Shown here: piece by piece, positions 1 to 50,677 of the stretch
Layout of the letters: each line of letters starts with the position of its first letter
How positions within the stretch are numbered: the first letter of the stretch is position 1
Assembly (NCBI GenBank): GCA_944362695.1
Contig: CALVTQ010000135.1
Span: 1 to 50,677, forward strand
Direction: 5' to 3'
DNA: 50,677 bases
Source of the DNA: an uncultured Clostridia bacterium
GTDB taxonomy: Bacteria; Bacillota; Clostridia; Christensenellales; Aristaeellaceae
Translations under genes and position numbers: made by a program
The notes under the pieces: model-generated
Told to the model about the DNA's origin: nothing
Databases searched by the model: none
What the model saw: only the letters and a program-made list of their open reading frames with translations

Positions 1-105
1 CGCCGCCGTGGTGATCGCCAGCGTCGGGCACATGCCCAGCACCATGCGGAACGTGGGGTTCTCGTCAATGATGCCGTTCATGAAGATTTTACGCAGTTCC
101 TTCAC
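1..105 (-). CDS. rnfE: RnfE, electron transport complex subunit E (5' part only)
   Basis: The first 35 codons of a gene that continues past the left edge. Translation begins MKELRKIFMNGIIDENPTFR and goes on to a VLGMCPTLAIT segment, which matches the conserved N-terminus of RnfE/NqrD-type membrane subunits. I chose the GTG start because an AGGAGG lies 8 nt upstream, inside the end of rnfG, and the stop of rnfG is only a few bases before it. RnfE is an integral membrane subunit of the ferredoxin:NAD+ oxidoreductase that pumps Na+ or H+. Its place after C, D and G is the usual Rnf order, so rnfA and rnfB are expected beyond the edge. Confidence 0.9.
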   Translation of the reverse strand, partial: MKELRKIFMNGIIDENPTFRMVLGMCPTLAITTAA

Positions 106-1860
106 TTACTGCACCTCCTTAGCGGCCTGAGCCAGCGCATCGTTGATGGCGTTGCTGGTCATCGTCACGCCCGCCTTCACGTCGATCTTCGCCGTCGCGA
201 TATCCTGACCCACCAGCGCACCAAACACGGCGGTATCCGCGATCAGGTCAGCACCCAGGCCCGGCGTCTCGTTGTGCTCGGTCACGGCCACAGACACGAT
301 CTTGCCTGCGTCGTCAACCGCAACCGCGACCTTCATCGGGCCAAAGCCGGTCACCTCGTACACAGGCGCGTCGGTAGCCGGAGCGCTCTCCTCCACCGCA
401 TCGGACGGAGCCGCAACAGCGTCCTCGACAACCGCGACGCCGTTGGCGATGGCGGCCTGCGCAAGCGCGTTGTTGATGGCGTCGCTGGTCAGCGTCACAC
501 CGGCCTTGACATCCACCTTCGCGGTCGACAGATCCGCACCCACCAGCGCGGCGAGCGCTTCCTCGGTCAGCATGTCCGCACCAAAGCCCGGCGTCTCGCT
601 GTGATCCGGGGCAGCCACGGAGACGATCTTGCCGTCCGCAACTTCAATATAAAGGGTAAACTTGTTCATGCCCTTGACGGTGTAGGGATCGCCAGCCGGG
701 CCGGCCACAGCGCCGTTATCGGCGGCAGCCTGCTTGAGCGCGTCATTGATGCCGTTGCTGGTCATCGTCACGCCCGCCTTCACGTCGATCTGCGCCGTCG
801 CGATGTCCTGACCCACCAGCGCGTCGAACACGGTCGCGTCAGCGATCAGGTCAGCGCCCAGGCCCGGCGTCTCGCCGTGCTCCACAACGGAGACAGAGAC
901 GATCTTGCCCGCGTCATCGACCTCAACGGCAACCTTCATCGGGCCAAAGCCCTGCACGTCATACGTCTTCGCGCCGCCCTCAGCCGGGGAACCGGCCATC
1001 TTCAGCGCCTCGTTGATGGCGTTGCTCGTCAGCGTGACGCCAGCCTTCACGTCGATCTGCGCCGTCGCGATGTCCTGACCGATCAGCGCGCCGAACACGG
1101 CAGCATCGGCGATCAGGTCAGCGCCGAAGCCCGGCGTCTCGTTGTGCTCGAGGATGGCGATCGAGGCGATCTTGCCCGCGTCATCCACGCCGATCTCGAC
1201 CTTGATCGGGCCATAGCCGGTCACGTCGTAGGTGTTGGTCGTCACGACGGGCTCCGCCGCCTCGCCGGAGGCCGCAGCCGCCGCCGCGAGAATGGCGTCC
1301 TTGTCGCCCTTGTTGGGCGCGATGCCCAGCGTGTTCTTGGTGTAGGCGAGCATCTCGCTGACAGCGCCGATGAACGCGCTGGAGGAGACGGTCGCGCCGC
1401 CGATGGTGTCCACATCGTCATCAAGCGTGTCGGGGTCCGCCGCGATGGCGATGAACTGATCCATAAAGTCCGGCTCGCCGACCCTCGTGCCAAGGCCCGC
1501 AGTCTCCTGCAGCGCGCCGACGAAGGTCTGCGTCACGTAGCCGCCCGCGCTCACGCCGATGGTGATCGGGATCGGTCCGCCGTAGCCGTTCGGGCTGGCC
1601 GTCAGCGCATAGCCCTCGATCTCGCCCGCGGCATTCTTGCCCACGAAGATCTCCTCGAGCACGCTGTCCTCAGCCAAACCTTCATATTCAATTTGCTCGT
1701 ATTCGCAGCCCGGAAGCACCTTCGAGAGGGCCTCCATCTTCGACGCGAGCTTCTGGGCCTCGATCGGGCCCTTGGTCACTTCGTTGGTCAGCGCAAGCGC
1801 GACGGCCGCAACGAGCGAAAAGATGAACAAACGAAGCGCAAGCTTTCCAATATCACGCAT
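106..1860 (-). CDS. rnfG: RnfG-like subunit with five FMN-binding-type domains
   Basis: 584 aa, against roughly 200 aa for an ordinary RnfG. An N-terminal membrane anchor (about residues 5-25) is followed by a canonical FMN_bind domain (about 40-175) with the flavinylation-type motif DTIGGATVSS, whose acceptor would be Thr157. After an Ala-rich linker come four further units of about 80 residues, near 210-289, 299-379, 392-470 and 500-580. Each has a Y-x-V-x-G opening, an E/D-H-x-E-T-P-G-x-G-A-D core and a closing KAGVT(L/M)TS motif that resembles SGATxTS. In Rnf the G subunit carries a covalent FMN facing outward and passes electrons from RnfC/B towards D/E. The extra units could add flavins or act as spacers, and whether they are flavinylated cannot be read from sequence. 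The ATG at 1860 overlaps the rnfD stop, which implies coupling. Confidence 0.88.
   Translation of the reverse strand: MRDIGKLALRLFIFSLVAAVALALTNEVTKGPIEAQKLASKMEALSKVLPGCEYEQIEYEGLAEDSVLEEIFVGKNAAGEIEGYALTASPNGYGGPIPITIGVSAGGYVTQTFVGALQETAGLGTRVGEPDFMDQFIAIAADPDTLDDDVDTIGGATVSSSAFIGAVSEMLAYTKNTLGIAPNKGDKDAILAAAAAASGEAAEPVVTTNTYDVTGYGPIKVEIGVDDAGKIASIAILEHNETPGFGADLIADAAVFGALIGQDIATAQIDVKAGVTLTSNAINEALKMAGSPAEGGAKTYDVQGFGPMKVAVEVDDAGKIVSVSVVEHGETPGLGADLIADATVFDALVGQDIATAQIDVKAGVTMTSNGINDALKQAAADNGAVAGPAGDPYTVKGMNKFTLYIEVADGKIVSVAAPDHSETPGFGADMLTEEALAALVGADLSTAKVDVKAGVTLTSDAINNALAQAAIANGVAVVEDAVAAPSDAVEESAPATDAPVYEVTGFGPMKVAVAVDDAGKIVSVAVTEHNETPGLGADLIADTAVFGALVGQDIATAKIDVKAGVTMTSNAINDALAQAAKEVQ
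112..1232 (-). repeat. Four tandem in-frame repeats (about 80 codons each) inside rnfG
   Basis: Units lie roughly at 1232-1000, 966-720, 688-440 and 362-112. Units 1, 2 and 4 are nearly identical in protein over long stretches (GADLIADxxVFxALxGQDIATA), while unit 3 is more diverged. This implies duplication within the gene, with unit 3 older or under different constraint. Linkers are Ala/Pro/Gly-rich. Confidence 0.9.
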
Positions 1861-2803
1861 GCATCTTGCCCTCCCCAAAGCTCTTGATGCCGGTCACGCG
1901 CTCGATCAGCGGGGACACGACGTTCATCAGCAGGATGGCGAACGAGCACCACTCCGCCGGCGTGCTCTTGCAGTAACGGAAGATGAACAGCAGCAAGCCG
2001 CAGCCAAAGCCGAAGACCAGCTTGCCCTTGGGCGTCGCCGGAGAGGACGAGTAGTCCGTCGCCATGAAGAACGCGCCCAGGATCAGGCCGCCGGAGAGCA
2101 CCTGATAGAGCACCTCGTGCACGTCAAAGCCCGTAGCGATCAGGTAGCACACGGCGAACGTGCCGATGAAGGCCGCCGGGATGTGCCAGGTGATGACCTT
2201 GCGCCAGAACAGATACGCCGCGCCGATGAGCAGCGCGAGCTTGCAGGTCTCGCCGATCGTGCCCGGAATCGCGCCGATGAACAGCTGCCAGAGCGTGAAG
2301 CCGCCGTTTGCCGCGCCGGAAATCGGGGTCGCGGAGGCCACGGCATCCACACCGGCGAGGTTGAAGAACGCCGGCTGCGGGAAGGTGTTCATCTGGCTCG
2401 CCCAGGACAGCGAGAGAATCGCGCGGGCGGCCAGCGCCGGGTTGATGAAGTTCTGGCCGATGCCGCCGAAGATGCACTTGCACAGCAGAATCGCGATGAC
2501 AGAACCGATCACCGGCATCCAGAACGGCACGGTGGACGGCAGGTTCATCGCCAGCAGCATGCCGGTGACGACCGCGCTGAAATCGCCGATCGTATTCTTC
2601 GTGTGAGCGGCCTTGCAGTAGAACCACTCGCTCAAAACCGCCGCCGCGACGGACAGCGCCAGGATGATGAGGCTGCGGTAGCCGTACATCAGCACGCCCA
2701 CCACGCAGGCGGGCAGCATCGCGATGCAGACGTCCTGCATGATGCTCCTGGTGCTCACGCTGTCGCGCAGATGCGGAGAAGACGAAATCACATACTTAGA
2801 CAT
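1853..2803 (-). CDS. rnfD: RnfD, membrane subunit of the Rnf complex
   Basis: 316 aa, polytopic, with the RnfD/NqrB pattern. The FMN-attachment region reads GVDAVASATPI, so the acceptor would be Thr159. The SAT triplet stands where the family usually has SGAT or similar. Other family signatures are GQNFINPALAARA and MATDYSSSP. I preferred the ATG at 2803 over a GTG two codons upstream because GGAGG then lies 9 nt away instead of 3. Together with RnfG and E it forms the membrane path for electrons coupled to ion pumping. The gene begins 22 nt after the rnfC stop and its own stop overlaps the rnfG start. Confidence 0.93.
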   Translation of the reverse strand: MSKYVISSSPHLRDSVSTRSIMQDVCIAMLPACVVGVLMYGYRSLIILALSVAAAVLSEWFYCKAAHTKNTIGDFSAVVTGMLLAMNLPSTVPFWMPVIGSVIAILLCKCIFGGIGQNFINPALAARAILSLSWASQMNTFPQPAFFNLAGVDAVASATPISGAANGGFTLWQLFIGAIPGTIGETCKLALLIGAAYLFWRKVITWHIPAAFIGTFAVCYLIATGFDVHEVLYQVLSGGLILGAFFMATDYSSSPATPKGKLVFGFGCGLLLFIFRYCKSTPAEWCSFAILLMNVVSPLIERVTGIKSFGEGKMHA

Positions 2804-2825
2804 TTTCACGTTCCTCCGTAACTCG

Positions 2826-4145
2826 TTAGGACTTCTTGCTTCTGGCCACGGCCTTGGCCACGCGGCAGCTCTGCGTCAGCTCGCGCTTGGCCGGGCAGGC
2901 GTAGGTGCACGAGCCGCACTCCATGCAGTTGAGCGCGCCCGCAGCGATCGCGCCGTCATAGTTGCCGTGACGCACGAGCGTGTCGATCTTCGCGGGCATC
3001 AGCTTCATCGGGCAGGCACGCACGCAGCGTCCGCAGCGGATGCACGCGGATTCCTCGTTATGCACGCCTTCCTCGCCCAGCGCGACGAAGCCGCCGAAGT
3101 TCTTGGTGACCGGCACGTTGAGCGTAGGCATCGCCATGCCCATCATCGCGCCGCCGGAGATCAGCTTGCGCACGCCCTCGGTCAGGCCGCCCGCCATGTC
3201 CACGATGTCCATGAGGTTGGTGCCGATGCGGCAGCGCACGTTCATGGGCTTGGCCACGCGGCCCGCGACGGTCACGACGCGGTCGATGAGCGGCCTGCCC
3301 TCGCGCACGGCGGCGGAGAGCGCCGCACAGGTGCCGACATTCAAAACGATGCAGCCCGCGGCCTTGGGCAGCGCGCCGTTGGGCACGATGCGGCCCGTCA
3401 GCGCGTAGATCAGCATCTTCTCAAAGCCCTGCGGATATTTCGCCGGCAGCGCAACAACCTCAATGCCGTCCTTCGCGGCGGCCTTGAGCGCGGCGATGGC
3501 CTCGGGCTTGTTGTCCTCCACGCCGATCTTCGCGCACTTGACGCCGCTGGCCTTCATCGCCAGCTTCACGCCGTCGATGATCTGCTCGGCCTGCTCAATC
3601 ATGATCCTGTCGTCGCTGGTGAGGTACGGCTCGCACTCGCTGCCGTTGACCACAAGCGTGTCGATCGTCAGGGTCTCCTTGGTCGTGTCCAGCTTGACCG
3701 CCGTGGGGAATGCAGCGCCGCCCATGCCCACGATGCCGCAGTCGATCGCCTTCTGCACGATCTCGGACGGGGTGAGCGCGTCCACGTTTCCGCAGGGCTT
3801 GACCGATTCGTCCCAACGATCCTCAAAATCATTCTCGATCACAACCGCCGTGCAGTTTCTGCCGCTGGCAACCGTGCAGGCCGTCACCGCAACGACCTTG
3901 CCGGAAACCGACGCATGCACCGGCGCGGAAATCACACCCTGTGCCGTGCCGATGACCTGGCCCATGTTGACGGTCTGGCCGGGTTTCACGCAGCACACAG
4001 CAGGCGCGCCGGCATGCTGAGACATTGCGATCGTCACCCGAGCCGGGGCAGCCGCATTCACGATCATCGCGGATTTGGTCGAGTCTTTTCCGTTGCCAAA
4101 CTCACGAGGATGGACGCCGCCGCCAAATGTCTGGGTAGTAGCCAC
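2826..4145 (-). CDS. rnfC: RnfC, NADH-side subunit with two 4Fe-4S clusters
   Basis: 439 aa. The N-terminus FGGGVHPREFGN is the family opening. A Gly-rich GMGGAAFPT stretch (about 141-149) belongs to the NuoF-like FMN/NAD(H)-binding fold. Two CxxCxxCxxxC motifs at Cys 368/371/374/378 and 407/410/413/417 ligate two 4Fe-4S clusters. A TTG two codons upstream is possible, but the GTG at 4145 has GGAGG at 9 nt, as in rnfD. It is a peripheral cytoplasmic subunit that exchanges electrons with NAD+. First gene of the operon, downstream of a clear promoter. Confidence 0.94.
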   Translation of the reverse strand: MATTQTFGGGVHPREFGNGKDSTKSAMIVNAAAPARVTIAMSQHAGAPAVCCVKPGQTVNMGQVIGTAQGVISAPVHASVSGKVVAVTACTVASGRNCTAVVIENDFEDRWDESVKPCGNVDALTPSEIVQKAIDCGIVGMGGAAFPTAVKLDTTKETLTIDTLVVNGSECEPYLTSDDRIMIEQAEQIIDGVKLAMKASGVKCAKIGVEDNKPEAIAALKAAAKDGIEVVALPAKYPQGFEKMLIYALTGRIVPNGALPKAAGCIVLNVGTCAALSAAVREGRPLIDRVVTVAGRVAKPMNVRCRIGTNLMDIVDMAGGLTEGVRKLISGGAMMGMAMPTLNVPVTKNFGGFVALGEEGVHNEESACIRCGRCVRACPMKLMPAKIDTLVRHGNYDGAIAAGALNCMECGSCTYACPAKRELTQSCRVAKAVARSKKS

Positions 4146-4228
4146 AGACAAGTTCCTCCCTTCGCATTTTCAAACGGGCATCACGCTTTTCGCTATCTGC
4201 CCAGCATGAAATAATAATGTTACGCTAC

Positions 4229-4257
4229 ATTATACCATACATGCGCGCGGTTGAAAA
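4229..4257 (-). promoter_or_regulatory. Sigma-A-type promoter of the rnf operon
   Basis: On the minus strand: -35 TTTTCA (4252-4257), a 17-bp spacer, then -10 TATAAT (4229-4234) preceded by TGG, an extended -10. It lies 84 nt before the rnfC start, and no other gene intervenes. Confidence 0.75.
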
Positions 4258-4338
4258 TAAAGAACGAACATTATTTATTCTTGTTCACGAAATCAAATTG
4301 TGTGTATGCCCGCCGTCGTCCGCTCCTTTTGCGCATGC

Positions 4339-4385
4339 AAAAAACGACCGGCGGTCTGCTGCGTAAAACAGACCGGCGGTCGGTA
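4339..4385 (-). terminator. spoIVA terminator made of two inverted copies of the dispersed palindrome
   Basis: GACCGGCGGTCTG and CAGACCGGCGGTC flank a 10-nt loop with one central mismatch. On the minus strand the hairpin ends in TTTTTT, which fits rho-independent termination of spoIVA. Each arm is itself a copy of the short palindromic repeat seen elsewhere in the window. Confidence 0.75.
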
Positions 4386-4408
4386 TGAAATATCTGTCCG
4401 ATTTTATT

Positions 4409-5887
4409 TTACAGCAGGATGCAGACCATGCCCCCGCCGCCCTCGTTGATGATCTTTTCGAGCGTCTGCTGCACCTTGATCTGCGTGTCGTCCGGCATGT
4501 GCATGAGCTTGTTGGATAGCCCCTCACGCACAAGGTCGGACAGCGGCTTGCCGAACAGATTGCTCCCCCATATCTTCTGCGGGTCCTGCTCAAAGCCCTC
4601 CATCAGATATCGGATCATCTCCTCGCTCTGCTGCTCCGTGCCGACCACGGGCGAGACCTCCGTCTGTATGTCGACGCGGATCAGATGCAGGCTCGGCGCG
4701 CTCGCCCGCAGCCGCACGCCAAAGCGCCCGCCCTGCTTCATGATCTCCGGCTCCGCGAGCGTCATCTCCTCCAGCAGCGGCGGCACGAGGCCGTATCCCG
4801 TCTCCCGCACGCTTTGCAGGGCCTGCGCCACGTGGTCATACTCGCGCTTAGCCGCGACCAGCTCGCGAAGCAGCGACAGCAGATGCGCGTCGCTCCTGAT
4901 CGGCGTACCGCACTGTTCGGCGAGAATCTGGTTGAACAGCCCCTCCGTCAAATTCATCTGCATCAGCGCCGTGCCGCCGCCGTGGTCGATGCTCTTTTCG
5001 CTCACGGTCTCGATGTACGGGTTATCGGCCACATGCTGTGCGAAGCCGGCGATGTCGCCGATGCGCAGGCTGTCGGGCGCAGCCTCCTGCAGGCTCTGCA
5101 TCAGGCTCGTCACCAGCCAATGCCCGGCGTCCAGTGCGCCGAGCCACTCCGGCGTCTGGATGCTCACGGACACCACCGGGAACTGGCCGAGCACGCGCTC
5201 GAGGATACCGCGAATGTCCTCCTCCTCGATGTTTGCGACGTTGATGGCCTCAACCGGCACGCCGTATTGCTCCTCGAGCCCCCTGCGCAGGCTCTGCGTC
5301 TTGGCGGACTGCGGGTTTTCCGTGTTGAGCACGACGGCGAACGGCTTTTCCAGCGCCTTGAGCTCCGCGATGACCCGCGCCTCCGCCGGGACATACGCCG
5401 CGCGCGGCAGGTCGGTGACGCTGCCGTCGGTGGTTACCACGAGGCCGATGGTCGAGTGCTCGCCGATGACCTTGCGCGTGCCTGTCTCCGCCGCCTGCTC
5501 AAAGGGCATCTCCTCGGCGGCCCACGGTGTGCGCACCATGCGCAGCGCCTCGCCCTCCTGCGTGCCGAGCGCACCGTCGACAAGATAGCCCACGCTGTCG
5601 ATCAGCCGCAGCCGCACGCGGTTGTCCGCAGGCAGCGTGACCTCCACCGCCTCGTTGGGCACGAACGTGGGCTGCGTCGTCATGATCGTCCTGCCCGAAC
5701 CGCTCTGGGGCAGCTCGTCCAGCGTCCTTGCGCGGATGTGCGCATTCTCGATGCCGGGGATGACGAGCTTTTCCATGAATTTCTGGATGAACGTCGATTT
5801 TCCCGTGCGCACCGGGCCGACGATGCCGATGTATACGTCGCCCTGCGTCCGCTCCGAGATGTCCTTGTACAAATCGTAGGCCTGCAT
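4409..5887 (-). CDS. spoIVA: SpoIVA, spore coat morphogenetic ATPase
   Basis: 492 aa, the same length as the Bacillus subtilis protein. Walker A is GPVRTGKST (residues 24-32, Lys30), followed by the family stretch RARTLDELPQSGSG. The C-terminus GGGGMVCILL matches the conserved tail that anchors the protein to the forespore surface through SpoVM. It hydrolyses ATP to polymerise into the basement layer of the coat in the mother cell. I chose the ATG at 5887 over one 7 codons upstream because GGAGGG sits just before it and the start MQAYDLYKDI aligns with family N-termini. The gene is flanked by terminators on both sides, so it is monocistronic, with a sigma-E-like promoter. Confidence 0.96.
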   Translation of the reverse strand: MQAYDLYKDISERTQGDVYIGIVGPVRTGKSTFIQKFMEKLVIPGIENAHIRARTLDELPQSGSGRTIMTTQPTFVPNEAVEVTLPADNRVRLRLIDSVGYLVDGALGTQEGEALRMVRTPWAAEEMPFEQAAETGTRKVIGEHSTIGLVVTTDGSVTDLPRAAYVPAEARVIAELKALEKPFAVVLNTENPQSAKTQSLRRGLEEQYGVPVEAINVANIEEEDIRGILERVLGQFPVVSVSIQTPEWLGALDAGHWLVTSLMQSLQEAAPDSLRIGDIAGFAQHVADNPYIETVSEKSIDHGGGTALMQMNLTEGLFNQILAEQCGTPIRSDAHLLSLLRELVAAKREYDHVAQALQSVRETGYGLVPPLLEEMTLAEPEIMKQGGRFGVRLRASAPSLHLIRVDIQTEVSPVVGTEQQSEEMIRYLMEGFEQDPQKIWGSNLFGKPLSDLVREGLSNKLMHMPDDTQIKVQQTLEKIINEGGGGMVCILL

Positions 5888-5911
5888 AACATCCCTCCCT
5901 GCCGTCACGCA

Positions 5912-5940
5912 AACCTATGCAAAAAACGGCGGAGATATAC
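5912..5940 (-). promoter_or_regulatory. Putative sigma-E promoter of spoIVA
   Basis: The minus strand shows GTATATC (5934-5940), a 14-bp spacer, then CATAGGTT (5912-5919). This matches the mother-cell sigma-E pattern (G-T/G-ATATT and CATAnnnT) at every key position except the last T of the -35. It is 25-53 nt upstream of the spoIVA start. spoIVA is a known sigma-E target in Bacillus. Confidence 0.65.
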
Positions 5941-5946
5941 GCGCGA

Positions 5947-5988
5947 AAAGCGCCGGACGATCGGCTCTTGCCCTGCATCCGGCGCTTT
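5947..5988 (-). terminator. Terminator downstream of the esterase gene
   Basis: Perfect 11-bp arms AAAGCGCCGGA and TCCGGCGCTTT enclose a 20-nt loop. The minus-strand copy ends in TTTT. It separates the broken esterase from the spoIVA promoter. Confidence 0.75.
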
Positions 5989-6013
5989 GTTCATGTGAAA
6001 TTTTCCTCGTGCA

Positions 6014-7356
6014 TCACTCGGCCAGAACGTGCGCGTTCAGCCAGTCGAACAGATTCGTGAAGCCCGCCGCGTCGAGCGCGCCGCCGCCGTTGTTCGTCGG
6101 CTCTGTGCGCATCTCCTCAGAGACGACCATCGGGTCCTGCACGCCGGTCACCTTGTCCTTAAAAACAGGCGCCCAGACCGCGTGGTTGTAGCTGGCGAAC
6201 ATCGACAGCCAGTAGTCCTCCGCGCCCATGAAGATCAGGTCGCGGTACGTCGGGATGACATCCTTGTTCGGATCGACCGCCACGTCGTCGGCCGACTGCA
6301 CGAACCAGATCGCTTCATACGACAGCGAATCGAACATTTCATCGTTCAACATGCTCGTGCCGTCCGCCGAGCCCTCGGGATGGCAGACCGCCTCGCAGAT
6401 CGGGAACGCCACCGCGAACGTGCCGGGATACGCCATGAGCATGTGCACCGTCACGTAACCGCCGTTGGAGCAGCCGCCTGATAGATGCGGCTCGCGTCCA
6501 CATCGGGGTTCGATTCGATGTACGCGTCGATGGCGTCCCTGAGTGCCGCGATGTAGCGCGAGCTCTGCGTGCCGTCGCCGTTGAGCCCGTCGCCATGATC
6601 CATCCAGCAGGTCTCGCAGTGAGCCGCGAGCACATACGCGCCGCTCACGCCATCCTCGCTAATGAAATGCGCCTGAATCGGCTCCTTCGCCAGCGCCGTC
6701 ACCTCGTTGCCCAGCAGCGCGATATTGACATCCGTGCCGCCCTCGCTGTGGCCGTGCAGCCAGACGATGAGCGGCTGCTTGTCTCCGCCCGCCAGCACCT
6801 CCGGCTCGTAGGCCGCCATGCGGATGGTGATCCCGTCCTGCGCGCCGGTCATCGGGTTCTCGTATACGCCCGTGTGCTCCATGCGCCGATTGAGCAGCGC
6901 CGTGTCCGGGCTGATGCGTGCACCGATCAGGTCGGCATCGACATCAAGCGTATCCCCGCCCGCAACCGTGGTCAGCGTGCCTTTGATCGTCACCGGGTAG
7001 CTCTCGCGCCACGTGCTGTGCGTCGTGAAGCCCTTCGAGTCAAACGGCGACGCCTCGCGCAGCTCCGCCTCCGAAAGCGTCAGCGCCACGCGGTCGGAAG
7101 CGCCCTCGACAGCCTCGCCCCATTCGTCGCACAGATACGCGCCCGTGACCTCGCGCGCCACGCCCGCCGTGCTCACGCTGATCTCACCGGCCGCGACGCT
7201 CCCGGCCGCCTCGCTCAATTGCAGCACGACCGCCGGGACGCCCGGCCCGAACGAGTATCCGCGCACGAGGATCGACGCGTCCTCCACCTGCGCCAGCGCA
7301 CCCGCCGTCATGCAGGAAGCCGCCGCCAGTATTGCCGCAAACATCTTTTTCTTCAT
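6014..7356 (-). pseudogene. Secreted alpha/beta-hydrolase (prolyl-oligopeptidase-like esterase), frameshifted
   Basis: The N-terminus MKKKMFAAILAAASCMTAGALA is a signal peptide with a GGGAG site 8 nt before the ATG. An N-terminal beta-rich region precedes the hydrolase fold, where LIVWLHGHSEGG is the oxyanion-side motif. At about 6470-6485 the frame breaks: the upstream frame reads IYQAAAPTAVT and stops, while the next frame opens with GGCSNGGYVT, the nucleophile elbow with Ser. The downstream part keeps a plausible acid (DVAVDP) and base (SYNHAVW). One indel restores a complete protein of about 440 aa, so this is either a recent mutation or an assembly error. In either case the stop falls just before the catalytic Ser. 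Substrates of such enzymes are acyl or feruloyl esters on glycans, which is inference. Confidence 0.75.
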
Positions 7357-7384
7357 ATTATATACTCCCATTTTCGCCGCTTTC

Positions 7385-7418
7385 AAAAAGCGGCCCTTCC
7401 CGCCTTGGGAGGGGCCGC
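7385..7418 (-). terminator. Terminator downstream of the second GH3 fragment
   Basis: A GC-rich hairpin (GCGGCCC-TCCC paired with GGG-AGGGCCGC, loop of 5) is followed on the minus strand by TTTTT at 7389-7385. It lies 18 nt beyond the restored stop codon of the GH3 fragment. Confidence 0.75.
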
Positions 7419-7435
7419 ATGAGGTTTGCCTTCGA

Positions 7436-8268
7436 TCAGGCAGCCTGCACCGCCCTGACCTTCTTGTTGTGCTTCACGGTGTGAACAATCGCCAGCACGC
7501 TCCAGAGCACCAGCAGCACCGCGACCGCGCCGTTGAGGATGGTCATAACCATGCCAGACCTGCGGCTCATAGCCTATGACCTCGGCGTTCATCGCGTCGG
7601 AGTTGACGTAGGCGTACAGGATGTTCTTGACCGCGTTGCGCAGCACGATGGCGTCGCCGTTGCTGGACGTATCCGCGTCCGTCCACATGCTGGACGTCAG
7701 CGTCGCCAGGTCGAGGTCGCCGCCCGCGTAGAACATCTGGCGCGGGATCATGTACTGCGGAATCGTGTTGAAGTCGCAGATCACGTAGCCGCGGAAGCCG
7801 TTCGCGTTCACGTCACGGTAGTCATAGCTCGCCAGATCGTACGGAGAGAAGGTCAGCGTCACGGTCTCGCTCGCGCCCGGCTCGAGCATGCCGGTCTTCT
7901 CGTAGCCCACGAGCACCTTGTGCGCCTTCTCTATGCCGCCCTCGTAGTACGGCGCGGAAGCGTACAGCTGCACGACGTCCTTGCCCGCGACGGAGCCGGT
8001 GTTGGTGACGGTCACGTCAACGGTGATGTCCTCGCCCTCGGTGATCTCCGCCGCGGACGGCTCGCCCACCGCCCAGTCAAATGTGGTGTAGCTCAGGCCG
8101 TAGCCGAACGGATACACGACGTTCGCATTGTACCATTCCTCGCCGTCGGTGTAGCCGCGCATCTCGCAGCAGCGGTAGCCGATGTAGATGCCCTCCTCGT
8201 AGTCGACGGAGTAGTACAGGCCGCCGTCATGCTTGTCGGTCGAGCCCTCGCCCACGCCGGTGCCGAAT
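7436..8268 (-). pseudogene. GH3 beta-glucosidase, C-terminal fragment with frameshift
   Basis: It encodes the end of a GH3 second domain (FGTGVGEGSTDKHDGGLYYS, then YPFGYGLSYTTF) and the fibronectin-III-like domain (VTVTNTGSVAGKDVVQLY). The TIM-barrel domain with the nucleophile Asp is absent. Near 7550 the frame shifts: the alternative frame encodes a hydrophobic segment (ILNGAVAVLLVLWSVLAIVH), a basic tail and a stop at 7436. The parent was therefore probably anchored by a C-terminal membrane helix. The 5' side is joined directly to a GtrA-like sequence. Non-functional as it stands. Confidence 0.75.
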
Positions 8269-8500
8269 ATGTTCCACGTGAACGGCTGCCCGAAGAGCGA
8301 CGCCCCTGAATGCCCGGCCAGCCGAAGTTGACCGCCCACAGCGACTTGAACGCATTGGGCAGGAACGTCAGAATCGCATACTTGAACACCGTAATCAGGT
8401 TGCTGACGATGACGAACAGGCCGCCCTCGCGGATCCACTGCGCCGCCTTCGGGTGCTCCCTGACGAAATTCGTGATGAAATTGCTTGCCTTGATGCTCAC
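8265..8500 (-). pseudogene. GtrA-like membrane protein, N-terminal fragment
   Basis: From a GTG at 8500 the frame reads MSIKASNFITNFVREHPKAA and then a membrane-like stretch (GGLFVIVSNLITVFKYAILT), resembling the start of GtrA-family flippase-like proteins found in Clostridia. A frameshift occurs near 8308 (GWPGI, then GASLFGQPFTWNIFG in another frame). The sequence then passes into GH3 sequence. The ribosome site is weak. The GtrA assignment rests on remembered family pattern and is moderate. Confidence 0.5.
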
Positions 8501-8542
8501 CTTGCTTATTCGTATATTCCCGACTTCCGGCCCGTTTTACGC

Positions 8543-8565
8543 AAAAACCGACCGCAGTCTGTTTT
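8543..8565. repeat. Dispersed palindromic repeat, forward copy
   Basis: AAAACCGACCGCAGTCTGTTTT, with arms AAAAC-x-GAC and GTC-x-GTTTT. The x pair is C/T, a mismatch. It sits exactly at the stop codon of the first GH3 fragment and could terminate it. Confidence 0.7.
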
Positions 8566-9651
8566 ACTTGTCCTCCATCTTTTTAAGGCCCGGCCTCGTC
8601 ACGAAGCCCTTGATCAGCCTGCCGAGGCCGCGCAGGAAGTGTCCGTTGGCCATCTTGAGGATGCTCTGCGCCATCTCCATGGAAACCATGCCGTTCATCA
8701 TCTTGGCGATGCCTCGGAAGGGCATGTTGTAGATGAACAGGATGTTGAGGTCCGGCTTGCCCGCCGCGATGGATTTGGCCTGCATGCCCTGCAGCTTGCG
8801 TCCCACCAGCCGGGCCAGCGGGTTCTTGGCGTAGTAGAGCTGCATGAGCGCATCGTTCATCTCAAGCGGCGCTTTCTCATCCCAGTTGTGCGGCGGAATC
8901 GGCCTGCACAGCAGCGCCGCGAACGCGCTGTCCGGCACGTTCTCCAACTCGGCCCTGCGGTAGCAGTCAAATTCCTTCCCCTCGTAGGGCAGCGGCGCGT
9001 CCGTCCCCCTGACCGCGACCTGCACCGTCAGGCGGATGTCCTCCGCGCTCGCCGCGACCATCACGTCATATGTGCCGCCCTCGATCTCAAAGCAGTTCGT
9101 CTTGACGTTGAAATAGCGGAACGCCTTGTCGTCGAGTTCGATCGTCACGCGCTTCGTCTCGCCGGGCGCAAGGCTCACGCGTGCAAAGTCCTTCAGCTCG
9201 CGCGCCGGACGGAAGACCTTTGCCCCGGCAGGCCGACGTAGACCTGCGCGATCTCGTCGCCCGCGACCTTCCCCGTGTTCGTCAGGTCAAAGGACACGTG
9301 CTTTTCGTCCGCCTCGATGTTGGCATAGGCAAAGCTCGTGTAGGACAGGCCGAAGCCGAACGGGAACTGCACGAGCCGACCGCTCGTCACGAAGTAGCGG
9401 TAGCCCACGAACAGGCCCTCGCGGTATTCGCTGGTGCGCTGCGCTCCGGGATAGTACCGATGCACCGGCACATCGGCGTAGGCCACCGGGAACGTCTCGG
9501 CCAGCTTGCCGCCGGGACACGCGTCGCCGCAGAGCACGTCGAGCATCGCCTGCGCGCCTGCCTGTCCGCCGAGGCAGCCGTAGACCAGCGCGCGGCACTT
9601 GTCAAGCCACGGCATCTCGAGGTTGCTTCCGGCATGCGGCTGCACGAATGA
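8564..9651 (-). pseudogene. GH3 beta-glucosidase, 3' half with frameshift
   Basis: Recognisable GH3 sequence begins abruptly near 9650 at GSNLEMPW, which corresponds to the conserved G-S-x-x-E-M-P-W of the second domain. It continues through GGQAGAQAMLDVLCGDACP, FPFGFGLSYTSF and the fibronectin-III-like domain. A one-base loss near 9222 shifts the frame after VYVGLPG, and the downstream frame (VFRPARELKDFARVSLAPGE) runs to a TAA at 8564. The N-terminal barrel and nucleophile are missing. A divergently oriented sensor-kinase relic starts about 30 bp away, so a deletion or rearrangement joined the two. Confidence 0.8.
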
Positions 9652-9678
9652 GAAAGATTTTTGAAAAGAGTGATTGTC

Positions 9679-10894
9679 ATGCAAGGCTTCATTTCGGCAC
9701 TTGTCACCTTCCTGATGGACGACATGCTCATCTCGCTCTGCGTGAGCGTCTGCTGCGTCATCATCGCCGCGTGTCTGGAGCGGCGCAAGCATTTCAATCT
9801 CCGGGCCTCCGCTACGATTCTCATCAGCCTGCTCTACATGCTCGTCACGCAGCTCTCCGGCCTCAACGGGAGAAACCCCTCTGCCTTTTCGCCTTTCTGG
9901 GAGCACGCCACATTCCCCATCGGCACACTCAAATATCTGAGCCTCTTTACGCTCTATCTCGCGTCCATCCCGTTCATGAGCCGTGTCTCGATTTTCCAGA
10001 GCCTGTACGGCATCACGGTCGCCTATTCGATTCAAAACATGTGCGAGCGCCTCATCGAGATTCCGCGCGATACCGCGCCCTATTTTCCCGTCCTGCTGGA
10101 CAGGTTCTGCCTCATGCTGCTGATGCTCATCACCATCACCGTGTATTACCCGCCTGTGCATCAGCAACAAGCGCAGCAAGGCGACGCTTGATTTTTCCAT
10201 GCTCAACAGCAAGCTCACGCTCTTTCTGGCTCTGAGCGTCGTCGCCATTTCCATCGTGCTTGATCTCAATCTGCGCTATGTCGGCCGCGATGTCGCCAAC
10301 GTGCGCAACAGCCTGCACGTCATGAGCGCCATGTTCTCCCTGATGGCGATTCTCATCAGCGTCCGCCATTTGCGCGAGCCCAGCAGCGACCGCCGCGCGC
10401 GCATCGCCGTTCAGCTCCTGCACGCCGAGCAGCAGCGCTACGAGCAGGATAAGCGCCTGCACGACGCCATCAACATCAAATGCCACGATATCCGCCACCT
10501 GATCGCCTTGCTGGGCGACGTTGCCTGCGCCTGGAGCTGCACAAGATCGGCAAACTTGTGGACATGTACGACACCCAGCCGCACACCAAGAATGCCGCGC
10601 CGGACGTCGTGCTCACCGGAAAGAATCTCTCCTGCACGTCCCAGAACATCACGCTCACCTACATGGCGGACGGGCGGCGCATCGGCTTCATGGAGGACAG
10701 CGACATCTACGCGCTTTTCGGCAACATTCTGGACAACGCCATCGACGCCGTCAGCAAAACGACGACCCCGAGCGCCGTCTGATCTCCCTATCCGTGAACA
10801 CGCGCGGCGACCTCCGCGTGACCGCACAGGGCGACGTCTTCCATCTGTCCATCATGATCCCCGTCGCCGCCAGTTCCGGCAACGCCGCGAGCTG
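9679..10894 (+). pseudogene. GHKL sensor histidine kinase (AgrC/NatK type), degraded
   Basis: The frame from 9679 encodes several membrane helices (ISLCVSVCCVIIAACLERRK; SLFTLYLASIPFMS). A one-base insertion near 10150 moves the gene to a second frame holding the last helices, a coiled linker and the H-box INIKCHDIRH. A further shift near 10525 leads to ELHKIGKLVDMYDTQPHTKN and the N-box NILDNAIDAVS. A third shift near 10780 leads to the last strand, VFHLSIMIPV. The G-box region between TRGDL and RVTAQ is deleted. Three frameshifts plus a deletion make this a true relic rather than one base-calling error. Start chosen at the ATG 9679; the ribosome site is weak. Confidence 0.78.
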
Positions 10895-10910
10895 ACTACG
10901 CACCCGCAGA

Positions 10911-10989
10911 GCAAAACAGACCGCCAGTCGGTTTTGTCATCGCATCAAAAAGCCTCAGCATTTCTCCCCGGAAATACGGAGGCTTTTTC
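10911..10989. repeat. Repeat-plus-terminator unit, copy 1
   Basis: A reverse-orientation copy of the palindrome (AAAACAGACCGCCAGTCGGTTTT, 10913-10935) followed by TGTCATCGCAT and a hairpin terminator. The same arrangement recurs at 11045-11120. Confidence 0.7.
10947..10988 (+). terminator. Bidirectional terminator after the kinase relic
   Basis: Arms AAAAAGCCTC and GAGGCTTTTT, with an inner pair ATTTC/GAAAT. T-runs occur on both strands. Confidence 0.75.
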
Positions 10990-11044
10990 TGTGTGTCACA
11001 TGCCCTGTGCAGTCAGTCCGTCCCGTCTGTGTCACCGCGTCACA

Positions 11045-11120
11045 CCGGACAGACCGCAGTCTGTTTTGTCATCGCATTAAAAATCCTCCGCATCCCGTCT
11101 CGGAATACGGAGGCCTTTTC
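11045..11120. repeat. Repeat-plus-terminator unit, copy 2
   Basis: It contains ACAGACCGCAGTCTGT, a perfect palindrome with a CGCA loop, then TTTTGTCATCGCATTAAAAA and a CCTCCG...CGGAGG hairpin. Similarity to copy 1 over about 75 bp shows duplication. The roughly 55 bp between the copies hold nothing I recognise. Confidence 0.7.
11079..11119 (-). terminator. htrA terminator
   Basis: A CCTCCG/CGGAGG stem with an AT-rich base, ending on the minus strand in ATTTTT, 8 nt after the htrA stop. Confidence 0.75.
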
Positions 11121-11126
11121 GTTTAT

Positions 11127-12257
11127 TCACGTGCTCTGCGCCGGGAGTTCGAGCTGCACCTGTACCTCGATCTCCTCGCCCCGTGGGATTCTGTCCTGTA
11201 CGGTCAGCTCGGCCAGACCCGGTATGCGGTAGATCGTCAGCGTGATCGTGTCGCCCGGCTGCCTCGCCGCGATGCGGTTGGTCAGGTCTGTGTGCAGCAT
11301 CACACGCTCGCTGTCGACCTCGATGATGATGTCGTCGGGCTTGATGCCCGCCCGCTGCGCCGGACTGCCCTCTGTCACCGCGCTCACATAGACGCCCGCA
11401 GGAAGCAGACCGTCGGTCGGTTCCTCGCTTCCGCGCAGCGTCATCACGGATATGCCCAGCTTGGGCCGCGTCACCCTGCCGTATTGGATCAGGCTGTCGA
11501 CGACCGGCTGCACCACGTCCATCGGGATCGCCATCGCGATGCCTTCGATGCTCGCAACGCCCTTCTGGCCCGACGAGCTGAACTTGAGCGACGGTATGCC
11601 GATCAGCTCGCCGCGCGTGTTGAACATGCCGCCGCCGCTGTTTCCGCTGTTGATGGCCGCGTCGGTCTGCATCATCTTGACGATCGGCGAGTCCTCAAGC
11701 TCGCGCCCCAGGCCCGACACCACGCCAACCGTCAGCGTGTCGGCAAACTGATTGCCGAGCGGGTTGCCGATGACAATCGCCCAGTCGCCCACGCGCACGG
11801 CGTTCGGGTCGCCCATCTTGACCGCGGGCAGCGTCACGTCCTCCGTGACCCGCAGCACAGCGAGGTCGGTCAGCTCGTCGACGCCAACGATCTCCGCCTG
11901 CAAATACTGCCCCTGCCAGAGCACCTGCACGTCGCTCGCGCCCTCAACGACGTGGTAATTCGTGACGACGTGGCCCTGCGTCGTGATGACCACGCCCGAT
12001 CCGGTCGCCTGCTCGACGAGCTCCGTCTGTCCGCTGACGATGCTGTATGTGTTCGCCCGGTTGCTCACGCCGACCACGCACGGCATGACGAGCTGCGCCA
12101 CATCGGCGAACGGGCTTGATACGCCCTCAATCGCCTGCACATATTCGCCCTGTGCGTAGACCGTCTTCGTCTGCGCGCCGCTCATGGAAAACGCCAGCGC
12201 GCCGCACGCCACCGCCGCCGCATAGACAGCGGCTCTCCCGCGTTTTGTTCCGTTCAT
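11127..12257 (-). CDS. htrA: HtrA/DegP-type serine protease with PDZ domain
   Basis: 376 aa. An N-terminal hydrophobic segment (about 9-25) anchors or exports the protein. The trypsin-like domain shows His102 (VVTNYHVV), Asp131 (ELTDLAVLRV) and Ser207 (NSGNSGGG), followed by one PDZ domain (about 265-350, with ITEGSPAQRAGI-like pattern and DDIIIEVD). Such proteases degrade or refold misfolded proteins at the outer face of the membrane and respond to envelope stress. The ATG is preceded by GAGGTGAGC. It follows mutS2 by 42 nt and is the last gene of the long minus-strand series. Single-PDZ HtrA of about 380 aa is typical of Bacillota. Confidence 0.93.
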   Translation of the reverse strand: MNGTKRGRAAVYAAAVACGALAFSMSGAQTKTVYAQGEYVQAIEGVSSPFADVAQLVMPCVVGVSNRANTYSIVSGQTELVEQATGSGVVITTQGHVVTNYHVVEGASDVQVLWQGQYLQAEIVGVDELTDLAVLRVTEDVTLPAVKMGDPNAVRVGDWAIVIGNPLGNQFADTLTVGVVSGLGRELEDSPIVKMMQTDAAINSGNSGGGMFNTRGELIGIPSLKFSSSGQKGVASIEGIAMAIPMDVVQPVVDSLIQYGRVTRPKLGISVMTLRGSEEPTDGLLPAGVYVSAVTEGSPAQRAGIKPDDIIIEVDSERVMLHTDLTNRIAARQPGDTITLTIYRIPGLAELTVQDRIPRGEEIEVQVQLELPAQST

Positions 12258-12299
12258 CTGCTCACCTCGGGCTTATCCTGCCCAAAGTGCGCCGTTTTA

Positions 12300-14672
12300 T
12301 TATCGCAGGCTGACGATCGTCACGCCCGCCTCTCCCTCGCCGTAGCGCCCCAAACGGAAGCTGCTGACGCTCGGGTGGCGGCGCAGGCAGTCGTGTATGC
12401 CCGCGCGCAGGATGCCCGTGCCGACGCCGTGAATGATGCTGACCTCGCCGAGCGAGGAGATCACCGCGTCGTCGATGAATTTCTGCACCTCGGGGATCGC
12501 CTCGTCCACGGCCATGCCGCGCAGATCGATCTCCTGGCGTACGCTGCGGGTCATCACATCGACGCGCGCCTCGCGCATCTGCTTCTTGCGTTCGAGCTTC
12601 TTCTGCTCCTTCTTGATCATCTGCTGCGTAGACGTCAGCGTGCGAAGGTCGCTGAGCTGCGCGCGCATCTTCATCATGCCGACCTTAAGCTGCACGTAAC
12701 CCTTCGCGTCCGGCGCGGTGACGATCGTCGCATCCACGTCCATCGACGCGATGTGCACCATATCGCCGGGCTTGACGGTCTTGGGGATCTCGCCGCCGAT
12801 CTCCTTCTTCTCGGCGAGCGCGTCCTGCGCCTGTTCCATCTTCTTTTTGACGCGCTGGATCTCGTGCTCCTGCGCGCCGCCGCTCTTCTTCATCGCGCGC
12901 AGCTCGGCGATGACGGCCTCCGATTCGCGCCGCGCGTTCTCGACGATGCGCTTGGCCTCGTCCTTGGCCTTCTTGATGGCGCGGTCGCGCTGCTCCTCGA
13001 GCTTCTTGCGCTCGGCGTCGGCCTGATTTCGGATGGCGACCATCTCGGCGCGCGCCTCCTCGGCGAGCTCGCGTTCCTTCTGGGCGACCTGCCTGTGGTA
13101 TTCCGCGTTGGCGATGACGTCCTCAAAGCGCACCTGCTCCTTGGAGAGCAGCGTCTTCGCCTTGTCGATGACGAACTGCGGCAGGCCCAGCTTGCTGGAA
13201 ATCTCGAATGCGTTCGATTTGCCGGGGATGCCGATGGACAGCCGGTATGTCGGCCTCAGCGTCGCCACGTCGAATTCCACCGACGCATTCTCGACGCCCT
13301 CCGTCGTCAGCGCGTATTCCTTGAGCTCGCTGTAATGCGTCGTAGCGACCGTGCGCGTCTTCATCGTCAGCAGCGTGGACAGTATCGCCTGCGCCAGCGC
13401 CGCGCCCTCGGTCGGGTCGGTGCCCGCGCCCAGCTCATCAAAGAGCACGAGCGACTCCGGCGTCACGTTTTCAAGGATCGACACGATGTTCTTCATGTGG
13501 CCTGAGAACGTCGAGAGCGACTGCTCGATGCTCTGCTCGTCGCCGATATCCGCGAACACGTCGTCAAACACCGCCAGCTCCGTGCCGTAGTCCGCCGGCA
13601 CCTGCAAGCCCGCCTGCGCCATCAAGGTAAACAGCCCGGTCGTCTTGAGCGTGACCGTCTTGCCACCGGTGTTCGGGCCTGTGATGATCAGGCTGATGAA
13701 GTCCTTGCCCAGCCGGATGTCGAGCGGCACGACCTTCTCCGGGTCAATCAGCGGGTGGCGTCCGCGCATGATGTTCAGCCGCCCCTCGCCGTTCATCTTC
13801 GGCGCGACGGCGTGCATCTGACGCGCCAGCGACGCCTTGGCGAACGCGAAGTCGAGCTGCGCCAGAATCGCGAGATTGTCCGCAATGGCCGCCGCCTCGG
13901 GCGCGACCTGTGCCGACAGCGCGCGCAGGATGCGGTCGATCTCCGCGCGCTCCTGCGAGATCAGCTGCTTGAGCTCATTGCCGATCTCCACCACGGACAT
14001 CGGTTCCACGAAGATCGTCGCGCCCGTCGCCGACTGGTCGTGTACGATACCCGGTACCATGCCGCGGTATTCCTGCTTGACCGGCAGCACGTAGCGGTCC
14101 TGGCGCATCGTGATGATGGCTTCCTGCAAATATTTCTGGAAAATCGGGCTGCGGATCATGCCGTTGAGCTTCTCGCGCACGCGCTCGTTGCAGGCGCGCA
14201 TTTTGCGGCGGATCGAAAACAGCTCTGTACTCGCGCGGTCGGCGATCTCGTCCTCGCTGATGATGGCGTCCGATATCGCCTGCTCGATGGGCCGAAACGT
14301 CGACAGCCGCGACGCGTTCGCCGTGATCAGCGGCGTGTTCTCCCTGTCCGTCACAAGGGCGTCCCGCGCCGAGCGGCTTGCCCGCAGGCATGCGCCGATC
14401 TCCATCAGCGCGCGCGGCGAGAGCGCCGAGCCGATCTCCGCCAGATGCAGCGACGTGCGCACGTCGGTGAACGCGGTCATCGGCGTACCGCCCAGATAGG
14501 ACAGCACGCTCGACGCCTCCTCGGTCTCCTGCTGCATGCGCAAAACGTCCGCCAGCTTATTGGCGGGTGTCAGCTTGTCACAGAGTTCGCGGCCCATGTC
14601 CGATACGCAGTATTGCGCCAGCTGCGCGCGAATCTTGTTGAATTCCAGCACGCGCAATGATCTTTCCGTCAT
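12300..14672 (-). CDS. mutS2: MutS2 family protein with Smr domain
   Basis: 790 aa, the usual length. A MutS-type core and clamp lead into the ATPase with Walker A GPNTGGKT (332-339), Walker B SLVLFDELGAGTDP (about 403-416) and the conserved TTHYSELK. A charged coiled-coil region (about 510-640) follows, and a C-terminal Smr nuclease domain (about 712-790) begins EIDLRGM and contains HGVGTGILR. In Bacillota MutS2 acts on branched DNA or on collided ribosomes rather than in mismatch repair. Start supported by AAGGAG 5 nt before ATG. A copy of the dispersed palindrome lies 25 nt upstream, between it and the U32 gene. Confidence 0.96.
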   Translation of the reverse strand: MTERSLRVLEFNKIRAQLAQYCVSDMGRELCDKLTPANKLADVLRMQQETEEASSVLSYLGGTPMTAFTDVRTSLHLAEIGSALSPRALMEIGACLRASRSARDALVTDRENTPLITANASRLSTFRPIEQAISDAIISEDEIADRASTELFSIRRKMRACNERVREKLNGMIRSPIFQKYLQEAIITMRQDRYVLPVKQEYRGMVPGIVHDQSATGATIFVEPMSVVEIGNELKQLISQERAEIDRILRALSAQVAPEAAAIADNLAILAQLDFAFAKASLARQMHAVAPKMNGEGRLNIMRGRHPLIDPEKVVPLDIRLGKDFISLIITGPNTGGKTVTLKTTGLFTLMAQAGLQVPADYGTELAVFDDVFADIGDEQSIEQSLSTFSGHMKNIVSILENVTPESLVLFDELGAGTDPTEGAALAQAILSTLLTMKTRTVATTHYSELKEYALTTEGVENASVEFDVATLRPTYRLSIGIPGKSNAFEISSKLGLPQFVIDKAKTLLSKEQVRFEDVIANAEYHRQVAQKERELAEEARAEMVAIRNQADAERKKLEEQRDRAIKKAKDEAKRIVENARRESEAVIAELRAMKKSGGAQEHEIQRVKKKMEQAQDALAEKKEIGGEIPKTVKPGDMVHIASMDVDATIVTAPDAKGYVQLKVGMMKMRAQLSDLRTLTSTQQMIKKEQKKLERKKQMREARVDVMTRSVRQEIDLRGMAVDEAIPEVQKFIDDAVISSLGEVSIIHGVGTGILRAGIHDCLRRHPSVSSFRLGRYGEGEAGVTIVSLR

Positions 14673-14696
14673 GTTGTCTCCTTATCATCTTATCTC

Positions 14697-14719
14697 AAAA
14701 CCGACCGCCGGTCTGTTTT
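14697..14719. repeat. Dispersed palindromic repeat, forward copy
   Basis: AAAACCGACCGCCGGTCTGTTTT, located between the U32 gene and mutS2. A partial second copy (CCGGTCTGTTT) follows at about 14733. It could act as an intercistronic terminator or RNA processing site. Confidence 0.7.
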
Positions 14720-14747
14720 CACATTTCGTACTCCGGTCTGTTTCTGT

Positions 14748-17093
14748 TTACTCCACGCCGCGCATCCAGTGACCCGCCGTACTGCCGCTCTCCGGCACAT
14801 GTGCCGCCTCGCCGCCGTCCAGTATGCTTCTGAACGACGCGACAATCTCGCGCCTGCGCTCCGGCGTCTCGTCCGTGAACGTCAGCCGCAGCGAGCAGCC
14901 GCTTTCCTTCAGTTTGCGCGCGTGTTTCGCCATATCCGTCACGATGCTGTTGTACAGCCGCACCACGCAGCCGTGCTCCATCTTCAGCCGCCGCGCCGGG
15001 AAGCGATAGCCCTTCCTGTCGGTGTAAACCTCCGGGCAGCCGCCGTTTTTCGCGCAGGCGTCGCACGCCGCGTCCTGTTTTCCATCGCCCGCGCGCGTGC
15101 GTCTGGGACAGTGCGAGAGCAGCATGAGCATTGCGCGCCCGTAGACCTCGATCTCAAAGTCCCCACCGGCTGCGGTCGCTTCCGCCAATTCCTTCGCGCT
15201 CAGCTCGCACGAGGCCGTCATCCGTTTCGCACCGAGCGCCGTGTAGAACCTTGCGCTCTCGCTGTTGAATACGTTGAGCCCCTGCCCACCCCAGACAGGC
15301 ACGGGCCACTTGAGCGCAAACTGCCCCACGTTATTCGCCACGACCGCGACGAACCTGTCCGCGTGTTCGCACACGAAGCCATGCACATGCGCAAGCTCGT
15401 CCGTGCGCATCACGGCGGGCAGCACCAGCGCAGCCTTCACGTCCGGCGTACCTTCCAATGCCGCAAGCATGTCCTTCGGGTTATACCTCTGCGGCTCCCA
15501 ACAGAACACGTCCGCTCCGCTTGCCAGCAGCGCCTTTGCCTCGCCGATATCCTCGCTCTGTACGCTCAAGACCGGCTTGCCTTCGGGCAGCGTCACATCA
15601 GTTTTCCTCGGCTGAACGTCGCGCTTCACGGTTCTGATGCGTTCCTGCCGCATCGCCTCCAGCGCATCGCGCCGCAGACCGTTGAGCATGCCCGCCGTCA
15701 TGAACGCATTCTCGCCCACGACGTGCAAGTCCTCCAGAACATACGGCGTGCCGCCCGTCTTGCCGAGCTGCTTCATCGCGCTCTCGCGGTCAAGCGCCCT
15801 CTGCTGCGCCGTGTCGACGCTCTGCGTGCCGGTCACGCGCACCTCATGCCCGTCGCTGTCGCGCAGCGTCAGCACAGCGGGCTGTCCCGGCACCGCCACA
15901 AGCTCGCCTGTGAGCGGAATCTGCGCGTGCTCCTTGCTCACATATTCGCGGATTTCCTTCATCTGCACGGCGTCCGTCAGCCGGTAGACCGCGTCGCCGG
16001 GCTTCGCCTGCCCGTTTGCGATGCGCACAGTCGCCTCCGCGCCGCGCCGCGTCTCGTTGCCGGAATACGTGACCTCCGTTTCGCTCTTGCCGCGGATCTG
16101 CAGGCCGTCGCCGTCGTGCAGATCTTCATCGAGCAGCACCTTGGCCAGCGGGCCGCGCATCGCCGTGATCTTGCCCATGCGGATACCCCAATGGTTCGGG
16201 CGCTCCCAGCTCATCAGCGCGGCGTTGCTCCTGTCCATGACGTAGCCCTCGGTGAACCCGCCGCGGTTGAAAATCTGCCGCAGCGCGCAGAGCGTCTTCT
16301 CGTCCGGGTGATACGGCACGTGCGCCGCCGCCGCGTCAATCGCCTCGCGGTATGCCCGCGTGATGACGCCGACGTATTCCGGCCGCTTCATGCGCCCCTC
16401 GAGCTTAAAGGAATACACGCCCGCGTCGCGCATCTCGGGTATGCGGTCGATGAGCATCAAATCCTTCGTCGAGAGCAGGTAGCCGCTCGTCCCGTCCTGC
16501 AAGCGATACGGCAGGCGGCAGGGCTGCGCGCATCGTCCGCGGTTGCCGCTTCGCCCGCCGATCATGCTGGAAAACAGGCATTGCCCCGACACCGCCACGT
16601 AATGCGCGCCGTGCGCGACCGCCGCGATCTCCACGCCCGTGTCCGCCATTTTGCGCAGCTCGGAGAGCGGACATTCGCGGGCCGGCACGACGCGCGCAAA
16701 GCCCATATCGGAAAGCAGCTTTGCGCCTTGCGCGTTGTTGACCGTCATCTGCGTGCTCGCGTGCAGCGTCAGCTCCGGGAAGCGCGCCTGCGCGATGCGC
16801 ACCACGCCCATGTCCTGCACGATCATCGCATCCGCGCCAGCTTTGCAAAGCAGCTCCAGCACGTCCGCCAGATCGTCGATTTCGCACTGCTTGACCAGCG
16901 TGTTCACCGTCACATAGATCTTCCTGCCGCGCTCGTGGGCGTAGTCAAGCGCGTCCTTCAATTCCTCCGCGTTGAAATTGCCCGCGTAGCTGCGCGCGCC
17001 GAACGCCGTATACCCCAGATACACGGCATCCGCGCCGCACGCAATCGCCGCATTCAGCGCCTCGCGGTTGCCCGCCGGTGAAAGCAGTTCCAT
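14748..17093 (-). CDS. Peptidase U32 family protein (RlhA-like) with DUF3656
   Basis: 781 aa. The start MELLSPAGNREALNAAIACG is the U32 hallmark, and I chose the ATG at 17093 because GGAGG lies 6 nt upstream. The barrel contains GADAVYLG, HASTQM and a Cys-rich stretch (NRGRCAQPCRLPY). The second half is the DUF3656-type insert, then a second Cys group (HCPRR, CDACAKNGGC). In E. coli the relative RlhA hydroxylates C2501 of 23S rRNA, with cysteines holding an iron-sulfur cluster. Other U32 proteins act in ubiquinone synthesis or tRNA modification, and true peptidase activity is doubtful. An rRNA- or tRNA-hydroxylase role is inference. It follows zapA with a short gap. Confidence 0.88.
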   Translation of the reverse strand: MELLSPAGNREALNAAIACGADAVYLGYTAFGARSYAGNFNAEELKDALDYAHERGRKIYVTVNTLVKQCEIDDLADVLELLCKAGADAMIVQDMGVVRIAQARFPELTLHASTQMTVNNAQGAKLLSDMGFARVVPARECPLSELRKMADTGVEIAAVAHGAHYVAVSGQCLFSSMIGGRSGNRGRCAQPCRLPYRLQDGTSGYLLSTKDLMLIDRIPEMRDAGVYSFKLEGRMKRPEYVGVITRAYREAIDAAAAHVPYHPDEKTLCALRQIFNRGGFTEGYVMDRSNAALMSWERPNHWGIRMGKITAMRGPLAKVLLDEDLHDGDGLQIRGKSETEVTYSGNETRRGAEATVRIANGQAKPGDAVYRLTDAVQMKEIREYVSKEHAQIPLTGELVAVPGQPAVLTLRDSDGHEVRVTGTQSVDTAQQRALDRESAMKQLGKTGGTPYVLEDLHVVGENAFMTAGMLNGLRRDALEAMRQERIRTVKRDVQPRKTDVTLPEGKPVLSVQSEDIGEAKALLASGADVFCWEPQRYNPKDMLAALEGTPDVKAALVLPAVMRTDELAHVHGFVCEHADRFVAVVANNVGQFALKWPVPVWGGQGLNVFNSESARFYTALGAKRMTASCELSAKELAEATAAGGDFEIEVYGRAMLMLLSHCPRRTRAGDGKQDAACDACAKNGGCPEVYTDRKGYRFPARRLKMEHGCVVRLYNSIVTDMAKHARKLKESGCSLRLTFTDETPERRREIVASFRSILDGGEAAHVPESGSTAGHWMRGVE

Positions 17094-17156
17094 CCTCGCC
17101 CTCCGTATCTTCCGAAAAAACGGCGACACAAAGCTCGCCTTGTGCCGCCTCTGTGG

Positions 17157-17429
17157 TTATTCCTTCGCTTCGCCGCCGGCCTTTTGCGTCAGCGCCGCCA
17201 GCTCGCGCTTGAGGCGCGTGTTCTCATCCTGCGCCCGAAAGAGCTCCTCCGCGAGCGTCATCGACGTGAGCACAGGCACAAGCGTGTCCCCCGCGCGCGT
17301 GACGATCGCGATTTCGCGCATCTTTCTGTCCACATAACGCGCGATGCGCTGCACGTCATCGGGATTCTGATCCGTCACGAGGGCGTATTCGTGGCCCATC
17401 AGACGGATGCTCACCTTGTTTTTATTCAC
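17157..17429 (-). CDS. zapA: ZapA, cell division protein
   Basis: 90 aa with the ZapA pattern: a short beta hairpin (KVSIRLMGHEYAL), then YVDRKMREIA and a long C-terminal helix with coiled-coil character (AEELFRAQDENTRLKRELAA). ZapA crosslinks FtsZ protofilaments at the division site. In Clostridia it often precedes a U32 gene, as here. It lies 12 nt after the cyclophilin stop, so it is probably in the same transcript. Confidence 0.9.
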   Translation of the reverse strand: MNKNKVSIRLMGHEYALVTDQNPDDVQRIARYVDRKMREIAIVTRAGDTLVPVLTSMTLAEELFRAQDENTRLKRELAALTQKAGGEAKE

Positions 17430-17441
17430 AGGCGCCTCCGA

Positions 17442-17966
17442 TCAGCGGCGGCCCTGAAGCTTCTCCGCCTTGTACTCGACGCCGAACGTCTCCACGCGCA
17501 CGCTCTTCATCTTCTGATCCTCATAGGGCTTGTCGCTGCGGTCACGCGGCGCGCTGACGATTTCGTCGGCGACTTCCATGCCCTCGGTCACCTTGCCGAA
17601 CGCGGCGTACTGGCCGTCCAGATGCGGCGCCTCTTCGACCATGATGAAGAACTGGCTGCCCGCGCTGTTGGGCATCATGCTGCGCGCCATCGACAGGACG
17701 CCGCGCGTGTGCTTGAGGTTGTTAGGGAAGCCGTTGGCCAGGAACTCGCCGCGGATGCTGTAACCCGGGCCGCCGATGCCGATGCCCTGCGGGTCGCCGC
17801 CCTGAATCATGAAGCCCGGAATCACGCGGTGGAAGATCACGCCGTCGTAGAAGCCGCTGTTGGCCAGCTCCACAAAGTTCGCCACGCTGTTAGGCGCAAC
17901 ATCGGGGTACAGCTCACCCTTCATCACGCCGCCGTTCTCCATCTCAATGGTAAAAATCGGATTCAT
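17442..17966 (-). CDS. Cyclophilin-type peptidyl-prolyl cis-trans isomerase
   Basis: 174 aa, a single cyclophilin domain. Hallmarks are FHRVIPGFMIQGGDP (catalytic Arg within FHRV), GVLSMARS, GSQFFIMV and a YAAFGKVTEGMEV segment. No signal peptide is seen, so it is cytoplasmic. It speeds proline isomerisation during protein folding. The ATG has AGGAGG 8 nt upstream. Confidence 0.95.
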   Translation of the reverse strand: MNPIFTIEMENGGVMKGELYPDVAPNSVANFVELANSGFYDGVIFHRVIPGFMIQGGDPQGIGIGGPGYSIRGEFLANGFPNNLKHTRGVLSMARSMMPNSAGSQFFIMVEEAPHLDGQYAAFGKVTEGMEVADEIVSAPRDRSDKPYEDQKMKSVRVETFGVEYKAEKLQGRR

Positions 17967-17999
17967 AGTCGTCTCCTCCTGCTTCTAAATCGTTATGTT

Positions 18000-19031
18000 T
18001 CAATTCACATCATCGTCATCGTCCACAGCCATGCAGCCCGTGAACAGCGTCAGGTTCACGCCCATCATGCACGCCACGTCCAGCTCAACCGCCTCGCTTT
18101 GCAGCGGATAGCCTGCGCGCGCCAGCGGCAGATACGCATCGCAAAGCGCGTCGATGATCGCGGGCCGAGCAAGCGCCCATCGCCCGAGCATCATCTCCGG
18201 CAGGCTCGCCCGGCTCGCGTATGCCGCAAACCGCCGCGTGCCCAACGTGCCCAGCGCCTGTCCCAGATACGCCGTGTCCGTCAGCGCGGGCAGCAGCCTC
18301 AGCCGCGTCTTCGCCAATGCGAAAAGCGTCTCATGCGCCGCACCGCTTGTGGTCACCACCGCGCGCACACCTTCCGCCGCGTCGAGCATCGCCGCAAACT
18401 CCGTGAGCTCGTCCGCAGCCTCGATGTGCAGATGCAGCGCGCAGCCCGTGTCCTGGCAAAGCGGCAGCAGCGCATAGCGCACCGCGTTTGTGTCGTAATG
18501 CGCGAGCGTCACGTTTTTGGCGTCCGTTCTGGCGAGCGCATCGGCCATAAGCCGCGCCGCCTCCCGGTAGTCTGTGCCGTATCGCCCCGGCGCAAACAGC
18601 GCGTCGTCCGCGATGAGCACGGGCTGCATGCGCGTGTCGCCGAAAACCGGCGCGTTCGCCTGCTCTGCCGGGACGTGTGCGAAGACCGTGACGGCCTTCA
18701 TCGTATCCAGAATCTGGCGGATGTACGCCTCGGGCGTGTAGGCCGCAGCCTGCTCGCGCGCGCGGTCGAGATCCGCCGTGTCAAAGCCCATCGCATCCAG
18801 CGCCGCAAACACAGCCGCCGCATCGCGGCCCATCGGCGTCCCGGCGCGCTGCACCATCGCGTGCATCGCATCGGCGGGGTTTCCGCCCGGCGCGTCGATG
18901 GCGGCGAACAGCGCCTCCACGCCGGTTTCATCTTTGGCAGCGTCAAAACACAGCGCGGCCTCCGCAGCCTGCGCCCGCCGCACCGCGCGCTTGACGCACC
19001 GGCGCAGCTCCTGTTTATCGCTGATGAGCAT
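18000..19031 (-). CDS. Uncharacterised cytoplasmic protein
   Basis: 343 aa. I chose the ATG at 19031 (MLISDKQELRRCVKRAVRRA), preceded by GGGGGAG, over an upstream frame that overlaps hemZ. There is no signal peptide and no membrane helix. The middle has alternating beta/alpha character with HLHI and TTSGAAHETLFAL motifs, faintly like metal-dependent TIM-barrel hydrolases or uronate-isomerase-type proteins, but I cannot confirm this. The tail is unusually acidic (VDDDDDVN). It begins 13 nt after the hemZ stop and precedes the cyclophilin gene, so it travels with housekeeping genes. Confidence 0.8.
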   Translation of the reverse strand: MLISDKQELRRCVKRAVRRAQAAEAALCFDAAKDETGVEALFAAIDAPGGNPADAMHAMVQRAGTPMGRDAAAVFAALDAMGFDTADLDRAREQAAAYTPEAYIRQILDTMKAVTVFAHVPAEQANAPVFGDTRMQPVLIADDALFAPGRYGTDYREAARLMADALARTDAKNVTLAHYDTNAVRYALLPLCQDTGCALHLHIEAADELTEFAAMLDAAEGVRAVVTTSGAAHETLFALAKTRLRLLPALTDTAYLGQALGTLGTRRFAAYASRASLPEMMLGRWALARPAIIDALCDAYLPLARAGYPLQSEAVELDVACMMGVNLTLFTGCMAVDDDDDVN

Positions 19032-19044
19032 CGGCTCTCCCCCT

Positions 19045-20502
19045 TTACGCGCGCGCCTTGGCCGCGAAGGCCTCCCGCTTTCTTTCGACCATCTCGTCCA
19101 CACGCGCGATATACTGCTCAATATTGGCTATATTCGGCGCGCGGAGAATCTTTTCCTCTTGACGCATCACACATTTCGAAATTCCGCCCGCGCCAAGGGC
19201 CAGCACGCTCGTCGTCTCCTCCATGTTGTCGATGTTGTAGCGGCAGTAGCGCCCCGGCATCGCGTAACCCACGTTCTCCATGTTCTGCGCCATGTATTTC
19301 TGTCTGTATAAGTAGTACGCACGCATGCCCATCGCGTGCGCCGTCTCGCGCCCGAGATTCACCATGCGCTCCACGTCACCCTCGCGCTGCTGATATTTCT
19401 GCTCGTGGAGCTTGGAGCTGCGCTTGATGGCCAGCGTGTGCACGGTCAGGCTCTCCGGCGCGAGCTCGCGGATTTTCGCAAGCGTATTTTCAAACATCGC
19501 GTAGTCCTCGCCCGGCAGCGCGGCGATGACGTCCATGTTGATGTCGTCAAATCCGAGCCTTCTGGCGAGCTCGTAGCAATCGACCGTCTGCTGCGCGGTG
19601 TGCGCCCGGCCGATGATTTGAAGCGTCTCGTCGTTCATCGTCTGCGGGTTGATGCTGATGCGGTGGATCGGGTGACTGCGCATCATCCGCAGCTTGTCCT
19701 CGTCGAGCGTGTCCGGCCTGCCCGCCTCGACGGTGAATTCGTCGAACGCGCCGAACCGTTTTTCGATGTGGCTGAGCAGCCCGTCCAGCTGCTTCGTCGT
19801 CAGGCTGCTTGGCGTGCCGCCGCCCATGTATCCCACGCGAATCCTCAGGCCCATTTCCCGTGCCATCTCGCTGCACAGGTCGATCTCGCGATACAGCGCT
19901 TGCAGATACGGCTCGACCAGCTTTCCGTTGCCGATCTCGCCGGAGGAAAACGAGCAGTACGCACAGCGCGTCGTGCAGAACGGTATGCCCACGTACAAAT
20001 CGCACGCATCCGGTTCGCGTGCAATCAGCCCGCTCTGCGCGTCGATGATCTCGTCGAGCAGTTCAATTTTCTCATCCGTCAGGTCAAACAGCTCGGCAAG
20101 CGCCCGCCGCGCCTCGTTCCGCGTTTTGCCCTGCTCCATCTGCTGGTAGTAAAGCCGCGTGGGCCGTATGCCCGTCAGCGATCCCCAAGCCGGGTGCCGT
20201 CCCGTGTGCAATTTCATCAGCTGATAGCAGCAGCGCTTGATCAGCCGCTTGAGCCTGCGCTTGCGCTCGAGACCTTCCTCGGCCACGGCATCGCCGGCAA
20301 GCTCCTGCGCGGCCTCTTTTCCGTCGCATGTGAGCGTCACCCGCTCGCGCCAGACGCCGCCGCTTTCCTCATGCTCGTGCACGAGCTCGGCGTCGTGCTC
20401 ATCAAGCGGCGTGACCACGGAGCCCTCGCCGTAAAACAGGCGAATGACGTCCGCAATGTCGTTTGTAAAGCCTTCCAGCGGGGTGTGAATCGCGATTTTC
20501 AC
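19045..20502 (-). CDS. hemZ: HemZ-like radical SAM coproporphyrinogen dehydrogenase
   Basis: 485 aa. An N-terminal extension of about 165 residues, typical of HemZ and absent from HemN, precedes the radical SAM core with CTTRCAYC (Cys 176/180/183) and the SAM-binding GGGTPSSL. The family converts coproporphyrinogen III to protoporphyrinogen IX without oxygen, though in many anaerobes the true substrate is unproven. I chose the GTG at 20502, which overlaps the TGA of the hydrolase gene and has a GGGGG site 8 nt upstream; longer frames run inside the neighbour. Confidence 0.88.
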   Translation of the reverse strand: MKIAIHTPLEGFTNDIADVIRLFYGEGSVVTPLDEHDAELVHEHEESGGVWRERVTLTCDGKEAAQELAGDAVAEEGLERKRRLKRLIKRCCYQLMKLHTGRHPAWGSLTGIRPTRLYYQQMEQGKTRNEARRALAELFDLTDEKIELLDEIIDAQSGLIAREPDACDLYVGIPFCTTRCAYCSFSSGEIGNGKLVEPYLQALYREIDLCSEMAREMGLRIRVGYMGGGTPSSLTTKQLDGLLSHIEKRFGAFDEFTVEAGRPDTLDEDKLRMMRSHPIHRISINPQTMNDETLQIIGRAHTAQQTVDCYELARRLGFDDINMDVIAALPGEDYAMFENTLAKIRELAPESLTVHTLAIKRSSKLHEQKYQQREGDVERMVNLGRETAHAMGMRAYYLYRQKYMAQNMENVGYAMPGRYCRYNIDNMEETTSVLALGAGGISKCVMRQEEKILRAPNIANIEQYIARVDEMVERKREAFAAKARA

Positions 20503-21104
20503 GCGTACATCCCCCGTTCCCATCCGATTTTCGTCTTCATGCCGTGGCCCGGATACGCGACCGTCTTCTCGTCCAGCTTCGACAGCCTGCGCAGCGACGC
20601 CAGCATATCCGCCGCGTTGCCGCCCGGCAGATCGACGCGGCCATAGCTCCTGTAAAACAGCGTGTCGCCGGAGAACAGCACGCCGCCCGCCTGATAGCAA
20701 ACGCAGCCCGGCGTGTGGCCCGGCGTGTGCAGCACGGTGAATTCGATGCCCGCCTCGCGCACGATGTCGCCCTCGGCAAGCAGCACATCCGCCTTGGGCA
20801 GCATCAGCGCCTCGCCGATCATGCCCGCAAGGTTGAGCGCCATATCGCAAAGCGCCGGCGCGTCGAGTTCATGCACATAGAGCTTTGCGCCCTTGGCAAG
20901 CCACGGCCCGGCGTGCAGCATATGGTCAAAATGCGCATGCGTGAGCAGCACCGCGTCCACCGTGCGCCCATCCACGGCCTCGGCCACGCGCACTTCTTCC
21001 GCGCCCGGGTCGATCAGCACGCAATGCGCGCCGCCCTCCGGCCCCACGACGTACGTGTTCACATTGATCGGCCCGCCGGTCACCGTGCGAATGTCCAGCT
21101 CCAT
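20499..21104 (-). CDS. MBL-fold metallo-hydrolase (glyoxalase II-like)
   Basis: 201 aa. The zinc-binding motif THAHFDH is followed by a downstream His (HTPGHTPGC), Asp (FSGDTLF) and His (PGHG), the full metallo-beta-lactamase set. Short proteins of this type sit beside dtd and relA in many Clostridia. They are usually annotated as hydroxyacylglutathione-hydrolase-like, but the substrate is unknown. The ATG at 21104 has AGGAGG 8 nt away and overlaps the dtd stop by one base, and its own stop overlaps the hemZ start. Confidence 0.9.
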   Translation of the reverse strand: MELDIRTVTGGPINVNTYVVGPEGGAHCVLIDPGAEEVRVAEAVDGRTVDAVLLTHAHFDHMLHAGPWLAKGAKLYVHELDAPALCDMALNLAGMIGEALMLPKADVLLAEGDIVREAGIEFTVLHTPGHTPGCVCYQAGGVLFSGDTLFYRSYGRVDLPGGNAADMLASLRRLSKLDEKTVAYPGHGMKTKIGWERGMYA

Positions 21105-21553
21105 CAAAACGTCCTCCTCGAATCGATCAGCAGCGTCACCGGGCCGTCATTGACGAGCGAGACCTTCATGTCGGCCTGGAAGATGCCCGTCTCCACATGC
21201 ACGCCCGCCGCACGCAGCCCCGCACAGTACGCCTCGTACATCGGCACAGCCAGCTCCGGCCTCGCGGCCTTGATGAAGCTCGGCCTGCGTCCGTGGCGCA
21301 CATCGCCATGCAGCGTGAACTGCGAAATCGCCAGAATCGCGCCGCCCGCATCGAGTATGCTGCGGTTCATCTTGCCCGCGTCGTCCTCGAAGATGCGCAG
21401 GTTCACCGTCTTGTCGACGCAGTATTTGACGTCGGCCTCGGTGTCGCCCTCCTCCACGCCGCACAGCACCATGAAGCCGGGGCCGATCTCGCCGACCACC
21501 TTGCCGTCGATGCGCACGCTGGATTCAAGCACGCGCTGCACAACCAATCTCAT
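21104..21553 (-). CDS. dtd: D-aminoacyl-tRNA deacylase
   Basis: 149 aa, full length for Dtd. The active-site motifs are SQFTL and the cross-subunit NDGPVT. It removes D-amino acids (and glycine from mischarged tRNA-Ala) so that they do not enter translation. It lies 27 nt after relA and overlaps the next gene, a Firmicutes arrangement (relA-dtd). Confidence 0.96.
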
Positions 21554-21580
21554 CGGTAAAACCTCTTTCCGTATCGCGCG

Positions 21581-23776
21581 TTACACGCGGAAAATCTCGA
21601 TCGTATCCGACCGCTTGGCAATCTGCTTGATCACCCAGTCGAGCTCCTGCTTGTTGGCGACCTGCAATGTCAATTCGATGGTGCAGGTCTGGTTGCTCGT
21701 GTTCACGCGCGCGTTGAGCGCTGTCACCGTCACCTTCTGCGCAGAGAGATAGCCCATCAGATCGGCGATCAGGTTGTGGCGGTCGTACGCCAGAATCTGA
21801 ATCGAGCCGTTGTAGACCGATCCGGTCGACTCGCTCCAATGCGCCTCGACCCAGCGCGCCGGGTCATGCGACGGGTTGACGTTCATGCATTCGCGGCTGT
21901 GGATGGTCACGCCGCGCCCGCGCGTGATGTAGCCAATGATCTCGTCGCCCGGCAGCGGCGTGCAGCACTTGGCGAAATGCACCTGGCAGCCCGGCAGGCC
22001 CGCGATGATGATGCCCATATCGCTCTTGCCGGCGTTATTCTGCTTGGTCTGGAAGGCAGGCTCCTCGGCCACGCGCGGCAGCACCGGCACCAGCGGCTTC
22101 TCGTGGCGCTTCTGCTCCTCGCGAAGGCGCGTGACAATCTGCGCCGCCGTGATGCCGCCGCAGCCGACCGCTGCGTACATATCGTCCACGTCCGCGAACG
22201 AATACTTGCGCAGAATCGGTTCGAGATACTCGTTTTTGAGCAGCGACGGCAGCGACAGCGACAGCCTCTTGGCCTCGTAGTCGAGCATCTGCTTGCCGCT
22301 GGCGATGTTCTCGTCCTTGAGCTCCTTTTTGTAGAACTGGCGGATCTTCGCCTTCGCCTGCGACGTCTTGACGATCTTGAGCCAGTCGCGGCTGGGTCCC
22401 TTGCTGTTCTGCTGGGTGATGATCTCGACAAAGTCGCCCGTGTTCAGCGGCGTATCGAGCGTCACGATCCTGCCGTTGACCTTCGCGCCGACGCATTTGT
22501 TGCCCACGGCGCTGTGGATGCGATATGCAAAATCGATCGGCGTCGCACCCTTGGGCAGGTCGAGAATCTCGCCCTTGGGCGTGAAGACAAAGATCTCGTC
22601 GCTGAACAGATCGACCTTGAGCGACTTGATGAATTCCTCGCTGTCGCGCGTGTCGTTCTGCCAGTCGAGAATCTGACGAAGCCAGTAGAGCTTGTTGTCA
22701 AGCCCGTCGGCGACCTGCTTGCCCTCCTTGTAGCGCCAGTGCGCCGCGATGCCGTATTCCGCGATACGGTGCATCTCGTATGTGCGAATCTGCACCTCGA
22801 ACGGAAAGCCCATCTCACTGACCACCGTTGTGTGCAGCGACTGATACATGTTGGGCTTGGGCATGGAAATATAGTCCTTGAAGCGGTTGGGCACCTGCTT
22901 CCACAGCGTGTGCACGATGCCCAGCACGGCGTAGCAGTCCTGCACCGTATCCACGAGCACGCGGATGGCGATCAGGTCGAAGATCTGCTCAAACGGCTTG
23001 TGCTGGAGCACCATCTTGCGGTAGATGCTGTAAAAATGCTTGGGCCGTCCGTCGATCTCATAGTGGATGTTCATGTCCTTGAGCTTGTCGCTCAGTGTGC
23101 TGATGACCTGGCGAATGTTCGCCTCGCGCTCGGCGCGCTTCATGCCGACCTTGCGCCGCAGGTTTTCATACCCCTCCGGGTCGAGATAGCGCAGGCACAG
23201 GTCCTCGAGCTCCTGCTTGATCTTGTAGACGCCGAGTCTGTGCGCCAGCGGCGCGTAGATGTCAAGCGTCTCCTGTGCGATGCGCTTCTGGCTCTCCGGC
23301 GGCTGCGAGCCGAGCGTGCGCATGTTGTGCGTGCGGTCGGCGAGCTTGATGAGCACGACGCGGATGTCCTTGCTCATCGCCAGGATCATTTTGCGGATAC
23401 TCTCCGCCTGCTGCTCCACGCGCGAGGAGAAGTTGAGCCTTTTGAGCTTCGTCACGCCGTCAACCAGCAGCGCGACCTCCTGGCCGAATTCCTTCTCGAT
23501 GACCTCCAGCGACACGTTTTCGCAGTCCTCCACCGTGTCATGCAGCAGGCCCGCCGCGATCGTCGGCGCATCGAGCATCAGACGGGCCAGTATGCCCGAT
23601 ACGATCCTCGGGTGAATGAAATACGGCTCGCCGGATTTGCGGAATTGTCCCTCGTGTGCCTTCTCGGCAAAATGATAGGCCTTCTCCACCAGCGCAACGT
23701 TGGCCTCCGGGTGATATTTGGTCAATACGCCGACCAATTCATCCAGATTTCTGCATTCCTCCTGGATCAAACCCAT
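21581..23776 (-). CDS. relA: RelA/SpoT-type bifunctional (p)ppGpp synthetase/hydrolase
   Basis: 731 aa. The hydrolase HD domain shows LLHDTVED (His79-Asp80) and the synthetase domain has HFYSIYRKM and RVLVDT. A TGS domain (FVFTPKGEILDLPKGATPIDFAY) and a C-terminal ACT domain follow. Both catalytic halves look intact, so it should make and degrade the alarmone and govern the stringent response. It starts 7 nt after the recJ stop. Confidence 0.97.
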   Translation of the reverse strand: MGLIQEECRNLDELVGVLTKYHPEANVALVEKAYHFAEKAHEGQFRKSGEPYFIHPRIVSGILARLMLDAPTIAAGLLHDTVEDCENVSLEVIEKEFGQEVALLVDGVTKLKRLNFSSRVEQQAESIRKMILAMSKDIRVVLIKLADRTHNMRTLGSQPPESQKRIAQETLDIYAPLAHRLGVYKIKQELEDLCLRYLDPEGYENLRRKVGMKRAEREANIRQVISTLSDKLKDMNIHYEIDGRPKHFYSIYRKMVLQHKPFEQIFDLIAIRVLVDTVQDCYAVLGIVHTLWKQVPNRFKDYISMPKPNMYQSLHTTVVSEMGFPFEVQIRTYEMHRIAEYGIAAHWRYKEGKQVADGLDNKLYWLRQILDWQNDTRDSEEFIKSLKVDLFSDEIFVFTPKGEILDLPKGATPIDFAYRIHSAVGNKCVGAKVNGRIVTLDTPLNTGDFVEIITQQNSKGPSRDWLKIVKTSQAKAKIRQFYKKELKDENIASGKQMLDYEAKRLSLSLPSLLKNEYLEPILRKYSFADVDDMYAAVGCGGITAAQIVTRLREEQKRHEKPLVPVLPRVAEEPAFQTKQNNAGKSDMGIIIAGLPGCQVHFAKCCTPLPGDEIIGYITRGRGVTIHSRECMNVNPSHDPARWVEAHWSESTGSVYNGSIQILAYDRHNLIADLMGYLSAQKVTVTALNARVNTSNQTCTIELTLQVANKQELDWVIKQIAKRSDTIEIFRV

Positions 23777-23783
23777 CCCCCCT

Positions 23784-26174
23784 TTATCCTCGCAGCGCGA
23801 TCATCCTGCTCCGCAGACGGCTGCTCTCCAGCGACACCTTGCCGCTGGGGATCATCCTGTACGAAAGCGGGCTCTCGCTCCAAGCAATCAGTCCAAGCTC
23901 CCCGAAAATGTGCAGGCCGCACAGCGCCATGCTCGGGCTCATCTCCACGTCCTGCGCGAGCGACTCGAGCGTGTATTCGAGCTTTTCGCTCCTGCGCAGC
24001 GCGACATACAGCCTGCGCAGCGCATCGTCGTCGGCCAGCAGAGCGCGCATCGCGCTCGCCGTGTGGTTTTTCATGTCGGTGACCTCGATGATGCGCGCGT
24101 TCGGGAATCGCCGCGACGCCATCGCCCGCTCCGCATCGCTCATGAAGCCGTCCAGCGCCACAATCGCGCGCGGCTCGCCGGCGATCTTCCCCCAGTCCGG
24201 CGCCATCACCAGCGTGTTGAAACCGCGGATATCCTCCATCGTATGCAGCGTGTAATCCAGCTGCGCGCGCAGCAGCGCCATGTGAATGTTGATCATCTTG
24301 AGCGCTGAAATCGTGTGTACGCAAAGAAGCGTACCCTGATGCGCCGTCAGCAATTCCCCGCCGAGGACCTTCTTGGCCTCCTCCATCGTCATGCGATCCG
24401 GCATGCGTGCGGGGGTCTCGTCCTCGTTCATCGCCAGCATCCTGATGAGTGCCGCGTCGATCTCACGCGCATTCTGCTGGCACGTCATCAAAAACGCCTT
24501 CGCCGGCATGTACGCCTGGAATTGCTTGAGCTCACATTGCACGCTGCGCTTGTCCTGCCAGACGTTGATCGACAGGCTGAGCACGGCCTCGATGACCTCG
24601 GGCATACCCTTCGCCCGCTCGCCCATGCGGAAGCCGATGGCGTTGCGCATCTCGCCGCCCTGAGAAATCCGCATGCGTAGATGCGCGCCGTCCTTGCCGA
24701 TCGTGCGCACGTCCGTCGTGTTCACGCCGCGCACGCAGAATACCGGCGCGGGGTTGCCAAAGCCCGTGGGCTGCATCGCGGCGAACGCGTCGACCAGCTC
24801 CTCGGTCATCTCCTTGACGTCAAGCTCGAGGTCGTATTCCTCCGTCGGGATGAACGCCTCCGGCTCCGCCTGCTCGCGGATGGCCTGCGTCAGCCTGCGC
24901 TTAAATTCATCGACATTCTTTTTTTCGATGGTCAGGCCCGCCGCCTGCGCGTGTCCGCCGAAGCGCACGAACAGGTCGCGGCATTCGGCCATCGCCGCGT
25001 GGATGTCCACGCCCGGAATCGAGCGCGCCGAGCCAACGCACACGTCGCCGTCCTGCGAAAGCAGAATCGCCGGCCATTTGTATTTTTCCACGATTCGCGA
25101 CGCCGCCAGCCCGATGACGCCGGGGTTCCAGCCCTCGCCGCAGACGACGATCGCCCGCTCATTCTGGAAGTCGATCTGAGCGCGCACCTTCTCGTCGGCC
25201 TGCGCATAGATCTCCAGCTCCAGCTCGCGGCGCTTGTTGTTGTCCTGATCCAGCTCCGCCGCGATTTCCTTCGCAACGTCCGCCTTGCGCGTGGTCAGCA
25301 ATTCCACGCCGCGCGAGGCCAGCGCCAGACGCCCACCCGCGTTGATGCGCGGCGCCATGCGGAAGGCCACGTCGCTCGCGGTCACATGCTTGGGATCGAC
25401 ACCCGCCGATTCCATTAGCGCGATCAGGCCCGGCCGCTGCGTTGCCGCCATCGCCTGAAGGCCATATGTCACGATCACGCGGTTCTCGTCGAGCAGCGGC
25501 ACAATGTCCGCAATCGTCGCCAAGGCTGCCAGCTCCCAAAGCGGTTCGATGGCCTCCATGCCGCCCAGCGCCTGCACGAGCTTGAACGCCACACCCGCGC
25601 CGCATAGCCTCACAAACGGATAATCGCCCAGCAGCGGATTGAGCACGGCTTCGCATCGCGGCAGCTTCGGGCCGAGCTGGTGGTGATCCGTCACGATCAC
25701 GCGCATGCCCAGTTCGCGGGCGTGCGCCACCTCGTCCGGGCATGTGATGCCGCAGTCCACGGTGATAAGCAGCTTGGCGTGGCTGGCAATCTGCTCGATG
25801 GCCGCCATGTTCAGACCGTAGCCCTCGCCGTGCCTGTCCGGGATGTAAAAGCCGACCTTGGCGCGCTGCTTTTTGAGATATGTCACCAGAATCGCCGTTG
25901 CCGTCACGCCGTCCACGTCGTAATCGCCGAAGACGATGATCTCCTCGCCCTTGTCAATGGCGTCGCGGATGACGCGCACGGCCTTGGCCATGTCCGGGAA
26001 GAGCATGGGATCGTAGAGGTCGGTCTTCTTGGGATGGAGGTATCTGTCCACCTTTTCCGGCGTGTCGATGCCCCTGTCGGTCAGAAGCTCGATCAGCCTG
26101 CGCGGCACATCCAGCGTCTCGAGCTCGGGCGGAATCGTTCGTGTCTCGCGCACCTTCGGCATCATCCTGAGCAT
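23784..26174 (-). CDS. recJ: RecJ single-stranded-DNA exonuclease, long Firmicutes form
   Basis: 796 aa. DHH-family motifs are FGDYDVDG (about 82-89), the DHH in VTDHHQLG and FGGHAQAAG of the DHHA1 domain, followed by an OB fold and the extra C-terminal domain found in Bacillota RecJ. It degrades single-stranded DNA 5' to 3' in repair and recombination. I chose the ATG at 26174 because AAAGGAGG lies 7 nt upstream; a frame opening 13 codons earlier would cover that site. The upstream gap to secF holds two hairpins. Confidence 0.95.
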   Translation of the reverse strand: MLRMMPKVRETRTIPPELETLDVPRRLIELLTDRGIDTPEKVDRYLHPKKTDLYDPMLFPDMAKAVRVIRDAIDKGEEIIVFGDYDVDGVTATAILVTYLKKQRAKVGFYIPDRHGEGYGLNMAAIEQIASHAKLLITVDCGITCPDEVAHARELGMRVIVTDHHQLGPKLPRCEAVLNPLLGDYPFVRLCGAGVAFKLVQALGGMEAIEPLWELAALATIADIVPLLDENRVIVTYGLQAMAATQRPGLIALMESAGVDPKHVTASDVAFRMAPRINAGGRLALASRGVELLTTRKADVAKEIAAELDQDNNKRRELELEIYAQADEKVRAQIDFQNERAIVVCGEGWNPGVIGLAASRIVEKYKWPAILLSQDGDVCVGSARSIPGVDIHAAMAECRDLFVRFGGHAQAAGLTIEKKNVDEFKRRLTQAIREQAEPEAFIPTEEYDLELDVKEMTEELVDAFAAMQPTGFGNPAPVFCVRGVNTTDVRTIGKDGAHLRMRISQGGEMRNAIGFRMGERAKGMPEVIEAVLSLSINVWQDKRSVQCELKQFQAYMPAKAFLMTCQQNAREIDAALIRMLAMNEDETPARMPDRMTMEEAKKVLGGELLTAHQGTLLCVHTISALKMINIHMALLRAQLDYTLHTMEDIRGFNTLVMAPDWGKIAGEPRAIVALDGFMSDAERAMASRRFPNARIIEVTDMKNHTASAMRALLADDDALRRLYVALRRSEKLEYTLESLAQDVEMSPSMALCGLHIFGELGLIAWSESPLSYRMIPSGKVSLESSRLRSRMIALRG

Positions 26175-26236
26175 GCCGCGTCCTCCTTTCTCACCGGCGC
26201 TTCGCTTGGCCATATGCGTGCCGTCACGGATATGAC

Positions 26237-26269
26237 CAAGCGAAGAAACCTTGCTCGCTTCTTCGCTTG
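26237..26269. repeat. Perfect 11-bp inverted repeat upstream of recJ
   Basis: CAAGCGAAGAA and TTCTTCGCTTG flank an 11-nt loop. A third copy of the core CTTCGCTTGG lies at about 26203-26212. No T-run follows on the minus strand. It may be a regulatory structure in the recJ leader. Confidence 0.6.
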
Positions 26270-26280
26270 ATAAATAGACG

Positions 26281-26312
26281 GTAAGGGCGGGTGAATCGCC
26301 GCCCGCCCTTAC
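26281..26312 (-). terminator. Hairpin between secF and recJ
   Basis: Perfect arms GTAAGGGCGGG and CCCGCCCTTAC, 12 nt beyond the secF stop. Only a mixed T-rich stretch follows, so termination may be partial. Confidence 0.5.
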
Positions 26313-26324
26313 GCAGCTGTTCGT

Positions 26325-27227
26325 TTACGCCTTCTTGGCCTTCTTCTGCGCGGCGCGCAGGTCCATGAGCAGCGCCCAGACGTAGCCGTTGATCAGGTTC
26401 GCGGAGTAGGTGCCCGCGATGATGCCGATGATCAGCGGCAGAGCGAACTGCTTGACGGAATCCACGCCCATGATGTAGAGCGTGACGATCGTCAGCAGCG
26501 TGGTGATCGTCGTGTTCAGCGTGCGCGGCAGGGACTCCGACACGGAGAGGTTGACGATCTGCTCGCGCGGCAGCTGGCGCACGCCGTTCTTGTGAGTGTT
26601 CTCGCGGATGCGGTCGAAGATGATGATCGTGTTGTTGATCGAGTAGCCCACAATCGTCAGCAGCGCGGCGATGAACGTCGTCTCCACGCGGATAATGCTG
26701 CTGAGGATGACGGTGAAGGCCATCATGACCGCCACGTCGTGCAAAAGGCCGATGACCGCAGCCAGGCCGGAATAGAAGACAAAGCGCACGGCGATGTACA
26801 GCAGCATCAGCAGCGCGGCGATGGTCACGCTCTTGATGGCGTTGTTGATCAGGTCGCGGCCCGCCACGGCGCCCACGCGCGCGATGTCCACATAGCTCAT
26901 ATCCGGGTAAGTCTCGGAGAGCTTGGCCTCCAGCGCGTCGCGCAGCTCGTCGGTGCTCTCGTTGTCCTTGATGCGGATCTGCACCTGCGTGCCTGCGTCG
27001 CCGACCTTGGCGATCTGCGCATCGGTGACGCCGTTCTCGGCCAGCGCGGCGGAAATATCGTCGGTCGCGAAGTCCGCGCCCATCTCATAGGTCATGATCG
27101 TGCCGCCGGTGAAGTCGATGCCCAGGTTCATGCCGTGGCCGAAGATCGTCAGCACAAGCGCGATGACGATGATCGCGGCGGAAATGGCGGCGCAGGGCTT
27201 CAGGCGGTTCTTCATTTCAATCTTCAT
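26325..27227 (-). CDS. secF: SecF, protein export membrane protein
   Basis: 300 aa. After the first helix comes the conserved GMNLGIDFTGG, then a periplasmic-type domain. Five further helices include the family motif YSINNTIIIFDRIRENT. SecDF uses the proton or sodium gradient to pull secreted proteins out after SecA-driven translocation. It begins 18 nt downstream of secD, so the two are cotranscribed. Confidence 0.96.
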   Translation of the reverse strand: MKIEMKNRLKPCAAISAAIIVIALVLTIFGHGMNLGIDFTGGTIMTYEMGADFATDDISAALAENGVTDAQIAKVGDAGTQVQIRIKDNESTDELRDALEAKLSETYPDMSYVDIARVGAVAGRDLINNAIKSVTIAALLMLLYIAVRFVFYSGLAAVIGLLHDVAVMMAFTVILSSIIRVETTFIAALLTIVGYSINNTIIIFDRIRENTHKNGVRQLPREQIVNLSVSESLPRTLNTTITTLLTIVTLYIMGVDSVKQFALPLIIGIIAGTYSANLINGYVWALLMDLRAAQKKAKKA

Positions 27228-27245
27228 GTCGTTTCCCTCCTCACC

Positions 27246-28514
27246 TTAGCGCACAAAGAGCTTGTCATTCTTGATGCCCAGGGCCGCGAAGATGTCAAGC
27301 AGCTTGTGCGTGACAAACACGGCGGTGAACATCGAGGTCGCCACGCCGATGCCCAGCGTCAGCGCGAAGCCGCGGATGGTACCCGTGCCGAAAGCGTAGA
27401 GCACAACGGCGGCGATGATGGTGGTGATGTTCGCGTCGATGATGGCGGTCAGCGCGTGGGAAAAGCCGCGCTTGATGGCGGAGGCCAGCGGACGGCCCGC
27501 GGCCATTTCCTCGCGGATGCGCTCGAAGATGACGACGTTGGCGTCAACGGCCATGCCGATGCCAAGGATGATACCGGCGACGCCCGGCAGGGTCAGCTGC
27601 GCGCCGGTCAGGGCCAGCAGCAGCACGACGATCATCACGTAGATCGTCAGCGCGATGTCGGCCACCACGCCGCACAGGCGGTAGCGGATGATCATGTACA
27701 GCATGACCAGGATGACGCCGATGATGCCGGCCTGAATCGCGCGGTCGAGCGCCTCAACGCCCAGCGTCGCGGAGATCGCGCTGACCTCCAGCTGCTCCAG
27801 ATTCAGCGGCAGCGCGCCGGAGAGGATCAGCGTGGACAGGCTCTGCACTTCCTCGGCGGTGAAGTTCGGGCTGGTGATCTGGCCCTCGCCGCCGGCGATG
27901 ACGCTCTGCACGGTCGCGCTGGAGATCGTCTCGCCGTCAAGCGTGATGCTGATGGTCTTGCCAAGGTTCGCGGCGGTCGCCTCGGCGAAGAGCTTGGCGC
28001 CCTCGTCGTTCAGGCGGAAGGCCACGCACGGACGGCCGTTCTCGTCCTGGCTGCCCTGCGCGTCCTCGACCATGCTGCCCTCGATGATGGTGTTGCCCGC
28101 CTCATCCACAAAGTAGAGCTGAGCCGGGGTGCCGATGATCTCGAGGATCTCGTTGGGGTCAGAGACGTTCGGGATCTCCACGCGGATGCGGTCGGTGCCC
28201 TGACGGGCGACGTTCGCCTCGGTGAAGCCCTGGCGGGTCAGGCGGCTGGTCAGGATGCTGACCGTGGAATTCATCTTGCTGTCGAAGTCGGCGCTGCCGT
28301 CGTCCTCGGCCGCGTAGACGGTGTAGACGCCGCCGCGCAGATCAAGGCCGAGGCTGATGGCCTCGCCCCACGGCTTGAGGTAGTTGATCATCGTGCCCTT
28401 GCCGATGCCAAACAGCGCGACGTAGCCCACCACGGCCACGACCGCCAGAATGACGACCAGCGAGACGATTGCGCTCTTGCGCGCGTTCTTCGGCTTCGCA
28501 TTGTTCTTAGCCAT
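27246..28514 (-). CDS. secD: SecD, protein export membrane protein
   Basis: 422 aa. The first helix is followed by LGLDLRGGVYTVY, the P1 domain, and six helices with GIGMAVDANVVIFERIREE. Length is typical of a short Gram-positive SecD. Pairs with SecF. The ATG has an AGAGAGGAAC site upstream. Confidence 0.96.
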   Translation of the reverse strand: MAKNNAKPKNARKSAIVSLVVILAVVAVVGYVALFGIGKGTMINYLKPWGEAISLGLDLRGGVYTVYAAEDDGSADFDSKMNSTVSILTSRLTRQGFTEANVARQGTDRIRVEIPNVSDPNEILEIIGTPAQLYFVDEAGNTIIEGSMVEDAQGSQDENGRPCVAFRLNDEGAKLFAEATAANLGKTISITLDGETISSATVQSVIAGGEGQITSPNFTAEEVQSLSTLILSGALPLNLEQLEVSAISATLGVEALDRAIQAGIIGVILVMLYMIIRYRLCGVVADIALTIYVMIVVLLLALTGAQLTLPGVAGIILGIGMAVDANVVIFERIREEMAAGRPLASAIKRGFSHALTAIIDANITTIIAAVVLYAFGTGTIRGFALTLGIGVATSMFTAVFVTHKLLDIFAALGIKNDKLFVR

Positions 28515-28571
28515 AATTCGTTCCTCTCTTTGCTTTCAAATATCGTTTCGGATCTGCATCATGTTCGCGCG

Positions 28572-28934
28572 TCATACAAACCCGTCACCAAGCGCAAACG
28601 CCCTGTACACCGTGTGCAGGTAGCTCCTGTGACCCAGCACATTGCCGTTCGCGTCGCAGCGCAGCAGCACAGGCAGCGTCCGCTCGATGCGCGCCGTGTC
28701 CGCAGCGGGCTTTTCCGTCCGCTGGCCGGGCGTCTCCTGCGCGCCGCTGCACGTCTCCTGCCCCGCCGCGTTTGCAGGCGCAGCGATCATCGCCGCGTGC
28801 ATCACGGCCCTCGTCAGGGGCATCGGTTCCTCCTGTCCGCGCGCGATGAGGCGGGGAATGCCGCTGATGAGCAGGCAGAAAAAAGCCATCGAAAGGCACA
28901 CGAGCAGCGCGCTTCGCGCATCCCTGTTTTTCAT
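28572..28934 (-). CDS. Small exported or membrane-anchored protein of unknown function
   Basis: 120 aa from the ATG at 28934, preceded by GAGAGGAGGCGG. One N-terminal helix (about 9-28, ALLVCLSMAFFCLLISGIP) is followed by a polar, Ala/Thr-rich region with a low-complexity linker and a short conserved-looking end (HRSYLHTVYRAFALGDGF). I know no family. It is the first gene after a strong promoter and lies 57 nt before secD, so it heads the secDF transcript. A role at the secretion machinery is only a guess from position. Confidence 0.7.
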   Translation of the reverse strand: MKNRDARSALLVCLSMAFFCLLISGIPRLIARGQEEPMPLTRAVMHAAMIAAPANAAGQETCSGAQETPGQRTEKPAADTARIERTLPVLLRCDANGNVLGHRSYLHTVYRAFALGDGFV

Positions 28935-28994
28935 GGCTCCGCCTCCTCTCTCCCGCATTTGGATAGGAAAACCCATCATTGAAACATATCCTCA

Positions 28995-29023
28995 ATTATA
29001 GGCGTAAAACGCGGCTGCGTCAA
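28995..29023 (-). promoter_or_regulatory. Strong sigma-A promoter upstream of the secDF cluster
   Basis: The minus strand shows TTGACG (29018-29023), a 17-bp spacer and TATAAT (28995-29000), about 60 nt before the first start codon. Confidence 0.85.
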
Positions 29024-29052
29024 GCGCATTGAATCAAATCTTCCAAAACAGC

Positions 29053-29094
29053 ACAAAAAATCTGCCGCTTCCCGAGGAAAACGACAGATTTGTT
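29053..29094 (-). terminator. coaBC terminator
   Basis: Stem AAATCTG-CG / CG-CAGATTT with a GC-rich loop, ending on the minus strand in TTTTTT. A-rich/T-rich flanks could also serve the other strand. Confidence 0.75.
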
Positions 29095-29109
29095 TTCATA
29101 TATGCCGCA

Positions 29110-30321
29110 TCATGCGCGCTTGGCGTCAAGCAGCTCTTTGGCGCGCGTGAGGATATGCCCCGCCGCCTCGGTCTTGGTCATCAGCGGCAGCGCGCGCATG
29201 GCGTCCGGCTCGATGAGCGTCACGATGTTCGTGTCCACGTCAAAGCCCGCGCCCGGGCGCGTCACGTCGTTGGCGACGATCATGTCCAGGTTCTTTTTCA
29301 CAAGCTTGCCCTGCGCATGCGCCGTCACGTCGTTGGTCTCCGCCGCGAAGCCGACGAACACCTGATCGTCTCGCTTCGCTTTGCCTAGCGTCGCGGCGAC
29401 GTCCGGGTTCTCCACGAGGCGCAGAACCAGCGGCTCGCCGTCGTTCTTTTTGATCTTCTGTGGCGCGACTTCCTCGGCGCGGTAATCCGCCGGGGCCGCC
29501 GCCTGAATCAGGATGTCCTGACTTCCCGCATGCTCGAGCGCGCGGTCAAGCAAGTCCTGCGTGGTCGTGAATTTCACAACCGTCACACCTGCGGGCGGCT
29601 CGATGGAAACCGGCCCGGTTAGAAGCGTCACGTCCGCGCCGCGCATCGCCGCGTTTTCCGCGAGCGCATAGCCCATCTTGCCTGACGAGCGGTTGGACAC
29701 GTAGCGCACGGGATCGAGCGCTTCCCTCGTCGGCCCTGCGGTCACCAGCACGCGCAGCCCGGCGAGGTCCTTCTCCTGCTCGAGCACGGCGATGGCCCGC
29801 TCGGCGATGACGTTTACGTCCTCGAGCTTGCCCGCGCCGCTGTCCCCGCAGGCCAAATGGCCGCTTGCCGGGGTCACGACGTGCACACCGCGCGCGATCA
29901 GCTTTTTCACGTTCTCCTGCGTCGCGGGATTATCCCACATGCCGGTGTTCATCGCGGGCGCGACCATGACCGGCGCACGGGTCGCCATGACGGTTGTGGA
30001 GAGCATATCGTCGGCGATGCCGTTTGCCATCTTGCCGATGATGTTGGCCGTCGCCGGAGCGATCAGAAACAGGTCGGCGCGCTTGGCGAGTGCGATGTGC
30101 TCGACCTCCCACGTCGCGGGCCGCTCGAACGTGTCGACCGCCACCGGGTGGCCCGACAGCGTCTCAAATGTCAGCGGCGCGACGAAGCGGCATGCGTTTT
30201 TCGTCATCACCACAAACACATCCATGCCCCGCTTTTGCAGCAGACGCAGAATTTCGCACGCCTTATATGCAGCGATGCCCCCGGTCACGCCGAGGACAAC
30301 GCACTTTTGTTTACTTGACAT
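29110..30321 (-). CDS. coaBC: CoaBC, phosphopantothenoylcysteine decarboxylase / synthase
   Basis: 403 aa fusion. The CoaC flavoprotein half opens with GVTGGIAAYKA, has an active-site His in the EHIALAKRAD region and the substrate clamp PAMNTGMW. The CoaB half (from about 185) shows VTAGPTREALDPVRY and SGKMGYALAE. The protein makes 4'-phosphopantetheine for coenzyme A. The start overlaps the rpoZ stop by 11 nt. Confidence 0.96.
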   Translation of the reverse strand: MSSKQKCVVLGVTGGIAAYKACEILRLLQKRGMDVFVVMTKNACRFVAPLTFETLSGHPVAVDTFERPATWEVEHIALAKRADLFLIAPATANIIGKMANGIADDMLSTTVMATRAPVMVAPAMNTGMWDNPATQENVKKLIARGVHVVTPASGHLACGDSGAGKLEDVNVIAERAIAVLEQEKDLAGLRVLVTAGPTREALDPVRYVSNRSSGKMGYALAENAAMRGADVTLLTGPVSIEPPAGVTVVKFTTTQDLLDRALEHAGSQDILIQAAAPADYRAEEVAPQKIKKNDGEPLVLRLVENPDVAATLGKAKRDDQVFVGFAAETNDVTAHAQGKLVKKNLDMIVANDVTRPGAGFDVDTNIVTLIEPDAMRALPLMTKTEAAGHILTRAKELLDAKRA

Positions 30322-30532
30322 CGATTTCCGCCGAGCGATCGTAGGTGATTAGCCCGCGGTTGACCTCGTCGATGGCGATGGAGACGGGCATGTTCTCCTT
30401 GTCCTTGGTGTCAATCAGCGCCGGAATGCCGTCCACCAGCTGACGCGCGCGCTTGGAAACCTCCACGACGAGCGTGTAGCGGCAGTCGGACTTTTCAAGA
30501 AGCTGCAGAATAGTCGGGTTGGTCATCGACAT
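30311..30532 (-). CDS. rpoZ: RNA polymerase omega subunit
   Basis: 73 aa, with the omega core LVVEVSKRARQLVDG and an acidic conserved stretch (AIDEVNRGLI). It helps assemble RNA polymerase. I kept the ATG at 30532, since AGGAGG lies 10 nt upstream, over a second ATG two codons later. Position between gmk and coaBC is the classic Firmicutes order. Confidence 0.93.
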   Translation of the reverse strand: MSMTNPTILQLLEKSDCRYTLVVEVSKRARQLVDGIPALIDTKDKENMPVSIAIDEVNRGLITYDRSAEIDVK

Positions 30533-30571
30533 AAAATTGTTTCCTCCTCTATATCGTCACATCATATGATG

Positions 30572-31147
30572 TTATCTTGTATATTTGACGTAGATCCCGC
30601 GCAGCGCCTGATACGCCGCCTCCAGATCGCTTCCGTTGACGATGCGGTAATCGTACTCCTGCGCGTGCGTGAGCTCCTGCTTGGCGGTGGCGAGCCGTGC
30701 CTCGATCTTCTCCTCGGTCTCGGTGCCGCGTCCGCGCAGACGGTGCTCGAGCACCTCCTCGCTGGGCGGCAGGATGAACACGCTGACGCACTCGGGCATG
30801 CTCGCCTTGACCTGCGCCGCGCCCTGCACCTCGATCTCAAGCAGCACATTCTTGCCCTGATCGAGCAGATTCACCACGTAGGGCTTGGGCGTGCCGTAGA
30901 GATTCCCGGCGAACTGCGCATGCTCCAAAAAATCATGATTCGCGATGCGCTGCTCAAATTCCTGCCTTGTAATAAAAAAGTAATCTTTGCCGTCGATCTC
31001 GCCCGGCCTCGGCGCGCGCGTGGTCGCGGACACGGAAAACGCGATTTCCTCGCCGAATTCCTCGATCAGCTTTGCCTTCAGCGTGCCCTTGCCCACGCCG
31101 CTCGGCCCGGAAAAGACGAACAGCACGCCCTTCTTCTGTGCCTGCAT
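30572..31147 (-). CDS. gmk: Guanylate kinase
   Basis: 191 aa. P-loop GPSGVGKGT, then the GMP-binding TTRAPRPGEIDGKDYFF and lid RLRGRGTE. Converts GMP to GDP. The ATG overlaps the remA stop (TGATG), indicating coupling. Confidence 0.97.
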   Translation of the reverse strand: MQAQKKGVLFVFSGPSGVGKGTLKAKLIEEFGEEIAFSVSATTRAPRPGEIDGKDYFFITRQEFEQRIANHDFLEHAQFAGNLYGTPKPYVVNLLDQGKNVLLEIEVQGAAQVKASMPECVSVFILPPSEEVLEHRLRGRGTETEEKIEARLATAKQELTHAQEYDYRIVNGSDLEAAYQALRGIYVKYTR

Positions 31148-31422
31148 CAGGATTCTTCCTCCTCGACAATCGTCGTGTTATCCTTGATATCAAAGCGGTG
31201 CGCGATGGTCTCCGGCTGCACGGCGGAGAGAATGACGTGGTCGCTGTCGGAGATGATCACCGCGCGCGTGCGGCGGCCGTATGTCGCGTCGATGAGACGG
31301 CGCTCCTCCTTGGCCTCCTGAATGGTGCGCTTGACCGGCGCGCTGTCCGGCCCGATGATGGCGATGATGCGGCTGGATGAAATGAAGTTGCCGTATCCCA
31401 CGTTGATGAGCTTGATATCCAC
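31147..31422 (-). CDS. remA: RemA family (DUF370) regulator
   Basis: 91 aa, starting [20 protein letters not shown], with [19 protein letters not shown], both diagnostic of RemA. In Bacillus it is a DNA-binding activator of matrix and osmoprotectant genes; in Clostridia it is conserved next to gmk. GTG start with a GGGAGG site. A TATAAT with poor -35 lies at 31470-31475. Confidence 0.93.
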
Positions 31423-31469
31423 GTTGCCCTCCCGCTTACCGCCGCGCAGTGCTTCCCGCGCGTTTCTTC

Positions 31470-31475
31470 ATTATA
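31470..31475 (-). promoter_or_regulatory. Possible -10 box upstream of remA
   Basis: TATAAT on the minus strand, 48 nt before the GTG. No convincing -35 at 17 bp, so support is weak. Confidence 0.3.
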
Positions 31476-31540
31476 TACCATAGCCCGATGCGCCGGGCTT
31501 GATGTGCATTTTTACTTAGATGGTCCTGAGCCGCAGCCGG

Positions 31541-32413
<873 letters not shown>

Positions 32414-32448
32414 CGCATGCTCAACTCCTTCGGTGGGTTTCACATTTT

Positions 32449-32454
32449 ATTATA
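32449..32454 (-). promoter_or_regulatory. Extended -10 element upstream of yicC
   Basis: TGC-TATAAT on the minus strand, 36 nt before the ATG and following a T-rich stretch. The -35 is weak (TTTCCT at 17 bp). Confidence 0.5.
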
Positions 32455-32484
32455 GCACGCCACCGAAAAAAAGGAAAGACCCGA

Positions 32485-33009
32485 TTACCAGAAGAAGCCG
32501 CGCCGTTTTGCCCCGCCCGCGTCGTCCTCCACGTCGATGATCCTCGGCGCGCCCTTGCCAAGCTCCATGACGTTCGCCCGCGCGCTTCCGCCCCGGCAGT
32601 AGTTGCCCGCCGAGCCGGGGTTGAGCAGCAGCACGCCGTACTCAAACTCGCACATCGGCTCGTGCGTGTGGCCAAAGAGCGCGATGTCCGCGCCGTTTTC
32701 CTTCGCCCTGTACGCCAGAGACAGCGGCGAGGACACCAGATGCCCGTGCGTCATATAGATGCGCTTGCCGCCCAGCTCGATGAGCATGTCGTCCGGCAGC
32801 ATCGACGCCAGATCGTTGTTCCCGCGCACGGCGTAGAGCACAGGCCCATGCGGCATTTCGGCCAGCTTTTCCCTCAAAAAATTCGCGTCCGACGCCACGT
32901 CGCCCAGAAAGCACGCCGCGTCGATATGCCCCATCTTGTCAAGCAGCCGTGAAAGCGCCTCCCTGTCCCCGTGGCTGTCGGAGAACACGGCCACGCGAAA
33001 CGGCGTCAT
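32485..33009 (-). CDS. YfcE/MJ0936-type metallophosphoesterase
   Basis: 174 aa. All metal-binding motifs are present: FSDSHG, FLGDVASD, VRGNND, THGH and GHTH. It is a small phosphodiesterase. In Clostridia it habitually follows rdgB, and here the ATG overlaps the rdgB stop by 4 nt (ATGA). Confidence 0.94.
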   Translation of the reverse strand: MTPFRVAVFSDSHGDREALSRLLDKMGHIDAACFLGDVASDANFLREKLAEMPHGPVLYAVRGNNDLASMLPDDMLIELGGKRIYMTHGHLVSSPLSLAYRAKENGADIALFGHTHEPMCEFEYGVLLLNPGSAGNYCRGGSARANVMELGKGAPRIIDVEDDAGGAKRRGFFW

Positions 33010-33596
33010 GCTTCGGCCTCCAGCGCCGAAAGAACCGCCGCGATGCCGCGCTTTCTATGGCTGATCCTGTTCTTGGTCTCCATGCTGACCTCGGCGAACG
33101 TCTCGCCCGTCTCGCACAAAAACAGCGGATCGTAGCCAAAGCCGCCGTTTCCGCGCCGCTCAAAGAGAATCACGCCGTCGCACGTGCCGCGGCGCACGAT
33201 GTCATCATGGCCCGGACGAACCAGCGCAATCGCCGCGACATAGCGGCCCGTCCTCGGCGCGGGAACATCCTTGAGGTTCTCAAGCAGCAGGTCGTTGTTC
33301 GCCTCGTCGTCGCCATGCCTGCCGCAGTAGCGCGCGCTGTACACGCCCGGCGCGCCGCCCAGCGCATCGACCTCGAGCCCGCTGTCGTCCGCGATGGCCG
33401 CGCAGCCGGTCTTGTCCATCACATAGCGCGCCTTGATGAGCGCATTTTCCTCGAATGTCGTGCCGTTTTCCTCGATGTCGGCGTCGATGCCGGCGTCATG
33501 CATGGACACGATCTCAAAGCGCGAGCCGAGAATCGCATCGAACTCGCGCAGCTTGTTCTTGTTGTTGCTCGCCACGATCAGGCGCTGCTTGGTCAT
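33006..33596 (-). CDS. rdgB: RdgB/HAM1 XTP/dITP pyrophosphatase
   Basis: 196 aa from the ATG at 33596 (MTKQRLIVASNNKNKLREFD); GGAGG is 8 nt upstream. Motifs are SNNKNK, FEENALIKAR, ADDSGLEVDALGG, GFGYDPLF and SHRKRG. It hydrolyses deaminated purine triphosphates to keep them out of DNA. A longer frame upstream is ruled out by the ribosome site and by running through the gerM terminator. Confidence 0.95.
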   Translation of the reverse strand: MTKQRLIVASNNKNKLREFDAILGSRFEIVSMHDAGIDADIEENGTTFEENALIKARYVMDKTGCAAIADDSGLEVDALGGAPGVYSARYCGRHGDDEANNDLLLENLKDVPAPRTGRYVAAIALVRPGHDDIVRRGTCDGVILFERRGNGGFGYDPLFLCETGETFAEVSMETKNRISHRKRGIAAVLSALEAEA

Positions 33597-33639
33597 AGCC
33601 ACGTCCTCCGTCATCCCAATATTTTCCGTGTGCTGCGCA

Positions 33640-33650
33640 ATTATACCACA
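33640..33650 (-). promoter_or_regulatory. Extended -10 element of rdgB
   Basis: TGTGG-TATAAT on the minus strand (TATAAT at 33640-33645), 43 nt before the start, with only a weak T-rich -35. Confidence 0.5.
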
Positions 33651-33660
33651 GAGCATACCA

Positions 33661-33702
33661 AAAAGAAAAGAGGCCGAAACCGCGTTTTTTCGCAATTCGG
33701 CC
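33661..33702 (-). terminator. gerM terminator
   Basis: GGCCGAA/TTCGGCC arms with an inner GCG/CGC pair, then TCTTTTCTTTT on the minus strand. Confidence 0.8.
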
Positions 33703-33714
33703 CCCACGGCGGCT

Positions 33715-34764
33715 TTATTCGATTTGAAGCACTTCCGGGAAGCTGTTTTCCACATCGGCGGCAACGTTTGCAAACGTCGGCACGTCCGTCTGCGGCATGT
33801 CGTACGGCTTGCCCTCCACCAGAATCTTGACCTTTTTGATGCCCGGATAGCGCGTGCAGGTCATCATCAACGCGCGCATCGCCTGCACGCCGCCGTCGCT
33901 CTGCTCCGCGATCTTCGTAAAATCCTCCGAAAAGTTGATCGTCACCACGCCGTCTGCCACGCTCACACCCAGCAGCTGCACGTCCTCCGGCAGCGGCGTG
34001 GAAAGCCCACTGTCCTCCTTCGGCCCGCGCAAAAACTCAAACACCGCCGTCGCCACGTCGTCGCTGGCGTATACCGTGCGCGACACCGGCACCAGCAGCC
34101 GCCCATCCTGCGCCGGGAAGTACATCTGCACGCTCTGCGCGTCGGCGGCGAACGTTTCGACCGCCTCTTCCTCCTGATTGAGCCCCACGCGCGTGTATGA
34201 GCCAGATATGTTCGTGCCGTGCGTCAGTGCGTCGCGCTTTTGGCCGTCCACGAGGAAGCTCACGTCCTTCACCGTGTCAAACTCCGTGAGCGCCCAGACA
34301 ATCGCCGTGCGCAGGTTCTCCTCCTGCTCCTTGTCGGCGGCATCGAGCACCGCGGCGCTCATGTCCACGCGCGCATGCCCCTGTGAGATGTCAAGGTCAA
34401 ACGTCGTCCCCTCCGGCACGACCGGCACAAGCCCCAGCCGCGCGGCGTCCATGTCGTTTTTGGCGCTTGACACCATCATCTCAAGCGTCGCCTTGGCGAT
34501 GCCGTCCTGCCGCGTCACATCCCGCTGCACGGGCACCAGATACCCGTCCCCGTCCTCGTAGTAGACGACCGTCTGCTGCATGTCCTCGCCCGCGCCCGCC
34601 GACACGCTGACCTCCGCCTGCGGGATCTCGTCCAGCGGCTCCTCGTAGGGCTCGGTCTCCACATTGCGGCTGCGCACGGACAAAAGAAGCACCAGCGCCG
34701 CCGAACACGCGATGAGCACGCGCTCCATGTCCGCCCGTTTGAGCTTGATCTTCGGCCATTTCAT
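33715..34764 (-). CDS. gerM: GerM-type protein with two GerMN domains
   Basis: 349 aa. One N-terminal helix (about 13-30, MERVLIACSAALVLLLSV) anchors the protein outside the membrane; I see no lipobox Cys. Two GerMN domains (about 65-185 and 205-325) each carry the ATLEMM/AVFEFL helix and the VxVxDGxVTINFS-like strand. In Bacillus GerM links forespore and mother-cell complexes and is needed for sporulation and germination. AAGGAG lies 10 nt before the ATG. Monocistronic with a terminator. Confidence 0.9.
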   Translation of the reverse strand: MKWPKIKLKRADMERVLIACSAALVLLLSVRSRNVETEPYEEPLDEIPQAEVSVSAGAGEDMQQTVVYYEDGDGYLVPVQRDVTRQDGIAKATLEMMVSSAKNDMDAARLGLVPVVPEGTTFDLDISQGHARVDMSAAVLDAADKEQEENLRTAIVWALTEFDTVKDVSFLVDGQKRDALTHGTNISGSYTRVGLNQEEEAVETFAADAQSVQMYFPAQDGRLLVPVSRTVYASDDVATAVFEFLRGPKEDSGLSTPLPEDVQLLGVSVADGVVTINFSEDFTKIAEQSDGGVQAMRALMMTCTRYPGIKKVKILVEGKPYDMPQTDVPTFANVAADVENSFPEVLQIE

Positions 34765-34836
34765 CCTGCCATCACTCCTTGCCGGTTCATTCCGCTTGAG
34801 TGTATTCCCCGCGCGCCGCTTCCATGACAGCGCCTC

Positions 34837-34865
34837 TTTGCAATCTTCGCATCCTGTGCTATAAT
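34837..34865 (+). promoter_or_regulatory. Sigma-A promoter of rqcH
   Basis: -35 TTTGCA (34837-34842), a 17-bp spacer and -10 TATAAT (34860-34865); the start codon is 70 nt further on. Confidence 0.75.
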
Positions 34866-34935
34866 GGGCATGACGCTTTGATTCAACACGGCATGCCGCG
34901 CGCGTGCCTTCCTATATCATAAGGAGGAATTTCCC

Positions 34936-36681
34936 ATGCCCATGGACGGCGTGATGCTCGGCTTCATCGCCCGGGAACTCAACGATAAACTGGTGGACGG
35001 CCGCGTCGACCGCGTCATTCAGCCGGAGAAGGACGAAATCCATCTGCTCATCCGCGCCAAATCGGTCAACCAGCGCCTCGTCATCAGCGCATCGCCCAAC
35101 GCCGCGCGCGTGCATCTGAGCCAGCACAGCAAGACCGGCCCGATGGAGCCGCCGATGTTCTGCATGCTGCTGCGCAAGCACCTGGGCGGCGGGCGCGTCA
35201 TGGGCGTCAAGCGCATCGCGGGCGACCGCATTCTCGAAATCGAGATCAGCGCCCTGAGCGAGCTGGGCGACGTCGTCTCCCGCACCATCGTCGTGGAGAT
35301 CATGGGCCGCCACTCCAACATCATCCTTCGTGCCGAGGATGGCCGCATCATCGACGCCGTGCGCCACGTCGGCGACGACATCTCGCGCGTGCGCCACGTG
35401 CTGCCCGGCCTGCCCTATGCCTATCCGCCGTCGCAGGGTAAGCTCGACCCCGACCACGCCACGGCAGGCGAAATCGCGCAGCGCCTCATCGAGACCGGCG
35501 GCAAGCTCGACAAGGCCATAGGCAGCGCCATCGCTGGCTTCTCCCCGCAGGCCGCGCGCGAGGCATGTGCGCGCATCGGCATGGACGGAAGCGACCTCGT
35601 CTCCAGCATCGACGCAGACGCCGCCGGACAAGCTCTTTTTGATTATTTGGCGAACCTGCCTGCCCTCGGCCCGTGCGTGGTCAATCTCACCGAGGATGGC
35701 GCGCCCGCCGACGTCTATCCCTTCCCACAGCTGCATCAGCCTTTCGTGCAATATAACGAATATCCCGACGGCCCGAGCGCCGCGCTCGACGCCTATTTCT
35801 ATGAACGCGACCGCCGAGACCGCATGAATCAGCGCGCCGCCAGCCTCGCCCGCACGATCAAAAACCACATCGAGCGCTGCGAAAAGAAGATCGCCATTCA
35901 GAACGACGCCCTCGCCTCCGCCGCGCGCATGGAGGAATACCGCCAGTGCGGCGAGCTGATACAGGCGAACCTCTACCGGCTCAAAAAGGGTCAGGCGGCC
36001 GCCGAAGTCGAGAATTTCTATTCCGAGGCGTGCGAGCCGATTTCCATTCCGATGGACGTCTCCCTCTCGCCCGAGCAGAACGCCCAGCGCTATTTCAAGC
36101 TCTATCAGAAGGCACGCGGCGCACGCATACTCGCCGCCGAGCAGAAGGCCAAGGCCGAGCAGGAGCTCGAGTATCTCGAGCAGATGGAGGACGATCTTCG
36201 CAAATGCACCGACGCGCAGGGCCTCTCCGAGCTGCGCGCGATGCTCGTCGCCTCCGGCCATGTGCGCCAGCAGGCCACGCGCGTCAAGCCCCGCAAGGAA
36301 GCGCCTTCCCAGCCGATGAAGTTCATTTCCAGCGACGGTATCGAAATCGAGGTCGGCAAAAACGCGCTGCAGAACGATCGCCTGACGATGGGCGCGCGCG
36401 GCGACGAGCTCTGGCTGCACGCGCAGAAGATGCCCGGCTCGCACGTCATCGTCCACAGCGACACCGTTCCCGAGACCACGCTCAACGAGGCCGCCATGCT
36501 CGCCGCGTATTACTCCAAGGGCGTCCGCTCCGCGCAGGTGCCCATCGACGCCACGCTGCGCCGCTACATCAAAAAGCCCGGCAGCACGCCTGCGGGCTTC
36601 GTCATCTATACGCATCAGCGCACGCTCTACATCACGCCTGACGAGGCCGCCGTGCGCAGAATCAAGTGCGTGCGCGAGTGA
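34936..36681 (+). CDS. rqcH: RqcH / NFACT family ribosome quality control protein
   Basis: 581 aa, the only intact plus-strand gene between 11 and 45 kb. NFACT-N opens with MPMDGVMLGFIARELND. A central coiled-coil region (about 290-430) is followed by the NFACT-R (DUF814) domain with GDELWLHAQKMPGSHVIV and AAYYSKG. Older annotations call it fibronectin-binding protein. In Bacillota it binds obstructed 50S subunits and adds C-terminal alanine tails that mark the nascent chain for decay. AAGGAGG lies 8 nt before the ATG. Confidence 0.95.
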   Translation: MPMDGVMLGFIARELNDKLVDGRVDRVIQPEKDEIHLLIRAKSVNQRLVISASPNAARVHLSQHSKTGPMEPPMFCMLLRKHLGGGRVMGVKRIAGDRILEIEISALSELGDVVSRTIVVEIMGRHSNIILRAEDGRIIDAVRHVGDDISRVRHVLPGLPYAYPPSQGKLDPDHATAGEIAQRLIETGGKLDKAIGSAIAGFSPQAAREACARIGMDGSDLVSSIDADAAGQALFDYLANLPALGPCVVNLTEDGAPADVYPFPQLHQPFVQYNEYPDGPSAALDAYFYERDRRDRMNQRAASLARTIKNHIERCEKKIAIQNDALASAARMEEYRQCGELIQANLYRLKKGQAAAEVENFYSEACEPISIPMDVSLSPEQNAQRYFKLYQKARGARILAAEQKAKAEQELEYLEQMEDDLRKCTDAQGLSELRAMLVASGHVRQQATRVKPRKEAPSQPMKFISSDGIEIEVGKNALQNDRLTMGARGDELWLHAQKMPGSHVIVHSDTVPETTLNEAAMLAAYYSKGVRSAQVPIDATLRRYIKKPGSTPAGFVIYTHQRTLYITPDEAAVRRIKCVRE

Positions 36682-36703
36682 CATTTTCCAATGATATAAA
36701 GAA

Positions 36704-36740
36704 AAAGACGGCAGCTCAAACTGTCGTCTTTCTTTATTGT
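36704..36740. terminator. Bidirectional terminator between rqcH and the permease gene
   Basis: AAAGACGGCAG and CTGTCGTCTTT around a 6-nt loop, with A- and T-runs on both sides; it serves two convergent genes. Confidence 0.85.
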
Positions 36741-36751
36741 ATAATATTCAT

Positions 36752-37873
36752 TCATGCCAGCGCAAAGCTCACCGCCAGCAGCAGCACGAGCATGGCGGCG
36801 TTGACGAGCGTGAACTGCACAAAATACGCCTTCTTGCTCTGCGGGCAGCTGCGCGCGACCTGTTTATACGAGATCAGGCTCGCCATCGACGCGATCAGCG
36901 TGCCGAGACCGCCGATGTTCGTGCCGATCAGCAGTCCGTTCCAGTCCTGCGTAAAGCCCGACAGCAGCAGCGCCGCCGGGACATTGCTGATGACCTGACT
37001 GGCCAGCGCGGACACGAGCACCACGCGCCCCTCGAGGATCGACGCGATGAAATCCCGGAACCAGCCGACGCCGCCGAGGTTGCCGATGAAGATGAAGAAC
37101 GCCACGAACGTGCCAAGCAGCGCGTAATCGACCTGCGCGAGCACCTTTCTGTCGTAAAAGCACAGGAACGCCGCGACCACGGCGGCCAGCGCGAGCGGCG
37201 GCAGCACGTCAAACAGCGCCAGCAGGCACAGCGCGAAGCCCGCGCCGTAGACCGCAAGCGTCTTCGCGGGCGCGAGCACAACGTCCACCTTCGCCGCCGT
37301 CACGCGCTCGGACTTATGGCGCACCGTCAGCAGCGCAATGCACATCGCCGACAGCGCCCCATACGGCAGCATCAGCATGACCAGCGCGCCGAAGCTCATG
37401 CCCGACTGCGTGTACAGGTACAGGTTCTGCGGGTTGCCCATCGGCGTCATCATGCTGCCCAGATTCGCCGCGACCGTCTGCAAAACGACGACCGGCACGA
37501 TCAGCCGCTCCTGCCCCGCCATTTTGAGCACCACCAGCGCGAACGGCACGAACGTGATCAGCGACACGTCGTTCGTGATGACCATCGAGAAGAAGAACGG
37601 CAGGAACACCAGCGCCAGCATGACCTTGCGCGTTGTGTTCGTGCGCGAGAGCAGGCTGTTTCCAAGCCACACGAACACGCCCGCGTTCTGGAAGCCCTTC
37701 ATCACCGCCATCAGCGAAAAGAGCATCGCCAGCGTATTCCAGTCGATATAGCCCGCGTATTCCGCGCTTGGCGGATTGAAGATCATCGACACGCCGGCCA
37801 GCACAGCCGCCACCGAGAGCACCGTTTCCTTTTTGAAAAACGCGGTGATTTTCTTTGCGAAATTGCTTTTCAT
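36752..37873 (-). CDS. SLC13/ArsB-type anion or Na+-coupled permease
   Basis: 373 aa, about 10 membrane helices. The repeated ion-transporter motifs are TNDVSLITFVPFALVV with MTPMGNPQNLYLY in the first half and SNVPAALLL with GTNIGGLGTLIASMASLISY in the second. This two-repeat layout is shared by ArsB, NhaD and the dicarboxylate/sulfate group, so the substrate is open. Similar Clostridial proteins are annotated as citrate or anion transporters. I chose the ATG at 37873 (GAGG 8 nt upstream) over the one two codons earlier. Confidence 0.85.
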   Translation of the reverse strand: MKSNFAKKITAFFKKETVLSVAAVLAGVSMIFNPPSAEYAGYIDWNTLAMLFSLMAVMKGFQNAGVFVWLGNSLLSRTNTTRKVMLALVFLPFFFSMVITNDVSLITFVPFALVVLKMAGQERLIVPVVVLQTVAANLGSMMTPMGNPQNLYLYTQSGMSFGALVMLMLPYGALSAMCIALLTVRHKSERVTAAKVDVVLAPAKTLAVYGAGFALCLLALFDVLPPLALAAVVAAFLCFYDRKVLAQVDYALLGTFVAFFIFIGNLGGVGWFRDFIASILEGRVVLVSALASQVISNVPAALLLSGFTQDWNGLLIGTNIGGLGTLIASMASLISYKQVARSCPQSKKAYFVQFTLVNAAMLVLLLAVSFALA

Positions 37874-37907
37874 GCGCATTGCCTCATCTGCGAAAATTTG
37901 CGATGAT

Positions 37908-37936
37908 ATTATAGGAAAACGCGGGCGCGCTGTCAA
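37908..37936 (-). promoter_or_regulatory. Consensus sigma-A promoter of the permease gene
   Basis: Perfect TTGACA (37931-37936), a 17-bp spacer and perfect TATAAT (37908-37913): the strongest promoter seen in the window. Confidence 0.92.
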
Positions 37937-37947
37937 TTCCCCTGCGC

Positions 37948-37971
37948 AAAAAAGACGGCTTTTCGCCGCCT
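37948..37971 (-). terminator. Terminator of the NuoE-like gene
   Basis: AGGCGGC/GCCGTCT stem with one G-T pair, followed by TTTTTT on the minus strand. Confidence 0.8.
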
Positions 37972-37979
37972 GTTTTGAT

Positions 37980-38417
37980 TCATCTGATGCCGGAAACGAG
38001 CCTGTCGATCAACCTCTCGTCCGCGCCGGTATAGAGCGTGCCGTCCAGCTTCACATTCGGCCCCTTGCCGCAAAGCCGCATGCACGGCGCGCGCCTGAGC
38101 GTCAGGCCCATCACGCCCGCGCATTTCTTTTCGCAGTACGCCGCCAGCGCTCTGTTTTTGCCGCAATTCGGCCCGCCGCAGATTTCCAGCGTGTGACCGC
38201 TCCCGGCCATATTAAGGCCCGGCATGCGCCTGACGATCGCCTCGATCAGCGTCTCTTTGATCTTGTAATATGCCGCGATATCGCTGACAATCTGCCTCGT
38301 CAGCGTGCCGCCGCTCTCCTCCTGCGCCTCGCGAAGCAGCCCGATGAGCGCCTGCTGGTCGCCCGGCGCGCCCTGCCCGCCGTAATATTCCATCGCTTCA
38401 TGGAGCGTCCACGCCAT
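37980..38417 (-). CDS. Orphan NuoE-like [2Fe-2S] thioredoxin-fold protein
   Basis: 145 aa from the ATG at 38417; AAAGGAGG is 9 nt upstream. The N-terminal helical part is followed by a thioredoxin-like fold. The four cluster ligands match the NuoE spacing: Cys80 and Cys85 (CGGPNC) and Cys112 and Cys116 (CMRLC). A further pair, Cys95/Cys99 (CEKKC), is not part of the usual set. NuoE-type subunits normally pair with a NuoF-like flavoprotein in NADH-dependent hydrogenases or formate dehydrogenases; no such partner is encoded nearby. It has its own promoter and terminator. Confidence 0.85.
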   Translation of the reverse strand: MAWTLHEAMEYYGGQGAPGDQQALIGLLREAQEESGGTLTRQIVSDIAAYYKIKETLIEAIVRRMPGLNMAGSGHTLEICGGPNCGKNRALAAYCEKKCAGVMGLTLRRAPCMRLCGKGPNVKLDGTLYTGADERLIDRLVSGIR

Positions 38418-38446
38418 ACTCTTTGTCCTCCTTTTGGGATACAAAC

Positions 38447-38475
38447 AGTATACCACATTTGCGGCAAAGGTAAAA
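38447..38475 (-). promoter_or_regulatory. Promoter of the NuoE-like gene
   Basis: TTTTAC (38470-38475), a 17-bp spacer and TATACT (38447-38452) preceded by TGG. Confidence 0.65.
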
Positions 38476-38505
38476 GGGCCTGCGCGCCGTTTATCGCGCA
38501 AGCCC
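38476..38505 (-). terminator. Terminator of the glucuronide-locus minus arm
   Basis: GGGC..GCGCG / CGCGC..GCCC stem with TTTT after it on the minus strand, directly beyond the last gene of the arm. It abuts the -35 of the NuoE-like promoter. Confidence 0.75.
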
Positions 38506-38512
38506 CTTTTTA

Positions 38513-39283
38513 TCAGATATCCTTCCCCCATACCTCGATCTGTCGCAGCGCCGGGAACGCCGACGGCATATCGCATTTCACCATATCGTGCAGCTTCACC
38601 GTCCGCGTCCTGCGCGTGCCAATCTCGATCCTCTGCGGCCCGTCGATGCCCTCGAGCGGGAACGTCACCGTCTGCCCGTCGTCAAACGTCAGGCACGCCT
38701 GAATCCAATAGGCGTCGTGCGGGAAATCCGCGCGCAGATACAGCGTCACCGCGTCGATCTCGACCTCGCGTCCAAAGTCGAGCGTCATCTCGGCGTCCGT
38801 GCGCGCGCCGATGCCCCAGCTGCCAAAAGGCCATTCGCCGTGGCCGCAGGCGATGTGCTGCCCGTCGATGGTGTTGCGCGCCGCGAACACGCTCTCGTTC
38901 CTCGTCTCGACATTGGCCGTCGCGTGCGGATACGCGGCAACGTCGCCGCGCTGGTCGGCGGGGTTGCGCGCGATGTTGCGGTAGTCGTTCACCGCGTCGG
39001 GGCGGATGGAGATCAGATGCTTCTCGCCGCCGAACGTGCCGGGCGCATACACCGCCAGCCCGTCGCCCTCCAGCGGCAGGCTGTACGCAAACCGCTTTTC
39101 AGGCAGATACACGCGCGCGGGCGCGACCTGCTGGTCGACCTGCACGACGGCGTGCGTGCTCCCGCTCTCAAACCTGATCGCGTCGCCCGGCGCATATGTG
39201 ACGTGATACAACAGCGCCGCGCCATGCTCGCCCTCGGCCCTCGCCAGAACCTCGCCGCCGCGCACAATCTCAATGCTGTACAC
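38513..39283 (-). CDS. Unrecognised beta-rich protein of the uronide locus
   Basis: 256 aa with no signal peptide or membrane helix. The N-terminal third (MYSIEIVRGGEVLARAEGEH) and the central region look beta-rich. The C-terminal half (about 125-256) has the pattern of a galactose-binding or F5/8-type-C jelly roll: NTIDGQHIACGHGEWPFGSW, then DFGREVEIDAVTLYLRADFP and a VKLHDMVK strand. I do not recognise a named family. It starts 6 nt after the GH88 stop, so it is the last gene of that operon and probably handles or senses the same sugars in the cytoplasm. Confidence 0.75.
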   Translation of the reverse strand: MYSIEIVRGGEVLARAEGEHGAALLYHVTYAPGDAIRFESGSTHAVVQVDQQVAPARVYLPEKRFAYSLPLEGDGLAVYAPGTFGGEKHLISIRPDAVNDYRNIARNPADQRGDVAAYPHATANVETRNESVFAARNTIDGQHIACGHGEWPFGSWGIGARTDAEMTLDFGREVEIDAVTLYLRADFPHDAYWIQACLTFDDGQTVTFPLEGIDGPQRIEIGTRRTRTVKLHDMVKCDMPSAFPALRQIEVWGKDI

Positions 39284-39289
39284 GCCCGC

Positions 39290-40414
39290 TCACCTCGCCA
39301 TCCACAGCCGCAGATCGGTGCCGCGCAGCTTGCACAGCGCCTCGACGAAGAAATAATCGCCGTACAGGATGTTGATGTGCCGGCCCGCGCCGTCGTCGTG
39401 ATACGCCGCGGTGCACTTCTGCAAAATGCCCGCGCTCTCCTCGCTCCAATCGGCGCACAGGTCGTTGAGCCCCTTGAGCATCTTCATCGCCGCCGCGCGG
39501 TAGCCCTCGCCCTCCTCGCCGCCGACGACGTTCGCCAGCTCGAGCAGGCCGCAGCTCGCGCACGCGCCCGCGATGTTGTCAATCAGGTACACGTCCTTGG
39601 GCTGCTTGAAATCGCAGTCGGTCAGGCCGTCCTCGCGGATGTTGGAAATGAAATACTTCGCGCATCTGCGCGCCACGTCGATGTACTTTTGATCGCCCGT
39701 GTTGATGCCGCTGAGCGTGAAGCCATACAGCGCCCATGCCTGGCCGCGGCTCCAGCTCGAGCCGGGCGCGATGCCCTGTCCGCCGGGCTTGTCGAGCACC
39801 TCGCCGGTGCTGCTGTCGAACACGACGATGTGATTCGCGCTGCCGTCCTCGCGGATGAACTCGCGGATCGTCGTGTCCGCGTGGATGCGCGCAATCTTCT
39901 CAAAGCGCGGGTCATGCGTCTGCTCGCCCGCCCAGTACAGCAGCGACAGGTTCATCATGCAATCGACGATCGCAAAACCCGTCCTGTCCTCGCCCGGCCA
40001 CGCGCGGATGAAGCCCACCGGGTTGAACCGGCCCGCCAGCAGCGTCGCCGCGTGCAGCGTGTCGGTCCTCGCCTGCGCATCGCCCGTGAGCTTGTAATGC
40101 GCGCCGCAGGACAGCAGATACATGAAGCCCACGTCGTGATTGAGCAGATCAAACCTGCGCAGCTCGTCGGTCAGCAGCTTCTCCGCGCGCAGCGCCTCGT
40201 GCATATACAGGCCGTCGCCCGTCGCGTTGTACAGCTGCCACATGATCGCCGGCCAGAAGCCGCCCGTCCACCAGCTGTTCCCGTCGTACGGCGAGGGGAC
40301 ATAGCGGTCCTTCTCGCCCGTGTAGGGGATGATCCCCTGCTGCGCGCAGATCTTCGCGCCGCGCGCAAACTTTTTCGCCGCACGCTCAAACGCCTCGTCA
40401 ATCCATTTTTCCAT
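39290..40414 (-). CDS. GH88 unsaturated uronyl hydrolase
   Basis: 374 aa, a single alpha/alpha barrel. The two catalytic-type Asp are Asp94 (LNHDVGFMYL) and Asp151 (FAIVDCMMNL), matching Asp88 and Asp149 of the Bacillus enzyme. Other signatures are SWWTGGFWPA and GSSWSRGQAWALYGF. It removes the 4,5-unsaturated uronic acid left by polysaccharide lyases, by hydrating the double bond. With no signal peptide it acts on imported di- or oligosaccharides. It follows the lyase-like gene by 51 nt. Confidence 0.94.
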   Translation of the reverse strand: MEKWIDEAFERAAKKFARGAKICAQQGIIPYTGEKDRYVPSPYDGNSWWTGGFWPAIMWQLYNATGDGLYMHEALRAEKLLTDELRRFDLLNHDVGFMYLLSCGAHYKLTGDAQARTDTLHAATLLAGRFNPVGFIRAWPGEDRTGFAIVDCMMNLSLLYWAGEQTHDPRFEKIARIHADTTIREFIREDGSANHIVVFDSSTGEVLDKPGGQGIAPGSSWSRGQAWALYGFTLSGINTGDQKYIDVARRCAKYFISNIREDGLTDCDFKQPKDVYLIDNIAGACASCGLLELANVVGGEEGEGYRAAAMKMLKGLNDLCADWSEESAGILQKCTAAYHDDGAGRHINILYGDYFFVEALCKLRGTDLRLWMAR

Positions 40415-40465
40415 ACGCCAAACCTCCGCTCCCTTTTATCCTTTGCCGCCGAAGCGGCCGTATCG

Positions 40466-42277
40466 TCAATTCAACCCGATCGCAAACGTCCGCGCGTGAT
40501 GCGTGCCTTCTGCGCCCGCGATCTCCACGCGCCAGAAGCCATCCGGGTAATTGCGCGCAAGCCTCGGGTCGTCCGCCGGCATGCGCGTGACCTGCGCGGT
40601 CATGTCCGTATCGTGCGTCAGCGTAACTTTCCCGGCACGGATGCTGCCCGGCACAATGACCGGCTCGTGCGTCATCATGAACACCCACGACACGCGCTTA
40701 TCGCCGACGAGCTCAATCTCATCGCGGATCACAGCGCCGCGCTCGCTGGCCGTCATCGTGCGCACGAGCGTTTTGACGCCCGCGCTCTCGGGATAGGCCG
40801 CCGCTATGTCGAGCCGCAGGCCGTCTTTAAGATATTGCACATCTTTTGCGGCATGCTCGCGCCCCGCCGCCTGCTCGATGCCGCCGATGAGCGGCAGATT
40901 GTGGTTCATCGAGCGCGTGTTGAATATCGTGTAGCGCTCCGGGCCGAACGTCTTGGCTGTGTAGGTCACATTGCCCATATCGGCAATCTGCGCCTCGCCG
41001 TCGATATACAGGATGAACGCGCCGACGTCGTTGTGGTTGTGGCTCTCGGCGTTGTGTCCGCCCTTTGCGCAGAGCACGACGCCGCCCCGGCGTACCGTGC
41101 GCAGCTGCAAATCCGGCAGCCACGCGTCCTTCTCCTGCGTTGCGCAAATCGCGCCGCCCGCCGGGTGCAGAAGCTGCATGACGGCGCGCGCGAGGTTGGC
41201 GATGTCGCCCGTCACCTGTGCGGCGGCGGTTCGCCTCGCATGCTCGCCCAGCGCGATGAGCGCCGCATCGCCCAGATGCTCGCCCGCGCTCTGGATGCGC
41301 TCGCCGGCGAGCGAGGGAATCGCGTCGCAGTCGGCGAAATTGACGAACACATCGCCCGCGATGTGCGTGTGCAGCGGGAAGGACAGAATGCTGCGGATTT
41401 TGGGCACGTCCCAGAACGCCATCGCACCGTGCGTCTCCCGCTCGAGAATCTCCAGGCAGTCAAGCAGCGCGCCGCCCGCGACGTTGTAATACGCCGTGCC
41501 CTCGTCGCATCCGCCGTCCTCCGGCATCACATCCAGCCACCTGTCGATCATCGGCGCCGCGCGCTCCATCAGCTGCGCCAAACGCACGCGGTCGCCCATC
41601 TCCATCGACGCCGCGAGCAGCACGTTCGACACGATCCACGGCGTCCAGTTGCACAGGTCCTTGCGGATGAAACCCATCCACCACATATCGTCGCGCGTCA
41701 TGAACGGCGTGAAGATGCGCCTCTCGATCTCGCGGCTGATGCGCCTGCGGATGACCGGCGCAACGCCGTCCAGCTCGTCCGCGAGCATGTGCGATGTCAC
41801 GGCGAGTATGCCCGCCGTCTGCGCCGAGAACAGGTCGATGTAGAAGTCGCCGATCTCCGGCAGCGGTTTTTTGCTCGCGGGCGGGGCGAGCGGGATGGCG
41901 TTCACGTTGTGCGCGCTGATGACCCACGAGGTCTCCTCGAGGATGCACCACACGCCGTTCACCACGTCGTCAAGCGCCTCGCTTGTCCCGGTGACGCACA
42001 TGTGCAGCACGCTCGCCACCAGCTTCGTGCGCCGCAGGAAATACGGGTCCTCGAACTGCGTGCGCGATCCGTTTCTCACGAACGCGAGAAAGTCCGTCGC
42101 CAGCACCATCGGGTATGGTTTGGCGTGCAGCTCCCGCCAAAGCCTGTCGATCGCCTCGCGCTCGCGCGGGGTCACGGCGTCCCATTTGTCCCGCTCACCC
42201 ATGCGCGCAAACGGGCATGCGGGTTTCTGCCCGACCAGCGCGGCCACGTCGTGATTCTGCAAATACGTCCTGAACAT
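40466..42277 (-). CDS. Heparinase II/III-like family protein
   Basis: 603 aa. An N-terminal alpha/alpha toroid has the family NWTPWIVSN and DGGCDEGTAYYN blocks (Tyr263-264 in the catalytic-Tyr region). The C-terminal beta-sandwich carries KGGHNAESHNHNDVGAF (His413 and His415 in the HNHND motif). The family includes heparin, heparan, chondroitin and alginate lyases; the exact substrate cannot be told from sequence. There is no signal peptide, so unlike most such lyases it would work inside the cell on imported oligosaccharides. It sits 18 nt after the beta-glucuronidase gene. Confidence 0.85.
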   Translation of the reverse strand: MFRTYLQNHDVAALVGQKPACPFARMGERDKWDAVTPREREAIDRLWRELHAKPYPMVLATDFLAFVRNGSRTQFEDPYFLRRTKLVASVLHMCVTGTSEALDDVVNGVWCILEETSWVISAHNVNAIPLAPPASKKPLPEIGDFYIDLFSAQTAGILAVTSHMLADELDGVAPVIRRRISREIERRIFTPFMTRDDMWWMGFIRKDLCNWTPWIVSNVLLAASMEMGDRVRLAQLMERAAPMIDRWLDVMPEDGGCDEGTAYYNVAGGALLDCLEILERETHGAMAFWDVPKIRSILSFPLHTHIAGDVFVNFADCDAIPSLAGERIQSAGEHLGDAALIALGEHARRTAAAQVTGDIANLARAVMQLLHPAGGAICATQEKDAWLPDLQLRTVRRGGVVLCAKGGHNAESHNHNDVGAFILYIDGEAQIADMGNVTYTAKTFGPERYTIFNTRSMNHNLPLIGGIEQAAGREHAAKDVQYLKDGLRLDIAAAYPESAGVKTLVRTMTASERGAVIRDEIELVGDKRVSWVFMMTHEPVIVPGSIRAGKVTLTHDTDMTAQVTRMPADDPRLARNYPDGFWRVEIAGAEGTHHARTFAIGLN

Positions 42278-42295
42278 CGTCTGCCTCCTGCGGCA

Positions 42296-44056
42296 TCATT
42301 TGTCAAAGCCCGGCTTGTCAAAATTGCCCCAGCGCGCGCGGAAGTAATGCGCGGCCATCTTCGGCCTTCGCTCGCGCGTGAACAGACCCTTGCGGTTGCC
42401 GCCGGAGCGCATCGGGGCCTGATGCGTGCCGAAGTCGGCGTAGTTCCACGGCATCTCGCCCACGACGAAATCGCGCTCGTCGAGGCACGCGTTCATCGCC
42501 TTGTAATATTCGACCTGGAATTCCTCGGTGAACATCTCGGCGACCGTGCCGTGCAGGCCCGCGATGGTGTCCGCGCCGTATTCGGTGAGGATGACCGGCT
42601 TGTCCACTTCCTCCCAGTAGTCGAGCTCCTTACGGAAGGCCCATGCGGCGGTCTCCAAATCGCCGGAGAGGTTATACCAGCCGTAGTAGCGGTTGAAGCT
42701 CACCACGTCCATCTCGCGCAGCGTCAGGTCGCGCGTGTAGTTGTTCTGGCAGCCCACGAGCGTCACCGGACGGTTCTGCGGGTCGGCCTCGTGCGCGATG
42801 GCGTACAGGCGCTTCCAGTAGTCGCGCGCGTCCTCCGGGAAATTCTCGGTGTCCGGCTCGTTGCCAAGGCTCCACATGACCACGCACGGGTGATTCTTGT
42901 CGCGCGCGATCATGGCGCGCAGCACCTCCGCGTGGTATTCGCCCAGGCCCCACTTGTACGGGTTGCTGTTCGGGCCGCCGCCGATGCCCACTGCGGGTGT
43001 CTCGTCGATGATGACGATGCCTTCTCTGTCGCACAGCGCGTACATCTCCTCGGCATAGGGATAGTGGCTCGTGCGGAAGGCGTTGGCGTGCAGCCAGTGG
43101 AACAGGCTGATGTCGGTGACGTTGAGGCACTGATCCATGCCGCGGCCGTGGAAGGGCGAGTCCTCGTGCTTGCACGGGCCGTGGAAGTGGAACGACTTGC
43201 CGTTGATGTACACGTGATGGCCGATGACCTTCACCTCGCGGATGCCGAACGTCTGGTCGTAGACGTCCTCGCCGAACGTCACGCGCGCGGTGTACAGATA
43301 CGGCGTGCCGGGGTACGGCTCCCACAGGTGCGGCTGATCGACCCTGATCTCGCCGTCCGCGCCCTGCGCGCTGCCCACGCGCTTGCCCTGCGCGTCGACG
43401 ATCTCCACGCGCACATCGCCCTCGCCCACAGTCCTGACGGTATACTTCACCGTGCCGTCGATGGCCGGGACGAGCGTCACGTCGTCGATGTAGCGCTTCG
43501 GCGTGGCGACGAGGCGGACCGGGCGGTTGATGCCCGCGTAGTTGAAGAAGTCAAAGTTCGGCAGGTTGACGCCGCGCTCCTGCTGGCGCGCCTTGCCCGC
43601 CTCGACGGAGGGAATACCGGGGTTGTCCGAGCCGAAGAACATCGTGCCGCTCTCGTTGCCCACGGGCAGCGTGTGATGATTGATGCGGTTGTCGACCTCC
43701 ACGACCAGCTCGTGCGCCGTGCCGGGCGTGCATATGCCGGTCACGTCCGCCTCAAACGGCAGGAAGCCGCCGCGATGCGCACAGATTTCCTCGCCGTCGA
43801 GCAGCACGCGCGCGTCGTGCGTCACCGCGTCAAAGCGCAGCGTCAGCCTCTGGCCCGCGAGCGTGCGCGGCACGGCGAAAGACGTCTTATACCAGCACAG
43901 CCCGACGTGATTGCGGAACGCCGGGTCGGCGAATTGGTCGTTGTAGGATGCCGGCACGGCCACGGACTGCCAATCGTCCCCCTCGTGCAGCCTGATCTGC
44001 CAGATGCCGGACAGGTCAACCGCCGAGCGCGCCGCGTTATTCTGCGGATACAGCAT
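42296..44056 (-). CDS. uidA: GH2 beta-glucuronidase
   Basis: 586 aa, the same domain order as E. coli GUS: sugar-binding, immunoglobulin-like and TIM-barrel domains. The acid/base is Glu400 (WSLGNEPDT) and the nucleophile Glu492 (ILTEYGADT). The carboxylate-binding N-x-K motif is Asn554-Lys556 (SGGNRKGLFTRERRPK), which separates glucuronidases from galactosidases. The segment between residues 355 and 375 is much shorter than E. coli loop 1, so it is a no-loop or mini-loop type that should prefer larger substrates. No signal peptide. It follows lacI by 60 nt. Confidence 0.95.
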   Translation of the reverse strand: MLYPQNNAARSAVDLSGIWQIRLHEGDDWQSVAVPASYNDQFADPAFRNHVGLCWYKTSFAVPRTLAGQRLTLRFDAVTHDARVLLDGEEICAHRGGFLPFEADVTGICTPGTAHELVVEVDNRINHHTLPVGNESGTMFFGSDNPGIPSVEAGKARQQERGVNLPNFDFFNYAGINRPVRLVATPKRYIDDVTLVPAIDGTVKYTVRTVGEGDVRVEIVDAQGKRVGSAQGADGEIRVDQPHLWEPYPGTPYLYTARVTFGEDVYDQTFGIREVKVIGHHVYINGKSFHFHGPCKHEDSPFHGRGMDQCLNVTDISLFHWLHANAFRTSHYPYAEEMYALCDREGIVIIDETPAVGIGGGPNSNPYKWGLGEYHAEVLRAMIARDKNHPCVVMWSLGNEPDTENFPEDARDYWKRLYAIAHEADPQNRPVTLVGCQNNYTRDLTLREMDVVSFNRYYGWYNLSGDLETAAWAFRKELDYWEEVDKPVILTEYGADTIAGLHGTVAEMFTEEFQVEYYKAMNACLDERDFVVGEMPWNYADFGTHQAPMRSGGNRKGLFTRERRPKMAAHYFRARWGNFDKPGFDK

Positions 44057-44116
44057 GACAATTCCTCCTTTGATGTGCGCGTATGTGACCGCTTCCCCGC
44101 GGTTTCTTCCTATTAT

Positions 44117-45193
44117 TTACGGCGCGGTCTCCGCCTGCTCGCCGAGCCGCTGGGCGTGCAGCGTCGCGCCGCAGCTCTCGCGCACGATCAGCGCGCAGTC
44201 GAGCTGATGGTCAAACAGCGCCGTCTCCCCGCCCGCCAGCGCGTTGACCAGCTCCGCGACAGCGAGCCTGCCGCGCTCTGCGGCGTGCAGATCGACCGTG
44301 GTCAGCGGCGGGTTGAGATACGCCGAAAAATACACGTTGTCGCAGCCGACGAGCGCCATATCCTGCGGCACGCGGACGCCCGCGCGGTCAAGCTGGCGCA
44401 GGACGCCCAGCGCGCAGACGTCGTTGATGGTCACGATGGCTGTCGGCAGGCGGTCCGCTTCGAGGCTGGCCAGCATGCGGGCCACGCCGATCTCGCCCGA
44501 TCGCGGCGTGAAGCCCGTGGGATACACCAGATGCTCGCCCTGCGGCACGCCGATGCTCTCCATTGCCCGGTGATAGGCCTGTATGCGCGCGCTGGCGAAG
44601 CGCTTGCCCTCCTCGCCGCCGATGAAGGCGATGCGCCTGTGCCCCATGTTGACCAGATGCATCACGCTCAGCGACACGCCCGCGTTGATGTCCGCACGGA
44701 TGTTGATGCAGGGCATGCCCTCCATCTGATGGCCGATGGTCGCCACGCGCATCTCGCGGGCCAGCCGCGTCAGCTTCTCGCGAATCTGCTCCGGCGTGCC
44801 CTCCTCAACGATGTCGCCCGTGATGACCACGCCCGCGGGCTTATGCAGAAGCAGGCGCTCGATCATCTGCTCGGTCGTGATGCGAGAGCCGTCGTGACAG
44901 AACAGCTCCAGCGCATAGCCGTGCTTGTGCGCCTCCTCCTCCGCGCCCCGGCACAGCGCCGAGCAGTACGGATTGTCCATATCGCCCACGACGACAGCCA
45001 GAACGCCGCTCGCCCTGGCCTGGTTGTGGCTGTGCGCGGCGGATGGCACCCAATTGAGCGTACGCATGGCCTCCTCGACCTTGGCGCGCGACTTGGCAGA
45101 CACGCTGCCGCCCGACAACACGCGCGACACCGTCGCAATCGACACGCCCGACATCTTCGCCACATCGTAAATCGTCGCCTTCTCCCCGGCCAT
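44117..45193 (-). CDS. LacI-family transcriptional regulator
   Basis: 358 aa. The N-terminal helix-turn-helix (TIYDVAKMSGVSIATVSRVL) and hinge are followed by the periplasmic-binding-like effector domain (GVLAVVVGDMDNPYCSALCR; TRAGVRVPQDMALVGCDN-like block). It heads the glucuronidase-lyase-GH88 operon and faces the ABC transporter operon, so it most likely controls both in response to a uronide; effector unknown. The ATG has GGAGG upstream. Confidence 0.93.
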   Translation of the reverse strand: MAGEKATIYDVAKMSGVSIATVSRVLSGGSVSAKSRAKVEEAMRTLNWVPSAAHSHNQARASGVLAVVVGDMDNPYCSALCRGAEEEAHKHGYALELFCHDGSRITTEQMIERLLLHKPAGVVITGDIVEEGTPEQIREKLTRLAREMRVATIGHQMEGMPCINIRADINAGVSLSVMHLVNMGHRRIAFIGGEEGKRFASARIQAYHRAMESIGVPQGEHLVYPTGFTPRSGEIGVARMLASLEADRLPTAIVTINDVCALGVLRQLDRAGVRVPQDMALVGCDNVYFSAYLNPPLTTVDLHAAERGRLAVAELVNALAGGETALFDHQLDCALIVRESCGATLHAQRLGEQAETAP

Positions 45194-45241
45194 GACGCCG
45201 CCTCCTTCCTTTTATATAGGACGCCTTCTCCTCTCACGGTC

Positions 45242-45270
45242 AGCATATCACAATTTTCCTCAAAAAACAA
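45242..45270 (-). promoter_or_regulatory. Likely lacI promoter
   Basis: TTGTTT (45265-45270), a 17-bp spacer and TATGCT (45242-45247), 49 nt before lacI. Moderate match. Confidence 0.45.
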
Positions 45271-45286
45271 CATCCCGGAGCAAATT

Positions 45287-45311
45287 TTGTAAGAAAAACT
45301 TTCGCTTACAA
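45287..45311. promoter_or_regulatory. Candidate operator, TTGTAAG inverted repeat
   Basis: TTGTAAG and CTTACAA separated by 11 nt, directly upstream of the lacI -35. The right half reads TTGTAAGCG on the minus strand, and the same 9-mer recurs at 45495-45515 on the other side of the divergent region. A LacI-family site is a reasonable inference. Confidence 0.45.
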
Positions 45312-45365
45312 TTTCTCCACAAACCAAACGCGTGTATCATATCAAAATAATGTATTTATCCCTTT

Positions 45366-45399
45366 CGAAAACATTTGCGGCGAAAACATTTTTGCAAAA
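45366..45399. repeat. CGAAAACATTT direct repeat near the ABC promoter
   Basis: Two copies (45366-45376 and 45381-45391) start 15 bp apart, the second running into TTTTGCAAAA, a 10-bp palindrome. It lies just upstream of the -35 of the transporter promoter, where an activator would bind. Confidence 0.5.
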
Positions 45400-45403
45400 T
45401 TAC

Positions 45404-45432
45404 TCGACACGGCTTTGGGCGTCATGTATAAT
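45404..45432 (+). promoter_or_regulatory. Promoter of the ABC sugar transporter operon
   Basis: TCGACA (45404-45409), a 17-bp spacer and a perfect TATAAT (45427-45432). Confidence 0.8.
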
Positions 45433-45495
45433 AAATACAGAATTAAGCCGATCAATTATGGTCAGCCCGTCAGCGGCACGCTTCGTGTCTTCAAT

Positions 45496-45528
45496 TGTAA
45501 GCGGATTGTAAGCGAATCGAAAGCGAAT
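45496..45528 (+). repeat. Three tandem 11-bp repeats at the head of the binding-protein gene
   Basis: TGTAAGCGGAT, TGTAAGCGAAT and CGAAAGCGAAT in direct succession, then CGCGCG. They fall where the signal peptide of the binding protein should be encoded and contain the TTGTAAGCG motif. Between the promoter and this point no start codon opens a usable frame. Confidence 0.65.
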
Positions 45529-45533
45529 CGCGC

Positions 45534-46712
45534 GCAAAGAACAAGACCCTGACCATCGTCGCCTAGGATGCCGGCACCACCGCGTATCTGCAGGCCCAGA
45601 AGGAGGCCTTCGAGGCCAGCCATCCCGGCGTCACCATCGAGTACATCGACATCGCCTCTCAGGACTGGGGCATCAAGTCCACGTCCATGCTCTCCGGCGG
45701 CGACACCAGCGACATCTTCATGGTCAAGGAGAACCTGGACGTCATGAAGTGGGCGCAGCAGGGCTTCGCCAAGCCGCTGACCGACTACATCGCCAACAGC
45801 GGCTTCGATATGTCCGGTTTCGTGGGCATGGAGCCGAACTACGCCGTGGACGACGTGCAGTACGCGCTTCCGTTCCGCTCCGACTTCTGGGTGCTGTTCT
45901 ACAACAAGACCCTGTTTGACGAGGCCGGCATCGCGTATCCGACCAACGACATGACCTGGGAGCAGTACGAGGCTCTGGCCAACGAGATCACCGGCAAGAG
46001 CTCCTGCAAGTACGGCGCGCACAACCACACCTGGCTGTCCGCTGTCGCCAACTTCGCGGTCTGCGACGGCGTGAACACGCTGCTGGACGGCGAGTACAGC
46101 GATCTGCAGTACTTCTACGAGCTGGCCCTGCGCATGGAGGCGTCCGGCGCGATCCGCCCGTACACCGAGGTCAAGGCTGCGAACCTGCACTACTCCGGCG
46201 CGTTCCAGACCGGCGACACGGCCATGATGCCCATGGGCTACTGGTATGTGGCGACCCTCATCAACAACCGCAAGGAAGGCCTGTACGACTTTGACTGGGG
46301 CACCACCGCTCTGCCGCATAAGGACGACGTTCCGGCCGGCTCTTCCTTCGGCAACCTGACCGGCGTGATGATCAACAAGGCTTCCCAGAACAAGGATCTG
46401 GCTTGGGAGTACATCTCCTGGCTGTGCGGCCCGGAGGGCTCTCAGGTGACCGCCGCGACCGGCAACCGTCCGGCGTGGGTCTCCTCTGAGGTCGCCGATG
46501 TGCTCGCCTCCGTCGAGGGCTTCCCGGCTGACGAGAACTCCAAGGCCGCGCTGATCCCGACTCAGGTCTCCATCGAGATCGGCACGCATGAGAAGCTGGC
46601 TGAGATCCAGACCGTCCTCAACGAGGAGCACACCATGATCATGACCGGCGAAATCGACGTCGCCGAGGGCATCGAGGAGATGAACGAGCGCGTCGCCGAG
46701 GTGCTCGAGTAA
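45534..46712 (+). pseudogene. ABC sugar-binding protein (SBP family 1), lacking its start and carrying TAG
   Basis: The recognisable mature part begins at KNKTLTIVA and continues after an in-frame TAG (45564-45566) with DAGTTAYLQAQKEAFEASHP. The TAG stands where Trp would be expected (IVAWD-like). Upstream, the same frame meets TAA at 45498 with no start codon, signal peptide or lipobox Cys. From 45567 to 46712 the frame is clean, with typical family 1 features (PVSFRSD-like ALPFRSDFWVLFYNKTLFDEAGI; PMGYWYVA). The ATG at 45687 would delete the first strand and helix. Either a recent loss, a rearrangement at the tandem repeats, or an assembly fault. Its intact state would be the extracellular lipoprotein receptor for the two permeases downstream. 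Confidence 0.75.
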
Positions 46713-46736
46713 TCCTTCTCACATCAGTCACCCCCG

Positions 46737-46767
46737 GGCGGGTAGGGCCTTCGCCCTCCCGCCTTTT
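46737..46767 (+). terminator. Attenuator-type hairpin between binding protein and first permease
   Basis: GGCGGG-AGGGC / GCCCT-CCCGCC stem with a CTTC loop, then TTTTCC. Partial terminators here are common and keep permease expression below that of the binding protein. Confidence 0.7.
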
Positions 46768-46818
46768 CCTTTCGCCGGGGTGAGATAGACAGACTCTACG
46801 ATAAAGGGGGAGCTTCAC

Positions 46819-47787
46819 ATGGCCGAGAGCACCGTCAAGCGGCGCAAAAGAGGCATGAGCAGGCTCGAACGCAAGAACACGCTCATCGCTTATTCCTTCC
46901 TCGCGCCCAACTTCCTTGGCTTTGCCATCTTCACGCTCGTGCCGGTCGTCTGCGCCATCCTTCTTTCCTTCATGGAATGGAACGGCGGCTCGATCAGCGC
47001 GATCAAATGGGTGGGCCTTGACAACTTCGCGGAGATCTTCAAAGTCGAGAAGGTCGCCGAAAAGTGGGCCGAGGGCAATTATTTCTATTTCTTCAACCGC
47101 GTGGACCTTGGCATCGCGCTCAAGAACACGGTGTTCTACACGGTCGTCACCGTGCCGCTGACGCTCGTGTGCTCCATCGCGCTGGCCCTCGCGCTCAACA
47201 AGGTCAAGGGCGCGGTCGCCTTCCGCACGGTCTTCTTCTTCCCGTATGTCGCCTCGATGGTCGCCATCTGCGTCTGCTGGAATTTCATGCTGATGAAGGA
47301 CGGCCCGATCAACCAGATGATTATGGCGCTGGGCATCAACTTCAACAAGTCGTGGACGGCGGACTCGACGATGGCCATGTGGGCCATCATTCTGGTCAGC
47401 GTCTGGCGCTCGATGGGCTATTACATGGTCATCTACCTCGCCGCGCTGCAGGGCGTCCCGCGCGAGCTTTACGAGGCCGCGACGGTGGACGGCGCGAATA
47501 AGTGGCAGCAGTTCCTCAACGTCACCCTGCCGCAGATCAAGCCGACGACGTTCTTCTGCTCCATCATGCTGATCATCGGCTGCTTCAAGATCTACGATAC
47601 CGTCGCCATCATGACCGAGGGCAGCCCGGGCCGCGCGACCAAGATGCTGGTCACCTACATCTACGACGTGGCGTTCAACCAGATCAAATACGGCATCGCC
47701 AGCGCGATCTCGATGGTGCTGCTCATCCTCGTTCTGATCGTGACGGTCATCCAGTTCGCCAACGAGAAGAAGTTCGCCAACGTTTGA
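46819..47787 (+). CDS. ABC sugar transporter permease (MalF/UgpA type)
   Basis: 322 aa, six helices after a basic N-terminus (KRRKRGMSRLERKNT). The ATPase-docking EAA loop reads GVPRELYEAATVDGANKWQQ. It forms the membrane channel with the next gene product. Start supported by AAAGGGGGAG upstream. Family CUT1, importing oligosaccharides; the locus suggests uronide-containing ones. No ATPase is encoded beside it. Confidence 0.93.
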   Translation: MAESTVKRRKRGMSRLERKNTLIAYSFLAPNFLGFAIFTLVPVVCAILLSFMEWNGGSISAIKWVGLDNFAEIFKVEKVAEKWAEGNYFYFFNRVDLGIALKNTVFYTVVTVPLTLVCSIALALALNKVKGAVAFRTVFFFPYVASMVAICVCWNFMLMKDGPINQMIMALGINFNKSWTADSTMAMWAIILVSVWRSMGYYMVIYLAALQGVPRELYEAATVDGANKWQQFLNVTLPQIKPTTFFCSIMLIIGCFKIYDTVAIMTEGSPGRATKMLVTYIYDVAFNQIKYGIASAISMVLLILVLIVTVIQFANEKKFANV

Positions 47788-47803
47788 GAAAGGAGGTTCA
47801 TCC

Positions 47804-48673
47804 ATGGCTCAAGCTACTGTCACCGGAAAGCAGATCCGCAAGGACAACGCCGCCATGCAGCTCGTCGGCAACGTGCTGCTGTATGTCGTGCTCATCGGCC
47901 TCGCGATCTTCACGCTCATTCCCTTCGTTTGGATGATCTCCTCCTCGCTCAAGCTCGATCAGGAGGTCTTCCAGTACTCCATCCGCTGGATTCCCGAGGT
48001 CTGCCACTGGGAAAACTACCAGCTCATCTGGGAAAAGGTGCCGCTGCTGACGTATTTTAAGAACACCGCGTTCATCGCCATCGTCGTCACCATCCTGCAG
48101 ACGCTGACCTCGTCCTTCGCGGCGTACGCCTTCGCCAAGCTCCATTTCAAGGGCCGCGACGTGCTCTTCCTGTGCTATATCTCCACCATCGCGGTGCCGT
48201 GGCAGGCCTACATGCTGCCGCAGTTCATCATGATGCGCTCCGTCGGCCTGTATGACACGCTCTGGGCGATGGTCGCGCTCCAGGCGTTCAGCGCGTTCGG
48301 CGTGTTCCTGATGCGCCAGTTCTATCAGGGCATCCCCACCGACCTGTGCGAGGCTGCGCGCATCGACGGCCTGAGCGAGTACGGCATCTGGGCGCGCATC
48401 ATGCCGCCGCTGTCCAAGGCCGCCATCGCCACGCTCGTCATCTTCACGTTCGTGGGCACGTGGAATGACTACATGGGCCCGATGATCTATCTGACGCAGG
48501 ACGCCAACAAGACCGTGCAGGTCGGCCTGCGCCGCTTCATTCAGGAGTATTCCAGCGATTACCACCTGATCATGGCGGCTTCGCTGGTCTCGCTGCTGCC
48601 GGTTTCCATCGTGTTCCTGAGCCTGCAGAAGTACTTCATCGAGGGCATCGCGACCTCCGGCCTCAAGGGCTGA
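47804..48673 (+). CDS. ABC sugar transporter permease (MalG/UgpE type)
   Basis: 289 aa, six helices. EAA loop: GIPTDLCEAARIDGLSEYGI; the N-terminal family motif PFVWMISSSLK is present. It pairs with the upstream permease. AAAGGAGG lies 8 nt before the ATG and the gene begins 16 nt after the previous stop. Confidence 0.94.
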   Translation: MAQATVTGKQIRKDNAAMQLVGNVLLYVVLIGLAIFTLIPFVWMISSSLKLDQEVFQYSIRWIPEVCHWENYQLIWEKVPLLTYFKNTAFIAIVVTILQTLTSSFAAYAFAKLHFKGRDVLFLCYISTIAVPWQAYMLPQFIMMRSVGLYDTLWAMVALQAFSAFGVFLMRQFYQGIPTDLCEAARIDGLSEYGIWARIMPPLSKAAIATLVIFTFVGTWNDYMGPMIYLTQDANKTVQVGLRRFIQEYSSDYHLIMAASLVSLLPVSIVFLSLQKYFIEGIATSGLKG

Positions 48674-48688
48674 TTCCCACGCCATACC

Positions 48689-48718
48689 GGGCAGGCGGGC
48701 CGAACCGTCTGCCCTTTT
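48689..48718 (+). terminator. Terminator of the ABC transporter operon
   Basis: GGGCAG-CGG / CCG-CTGCCC stem with a 6-nt loop, followed by TTTT. Confidence 0.85.
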
Positions 48719-48738
48719 CCATGCGCAGCGCCCCGCGC

Positions 48739-48767
48739 TTGAAAAGCATGTGGACATGTGTTATCAT
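48739..48767 (+). promoter_or_regulatory. Promoter of the DUF2264 gene
   Basis: TTGAAA (48739-48744), a 17-bp spacer and TATCAT (48762-48767), 61 nt before the start codon. The spacer contains the near-palindrome CATGTGGACATG. Confidence 0.7.
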
Positions 48768-48828
48768 GAACAGCATCATCCGCGAGGCCGGGCCGAACGG
48801 CACGCGCAGAAACAGAGAGGACGATAGC

Positions 48829-49959
48829 ATGACACGCAGCGAATGGCTCGCGGCGATGCTCCGCATTGCCGATCCCGTTCTTGACAATCTCGCCGAGGGC
48901 AAGCTCCGCGCGAACCTGCCCACGGTTTTCCATCCCAACCGCGCGGACTTCACGCATCTTGAGGCCCTCGGACGCACGGTCTGCGGCATCGCGCCGTGGC
49001 TCGAGCTGGGCGGCCTCACCGGCGAGGAGGCCGTGACGCAGGCGCATTACCGCGATCTGACCCGCCGCGCCATCCGCATGGCGGTCGATCCCGATTCGCC
49101 CGATTACATGAATTTCAGCAAGGGCTACGGTCAGGCGCTGGTCGACGCGGCGTTCCTCGCGCACGGCGTCGTCCGCGCGCCCAGGCAGCTCGGCGCTTGC
49201 CTCGACGATGACACCCGCCGCCTGCTGGCCAAGGCCCTGCGCGATACGCGCGTGTTCACGCCGTTTGTGTGCAATTGGCTGCTCTTTTCGGCGATGGTCG
49301 AGGCCGCGCTGTTCGTGCTCGGCGAGCCGGACTGCGACATGACGCGCGTCGATTACGCCGTCAACATGCATCAAAGCTGGTATAAGGGCGACGGTCTCTA
49401 CGGCGACGGCCCCGATTTCCATTGGGATTACTACAACAGCTTCGTCATCCATCCGATGCTGCTGGACGTCGTGCGCACATTTGAGTATAAAGGCCGCGAT
49501 TACGACAAGCTGCTCCCCATTCTCACGGAGCGCTCCGCCCGCTACGCCGCCATACTCGAGCGCCTGATCGCGCCCGACGGCACGTATCCCATCATCGGCC
49601 GCTCGATCACCTACCGCTTCGGCGCGTTCCAGCTGCTCGCGCAGGCCGCGCTTTCCGGCTTCCTCCCCGAAGATGTCGCGCCCGCACAGGTGCGCTGCGC
49701 CCTGTCCGCCGTCATCGCGCGCACGCTGAAAAGCCCGATGTTCGATGAAAATGGATGGCTGCTGCCCGGCGTATACGGCGAACAGCCCGGCCTCGCCGAG
49801 GGCTATATCAGCACCGGCTCGCTCTATCTCTGCGAGAGCGTGTTCCTTCCGCTTGGCCTTTCGCCCGACGCCCCGTTCTGGCGTGATCCCGATCAGCCGT
49901 GGACGGCCAAAAAGCTCTGGGCGGGCGCGGACATGCCCTGCGACCACGCGCTCGAGTGA
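48829..49959 (+). CDS. DUF2264 family protein
   Basis: 376 aa from the ATG at 48829 (MTRSEWLAAMLRIADPVLDN), preceded by GAGAGG. The family stretches are FSKGYGQALVDAAFLA, GDGLYGDGPDFHWDYYNSFV, LIAPDGTYPIIGRS and RFGAFQLLAQAAL. The alpha-helical make-up is like the alpha/alpha toroids of lyases and hydrolases, but the function of DUF2264 is not established to my knowledge. No signal peptide. It lies beside a lyase/GH88/GH2 locus, which points to glycan breakdown. It has its own promoter and terminator. Confidence 0.88.
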   Translation: MTRSEWLAAMLRIADPVLDNLAEGKLRANLPTVFHPNRADFTHLEALGRTVCGIAPWLELGGLTGEEAVTQAHYRDLTRRAIRMAVDPDSPDYMNFSKGYGQALVDAAFLAHGVVRAPRQLGACLDDDTRRLLAKALRDTRVFTPFVCNWLLFSAMVEAALFVLGEPDCDMTRVDYAVNMHQSWYKGDGLYGDGPDFHWDYYNSFVIHPMLLDVVRTFEYKGRDYDKLLPILTERSARYAAILERLIAPDGTYPIIGRSITYRFGAFQLLAQAALSGFLPEDVAPAQVRCALSAVIARTLKSPMFDENGWLLPGVYGEQPGLAEGYISTGSLYLCESVFLPLGLSPDAPFWRDPDQPWTAKKLWAGADMPCDHALE

Positions 49960-49978
49960 CGCGCATCACCCCACATAC

Positions 49979-50014
49979 AAACAAGCTCTGTCAACCTGGC
50001 AGAGCTTGTTTTTT
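49979..50014. terminator. Terminator after the DUF2264 gene
   Basis: Perfect AACAAGCTCTG / CAGAGCTTGTT stem with TTTTTT after it. It can also serve the convergent ABC-2 permease gene. Confidence 0.9.
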
Positions 50015-50030
50015 GATTCAATTTGACGCC

Positions 50031-50603
50031 TTACGCCGTCATCCTCCGCTCAAACAGACGCGCCGCCGTCGGCACAGCCGCCGCGCTCACGATCACGGCG
50101 ACGGCCAGCATCGCGGCGTTCATCGCCGCCGGAGAGGTCAGCCCGAGTTCCGTCATCACAGAATCCACCGCCGACATGACCACCACCTGCAAAATCACCG
50201 CCGCGAGATACACCCATCTGCCCTTGTGAAACCCCGTGTGCATCATCAGCGTCAGGGCAAATGCGCTCGTGATCAGCGATACCGCCAGCATCATCGGCAG
50301 CTGCGCGTCGACCGCGCCCATCACAGCCGTGCCAATCAGCGCCACGCCCATCATCGCCCATGCCAGCAGAAATTTATGCAGCACATACGTCACAGGCTTC
50401 ACCGGCATCATCATGCACAGCCTGTCAAACCCGGCCATTTCGTCCTGACTCATCAGGCTCACCGGCACCATCAGCGCATACGCCATCCAGAAATACAGCA
50501 CCGACGAGCTCGCATTCATGGCGCTGAACAATGCGACGACCACGACGTAGACGAGCATCGCCTTTCCCAAGCCCGCCGCGCTCTGGCGAAACACTCCCTT
50601 CAT
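50031..50603 (-). CDS. ABC-2 type transporter permease
   Basis: 190 aa, about six helices. The conserved DEMAGFDRLCMMMPVKPVTY segment after the second helix is typical of small ABC-2 permeases in Gram-positive export systems. I chose the ATG at 50603 because it overlaps the TGA of the ATPase gene as ATGA; an ATG two codons upstream is also possible and sits closer to the GGAG. The substrate is unknown (lipid, peptide or drug). Confidence 0.85.
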   Translation of the reverse strand: MKGVFRQSAAGLGKAMLVYVVVVALFSAMNASSSVLYFWMAYALMVPVSLMSQDEMAGFDRLCMMMPVKPVTYVLHKFLLAWAMMGVALIGTAVMGAVDAQLPMMLAVSLITSAFALTLMMHTGFHKGRWVYLAAVILQVVVMSAVDSVMTELGLTSPAAMNAAMLAVAVIVSAAAVPTAARLFERRMTA

Positions 50604-50677
50604 GCGCATTTCTCTCCTTTCGTCATCAGCAGCATGATGTCCTCGATGCCCGCGCCCTGCACCTCGCCCGCGTACAG
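50600..50677 (-). CDS. ABC transporter ATP-binding protein (3' end only)
   Basis: The last 25 codons, ending GAGIEDIMLLMTKGEKCA. The LEDIMLxxxKGE pattern is the usual C-terminus of ATPases paired with ABC-2 permeases. The stop overlaps the permease start, so the two are coupled. Confidence 0.7.
   Translation of the reverse strand: MYAGEVQGAGIEDIMLLMTKGEKCA

Follow-up and report, generated by a model that had tools for sequence, protein, structure and literature searches.

The locus described here raises the question of why an RnfG protein should carry five FMN_bind-type domains, and whether the four added units are likely to hold flavin. The window that was analysed, a stretch of 50,677 nucleotides from an uncultured Clostridia bacterium, encodes on the minus strand at 106-1860 a protein that translates to 584 residues (ATG at 1858-1860, stop at 106-108). 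The whole protein scores 177 bits against TIGR01947 (rnfG), over the curated NCBIfam cut-off of 102, and is thus an RnfG; its N-terminal part alone reaches 90.3 bits, below that cut-off, so the repeats contribute part of the full score. Pfam FMN_bind (PF04205) matches the whole protein in five stretches (213 bits), and when the pieces were scored singly all five passed the cut-off of 22 bits (47.2, 57.6, 59.1, 40.6 and 55.8), which argues that the five domains are not a product of chance. Any RnfG that has two or more FMN-binding domains is counted as multi-flavinylated, and this one has five. A preliminary description of this DNA had reported the five-domain RnfG at these coordinates and had suggested a profile search of each unit, and on both points it is borne out.

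The anatomy of the protein can be followed from its N-terminus, where a hydrophobic stretch at about residues 9-25 (1786-1836, minus strand, read by eye) is the expected membrane anchor. This region aligns to the RnfG N-termini in 9ERI and 7ZC6, which we take to be the proteins of Acetobacterium woodii and Clostridium tetanomorphum, respectively. Domain 1, the RnfG FMN_bind domain (1348-1587, minus strand; PF04205 48.8 bits in the genome search), reads DTIGGAT with T157 at the acceptor position. It is followed on the same strand by unit 2 (994-1218, T276, 54.5 bits), unit 3 (724-948, T365, 56.2 bits), unit 4 (454-660, T456, 40.1 bits, with Met at the flavin-stacking position) and unit 5 (121-345, T566, 55.4 bits). 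The unit that holds T365 shares 53-79% identity with the other three. All four extra units read DVKAGVT, exactly as first noticed: a canonical GGAT in domain 1, then four KAGVT units in which the acceptor Thr is kept, with Thr276 and Thr365 correctly placed. Neither form matches the ApbE motif Dxx[S/T]GA[S/T] completely. Domain 1 has Gly at -3, while the extra units have Ala at -3 and Val at -1 and retain the Asp, the Gly and the acceptor Thr.

The gene lies in an rnf operon, with rnfC and rnfD upstream and the start of rnfE downstream. Directly upstream and overlapping rnfG is rnfD (1853-2809, minus strand; TIGR01946, 289 bits against a cut-off of 207), preceded by rnfC (2826-4151, minus strand; TIGR01945, 476 bits against 246). 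The rnfC-rnfD-rnfG-rnfE run breaks off within rnfE, where the contig stops some 105 bases beyond rnfG; the putative rnfE fragment (1-105, minus strand) reads VKELRKIFMNGIIDENPTFRMVLGMCPTLAITTAA and was recognized by its likeness to the rnfE start of a relative, L059. As the window is the whole contig, rnfA and rnfB fall outside its view and were seen in relatives only, and no rnfB above the cut-off was found in the window's genome (83% complete). L059 itself has a complete rnfC-rnfD-rnfG-rnfE-rnfA-rnfB set, every gene of which exceeds its curated NCBIfam cut-off, and the reading frames of two further relatives (L054 and L065) follow the same order. Just upstream of rnfC in the window, at 4409-5908 on the minus strand, is a 499-residue frame that by eye presumably resembles the sporulation protein SpoIVA; the frame preceding rnfC in L059 has a nearly identical YDLY(K/R)DISERTQGDVYIGIVGPVRTGKSTFI stretch. 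Beyond it, at 6014-8438 on the minus strand, adjacent frames seem, judged by eye, to be parts of a secreted esterase-like protein and of a beta-glucosidase-like one; they appear split over different frames, perhaps through sequencing error or decay.

Tandem domains of this kind could be created or lost by an assembler. In the window, however, the three most similar units, compared in register over 240 nt, share 81-84% DNA identity, exact direct repeats within 106-1300 reach at most 39 nt, and Tandem Repeats Finder reported no array in 1-2000. Collapse or expansion of the repeats is thus unlikely, and we reject an assembly artefact for this gene. In many relatives (L050-L053, L055, L057, L060-L063 and L066-L070) the contig stops before the rnfG frame does, within the repeats or shortly past them, and their unit counts are accordingly lower bounds.

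Whether the extra units could bind FMN was judged against the closest solved domain, 8P2B, domain 1 of CbFMN4 (alignment E 7e-10), in which the flavin is contacted by Tyr11, Leu40, Thr37, the acceptor Thr67, the Val68 backbone and Ser69 (PMC10339131). With the residues of the 8P2B chain numbered manually from the alignment, Thr37 is matched by Thr in all four units (T242, T331, T423 and T532), as is the acceptor (T276, T365, T456 and T566), and Ser69 is replaced by Thr in all four, two positions past the acceptor. Tyr11 corresponds to Y216, F305, M398 and F506 in units 2-5, so that among the four extra units the aromatic stacking residue is missing in unit 4 only, and Leu40 corresponds to F245, L334, F426 and L535, that is, to Phe in two. 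The Val of the extra units falls at Ala66 of 8P2B, a residue absent from the contact list given in PMC10339131.

To see whether this Val is peculiar to one genome, it can be set against a survey of 61 distinct RnfG proteins from 71 loci (10 duplicates removed). Within these we defined a clade of 22 proteins by similarity over the N-terminal 190 residues (score of at least 235 bits); L077, which seemed dissimilar from the others, was taken out manually, and the gene tree later placed it far off. (The RnfG of this outer relative has RAT in place of the expected GAT in six extra units, another change next to the acceptor.) All 22 first domains of the clade have Ala before the acceptor (GAT in 18, GAS in 4). 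The clade has 98 extra units, three of them cut or gapped, and the 95 that could be scored read GVT in 71, GAT in 22 and GST in two. The acceptor is Thr in every one of the 95 (codons ACG 68, ACC 23, ACT 4), the motif Gly and the glutamate of ETPGxG are likewise invariant (95/95 each), and the motif Asp and the Thr that contacts N5 are each kept in 93, with the proviso that kinship and within-gene homogenization of repeats make such unit counts non-independent and inflate the apparent conservation. In RnfGs outside the clade, Val occurs in only 3 of 120 scorable extra units (a further 7 are cut or gapped). Val is thus a shared, position-specific trait and not the oddity of a single genome, and the window's RnfG, with GVT in all four extra units, is one of the clean cases of the clade. 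Chance drift of the extra units is disfavoured by the raw counts, since Val in 71 of 95 goes together with Thr in 95 of 95. Nor has the ApbE motif loosened across the genome. Nine other FMN_bind matches in it exceed the cut-off, and none of the eight with a readable motif has Val before the acceptor (Ala in seven, Ser in one; the ninth, L014, meets a stop that leaves its motif unreadable), so we reject that explanation.

The same contrasts could be read as a loss of function. The extra units might no longer attach flavin and act only as folded spacers, or as a tail that binds the wall or a partner, with domain 1 alone redox active. Val at -1 in 71 of 95 extra units against none of the 22 first domains would then mean that the motif Ala is kept solely where Rnf needs it, and its absence from the eight other readable motifs of the genome speaks against any general shift in what ApbE accepts. 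We nevertheless consider this reading unlikely. A spacer would have no reason to keep the acceptor Thr and the Gly in all 95 units and the Asp and N5-contact Thr in 93, and in the sole protein reported, the change from Ala to Val reduces flavinylation without abolishing it. That protein is the fumarate reductase of K. pneumoniae, in whose motif Ala-to-Val gave about 50% flavinylation, a figure from another protein and another host than the RnfG studied here, whereas replacement of the Thr abolished attachment (review PMC12052999). Unflavinylated spacers, which the preliminary description had offered as an alternative to a flavin chain, are thus disfavoured.

Furthermore, the columns that contact FMN are about equally conserved in the 71 GVT and the 22 GAT units of the clade: the N5-contact Thr is present in 97% and 100%, respectively, the stacking Phe in 84% and 95%, and the motif Asp in 100% and 91%, with a mean over all columns of 0.76 and 0.78. 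Taken with the retained contact residues and the partial flavinylation in the K. pneumoniae protein, this favours a view of the Val units as working but perhaps weaker sites of flavin attachment. Retained contacts beside a weakened motif would also suit units that bind FMN non-covalently, or at low covalent occupancy, and act as a flavin store or tuned relay and not as a full wire; sites of the two kinds, non-covalent and covalent, have been described as connected in evolution (PMC11334425). Conservation of the acceptor Thr suggests covalent use, and we regard a store or relay of this kind as quite improbable.

The explanation that we consider best, and hold with reasonable though not full confidence, is a multi-flavinylated RnfG in which domain 1 would be an ordinary shuttle and the other four domains an extracytosolic chain of four flavins fed by Rnf. 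Domain 1 would keep the usual RnfG task, swinging between the iron-sulphur centre of RnfA/RnfE and the flavin of RnfD, a shuttle role described in a review (PMC12174285). The four C-terminal units would sit outside the membrane after domain 1, each with FMN in a normal FMN_bind pocket and attached to the conserved Thr by the ApbE of the same genome. They would then form a short string of flavin beads that draws electrons off the Rnf path to extracytosolic acceptors. The Val before the acceptor Thr in this clade probably makes ApbE less efficient, or tunes the site, and stops short of abolishing it. Several points count against the chain: both variable positions of the ApbE motif are off consensus in the extra units, with Ala at -3 and Val at -1, unit 4 lacks the stacking aromatic, two units have Phe in place of Leu40, and the 83%-complete genome yielded no rnfB above the cut-off. 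On balance we favour a real flavin chain that is possibly under-flavinylated.

The genome also encodes candidate partners for such a chain. A single ApbE match scores 207 bits against a cut-off of 25.6 and is confirmed by Pfam, as a search proposed at the outset had sought, and by eye its N-terminus resembles an export signal. Five further proteins join FMN_bind to FAD_binding_2 (some of their frames are incomplete at the locus end), presumably the make-up of fumarate- or urocanate-reductase-like enzymes, and three of the five (L002, L004 and L005) have export-like starts by eye. L004 and L005 are adjacent on another contig of this genome (C144); both have an export-like start and combine a FAD_binding_2 match with a pair of FMN_bind domains, and among these domains one has NAT and another GST in place of GAT. 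These reductases would be the most plausible acceptors, and we infer a link between them and the RnfG chain. Their genes lie on contigs other than that of the rnf genes, which makes the identity of the acceptor a guess. The extracytosolic flavin chain first suggested for this locus thus gains support from the Pfam scores, the contact residues, the export-like ApbE and the reductases, with its acceptor and electron route still at the level of inference.

It is tempting to go further and to read the clade pattern as a positional code. The pump site would be held at GA(T/S), and the wire units, mostly GVT, would offer ApbE a site that is weak by design or tuned differently, so that the wire could be adjusted in occupancy or potential. 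If so, the outward leakage of Rnf electrons would depend on flavin supply or on ApbE activity. The trait is not uniform, however. Ala or Ser occurs in at least one extra unit of eight clade members out of 22 (L019, L021, L048, L051, L053, L057, L063 and L064), and two of these (L063 and L064) are without any Val unit, which argues against a strict code; we see the idea as rather unlikely. Whatever its basis, the pattern provides a natural contrast within a single protein, where one GA(T/S) site is accompanied by as many as six Val-variant sites, and this would probe both the strictness of the ApbE motif in nature and the export of electrons from Rnf in gut anaerobes. The GVT variant also offers a cheap test of whether RnfG wires really carry flavin. 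In the RnfG of this window, the four extra flavin-binding domains are probably a short wire that would let electrons leave the cell.

How widespread is this layout? At least two domains were found in all 22 clade RnfGs and in 28 of the 39 others, in a set of 61 that is biased because it was gathered by likeness to the five-domain protein. Wider samples of genomes were also searched. Across the order, 84 of 200 genomes had an RnfG match; in the window's family the frame was at least 340 residues long in 11 of 13 genomes with a match, and eight genomes of other families had a frame of more than 400 residues with an RnfG-like start, all figures that are frame lengths and not domain counts. Across the class, 142 of 196 genomes had a match, and among the matches listed most RnfG frames were of about 200 residues and only two exceeded 400, that of the window at 595 and another at 556. 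Thus, the multi-domain layout is frequent among close relatives of the window's genome and becomes rare at greater distance. The closest named relatives of the window's genome comprise uncultured Clostridia, of which many come from the guts of herbivores, and Candidatus Ventricola gallistercoris (L070), of a genus that NCBI places in Eubacteriales incertae sedis; genomes with Christensenella-type names (L064, L075 and L082) also occur. The window's genome is likely to belong to Christensenellales.

The layout is already known. Méheust et al. (2021; PMC8238504) reported 2081 proteins with several FMN-binding domains and described several RNF clusters with multi-flavinylated RnfGs, for which they proposed, but did not prove, a second electron path to extracytosolic acceptors. 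The preliminary description had not been aware of this layout fused to RnfG in an Rnf operon, and the novelty so implied does not survive the 2021 account and the abundance of long RnfGs in the window's family. It had also named many described RnfGs with the same repeats as grounds for abandoning its reading; such proteins largely exist as regards the layout, while the GVT motif is a separate matter. No description of GVT in the added units was found in the literature searched, including a search for 'SGVT' with ApbE, and it goes unmentioned in PMC8238504 as far as that paper is drawn on here. What may be new is therefore the clade pattern, Ala in the first domains and mostly Val in the extra units.

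Among known systems, the RnfGs of Méheust et al. (2021) are alike in having more than one FMN-binding domain within an RNF cluster. Their Christensenellales subset differs in carrying a multi-haem domain as well (PMC8238504); CxxCH motifs are absent from the window's RnfG and from each of the 71 RnfG frames, some of them incomplete, and we reject a multi-haem fusion. A Clostridium NosR also has several FMN-binding domains and is not an RnfG (PMC13134045). The RnfGs of 9ERI and 7ZC6 share domain 1 and the N-terminal anchor with the window's protein, but have a single FMN domain in chains of 207 and 189 residues. Finally, the purified multi-FMN proteins CbFMN4 and SaFMN3 differ in their DxxxGAT motif and in their proven covalent FMN, and their published account, as far as it is drawn on here, describes no fusion to RnfG; they are alike in having several FMN domains of about 85 residues joined by flexible linkers (PMC10339131), and it is to domain 1 of CbFMN4 (8P2B) that the extra units of the window's RnfG align.
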